A stretch of DNA of 13,995 nucleotides from Candidatus Woesearchaeota archaeon (lineage in GTDB: Archaea; Nanobdellota; Nanobdellia; Woesearchaeales; UBA12501): NCBI GenBank assembly GCA_016203375.1, contig JACQMX010000067.1, positions 1 to 13,995 on the forward strand. The letters are read 5' to 3'. Position 1 is the first letter of the stretch, and the number at the start of each line of letters is the position of its first letter. Positions 1 through 13,995 of the stretch are shown one piece after another. The notes under the pieces are model-generated. The model ran no database searches and was not told where the DNA came from. It worked only from the letters and a program-made list of their open reading frames with translations. Position numbers and translations under genes: made by a program.

Positions 1-290
1 CCAGTAACGCCAAAAACTTCCTTAATATTTGGCTGATCAAGAAGTGTTTTGCCAACATACTGCGTCGGTTTGCCAAGAACCAACATGAAAACAATGAATC
101 CCTCGCCTATCGCGGCATTGTTGAGTTTTATGGTAAACTTCTCAATAACGCCTTCAGCGCGAAGCTTCCGGATGCGTTCATGGACGGTGGAAGGGCGAAG
201 TGCAAGCGCCTTGGCTAAATCACGAATGGATTGTCGAGAATTCTTGCGCAATGCGGCAATGATTCTGTGATCTGTATCGTCTAGCTTCAT
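1..290 (-). CDS. Lrp/AsnC family transcriptional regulator (partial, C-terminus off the left edge)
   Basis: Reading leftwards from ATG at 290, the frame stays open to the window edge and gives about 96 residues. The start MKLDDTDHRIIAALRKNSR, followed by SIRDLAKAL, STVHERIRKLRAEGVI and EKFTIKLN, is the canonical Lrp/AsnC winged helix-turn-helix. The recognition helix lies around STVHERIRKL. Residues about 60-96 (GEGFIVFMLV, then KEVFGVTG) begin the RAM ligand-binding and oligomerisation domain. A full member has about 140-160 residues, so roughly a third to 40 percent is missing. The start is supported by a GAGGG SD at 299-303, eight bases before the ATG. The family binds DNA as dimers or octamers, responds to amino acids or other small molecules, and often autoregulates. 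It is divergent from ahcY, and the shared spacer contains phased repeats. The family call is secure; the ligand and targets cannot be seen. Confidence 0.93.
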   Translation of the reverse strand, partial: MKLDDTDHRIIAALRKNSRQSIRDLAKALALRPSTVHERIRKLRAEGVIEKFTIKLNNAAIGEGFIVFMLVLGKPTQYVGKTLLDQPNIKEVFGVT

Positions 291-298
291 GGGTACAA

Positions 299-380
299 CC
301 CTCGTTAAAGGCACTCGCGCCAACAAGTGGTGTTGCTTTGGCGAGCATCACCTCTTTCCCCCAACGAGGGCCGAACCCTC
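299..380 (-). promoter_or_regulatory. Possible bistable leader of the Lrp gene (SD-sequestering fold)
   Basis: Read on the minus strand, CCCTCGTT (370-363) is perfectly complementary to AACGAGGG (306-299), which contains the SD of the Lrp gene. The same CCCTC (370-366) can instead pair with an upstream GAGGG (380-376) across a TTCGG loop. The two pairings are mutually exclusive. Inside the long loop, CTCGCCAA (345-338) can pair with TTGGCGCGAG (323-314) with a two-base bulge. The pairings are seen directly. A regulatory switch is inferred, and it requires the transcript to start upstream of 380. Confidence 0.4.
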
Positions 381-392
381 ACTCGCATAGTG

Positions 393-444
393 GTTACTGG
401 CAAGCGAAGCTTGCCAGTCCTGGAAATTGAAAATTTCCAGTAAC
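393..444. repeat. Twin hairpins with a common base stem and GAA triloops
   Basis: ACTGGCAAGC-GAA-GCTTGCCAGT (396-418) is a perfect 10-bp stem with a three-base loop. It is followed at once by CTGGAAATT-GAA-AATTTCCAG (420-440), a perfect 9-bp stem with the same loop. Both share the base stem CTGG/CCAG but have different, fully compensated upper stems (CAAGC/GCTTG versus AAATT/AATTT). GTTACTGG (393-400) also pairs with CCAGTAAC (437-444), so the whole can fold as one branched structure. It could be part of the Lrp leader, a REP/BIME-like repeat, or a protein site. The strand on which it acts is unknown. Confidence 0.75.
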
Positions 445-493
445 TTCAGTTGAGCACCCATTTATCCAATGATTTCTCAACCAACATCATCAT

Positions 494-605
494 TGTCCGA
501 CTTATATTTGAACTTTTCTATTTTTGTCCATATAAATTATATTTCTATAGACAATGTCCAATATTATGAAGAAAAACTATATGAATGTCCAGTTATAACT
601 GTCCA
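494..605. promoter_or_regulatory. Five phased TGTCC(A) boxes upstream of ahcY
   Basis: TGTCC starts at 494, 525, 555, 586 and 600, and the last four are TGTCCA. The first four are spaced 31, 30 and 31 bases apart, about three helical turns, so all face the same side of DNA. One box lies in the palindrome GACAATGTC (550-558). Lrp-family regulators are known for wrapping DNA over regularly spaced sites, and an Lrp gene is divergent here. Assigning the boxes to that regulator is inference. Confidence 0.45.
530..541 (+). promoter_or_regulatory. TATA-like region for ahcY
   Basis: ATATAAATTATA lies in a very A+T-rich stretch about 80 bases before the ahcY ATG. Using the usual archaeal TATA-to-start distance of about 25 bases, transcription would begin near 560 and leave a leader of about 60 bases. 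A second candidate, TTATAA at 593-598, would give a nearly leaderless transcript, but the GGTGA SD argues against that. The A+T symmetry means it could also serve the divergent gene. Confidence 0.4.
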
Positions 606-608
606 GTT

Positions 609-613
609 GGTGA
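609..613 (+). promoter_or_regulatory. SD that sets the ahcY start
   Basis: GGTGA ends five bases before ATG 619. No comparable site precedes the in-frame ATG at 469, so 619 is preferred. Confidence 0.7.
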
Positions 614-618
614 ACATT

Positions 619-1884
619 ATGGATAAAGGTCAACATTACGAAGTAAAAGATCTCAAGCTTGCAGAGCAAGGACTGATGAATATTGAGCTCGCAGAATCGC
701 ATATGGCCGCATTAATGGTCGTGAAAAAGCGCTTCGAGAAAGAAAAGCCATTGAAGGGCATACGAATAGGCATGGCCTTGCATGTTACCAAAGAAACTGC
801 GGTTTTAGTAAAAACTCTTATCGCGGGAGGAGCACAAGTCGCCATAACTGGCTGCAATCCATTAAGCACACAAGACGATGTTGCCGCAGCGCTTGCCCAA
901 GAAGGCATCCATGTATGGGCATACAAGGGAGAAACAACAGATGATTATTATCGATACCTAAATCACATTATCGATTTTAAGCCGCACATTACTATTGATG
1001 ATGGTTGCGATCTTGTTTCTGAAATACATAAAAAACACCCAAACCTTATTTCGGATATCATAGCCGGATGTGAGGAAACAACAACGGGAATCATTCGCCT
1101 TAAAGCAATGCAAAAGGATAAGGCACTCAAATATCCCATGATCGCGGTTAATGATAATAAAACAAAACATCTTCTCGATAATTATTATGGAACCGGCCAA
1201 TCAACACTTGATGGTATTCTCCGAGCGACAAATATCTTATTCGCAGGAAAAAATGTTGTTGTAGCAGGATATGGCAGCTGCGGCAAAGGCGTCGCCTTAC
1301 GAGCACGCGGCCTTGGCGCAAATGTTATTGTGACAGAAGTCAACCATTTTCGCGCCTTGCAAGCTCGCTATGATGGCTTTACCGTAATGCCGATGAGCGA
1401 CATAGTAAGTAATGGAGATATTTTTATCACCGTAACTGGCAACAAGCATATTTTGAGAAAAGAGCATTTCCAAGCCATGAAAGACGGTGCCATTCTTGCA
1501 AACTCCGGCCATTTCGATATCGAAATTGATCTTAAAGGCTTAAAGGAATTGAGCGAAAACCAACGGAGAATGCGACCTTTCCTCGACGAATACACCCTCT
1601 CTAATGACAGGAGAGTGTATGTCTGTGGAGAAGGCCGCCTCGTGAATCTTGCCGCAGCAGAAGGTCATCCAAGCGAGGTTATGGCAACCTCATTCTGTGG
1701 TCAAGCCTTGGCGTGCGAGTATGCAGTTAAGAATAAAGGAAAGATGATGCCAGAGGTTATTACTCTTCCTGAAGAGATCGATGAGCAGATAGCGGCCTTA
1801 CAACTGCAAGCTATGGGCATTCACCTTGATCAACTTACTGATGAGCAGAAGAAATATTTGTCTTCTTGGGAAGAAGGAACATAA
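619..1884 (+). CDS. ahcY: Adenosylhomocysteinase (S-adenosyl-L-homocysteine hydrolase)
   Basis: It reversibly hydrolyses S-adenosylhomocysteine to adenosine and homocysteine in the cytosol, using bound NAD, and so relieves product inhibition of SAM-dependent methyltransferases. From ATG 619 it has 421 residues, the usual archaeal length. Family landmarks in order: HVTKET (55-60), DDGCDL (127-132), EETTTG (152-157), NDNKTKHLLDN (178-188, with the Lys/Asp/Asn of the active site), Rossmann loop GYGSCGKG (217-224), SGHFDIEID (296-304) and GRLVNLAAAEGHPSEVM (339-355). The C-terminus (QKKYLSSWEEGT) is the short archaeal/Thermotoga form, without the longer bacterial/eukaryotic tail ending in Tyr. 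The frame stays open upstream to 469, but those 50 codons are A+T-rich promoter-like sequence with no family similarity. One oddity: after the NAD-ribose-binding Glu (VTEV) the usual Asp-Pro is Asn-His. It converges with the 1912 gene, 27 bases away. Confidence 0.96.
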   Translation: MDKGQHYEVKDLKLAEQGLMNIELAESHMAALMVVKKRFEKEKPLKGIRIGMALHVTKETAVLVKTLIAGGAQVAITGCNPLSTQDDVAAALAQEGIHVWAYKGETTDDYYRYLNHIIDFKPHITIDDGCDLVSEIHKKHPNLISDIIAGCEETTTGIIRLKAMQKDKALKYPMIAVNDNKTKHLLDNYYGTGQSTLDGILRATNILFAGKNVVVAGYGSCGKGVALRARGLGANVIVTEVNHFRALQARYDGFTVMPMSDIVSNGDIFITVTGNKHILRKEHFQAMKDGAILANSGHFDIEIDLKGLKELSENQRRMRPFLDEYTLSNDRRVYVCGEGRLVNLAAAEGHPSEVMATSFCGQALACEYAVKNKGKMMPEVITLPEEIDEQIAALQLQAMGIHLDQLTDEQKKYLSSWEEGT

Positions 1885-1911
1885 AAGAAAAAATTAAAGA
1901 ATTTTTAAGAT
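1885..1911. terminator. Short convergent intergenic region with T-runs on both strands
   Basis: TTTTT at 1902-1906 follows ahcY on the plus strand. On the minus strand a T6 run (plus A-run 1888-1893) follows the stop of the 1912 gene. Archaeal termination commonly uses such T-runs without a hairpin, and no stable stem is seen. Confidence 0.5.
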
Positions 1912-2634
1912 TTATTGAAGAGGTACAAACGTTCGTATCTCTTTTACATCAGGCGATGAAGCATAATATCTGCCACGATACGTACCAGGTCTATAAGCAC
2001 ATGTTAAGCAGCGCCTTCCGCTTTTAAGTTCATAATCACTATACTTCCCGACTGCTTCTTCATGGAGCAAGGAAAGATCCCTTTCATCCAACTGCAATCT
2101 CGAGCGCTGTGCTGCCTGGTATGGAAGCATAAGCCGCCTACCAGTAGGAGTAAATCCATGAGGTTTAGTTCCATATGTTGTTAACTTGCTTTGCGTCCCT
2201 GTGTCGCCAGTGAAAATAAACTTTGATCTGCCGGATACTCGAGAGAGGGAATAGTAATATCGCCCACGGCGATTGCTAGGCTCAAGAAGAGTATACGCAC
2301 CAAGCTCACATCCCAAACAGCGTCTCCCTGATTGGACTGGTTTCAATCCTGCATACGTCACTTCTTCATGATCAGGCATGTCTTTAAGGCTTGAACGCCA
2401 TGCACGACCAGCAGTTCCATCTGCATAATATCGATTTACTGAACGGTCTCGAGGCATTGGTAATTCTCTGCCTTCATAGAAGCCACTCAAGGCCCAACGA
2501 CGTACTTCATGTTTTTTTTGCGTGGTTCCAATATAAGGATGACCTAGCAGGTACGTAGCTTCAACAACAGGTACGAGCACAAGCACCGCGAGTGCCACAA
2601 GAACAACTATCGATTTTAGGAAATTTTTTTTCAT
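1912..2634 (-). CDS. Secreted basic protein with two SGRRCLxC motifs, unknown function
   Basis: A 240-residue protein that I do not recognise. Residues 1-26 (MKKNFLKSIVVLVALAVLV...) are a signal peptide or N-terminal anchor. The rest is rich in Arg, Tyr and Gly. Two related segments stand out: SGRRCLGC (102-109) followed by RGRYYYS (123-129), and SGRRCLTC (205-212) followed by RGRYYASS (220-227). A third RYYAD occurs at 68-72. The paired CxxC motifs suggest a metal site (Zn ribbon-like) or disulfides outside the cell. The ATG at 2634 is chosen because GAGGGGA (2641-2647) sits six bases upstream. The GTG at 2649 would add five residues but has no spaced SD. It has its own TATA box at 2710 and is the last gene of the minus-strand run. 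Being secreted is well supported; the role is not. Confidence 0.75.
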   Translation of the reverse strand: MKKNFLKSIVVLVALAVLVLVPVVEATYLLGHPYIGTTQKKHEVRRWALSGFYEGRELPMPRDRSVNRYYADGTAGRAWRSSLKDMPDHEEVTYAGLKPVQSGRRCLGCELGAYTLLEPSNRRGRYYYSLSRVSGRSKFIFTGDTGTQSKLTTYGTKPHGFTPTGRRLMLPYQAAQRSRLQLDERDLSLLHEEAVGKYSDYELKSGRRCLTCAYRPGTYRGRYYASSPDVKEIRTFVPLQ

Positions 2635-2709
2635 TGTCTTTCCCCTCACTCCTTTTTGTTTTTTATGATTATTGGCCAGAGGCTTTTACGCTCATTTATT
2701 GACCATAGG

Positions 2710-2717
2710 TATATAAA
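2710..2717 (-). promoter_or_regulatory. TATA box for the 1912 gene
   Basis: On the minus strand GATTTATATACC, with TTTATATA at 2717-2710, lies 76 bases before the start at 2634. This predicts a leader of about 50 bases. The sequence matches the box at 3715 (ATTTATATACCT), so the two genes have nearly identical core promoters. Confidence 0.65.
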
Positions 2718-2771
2718 TCTTTTGTTTTATAAGGTCGTAAGAGCAATAGAACGCCTTTCCACACAAGCTGA

Positions 2772-3674
2772 TTATAACCGTTTAAAGGCGTCTCGAATCG
2801 CTTCCTGAGTAAAATATTGTTCAAGCTGACTATGTAGTTGAGAATCACTATATCCTTGCGCGCGAAAGTGTTGAACATACGCCTTGATTTTGAGAAGATC
2901 AAGTTTTTCAAAGGCGCCACGAAGCTCTCCTTCTGAATGGTATTTTCGCAATTGAGCAATAATCTGCTTATCAGAAAGGCCTGTCGTACGATACTGAGTG
3001 ATAACAGAAATAAGTTGGGTAATGGTTTCCTGAGAAATAATGGGATGGCGCTTCTTGACATAGGCCAAAATCAAACCGCTAGTGACAATAATAATTGTGA
3101 TGAGAACCCCGATAACAATTAAAAAGAAACGGAGAGAAGCAGGTTGAGAAGTTGGTTGTTGAACAGCAGGAAAGATAGGAAGCAGGGTTGAAGAAAGCAT
3201 GGATGTATTTGACGCTGTTGATTCAGAGACAGAAGCATTTACTGGAACAACAACGTCGCGCGTGATATTGCTAAGGATAGTACCCTCATAAACAAGCGAA
3301 GCAGTAAGAAGGTATGTTCCTGGTTCTAGAACGATATGAAGATCAAGAATAGGATAATCAATCGCAACATCATAACCGAGCATGGTTTCGTTATTAAAGA
3401 TGATGTCGGTGAGAGGGTCACCAAGCAAAGCGGTAAGATTCCCAGTATAATTCATTCCATCAATTTCCACAAGAACTGTTGTTCCAGCAGGGATTTGCTG
3501 GCGATCAAAATGAATTATAGTATCAATAGGCGAGGCTATTGTTCTTGCAGTATAATAGCGAAGATTGAGAAATTTAATCAGCATAAGCATAGAAGCAAGG
3601 AGAATCAAGATTAAAAAAATTTTGAGAATACTCATCTCTGCCCGTTTCAACCAACCCAAAAATACAATGGTCAT
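2772..3674 (-). CDS. Two-TM protein with glycosylated outer domain and duplicated cytosolic helical module
   Basis: This 300-residue protein has no recognised family. A hydrophobic segment at about 15-38 anchors or exports it. Residues about 45-145 are beta-rich and Ig-like (GTTVLVEIDGM, EPGTYLLTASLVYEG), and six N-glycosylation sequons (N75, N79, N95, N136, N146, N156) place this part outside. A Ser/Thr/Pro-rich stalk (147-180) leads to a second TM (182-206) ending in VKKRH, so the C-terminus is inside. Two consecutive repeats, about 224-258 and 266-300, share G-[LY]-SD-x-Q-[IL]-x3-L-x2-Y and end in AF(E/K)(K/R)L. The same unit ends the neighbouring subtilase. The ATG at 3674 follows a weak GGGG (3680-3683) and has a TATA at 3715. 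ATG at 3635 (MSILKIF) is a possible shorter start. It is probably transcribed separately from the protease but works in the same place. Confidence 0.8.
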   Translation of the reverse strand: MTIVFLGWLKRAEMSILKIFLILILLASMLMLIKFLNLRYYTARTIASPIDTIIHFDRQQIPAGTTVLVEIDGMNYTGNLTALLGDPLTDIIFNNETMLGYDVAIDYPILDLHIVLEPGTYLLTASLVYEGTILSNITRDVVVPVNASVSESTASNTSMLSSTLLPIFPAVQQPTSQPASLRFFLIVIGVLITIIIVTSGLILAYVKKRHPIISQETITQLISVITQYRTTGLSDKQIIAQLRKYHSEGELRGAFEKLDLLKIKAYVQHFRAQGYSDSQLHSQLEQYFTQEAIRDAFKRL

Positions 3675-3714
3675 GGTGGCCCCTTTTTGCTGACGGTAAT
3701 AAAACGCCTAGAGG

Positions 3715-3722
3715 TATATAAA
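3715..3722 (-). promoter_or_regulatory. TATA box for the 2772 gene
   Basis: TTTATATA on the minus strand (AAATTTATATACCTC) lies about 40 bases before ATG 3674. The predicted start of transcription near 3690-3695 gives a leader of about 20 bases. It sits just beyond the protease stop at 3735, with no clear terminator between them. Confidence 0.7.
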
Positions 3723-3734
3723 TTTATGCAGAAA

Positions 3735-6221
3735 TTATTTTTTTCTAGCGGCAAATGCCCGTTGAACCTCCTTAGATTTAAAGAATTTCAAAAGATGCTG
3801 CATTATCTGCTCTTCAGAATACCCTTCTTGTGTCCATTGGTTAATGCATTCACGAATGGTTTGTTGATGCCGGATAGCAGTAAGAGGATTGATAACGCCA
3901 TAATAAAACGAAAACCCGAGGAAACTTGCTATGAATAGAACGAGAATACCCCATCCCAGAGCAAAGAGAAAAATATTGGACTGTGGGATAACTTCTTGTA
4001 TGGTTCCTTCAGTCGCGACAATTGTCTCTTGTTCGTGTTGAACAATATCTGGTCCTGCTTCAAGCGGCGTCGTTGATGTTATCGAGGATGACGCTTCTTT
4101 ATCAGCCGATTGGAGGCTTGTCGTTGAACTTGAAGAGGCTGTTGTTGTTTCCTTTTTTGGAGTATTAGTGTTGCCTCTACTTCGCTTCCCATCACTTCCC
4201 TTATCACTCCCTGAAGAAGGTTGAAGGATGGCAACAGTTGGTAAACTGTTATTGATGTAGATGCTATCATTTGCTTCAAGTGTCTCAAATGCACTTGCCG
4301 TACAGCTCACATTCCAATCATAACTGGCTGTGGCGCTAAAGTTTCGAGAAAAAACATACCATGTTTCATTAAAGTTCATCGAGAATGATTCATTAGCAAA
4401 GAAGATGCTGCAATTACCATCAGAAATAGGGGCGCCGCTCGTACGATTAGTATAGTTGGCAAAAAATGAAATGTTTTCCGAGGTACGTTTGTCTAAGCCT
4501 TCATCATTTTGATCAGAAATAGTAAGATTTGCATTAATTCCAGTGGTAAAAGAGGTGAAGTGCACAACACGCACGGTAAGGTTTCCTGCATCATAACTTA
4601 TAACATTGCAGAGCGGAGGAGCACAGAAAACATTATTTATAAGAACGACAGGGGTTGTTCGAAAAGATAAATTGGAAAAATACAGATCTGCGGATGCGTT
4701 AAGATGATGACACTTACTATCCGTTGTGTTTATCTCAATAAAGTTATGTTGAATCTTGGTGCAATGTTGGATATTGGTCATGTCAACATCACTAATAAAA
4801 GTGATGCTCCCAAAGTCGTTCTCGACACGATGCGCATCTCGGTTAACTATAGAAATCATCCGAAGTGCCGCCCAAACATCAATGCGAGGATAACCATTAA
4901 TAACAGGAGAGTAGCGGTTCAAAAGCGTTTCAATATCTTGTGGCGAGAGAGTGAAGTTTCCCTTGCGTTTTGCATAATGCTGAAGCAAAAGCGCGGCGCC
5001 TGCAACATGGGGTGCAGCCATGGAAGTACCTGACATCGTCACTGTACCGCCGCCCAAAGCAGCAGAGACAATAGATGTTCCTGGAGCAAGAAGATCGAGA
5101 AGTGGTCCACGATTAGAAGATGAATGAATAACCTCCTCCGTATCCGCAGTTGTTCGAGCAACACTCGTTACATTGGAAAGGCAACTAGGATAAGCAATTC
5201 CTGAGGCGTCTCCACCATTTCCAGAAGCATCATCAAAGAAAATGTTCATGTCATGCGCTGCGTTAACCGACGCGGCAAACGCCAAATCCGAGTTATCGCA
5301 ACTTGCCTGGTTACTAAACAACACGCCACTGCCAAAACTTGCAGTAATGACACTAATGTTGTACGTCTCTTTATTTGCAATGCAGAAATCAATTCCCGCT
5401 AATGCGTCTGGAGAGTCACCAATACCTTGCGAGTCCATAAAACGAACAGCAACAATGTTTGCCTCTGGCGCAACACCAAGGAGACTTCCATCACGAGCCG
5501 CGACAATGCCCGCAATATGCGTTCCATGACCGTTGCTGTCACGAGCATTTCCTGTTTGATTTTCCAAACCGTTAGGACAGCAACCAACACCATCTCCCCG
5601 TGTTCCATCAATATCACAATAACACATCTCCGCTAAGATTTTTCCTTGAAATGCAGGATGGGTGCTGTCAATACCTGTATCTATCACACAAACGGTTTGC
5701 CCAGAGCCATTAATGGAGACACCTTGAATCGACAGAGTATGGACAAGTGTTGCATTAATCCGCGGTCGACTGCTATCTAGCGCTAATGAAAAGCGTTGGG
5801 GAGAAACGATATTGGCAACCCTTGGATTTTTTTCAAGATCTTCAAGACCTTTGGATGTTACCGTTACCGCAAGCGTGGGAATAGTTTCATACGTAATGGT
5901 GATATTAGTAGTGGAAGGATCAATATGCATCTTGAATTTTTCTTGCTCTCTTCGGATTATGTCTTTTCGTGCTTTAAGGTCATTGGATGGTATATCCTCC
6001 GTGCCTTTGAGTACCACAATAACCGTCGTTCGATTTTCAGTTTCATCAGGGGGGGTTTCTTTAGCCGACCCTTTACCTTGACCACCAGTCGCGTGGCCAG
6101 TAATTCCTCCATCCAACCTTGGATGGGCAAAAAGACTCAGTAAGAACAAAGAGCCAAAGAGAAGGATAGAAATCAAGAGAAAATGAATTGCAGCCTTACG
6201 GGTGGAGGAAGTGTCACGCAA
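3735..6221 (-). CDS. Membrane-anchored subtilisin-like serine protease (S8 family)
   Basis: An 828-residue exported protease. In order: signal or anchor segment (11-31); I9-type inhibitory prodomain (about 66-148); and catalytic domain with Asp181 (VCVIDTGID), His232 (NGHGTHIAGI), oxyanion Asn335 (ASGNGG) and Ser400 (GTSMAAPHVAG), so all catalytic residues are present. A cysteine cluster, CYC (200-202) and GCCPNG (213-218), is inserted between Asp and His. Beta-rich Cys-containing domains (about 465-660) follow, then a Ser/Thr linker (670-725), one TM (about 750-775) and a cytosolic tail (786-828). The tail has the same G-Y-S-x2-Q-I-x3-L unit as the 2772 protein. About 23 N-glycosylation sequons lie outside the TM. 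The start is TTG, preceded by GGTGA (6228-6232) at a six-base spacing; an ATG slightly upstream stops after six codons. TATA at 6265. It may process neighbouring surface proteins, but this is inference. Confidence 0.93.
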   Translation of the reverse strand: MRDTSSTRKAAIHFLLISILLFGSLFLLSLFAHPRLDGGITGHATGGQGKGSAKETPPDETENRTTVIVVLKGTEDIPSNDLKARKDIIRREQEKFKMHIDPSTTNITITYETIPTLAVTVTSKGLEDLEKNPRVANIVSPQRFSLALDSSRPRINATLVHTLSIQGVSINGSGQTVCVIDTGIDSTHPAFQGKILAEMCYCDIDGTRGDGVGCCPNGLENQTGNARDSNGHGTHIAGIVAARDGSLLGVAPEANIVAVRFMDSQGIGDSPDALAGIDFCIANKETYNISVITASFGSGVLFSNQASCDNSDLAFAASVNAAHDMNIFFDDASGNGGDASGIAYPSCLSNVTSVARTTADTEEVIHSSSNRGPLLDLLAPGTSIVSAALGGGTVTMSGTSMAAPHVAGAALLLQHYAKRKGNFTLSPQDIETLLNRYSPVINGYPRIDVWAALRMISIVNRDAHRVENDFGSITFISDVDMTNIQHCTKIQHNFIEINTTDSKCHHLNASADLYFSNLSFRTTPVVLINNVFCAPPLCNVISYDAGNLTVRVVHFTSFTTGINANLTISDQNDEGLDKRTSENISFFANYTNRTSGAPISDGNCSIFFANESFSMNFNETWYVFSRNFSATASYDWNVSCTASAFETLEANDSIYINNSLPTVAILQPSSGSDKGSDGKRSRGNTNTPKKETTTASSSSTTSLQSADKEASSSITSTTPLEAGPDIVQHEQETIVATEGTIQEVIPQSNIFLFALGWGILVLFIASFLGFSFYYGVINPLTAIRHQQTIRECINQWTQEGYSEEQIMQHLLKFFKSKEVQRAFAARKK

Positions 6222-6227
6222 GGACGT

Positions 6228-6232
6228 TCACC
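6228..6232 (-). promoter_or_regulatory. SD supporting a TTG start of the subtilase
   Basis: GGTGA on the minus strand is six bases before TTG 6221-6219. No in-frame ATG or GTG is better placed before the signal segment. Confidence 0.6.
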
Positions 6233-6264
6233 ATTCTTTTTCAGAAGGGGAAAGTAAAAATCGC

Positions 6265-6272
6265 TTTATAAA
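6265..6272 (-). promoter_or_regulatory. TATA box for the subtilase gene
   Basis: TTTATAAA (palindromic) lies 44 bases before the TTG start, predicting transcription from about 6243 and a leader of about 20 bases. Confidence 0.6.
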
Positions 6273-6281
6273 CTTTGCGTG

Positions 6282-6315
6282 AAAAAAGCAGAAAAAATGG
6301 AGAAAAGATAAAAAA
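6282..6315 (-). terminator. T-rich terminator of the 6317 gene
   Basis: Immediately after the TAA at 6319-6317, the minus strand has T-runs of 6, 4, 6 and 6 bases with no hairpin. This is typical of archaeal RNA polymerase termination. It is the clearest terminator in the window and separates this highly translatable gene from the protease. Confidence 0.65.
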
Positions 6316-6316
6316 T

Positions 6317-7705
6317 TTAATAATATGTTTGGCCGCCTTGAACAGCCTCTTCTTCCTCGTCTTCGCCCTTCTTTGCCCGAGTAAAGGCAACGATAAGGCC
6401 AACGATGACGAGGATGATAACGATCACGATAACCGCGATCTCAAGGCCACGAGTCAAGCCAACGCCTTCATTAGCAGGCTCCACCACATTTGCGGTAACT
6501 GGTACTTGCTGAAGTACTTCGTCACCAGACTTGATGTCTAAGGTGAATGGATGACTGCCAGTTGTAGCGTCTTCCTTCGCGGAAACATAGACATACGCTG
6601 TCTCTGTTTCCCCTGGGGAAAGCAGCACCACATTGCTTGGGCTGATTTCCACAGTCGCGAATGTGTCAACGCCGCTGACGCCGATGGTGTATGACTTGGA
6701 TGTCGAACCATCATTGGTCAGCGTCAGTGGATAGATGACGCCACCTTCGCCGCGGAGAACATCCTGGCTCTGTGGGCCAACACTGACAAGCGTCTTGCCT
6801 GACTTCTTCTTGGATGATGTTGAATCGGATGATTCATCGTCTTCGCTTGCAGCACTAGGTTCACCGACAACTTCAACAGGAACCGTTTTTGTAACCGTTC
6901 TTGTTGATTCATCGTATTTTACAGTAACTACCATATTGTATGTACCTGCTCGTGCACTGGAAGGAACGGTGAGGAACAATTCTTCACTGGACTCTTCCTC
7001 ATCAGCCTCAAGTTCATCGATGAAATCAACTGCGCTAACGCCAAGTTCAGGGATGCTCACTTCAACGCGAACATCCTCTTCGTCCATCTCGCCTAAGTTG
7101 TTCACGCGAACAATAGGCAAGAGGCTTCTTCCCGCGCGCACTTTTCCGCCATTTGAGGAAAAGAACACATCCTCGATAACGAGCTGATGGCGCTGGGAAT
7201 CCATATGAACTGGATAGTTGTAAGATTTGGTGTATCCCGTTCTGCTTGCGAGAATGACACGGAGGAAATAATTGTCAGACTCAAATACTTCAGGGACTTG
7301 TAAGCGGAGGGTTACGGTTGTTCGCTCATTGGCATCGAGATTAAAGTTACCTGAAGAATCGGAAACAAGGAAACGTTCGTCACCGAATAGAATAGCGAGG
7401 ACTTGAACATCATCAACGTCATCCTCTGCTTCAACACGGACCTTGACTTCAAGTTCTTGACCGCGGTCAAGACGTTCCGTAATGCCGGTGCCTGTTTCTA
7501 CTTCGTCACCATTGACCTCAACACGTACAACCTCAGCTGGCAGTTCAGAGCCAACATTGAGGAGATCTGGCTGGTCTGAAGATTCAGTCGATTCTGTAGT
7601 AGACCTGTCTTCAAACTCAACTTGCGCGTTTGCAACGCCAGCAGCCAGAATAGCTACTATGAGCAGCAAGACGGCACAAATGGCCTTCATTTGTCGCTTA
7701 AACAT
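6317..7705 (-). CDS. COG1361-like surface protein with C-terminal membrane anchor
   Basis: A 462-residue exported protein. Signal peptide 1-27, with likely cleavage after VANA. Three beta-sandwich modules follow: about 50-170, 175-285 (VRVEVSIPELGVSAVDF, then SARAGTYNMVVTVKYD) and 303-407 (NDGSTSKSYTIGVSG, SPGETETAYVYVSA). The first two resemble CARDB-like domains and the third is NPCBM-associated/COG1361-like. An acidic Ser/Glu/Asp linker ending in KKK lies at about 280-302. A TM at 421-441 is followed by the cytosolic acidic tail TRAKKGEDEEEEAVQGG ending in Tyr-Tyr. No N-glycosylation sequon is present, unlike its neighbours. The ATG at 7705 is chosen over one 18 codons upstream because GGAGGTAA (7711-7718) is the strongest SD in the window. 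A strong SD, an A+T promoter and repeated GAGTAAT boxes suggest an abundant, regulated protein, perhaps an S-layer or wall component. The exact role is unknown. Confidence 0.85.
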   Translation of the reverse strand: MFKRQMKAICAVLLLIVAILAAGVANAQVEFEDRSTTESTESSDQPDLLNVGSELPAEVVRVEVNGDEVETGTGITERLDRGQELEVKVRVEAEDDVDDVQVLAILFGDERFLVSDSSGNFNLDANERTTVTLRLQVPEVFESDNYFLRVILASRTGYTKSYNYPVHMDSQRHQLVIEDVFFSSNGGKVRAGRSLLPIVRVNNLGEMDEEDVRVEVSIPELGVSAVDFIDELEADEEESSEELFLTVPSSARAGTYNMVVTVKYDESTRTVTKTVPVEVVGEPSAASEDDESSDSTSSKKKSGKTLVSVGPQSQDVLRGEGGVIYPLTLTNDGSTSKSYTIGVSGVDTFATVEISPSNVVLLSPGETETAYVYVSAKEDATTGSHPFTLDIKSGDEVLQQVPVTANVVEPANEGVGLTRGLEIAVIVIVIILVIVGLIVAFTRAKKGEDEEEEAVQGGQTYY

Positions 7706-7710
7706 CGTAT

Positions 7711-7718
7711 TTACCTCC
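7711..7718 (-). promoter_or_regulatory. Strong SD that sets the start of the 6317 gene
   Basis: GGAGGTAA on the minus strand is spaced five to seven bases from ATG 7705. It decides against the longer open frame, which begins at 7759 inside the untranslated leader. Confidence 0.85.
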
Positions 7719-7768
7719 AATAAACTTCTTCGCATTAGGAAGGAATGGTAACCCCCCAAACCTTCATT

Positions 7769-7803
7769 ATTACTCTTATTGAGTAATCACAAGAGTAATC
7801 ACA
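7769..7803 (-). promoter_or_regulatory. GAGTAAT operator cluster
   Basis: ATTACTC (7769-7775) and GAGTAAT (7781-7787) form an inverted repeat around TTATT. GAGTAATCACA occurs at 7781-7791 and again at 7793-7803, a 12-base direct repeat. From the TATA box at 7809-7816, transcription should start near 7786, inside this cluster, as expected for a repressor site. A single GAGTAAT is similarly placed before the barrel operon (13857-13863). Confidence 0.5.
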
Positions 7804-7808
7804 GCTAA

Positions 7809-7824
7809 TATTTAAATGTTTCGC
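7809..7824 (-). promoter_or_regulatory. BRE/TATA promoter of the 6317 gene
   Basis: On the minus strand GCGAAACATTTAAATA gives a purine-rich BRE-like stretch followed by TTTAAATA (7816-7809). Almost the same sequence, GCAAAACATTTATATA, occurs at 13885-13870 before the barrel operon. Confidence 0.6.
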
Positions 7825-7845
7825 TTATTTCAGCATTATATAGTA

Positions 7846-7862
7846 GTGATTTTTTTGATCAC
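7846..7862. terminator. Small hairpin between the TSP3 gene and the 6317 promoter
   Basis: GTGAT (7846-7850) and ATCAC (7858-7862) form a 5-bp stem around a T-rich loop on the plus strand. It could mark the 3' end of the barrel/TSP3 transcript. However, on the minus strand no T-run follows, so termination here is weakly supported. Confidence 0.25.
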
Positions 7863-7894
7863 TCTTTTTGGGAATGATAAACTCTTTTAATCTC

Positions 7895-10618
7895 TTATGG
7901 TTCCATGATCCAAATAACACGATTTCTGAAACGAGTTATATCATTGTTGCCAGCGCTAATGTGCACATCATACTCGCCAGGCTCCGCGTACTCCGGCACT
8001 TCTAAACGAACAACTGCAGTATCCACTTCGCCGATAGACAAATCAAATGGGCCTTCATAGCGACGGACAGCTAGATCTGGAATAGCAACGGAAACACGAA
8101 CATTCTCAAGCTCACGATGGCCATTGTTTTCCAAGGTCAATCGCATGACGACATCACTTCCCGGATATGCTGTTTCCATGCCAGCAAGACTGGTGAGTAC
8201 AATTCTGCGAATAATCAGTTCATCGCCGCGCTCTTCCTCTTCACCAACAGTAATGTCAATGAAAGCAGTGTCATAGTCGCCATCCTCATCAGTAACAGTA
8301 AGTGTGACGGTGTACGTGCCATCATCTTCATAGTAATGGAGCGGACTTCTCTTGGTGCTCGTGTCACCATCGCCAAAGTCCCAAAGGAAAGTAAGATCCC
8401 CATCGCCTCCGGTTACTGAAGCGGTAAATGAGACATCGAGCGGAGCCTCGCCTGCAGTTGGTTCTGCGCTTATTGAAATCACAGGTGATGTACCCTCAAT
8501 AGGAGGAACGGTGGTGTTAACTGTAAATGTGAAATCGGTAGATGCAAAAGCGCTGTTGCCAGCGGCATCGACACATTCCACATTCCATATATATGTCCCC
8601 TGAGGCACACTCAACATGCCATCGGATAAACTAACTCCCGTCAAAGTAAATGTGTTCAAATCACTAAAATTTGTGAGTTCATCGAATATGAAGTGATGTG
8701 CAGTCTGCGTTGCTTCAAAATCAATACCATTGATATTAACATGCAAAGTGCAGCTTAGCGTAGTGTCAACATTGTCGAGCACAAAATAAGTGAAATTAAC
8801 TGAGGATGAAGTTACTGTTTCGCCGTTTTCTGGCGTATTCAAGACAACAGTCGGTGCTTCAGTATCTGATATATCACAGACATCACCAACACCATCACCA
8901 TCAGCGTCCGTTTGATCGGCATTATCATCGACGCCAAGTTCATAAGTTAAATCGCCATCGCCTAATGGGCAATTATCAACATCATTAGTAACGCCATCGT
9001 TATCATTGTCATTATCACAAACATCTCCAGCGGCATCGCTGTCAAAGTCAAGTTGATCGGGATTGTTATTCAATGGACAGTTATCAAGCCCAATGCACAC
9101 GTCGCCAACACCGTAACCATCTCCATCTGGATCGTAGCACGCTACATCCGAATCGCACGCGTCACCGACACCATCAATGTCGGCATCGTTTTGATCAGGA
9201 TTAAAGTCTACTGGACAATTATCAGGACCCAAACATGATGCACCAGTGCCGTATGCATCGCCATCTGGATCGTAGCACGCGACATCAGGATCACAGGCAT
9301 CGCCAAGGCCATCACTATCTGTATCTTCTTGTGCTGGATTAAAGTCAGCAGGACAATTGTCTACACCAAGGCATGCCGCGCCATCACCATAGCCATCGCC
9401 ATCAGTATCAGCGCAGAAATCCGCGTCACAAAGATCGCCTACTCCATCGGCATCTGCGTCGGTTTGATCAGGATTATTATCTACAAGTGGATCATAAACA
9501 TCATCGCCATCGCCATAGGGACAATTATCCGCATCGTCTGCTGCACCATCATTATCATCATCACTATCGCACACATCGCCAGCGACACCCATGTCAAAAT
9601 TTTCTTGATCGGGATTGTACACATCATTACAATTATCTGGACCGTCTAAAATACCATCATTATCATTGTCATCATCGCACGCATTGCCTAGACCATCGCC
9701 ATCGGTGTCCGTCTGACTAGGATTGGCAATGAGGTCACAATTATCAGGACCGTCAAGAATATTATCATTATCATCATCAGTATCACATGCATCGCCGGCG
9801 CTACCACCATCTGCATTTTCTTGGCCAGGATTTGCTACAACATTACAGTTATCCGGCCCATCAGCAACGCCATCATTATCGTCATCGCTATCGCAAGCAT
9901 TACCTTGGCTGTCTCCATCAGTATTCGTTTGGCTTGGATTAGAATTGGAAGGACAATTATCTGGCCCCGCGCAATCATCGCCTAAGCCATAGCCATCACC
10001 ATCAAGATCAACGCAGACAAGTGGCTGTTCTTGAATGGTTGTTCTCGCATCACCAGGAACAGCGATATCCGTTGGGTACGATGGCACATAAACTTTGCAC
10101 CGCCACGTTTGATCCACAGAGGTATAAGAAGCAGGAAGGGGATTTGCCTCGATCGGTGTATCAGTAACACCAATGCGATCCCATTTGTAAATGTAGAATG
10201 GATCAGCTTCACCATTAACACGACAGGTAAGCGCATCATCATCATATGCAGGATCGGGAGTAATGCTAATCTCAAGCTCTAGCTCTGGTTCGCCAGCAAT
10301 GGATACTTGTGCGGATCCTGGCACCGCGATGTCAGATGGATATGAAGGAATGAATACTTTACATCGCCATGTATCGCCTTGCTCCGTATTGCTTGCAGCG
10401 AGAGGATTAGATTCAACAGGCGTATCGGAAACGCCAACCTTATCCCATTGGTAAATATAGAATGGATCATTCACGCCATCAACAAGACATGTTAACAAAT
10501 CACCAGTATCTGGTGATGTTGGCGTAATGGAAATTGTCTGCGCAAAAGCGCTTGCGCTAACAAAAATGAAGGTAAGCAAAAACAAAAAGAGTTTCGTTGC
10601 TTTTGTCAATTCATTCAC
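7895..10618 (-). CDS. Secreted TSP3-repeat protein with Ig-like, PKD and CARDB domains
   Basis: A 907-residue exported protein. Signal peptide about 1-26 (ends SASAFA). Two near-identical Ig-like modules (28-107 and 117-196) each have one Cys pair and a conserved YIY-WD, TWRCKV and PSYP-DIAVPG pattern. Nine thrombospondin type 3 units (203-582) of the form DNCP-NP-Q-D-D-DG-GD-CD form a Ca-binding, disulfide-linked wire. A beta-sandwich (588-702) is followed by a PKD domain (712-792, WDFGDG 746-751) and a C-terminal CARDB/COG1361-like domain (798-905, NVRVSVAIPDLAV). There is no C-terminal anchor. The gene abuts the barrel gene with no spacer (TAG then GTG), so the two are surely co-transcribed. 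GTG at 10618 is one start. TTG at 10609 (codon 4) has a better SD, AGGTGA at 10615-10620, and still gives a full signal peptide. Likely an extracellular Ca-stabilised adhesion or scaffold protein; its partner is unknown. Confidence 0.9.
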   Translation of the reverse strand: MNELTKATKLFLFLLTFIFVSASAFAQTISITPTSPDTGDLLTCLVDGVNDPFYIYQWDKVGVSDTPVESNPLAASNTEQGDTWRCKVFIPSYPSDIAVPGSAQVSIAGEPELELEISITPDPAYDDDALTCRVNGEADPFYIYKWDRIGVTDTPIEANPLPASYTSVDQTWRCKVYVPSYPTDIAVPGDARTTIQEQPLVCVDLDGDGYGLGDDCAGPDNCPSNSNPSQTNTDGDSQGNACDSDDDNDGVADGPDNCNVVANPGQENADGGSAGDACDTDDDNDNILDGPDNCDLIANPSQTDTDGDGLGNACDDDNDNDGILDGPDNCNDVYNPDQENFDMGVAGDVCDSDDDNDGAADDADNCPYGDGDDVYDPLVDNNPDQTDADADGVGDLCDADFCADTDGDGYGDGAACLGVDNCPADFNPAQEDTDSDGLGDACDPDVACYDPDGDAYGTGASCLGPDNCPVDFNPDQNDADIDGVGDACDSDVACYDPDGDGYGVGDVCIGLDNCPLNNNPDQLDFDSDAAGDVCDNDNDNDGVTNDVDNCPLGDGDLTYELGVDDNADQTDADGDGVGDVCDISDTEAPTVVLNTPENGETVTSSSVNFTYFVLDNVDTTLSCTLHVNINGIDFEATQTAHHFIFDELTNFSDLNTFTLTGVSLSDGMLSVPQGTYIWNVECVDAAGNSAFASTDFTFTVNTTVPPIEGTSPVISISAEPTAGEAPLDVSFTASVTGGDGDLTFLWDFGDGDTSTKRSPLHYYEDDGTYTVTLTVTDEDGDYDTAFIDITVGEEEERGDELIIRRIVLTSLAGMETAYPGSDVVMRLTLENNGHRELENVRVSVAIPDLAVRRYEGPFDLSIGEVDTAVVRLEVPEYAEPGEYDVHISAGNNDITRFRNRVIWIMEP
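8873..10012 (-). repeat. Nine thrombospondin type 3 units in a two-block order
   Basis: The DNC of each unit falls near residues 220, 256, 292, 328, 364, 420, 466, 512 and 548. Units 2-4 (short, D-x-DDDND-DG start) and units 6-8 (long, with a CYDPDGDGYG-like start and an extra Cys) are distinct classes, and unit 1 resembles the long class. Units 5 and 9 carry the same insertion after DNCP (GDGD-Y-LGVD/PLVD then N-DQTDAD). The order is therefore long-short3-inserted then long3-inserted, pointing to block duplication. Acidic residues sit at alternating positions as in known TSP3 Ca sites. Confidence 0.88.
10031..10537 (-). repeat. Tandem duplication of an Ig-like module
   Basis: Residues 28-107 (10298-10537) and 117-196 (10031-10270) align without gaps over most of their length. 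They share ISITP, DPFYIY, TDTP/SDTP, NPL-AS, TWRCKV and PSYP-DIAVPG. The similarity is clear at the protein level, indicating a fairly recent internal duplication. Confidence 0.85.
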
Positions 10619-10620
10619 CT
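10615..10620 (-). promoter_or_regulatory. SD-like AGGTGA at the operon junction
   Basis: AGGTGA on the minus strand overlaps both the TAG stop of the barrel gene and the GTG start of the TSP3 gene. It is ideally spaced (five bases) for the in-frame TTG at 10609-10607. GAGGT at 10632 region, inside the barrel gene's last codons, could serve the GTG instead. Translational coupling is likely either way. Confidence 0.5.
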
Positions 10621-13600
10621 AAAAGCGAACCTCAAGACCGCCATTGACATACGGCGTTGTTGTGCCATCTACCGGATTGCGTACATTACTTCGATCGGCA
10701 TCAACAGGTATGTTGGATTGCAGATATGCACCAACATGTTTGAGATCAAGGCGATCGTATAATCGCAGCATGCCTGTCTCTCTGTCATAGCCAACGAGCA
10801 ACAAGTTCGTGAGCTTGCCTGTTGGGCTCCATCGCAAGCCGCCTTGCAACAACGTGTTATCAAAAGTGGTCTGATTATCATTGACTTCCGCGCGTTGTGT
10901 CTCATGCGTCCACACGGCGCCAACAAGCGGCACATACTTGCCATTGGCAAAGCGCAAGCCAAGGTTACTATCAAGAGTTAAGTAACGAGACGCGAGGTGC
11001 GTAACCTCACTTTCGCTTCTGCCGCCAAAGGCAACGTGTTCTTCTGTGTTTATGCCATCATAACGAGCAGCAGTCTCTAAAACTGCTCTGCGGTATCGAG
11101 CAGCAACACCGCCCTCGACACCTAAACCAAGATGATCACGTTCAGTGAGCAATGATCGCTCGGTGCCATCTGGCGCGTCAGGTAAGGACGCATCGACGGC
11201 TCCATTGCCGATGAAACCGCGACCTAAAGCATACGCGCGGAAGGCATTGCCAGTATTGCGAGAACGAACTCGAAGCTCGCCACCGAGACCAACACCAACA
11301 AGATTATCAGTGATATCTTGTACATGACGATCATTAACATCTACACTGCCATCCTGACGCTGGTATTCAATACCAAATAGTGTAGCAAGCCAATCCCGCG
11401 CGCCAGTATCCAATCGACCAACGCCGGAAAGATTGAATTGCTGCACATCAATATCAGCTTCGCTGCCTGATGTTGGTCGTGTCATGCTAACGGTAGTATA
11501 ATCAAGACCAAGTTGCACATGCGCGTTATCGCTTGTGTCGCCAGGCATGCGATGGGTACCAAGGAAGGTATCCGCGCTCGCTTCCGCTACATGCTTAGGC
11601 GCGGGCCGTGGAATTGGCGCTGCACATACAGCTACCTCAAATGTTCGATTGAGTGCATTAGAACTTCCTTGCCGACGGAGATATTCGATAAGCGTTGTCT
11701 GACTTGATACGCGCACTGGCGTGTTGAAATCGTTTGCAGTGCCGAATGGCTGAGCAGGATCTATAGTTGCACCCACGCCAACAACATCCGCTCTGGTTTC
11801 GATGCTGGCGTCAATGCCTTCTGGCATGAAGACAGCATCCGTATTGCTTGGCACGCATGCTTTTGGAGCGCCAAGTTCGAAGCGTTGCATAATCCCGGTA
11901 GCACCTGCATATTGCGCCACAACAGTGCCGAGAGCGCTATCAGGAATTTTATCAAGAACTGTTTCGAATGCGCGCGCACGGAAGGATGTTCCGCCAGGTT
12001 GTTTGTCCTTTGCCACAACAACATATGTCTTACCCGGTTCAAGCGTTGCCTGAGCATTGCCATCTTCTGCGCTAGCAGTCGAAGGTAATGTCTCGCTGAC
12101 TCGGAAGAGTTTGCCGTCATTAACAAATTGATCGAGCATGGCAGTGGTAAGCGATGCTAAAGAAGCGCGTGTAACCGCAGCCTTCGAGCCGGCAGGTGTT
12201 ACTGCATAAACGTCTACCGCATCACCATTATTTGGCGTTGTATCTGTATTCTGCGTTGATGTAAATTGGTATGCTGCACCGCCAGAAACAACAGGAAGCG
12301 TATCACCAAGAGTAACTGATGTATTTCCTCGGTGAGCTTCAACATCGCCAATGGTGTCTTCAATAAGTTTGAGTGCCGTTGGGTTTGCGCGTTCATACGT
12401 TACGACCGAGGGTGAATCTGGGCGGATAAAGGTCGCAGGCACATCATAGCCATAGGTTGGTTGATTAGACCTATTTGGCAACCAAAGAACATGACGATTT
12501 CCGCCGACAATATTTTTCAGGCCTTTTTCTTTTGCCTTTTGATTGAGTTTATCGCGAGTTGCATTATCTTTGGCTCGAATATCTTGAACAACGTGCATGC
12601 CGCCCCGTGTTCCGTAGACAACTTCAAAGTCGCCTGGTTGCGCGACAGCCTCATTATTCATGTACCATTTATTCATGTTGCGAGCAGCCTCAAATTTCAA
12701 CACAGTAGAAACCCATTGCTCAAGTTCTGCGTCTTTGGGCGCACCGGTTTTTCCGACGATGCCGAATAAAGTATCGCATCGGTAGAGCGCTGCAATGGTC
12801 GTATCGAGAGAAGCGTTGCGACCACTTGGTGAGCCGATGTCCGAAGGCTGAACGAATGTGTATGCGCGATCTTGCGTTCCATTAGAAAGCGCTACAACAA
12901 ATTCCGTTGTTGCGATAGGGAAAGCGACACAACCGAGATTGCGCTGATAACGATCAGGTAATCCTGCATACAATGCCTGAAGATGCTCGACAACAGTGGA
13001 AGGAGCATTTGAGCCTAAACCAACGACCATCGCTGCAGCACGCTGTTGCGCTGGTGTTGGAACGGCAGGAACAGGTGCAGCTGGAGTTGGAGCTTGAGCG
13101 ACGGCTGGAGTTGCTGGTGCAGCTGGAGTTGGAGTTGCAGGAGTTGCTGGTGCAGCTGGAGTTGGAACTTGAGCGACGGCTGGAGTTGCTGGTGCAGTTG
13201 ACGTTTGAACAGGAACTGCAGGAGGCGCTTGCGTGTAGTTCTGCGCTAACACGCCAACAAGCACGGTTCGTAAGGCCTCATTTTGTCGAGAGCCACCGAG
13301 AAGACTTGGCTCAAACACAGCGCGTTTATCTAATGGAGATCGTGTTGGTTGAGAATCAACAATGTACAATCCAGAAGGTTGCTTATCACTGTTGCGAAGA
13401 AGTGGTTCAACGATATGTTGACTTTTTACTGCATCTTTATCAAAAACGCCTACGCAATATTGTCCTTTGTTCCCGTAGATCGTAAAATTTGCAGTATCGC
13501 CAGAACCAGTGTGAAGGTGCGTGAAATCAGTATCAGGAGTGTTGTCCTTATTTGTATCGCATTTCAGTGTTTGTGGTCGAGCAGCTTCAACGGGAGCGCT

Positions 13601-13696
13601 CGCGCCAAATATCGCGCCACCAACAACAAGTCCCGCAGCCTGAGCTAATCGCTTTGGAGAAGATAACCATGCTAAAAGTTCGTCAAGCCCCTTCAT
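10619..13696 (-). CDS. Large exported protein with a C-terminal outer-membrane-type beta-barrel domain
   Basis: A 1025-residue protein. Signal segment about 13-38 (ends APVEA-A). Residues 40-154 form an unassigned domain with C46 and C81. A Pro/Ala/Thr linker (155-217) is followed by a long unassigned region (218-700) with Cys at 256, 307, 614 and 691. From about 722 to the end, the chain is a run of amphipathic strands of alternating polarity joined by short turns and longer loops. Examples are NLVGVGLGGELRVRSRNTGN, GLGVEGGVAARYRRAVLET and NLGLRFANGKYVPLVGAV, and about 12-14 strands can be counted. The last residues, VNGGLEVRF, match the bacterial outer-membrane beta-signal: C-terminal Phe with hydrophobic or Gly residues at -3, -5, -7 and -9. 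No alpha-helical TM is visible. ATG 13696 follows GGGAGG (13705-13710). First gene of an operon with the TSP3 protein. The barrel call is inference from pattern; the protein could instead be a beta-rich surface fold. Confidence 0.8.
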   Translation of the reverse strand: MKGLDELLAWLSSPKRLAQAAGLVVGGAIFGASAPVEAARPQTLKCDTNKDNTPDTDFTHLHTGSGDTANFTIYGNKGQYCVGVFDKDAVKSQHIVEPLLRNSDKQPSGLYIVDSQPTRSPLDKRAVFEPSLLGGSRQNEALRTVLVGVLAQNYTQAPPAVPVQTSTAPATPAVAQVPTPAAPATPATPTPAAPATPAVAQAPTPAAPVPAVPTPAQQRAAAMVVGLGSNAPSTVVEHLQALYAGLPDRYQRNLGCVAFPIATTEFVVALSNGTQDRAYTFVQPSDIGSPSGRNASLDTTIAALYRCDTLFGIVGKTGAPKDAELEQWVSTVLKFEAARNMNKWYMNNEAVAQPGDFEVVYGTRGGMHVVQDIRAKDNATRDKLNQKAKEKGLKNIVGGNRHVLWLPNRSNQPTYGYDVPATFIRPDSPSVVTYERANPTALKLIEDTIGDVEAHRGNTSVTLGDTLPVVSGGAAYQFTSTQNTDTTPNNGDAVDVYAVTPAGSKAAVTRASLASLTTAMLDQFVNDGKLFRVSETLPSTASAEDGNAQATLEPGKTYVVVAKDKQPGGTSFRARAFETVLDKIPDSALGTVVAQYAGATGIMQRFELGAPKACVPSNTDAVFMPEGIDASIETRADVVGVGATIDPAQPFGTANDFNTPVRVSSQTTLIEYLRRQGSSNALNRTFEVAVCAAPIPRPAPKHVAEASADTFLGTHRMPGDTSDNAHVQLGLDYTTVSMTRPTSGSEADIDVQQFNLSGVGRLDTGARDWLATLFGIEYQRQDGSVDVNDRHVQDITDNLVGVGLGGELRVRSRNTGNAFRAYALGRGFIGNGAVDASLPDAPDGTERSLLTERDHLGLGVEGGVAARYRRAVLETAARYDGINTEEHVAFGGRSESEVTHLASRYLTLDSNLGLRFANGKYVPLVGAVWTHETQRAEVNDNQTTFDNTLLQGGLRWSPTGKLTNLLLVGYDRETGMLRLYDRLDLKHVGAYLQSNIPVDADRSNVRNPVDGTTTPYVNGGLEVRF
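10622..11533 (-). other. Predicted beta-barrel domain with C-terminal beta-signal
   Basis: Residues 722-1025 of the 10619 protein. Hairpins with tight turns DTGARD, NTGN, ANGK and SPTGK alternate with long polar loops, as in porin- or autotransporter-type barrels. Aromatic residues sit near strand ends (Y, W, F). The final residue is Phe, preceded by Leu-Glu-Val-Arg. Confidence 0.55.
13046..13234 (-). repeat. Pro/Ala/Thr-rich linker encoded by 75-base direct repeats
   Basis: Residues 155-217 are runs of PTPAAPATP and AVAQ. At the DNA level, about 50 bases starting at 13074 recur at 13149 with two mismatches, a 75-base (25-codon) offset that keeps the frame. Probably a flexible or O-glycosylated spacer whose length can vary by slippage or recombination. 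Confidence 0.75.
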
Positions 13697-13704
13697 TTTA
13701 CAAG

Positions 13705-13710
13705 CCTCCC
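13705..13710 (-). promoter_or_regulatory. SD of the barrel gene
   Basis: GGGAGG on the minus strand is eight bases before ATG 13696 and fixes the start. A five-codon ATG frame (13727-13710) just upstream ends on the SD itself but has no SD of its own. Confidence 0.75.
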
Positions 13711-13772
13711 TAAAGACAGTTTTTCATTTTAAAGGTTTTTTTGCGTGATAATAATAAAATCAAGGCTATGAT

Positions 13773-13797
13773 GCTCTTTAAATGCAATGGAAAGAGC
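13773..13797. repeat. Inverted repeat in the leader of the barrel operon
   Basis: GCTCTTT (13773-13779) and AAAGAGC (13791-13797) form a 7-bp stem with an 11-base loop. If transcription starts near 13850 this hairpin lies in a leader of about 150 bases. A second TATA-like TTTAAA (13777-13782) overlaps it and would be an alternative, nearer promoter. Confidence 0.4.
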
Positions 13798-13856
13798 AAA
13801 ACTAGCTGATTCAACCACGATTCCCAATAACAACCCCTTTGAAGTTCACTATGGTG

Positions 13857-13928
13857 GAGTAATAATTTCTATATAAATGTTTTGCTATTTTACCATTAAA
13901 CAATAACAATTTCATCAGATTTCATCAG
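13857..13928 (-). promoter_or_regulatory. Promoter region of the barrel/TSP3 operon
   Basis: On the minus strand, ATTTCATCAG-type repeats (two tandem 10-base copies, 13909-13928) lie upstream. Then come BRE-like GCAAAACA and TATA TTTATATA (13877-13870), then ATTACTC (GAGTAAT on plus, 13857-13863) six bases further on. The TATA context and the GAGTAAT box match those of the 6317 gene. The rest of 13697-13995 shows no gene; another TTTATAAA sits at 13980-13987, near the window edge. Confidence 0.5.
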
Positions 13929-13995
13929 GAATGGCTATTACACCAATTACATTGACAATCAGGCAATGAAGCACACAAACTTTATAAACCACCAC

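Follow-up and report, generated by a model that had tools for sequence, protein, structure and literature searches.

A barrel-type protein and its abutting partner

The stretch of DNA that we analysed (the window) is 13,995 nucleotides long and is the entire contig C35 of genome G000, which is 663 kb and 71% complete. It encodes a protein of 1,025 amino acids (Table 1). An earlier note on this DNA, made from the letters alone, had described an outer-membrane-type beta-barrel at 10619-11533, and these positions are residues 722-1025 and the stop codon of the longer open reading frame (ORF). A GGGAGG motif lies at 13710-13705, 8 nt ahead of the ATG. At the other end, the TAG directly abuts, with no gap, the GTG of the gene for a 907-amino-acid protein, which we call the partner protein. 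This contact had been noticed in the earlier note, and its further claim that the next gene carries the same kind of CARDB domain as the protein encoded at 6317 also holds (kinship E = 8e-5).

Table 1. Locations of features and what each rests on (positions without a contig or locus name are in the window)
Feature	Location	Strand	Basis or remark
Barrel protein gene, 1,025 aa	10619..13696	minus	ORF; codon usage like neighbours; GGGAGG 5' of ATG
Predicted signal peptide, residues 1-38	13583..13696	minus	By eye; hydrophobic stretch from residue 20; AxA-type end, ...ASAPVEA before ARPQ
Residues 39-681: Pro/Ala-rich linker (about 155-220) and middle region	11654..13582	minus	No family match; little or no alternation to about residue 650
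Barrel-type domain, residues 682-1025, about 12-13 strands by eye	10622..11653	minus	PF13505 match (E 1.6e-4); alternation (z 3.9)
C-terminal beta-signal YVNGGLEVRF (F at -1, V at -3, L at -5)	10622..10651	minus	Read from ORF end
Partner protein: secreted, 907 aa, TSP3 repeats, PKD, CARDB-like C-terminal domain	7895..10618	minus	Pfam; abutting GTG; no C-terminal transmembrane segment
CARDB-like C-terminal domain of partner protein	7895..8221	minus	Last 108 residues
Protein encoded at 6317	6317..7759	minus	NCBIfam "putative S-layer protein" PACE-CTERM-PROT model, E 8.9e-28, 97.3 bits, just under the cut-off of 110
S8 protease	3735..6221	minus	C-terminal tail GYS..Q(I/L)...L..(F/Y)F......AF (by eye)
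Membrane protein, 300 aa, neighbour of the S8 protease	2772..3674	minus	C-terminal tail similar to that of the S8 protease (by eye)
Secreted-looking protein, 245 aa	1912..2649	minus	Repeated SGRRCLxC motif; no Pfam match at E <= 0.1
SLT protein of the window's genome	G000:C98 (L144:66-1640)		SLT profile
SLT protein of the window's genome	G000:C109 (L145:1-1533)		SLT profile
PagL (lipid A deacylase family)	L006:1498-2154	minus	Lipobox-like N-terminus by eye
PagL (lipid A deacylase family)	L011:1498-2055	minus	Lipobox-like N-terminus by eye
PagL (lipid A deacylase family)	L013:1486-2025	minus	Lipobox-like N-terminus by eye

The C-terminal domain has a family match. PF13505 (OMP_b-brl) matches the whole 1,025-residue protein at E = 0.023 in a Pfam scan; given only residues 682-1025, it scores 22.3 bits, short of the curated cut-off (28.7). 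When these residues are reversed, or shuffled in five ways, they match no OMP family in Pfam; one shuffled version matched DUF4127 at E = 0.19. The comparison with Omp families that the earlier note had suggested thus gave one match, under its cut-off. The autotransporter profile (PF03797) was not matched by the whole protein at E <= 0.1 or by residues 682-1025 at E <= 10, where the filters of HMMER drop most weak matches. Residues 39-681 match no other family (Pfam E <= 0.1, NCBIfam E <= 1). The Pfam scan at E <= 0.1 found no SLH domain in the barrel protein, and a rough heuristic found no coiled coil.

The last 345 residues also show a period-2 pattern of hydrophobicity (z = 3.9, as measured against 2,000 shuffles). 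This alternation is restricted to the C-terminal third of the protein: 150-residue windows that start at residues 1-551 have z = -1.4 to 0.8, while those that start at residue 601 or beyond have z = 1.4 to 3.2. Among barrels from E. coli, the same measure gives 3.6 for FadL, 2.3 for OmpW, 2.0 for the barrel of OmpA, 1.0 for OmpX, 0.6 for OmpC, and 0.0 for OmpF (OmpC and OmpF fall below zero when only the last 250 residues are taken), and six other E. coli proteins range from -2.2 to 0.0. The alternation of the barrel domain is well above chance, but the measure lacks both sensitivity and specificity for barrels: 14 of 37 Ig/PKD-type partner proteins (discussed below) also reach z >= 2. An automatic scan of the domain found 17 amphipathic windows of 8 residues. 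Finally, the ORF does terminate in the VNGGLEVRF that had been pointed out, with phenylalanine as its last residue; its GGLEVRF is a beta-signal of the classical kind. Given the sub-cut-off match, the alternation, and this ending, we agree with the earlier note that the C-terminus is barrel-like and of the outer-membrane type.

We did not find any relatives of this protein by sequence similarity. With the whole protein or residues 690-1025 as the query (about 8,000 candidates scored for each), and with residues 663-1025 against viral contigs, genome contigs, and PDB sequences, we recovered only the protein itself; these searches are sensitive to close relatives only. A search of 145 relatives gave, besides the protein itself, just three matches of 17-18 bits, all inside the Pro/Ala-rich linker. 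AlphaFold2 without an alignment gave a pLDDT of 29.9 for residues 663-1025. For a syntenic family of six sequences (P0003/L075), the pLDDT was about 29; the strand pattern of that model resembles an eight-strand meander, which is no evidence at such a pLDDT, and Foldseek found no match to it at E <= 0.001. As for the literature, we found no report of barrels or porins in Woesearchaeota in the open-access papers searched, nor any report there of a porin in an archaeal outer membrane. For Woesearchaeota, Vigneron 2022 (PMC9723730) describes degradation of peptidoglycan and genes for tlyC-type toxins, and the word "barrel" is absent from its main text. Because no homologue was found, we used the neighbouring partner gene as a handle for comparison.

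Barrel-type proteins and the gene pair in Woesearchaeales

At E <= 1e-4, the CARDB-like domain of the partner protein has matches in 243 of the 352 genomes searched in the order. We considered 41 partner genes: the one in the window and those at 40 loci from these 243 genomes, the 40 being mostly the better-scoring matches with usable flanking sequence rather than a random sample. The CARDB-like domain is at the C-terminus of these proteins or within about ten residues of it, and none of the 41 has a C-terminal transmembrane segment. General scans of the partner protein gave no type IX secretion (T9SS) profiles among the Pfam and NCBIfam matches.

An upstream ORF is present at 37 partner loci. 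It is on the same strand in 36 of them, and in 33 of the 37 it is also within 150 bp, as compared to 116 of 183 for other genes at these loci (p = 0.001). Most of the upstream proteins have a hydrophobic, signal-like start, and they show similarity to each other in only four sets (L063 and L075; L069 and L080; L065 and L074; L089 and L091). Using a strict rule for the beta-signal, which was set after the sequence ends had been seen, we found such an end in 10 of 33 upstream proteins (the window's is left out, and the 33 are not independent because some are related to each other) versus 1 of 77 other ORFs (Fisher p = 1.7e-5) and 0 of 41 partner proteins. The signal is in 9 of the 31 upstream proteins that lie within 150 bp; at L101, another ORF lies between. 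A plain final phenylalanine separates the groups less well than the strict rule does (10 of 33 versus 9 of 77, p = 0.02).

In a Pfam scan of 34 upstream proteins, including the window's, OMP_b-brl was the only family to which two or more of them had a match (4 of 34). When the other 33 were cut down to their last 300 residues, OMP_b-brl matched four (L070, L082, L094, and L101) and did not match the other 29, and a coiled-coil family matched two. L094 (E = 1.5e-5, ending in AGIKYHF) is the only one of the four that is new relative to the genome-wide PF13505 search described below, as the other three were already in that set. For alternation, 9 of the 34 upstream proteins reach z >= 2; among the partner proteins 14 of 37 do so, and among other ORFs 3 of 59. 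We dropped a count of amphipathic strands, as it gave no separation (10 of 33 upstream proteins versus 12 of 37 partner proteins at z >= 2). The coiled-coil heuristic was too loose to support any claim: 34 of 77 other ORFs were positive.

Judged by eye, some 20 of these 33 proteins are barrel-like. The others, about a third (for example, L073, L078, L086, and L089), are not barrels and make up a different class with Gly-rich, helical, or Ig-type ends. Genes upstream of CARDB-ended proteins that by eye have no barrel traits include L073, L078, L079, L086, L089, L091, and L099, and several of these have a Gly-rich C-terminus. In two genomes from the window's own family, G004 (L077) and G006 (L109), a barrel-like protein comes ahead of a large secreted protein, which at L109 is cut before its C-terminus. 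An FAD oxidoreductase is divergent from the unit at 8 of 66 loci scanned (L071, L073, L089, L091, L097, L113, L116, and L119), and we take it, with its QCTG motif, to be of the geranylgeranyl-reductase type; only L097, L113, L116, and L119 have a barrel-like upstream gene. A similar FAD oxidoreductase lies beside L081. At L115 and L123, STT3/AglB adjoins the barrel gene.

When the order was searched genome-wide with PF13505, 22 of the 352 genomes had a match at E <= 0.01, of which 12 were at E <= 0.001 and 3 were over the cut-off. As the E-values are per genome, about 3.5 genomes would be expected by chance at the looser threshold and 0.35 at the stricter one. We do not count two of the 22 as archaeal barrels: L015 is bacterial-looking and L027 is not barrel-like by eye. 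The search misses proteins of this kind, as the window's own gene was not in the result (0 in G000). In a phylum-wide draw, 17 of 262 genomes had a match; 8 of these belong to orders of the class other than this one, with five at E <= 0.001 and one over the cut-off. Pooling the 22 from the order, L006, and the 8 from other orders gives 31 matches, or 28 that can be evaluated once L015, L027, and L012 (contig ends) are set aside. By a hand tally, a large secreted gene is next on the same strand in 12 of the 28, and there is none such in the other 16. In eight of the 12 (L008, L009, L016, L019, L021, L025, L028, and L128), Ig, PKD, TSP3, or CARDB content, or likeness to such a protein, was identified by a tool; the follower was judged by eye at L007, L018, L022, and L133, and the one at L022 has no Pfam match. 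At L016, a 118-amino-acid ORF lies between the barrel gene and the partner gene.

Another barrel family, PagL, has matches (E = 3e-16 to 2e-20) in three of 336 genomes, all from one family. The three contigs are 46, 9.6, and 3.1 kb, and contamination is possible for the two shorter ones. As far as we know, archaea do not have lipid A.

Which membrane the barrel would enter

To our knowledge, beta-barrel outer-membrane proteins are found in diderm bacteria, mitochondria, and plastids, always together with an Omp85 insertase. The window's genome (71% complete) has no match to Omp85/BamA. Across the order, 3 of 352 genomes have a match at E <= 0.01, all weak; one is over the cut-off and the other two have 17.5 and 15.1 bits. 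The one over the cut-off (L029) is a short fragment beside a truncated nuclease-like ORF, which is probably a misjoin. We found no convincing Omp85 among the 352 genomes. This outcome of a search that the earlier note had proposed argues against an outer membrane of the bacterial type that has BAM. The note's reading of a barrel-type domain in an archaeal genome is supported by the family match, the alternation, the beta-signal, and the gene order in a number of relatives.

We also found no TolC-type OEP in 24 genomes. Lytic-transglycosylase (SLT) domains are present in 15 of the 24 genomes searched, including the window's, which has two such proteins, one of them with what we take to be a twin-arginine-like start. 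As far as we know, archaea have no peptidoglycan. SLT domains are a mere hint of action on bacterial walls, because they may serve secretion or pilus machines (as the context of L147 suggests).

It seems very unlikely that the barrel gene reached this contig by chimeric assembly or bacterial contamination. It does sit at the contig end, and contaminants seem to occur in Woesearchaeales: besides the misjoined fragment at L029, L015 has a bacterial-looking OmpA-type gene. Nevertheless, the codon usage of the barrel gene gives no sign of a chimera (its distance is 0.09 to the partner gene, which is the closest, and 0.13-0.14 to the S8 protease and ahcY genes), and it forms an abutting operon with an archaeal-type gene. 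Furthermore, a barrel-like gene precedes such a surface gene in two genomes from the window's family (L077 and L109) and on contigs of at least 100 kb. The earlier note had also thought misassembly less likely; codon usage and a gene order that is common to relatives, some on long contigs, make both a chimera and a bacterial source unlikely.

Our main reading, to which we give a probability of about 0.5, is that this is a secreted protein with a C-terminal membrane barrel, that it belongs to a two-gene surface unit, and that the barrel acts where the archaeon touches a bacterial partner that is diderm. The signal-like N-terminus suggests that the barrel protein is exported. After a long extracytoplasmic region, the C-terminal domain would close into a transmembrane beta-barrel of about 12 strands. 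The gene is the first in a surface unit of two genes that is found repeatedly in Woesearchaeales, and the second gene encodes a large protein of the Ig/PKD/TSP3 type that has no membrane anchor at its C-terminus. The CARDB-like end of this partner protein may dock to the barrel protein, or to the surface in which that protein sits, with its Ig/PKD/TSP3 arms projecting outward. The barrel would be seated in or against the outer membrane of the bacterium, which would supply the BAM.

The family assignment and the gene pairing are supported, as judged from sequence. As for the membrane, we are leaning slightly toward that of a bacterial partner because no BAM was found, because the beta-signals have been kept, and because relatives have PagL (in three genomes) and SLT domains; the archaeon's own outer membrane is almost as likely. 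A point against our main reading is that nothing in the data shows delivery into another cell. As a broader and rather doubtful speculation, barrels of Woesearchaeales and related DPANN that do not have their own BAM might be placed in a bacterial partner's outer membrane by its insertase and might serve there as self-supplied receptors for giant CARDB-ended proteins.

Alternatively, the archaeon itself might have an outer membrane, or an outermost layer of lipid, in which the barrel anchors the surface protein and into which it is inserted without Omp85. We consider this possible, and we would still bet against it. A few archaea do have two membranes; PMC4243693 mentions Ignicoccus, ARMAN, SM1, and Methanomassiliicoccus. 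It would also fit that the CARDB-like domain is so common in the order and that envelope-type genes (the FAD oxidoreductase and STT3/AglB) lie beside some units. And by eye, L070 and L014 seem to start with a hydrophobic segment that leads through a short stretch resembling a coiled coil to a barrel, much like outer-membrane tethers (the coiled-coil heuristic flagged neither). On the other hand, neither a convincing Omp85 nor a TolC-type OEP turned up in the genomes searched for each. Omp85 is present in every barrel-bearing outer membrane known to us, and we know of no precedent for a cell that has its own outer membrane with barrels but no BAM.

It is also conceivable, if unlikely, that the domain is a beta-rich module of the surface layer, barrel-like or a sandwich, that never inserts into a membrane. 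AlphaFold2 did not produce a barrel, and an insertase was not found in these genomes; the alternation in many of the partner proteins is also what such a module would lead us to expect. But the domain matches a family of outer-membrane barrels, bacterial-type beta-signals are found in 10 of 33 upstream proteins and in none of the 41 Ig-type partner proteins, and OMP families (PagL and PF13505) have matches over their cut-offs in the same order.

The host is a tiny uncultured archaeon of a kind that is not known for an outer membrane, and the gene pair recurs in some of its relatives. If a large archaeal order does have barrels without Omp85, then either there is an unseen archaeal outer membrane with another means of insertion or these proteins are meant for a bacterial envelope. 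Either reading, if true, would offer a concrete way into the question of how these uncultured cells attach themselves to other cells and live on them.

Comparison with known systems

Ihomp1 from Ignicoccus hospitalis is a protein of an archaeal outer cellular membrane, as our candidate might be; it is described as having a mass of 6.23 kDa, forming oligomeric pores, and having no recognisable homologues in other archaea (PMC5468417).

Our impression is that the partner protein has something in common with the C-terminal-domain proteins of the type IX secretion system of Bacteroidota. These are also large secreted proteins with a conserved C-terminal Ig-like domain, and they work with outer-membrane barrels. 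In contrast to those systems, the barrel here is smaller and is in a two-gene unit.

Omp-alpha is an outer-membrane tether, as are OmpM and SlpA (PMC10628300 and PMC9388160). The barrel protein differs from Omp-alpha, OmpM, and SlpA in that it has no SLH match, has a Pro/Ala-rich linker, and has no coiled coil by our rough heuristic, and also in that archaea, as far as we know, have no peptidoglycan to which it could be tethered. What it would share with them is a barrel joined to a long stalk region, which in the tethers is periplasmic and connects the outer membrane to the wall.

Finally, consider the superfamily of bacterial outer-membrane barrels (PF13505, with the OmpA, OmpX, OmpW, and PagL types). 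Unlike these proteins, the barrel protein is archaeal, has a large N-terminal region and a CARDB-ended partner protein, and comes without a homologue in our searches or an Omp85 in its genome. Nevertheless, it shares with them a predicted signal peptide, alternating strands, a C-terminal aromatic beta-signal, and a weak match to the family profile.
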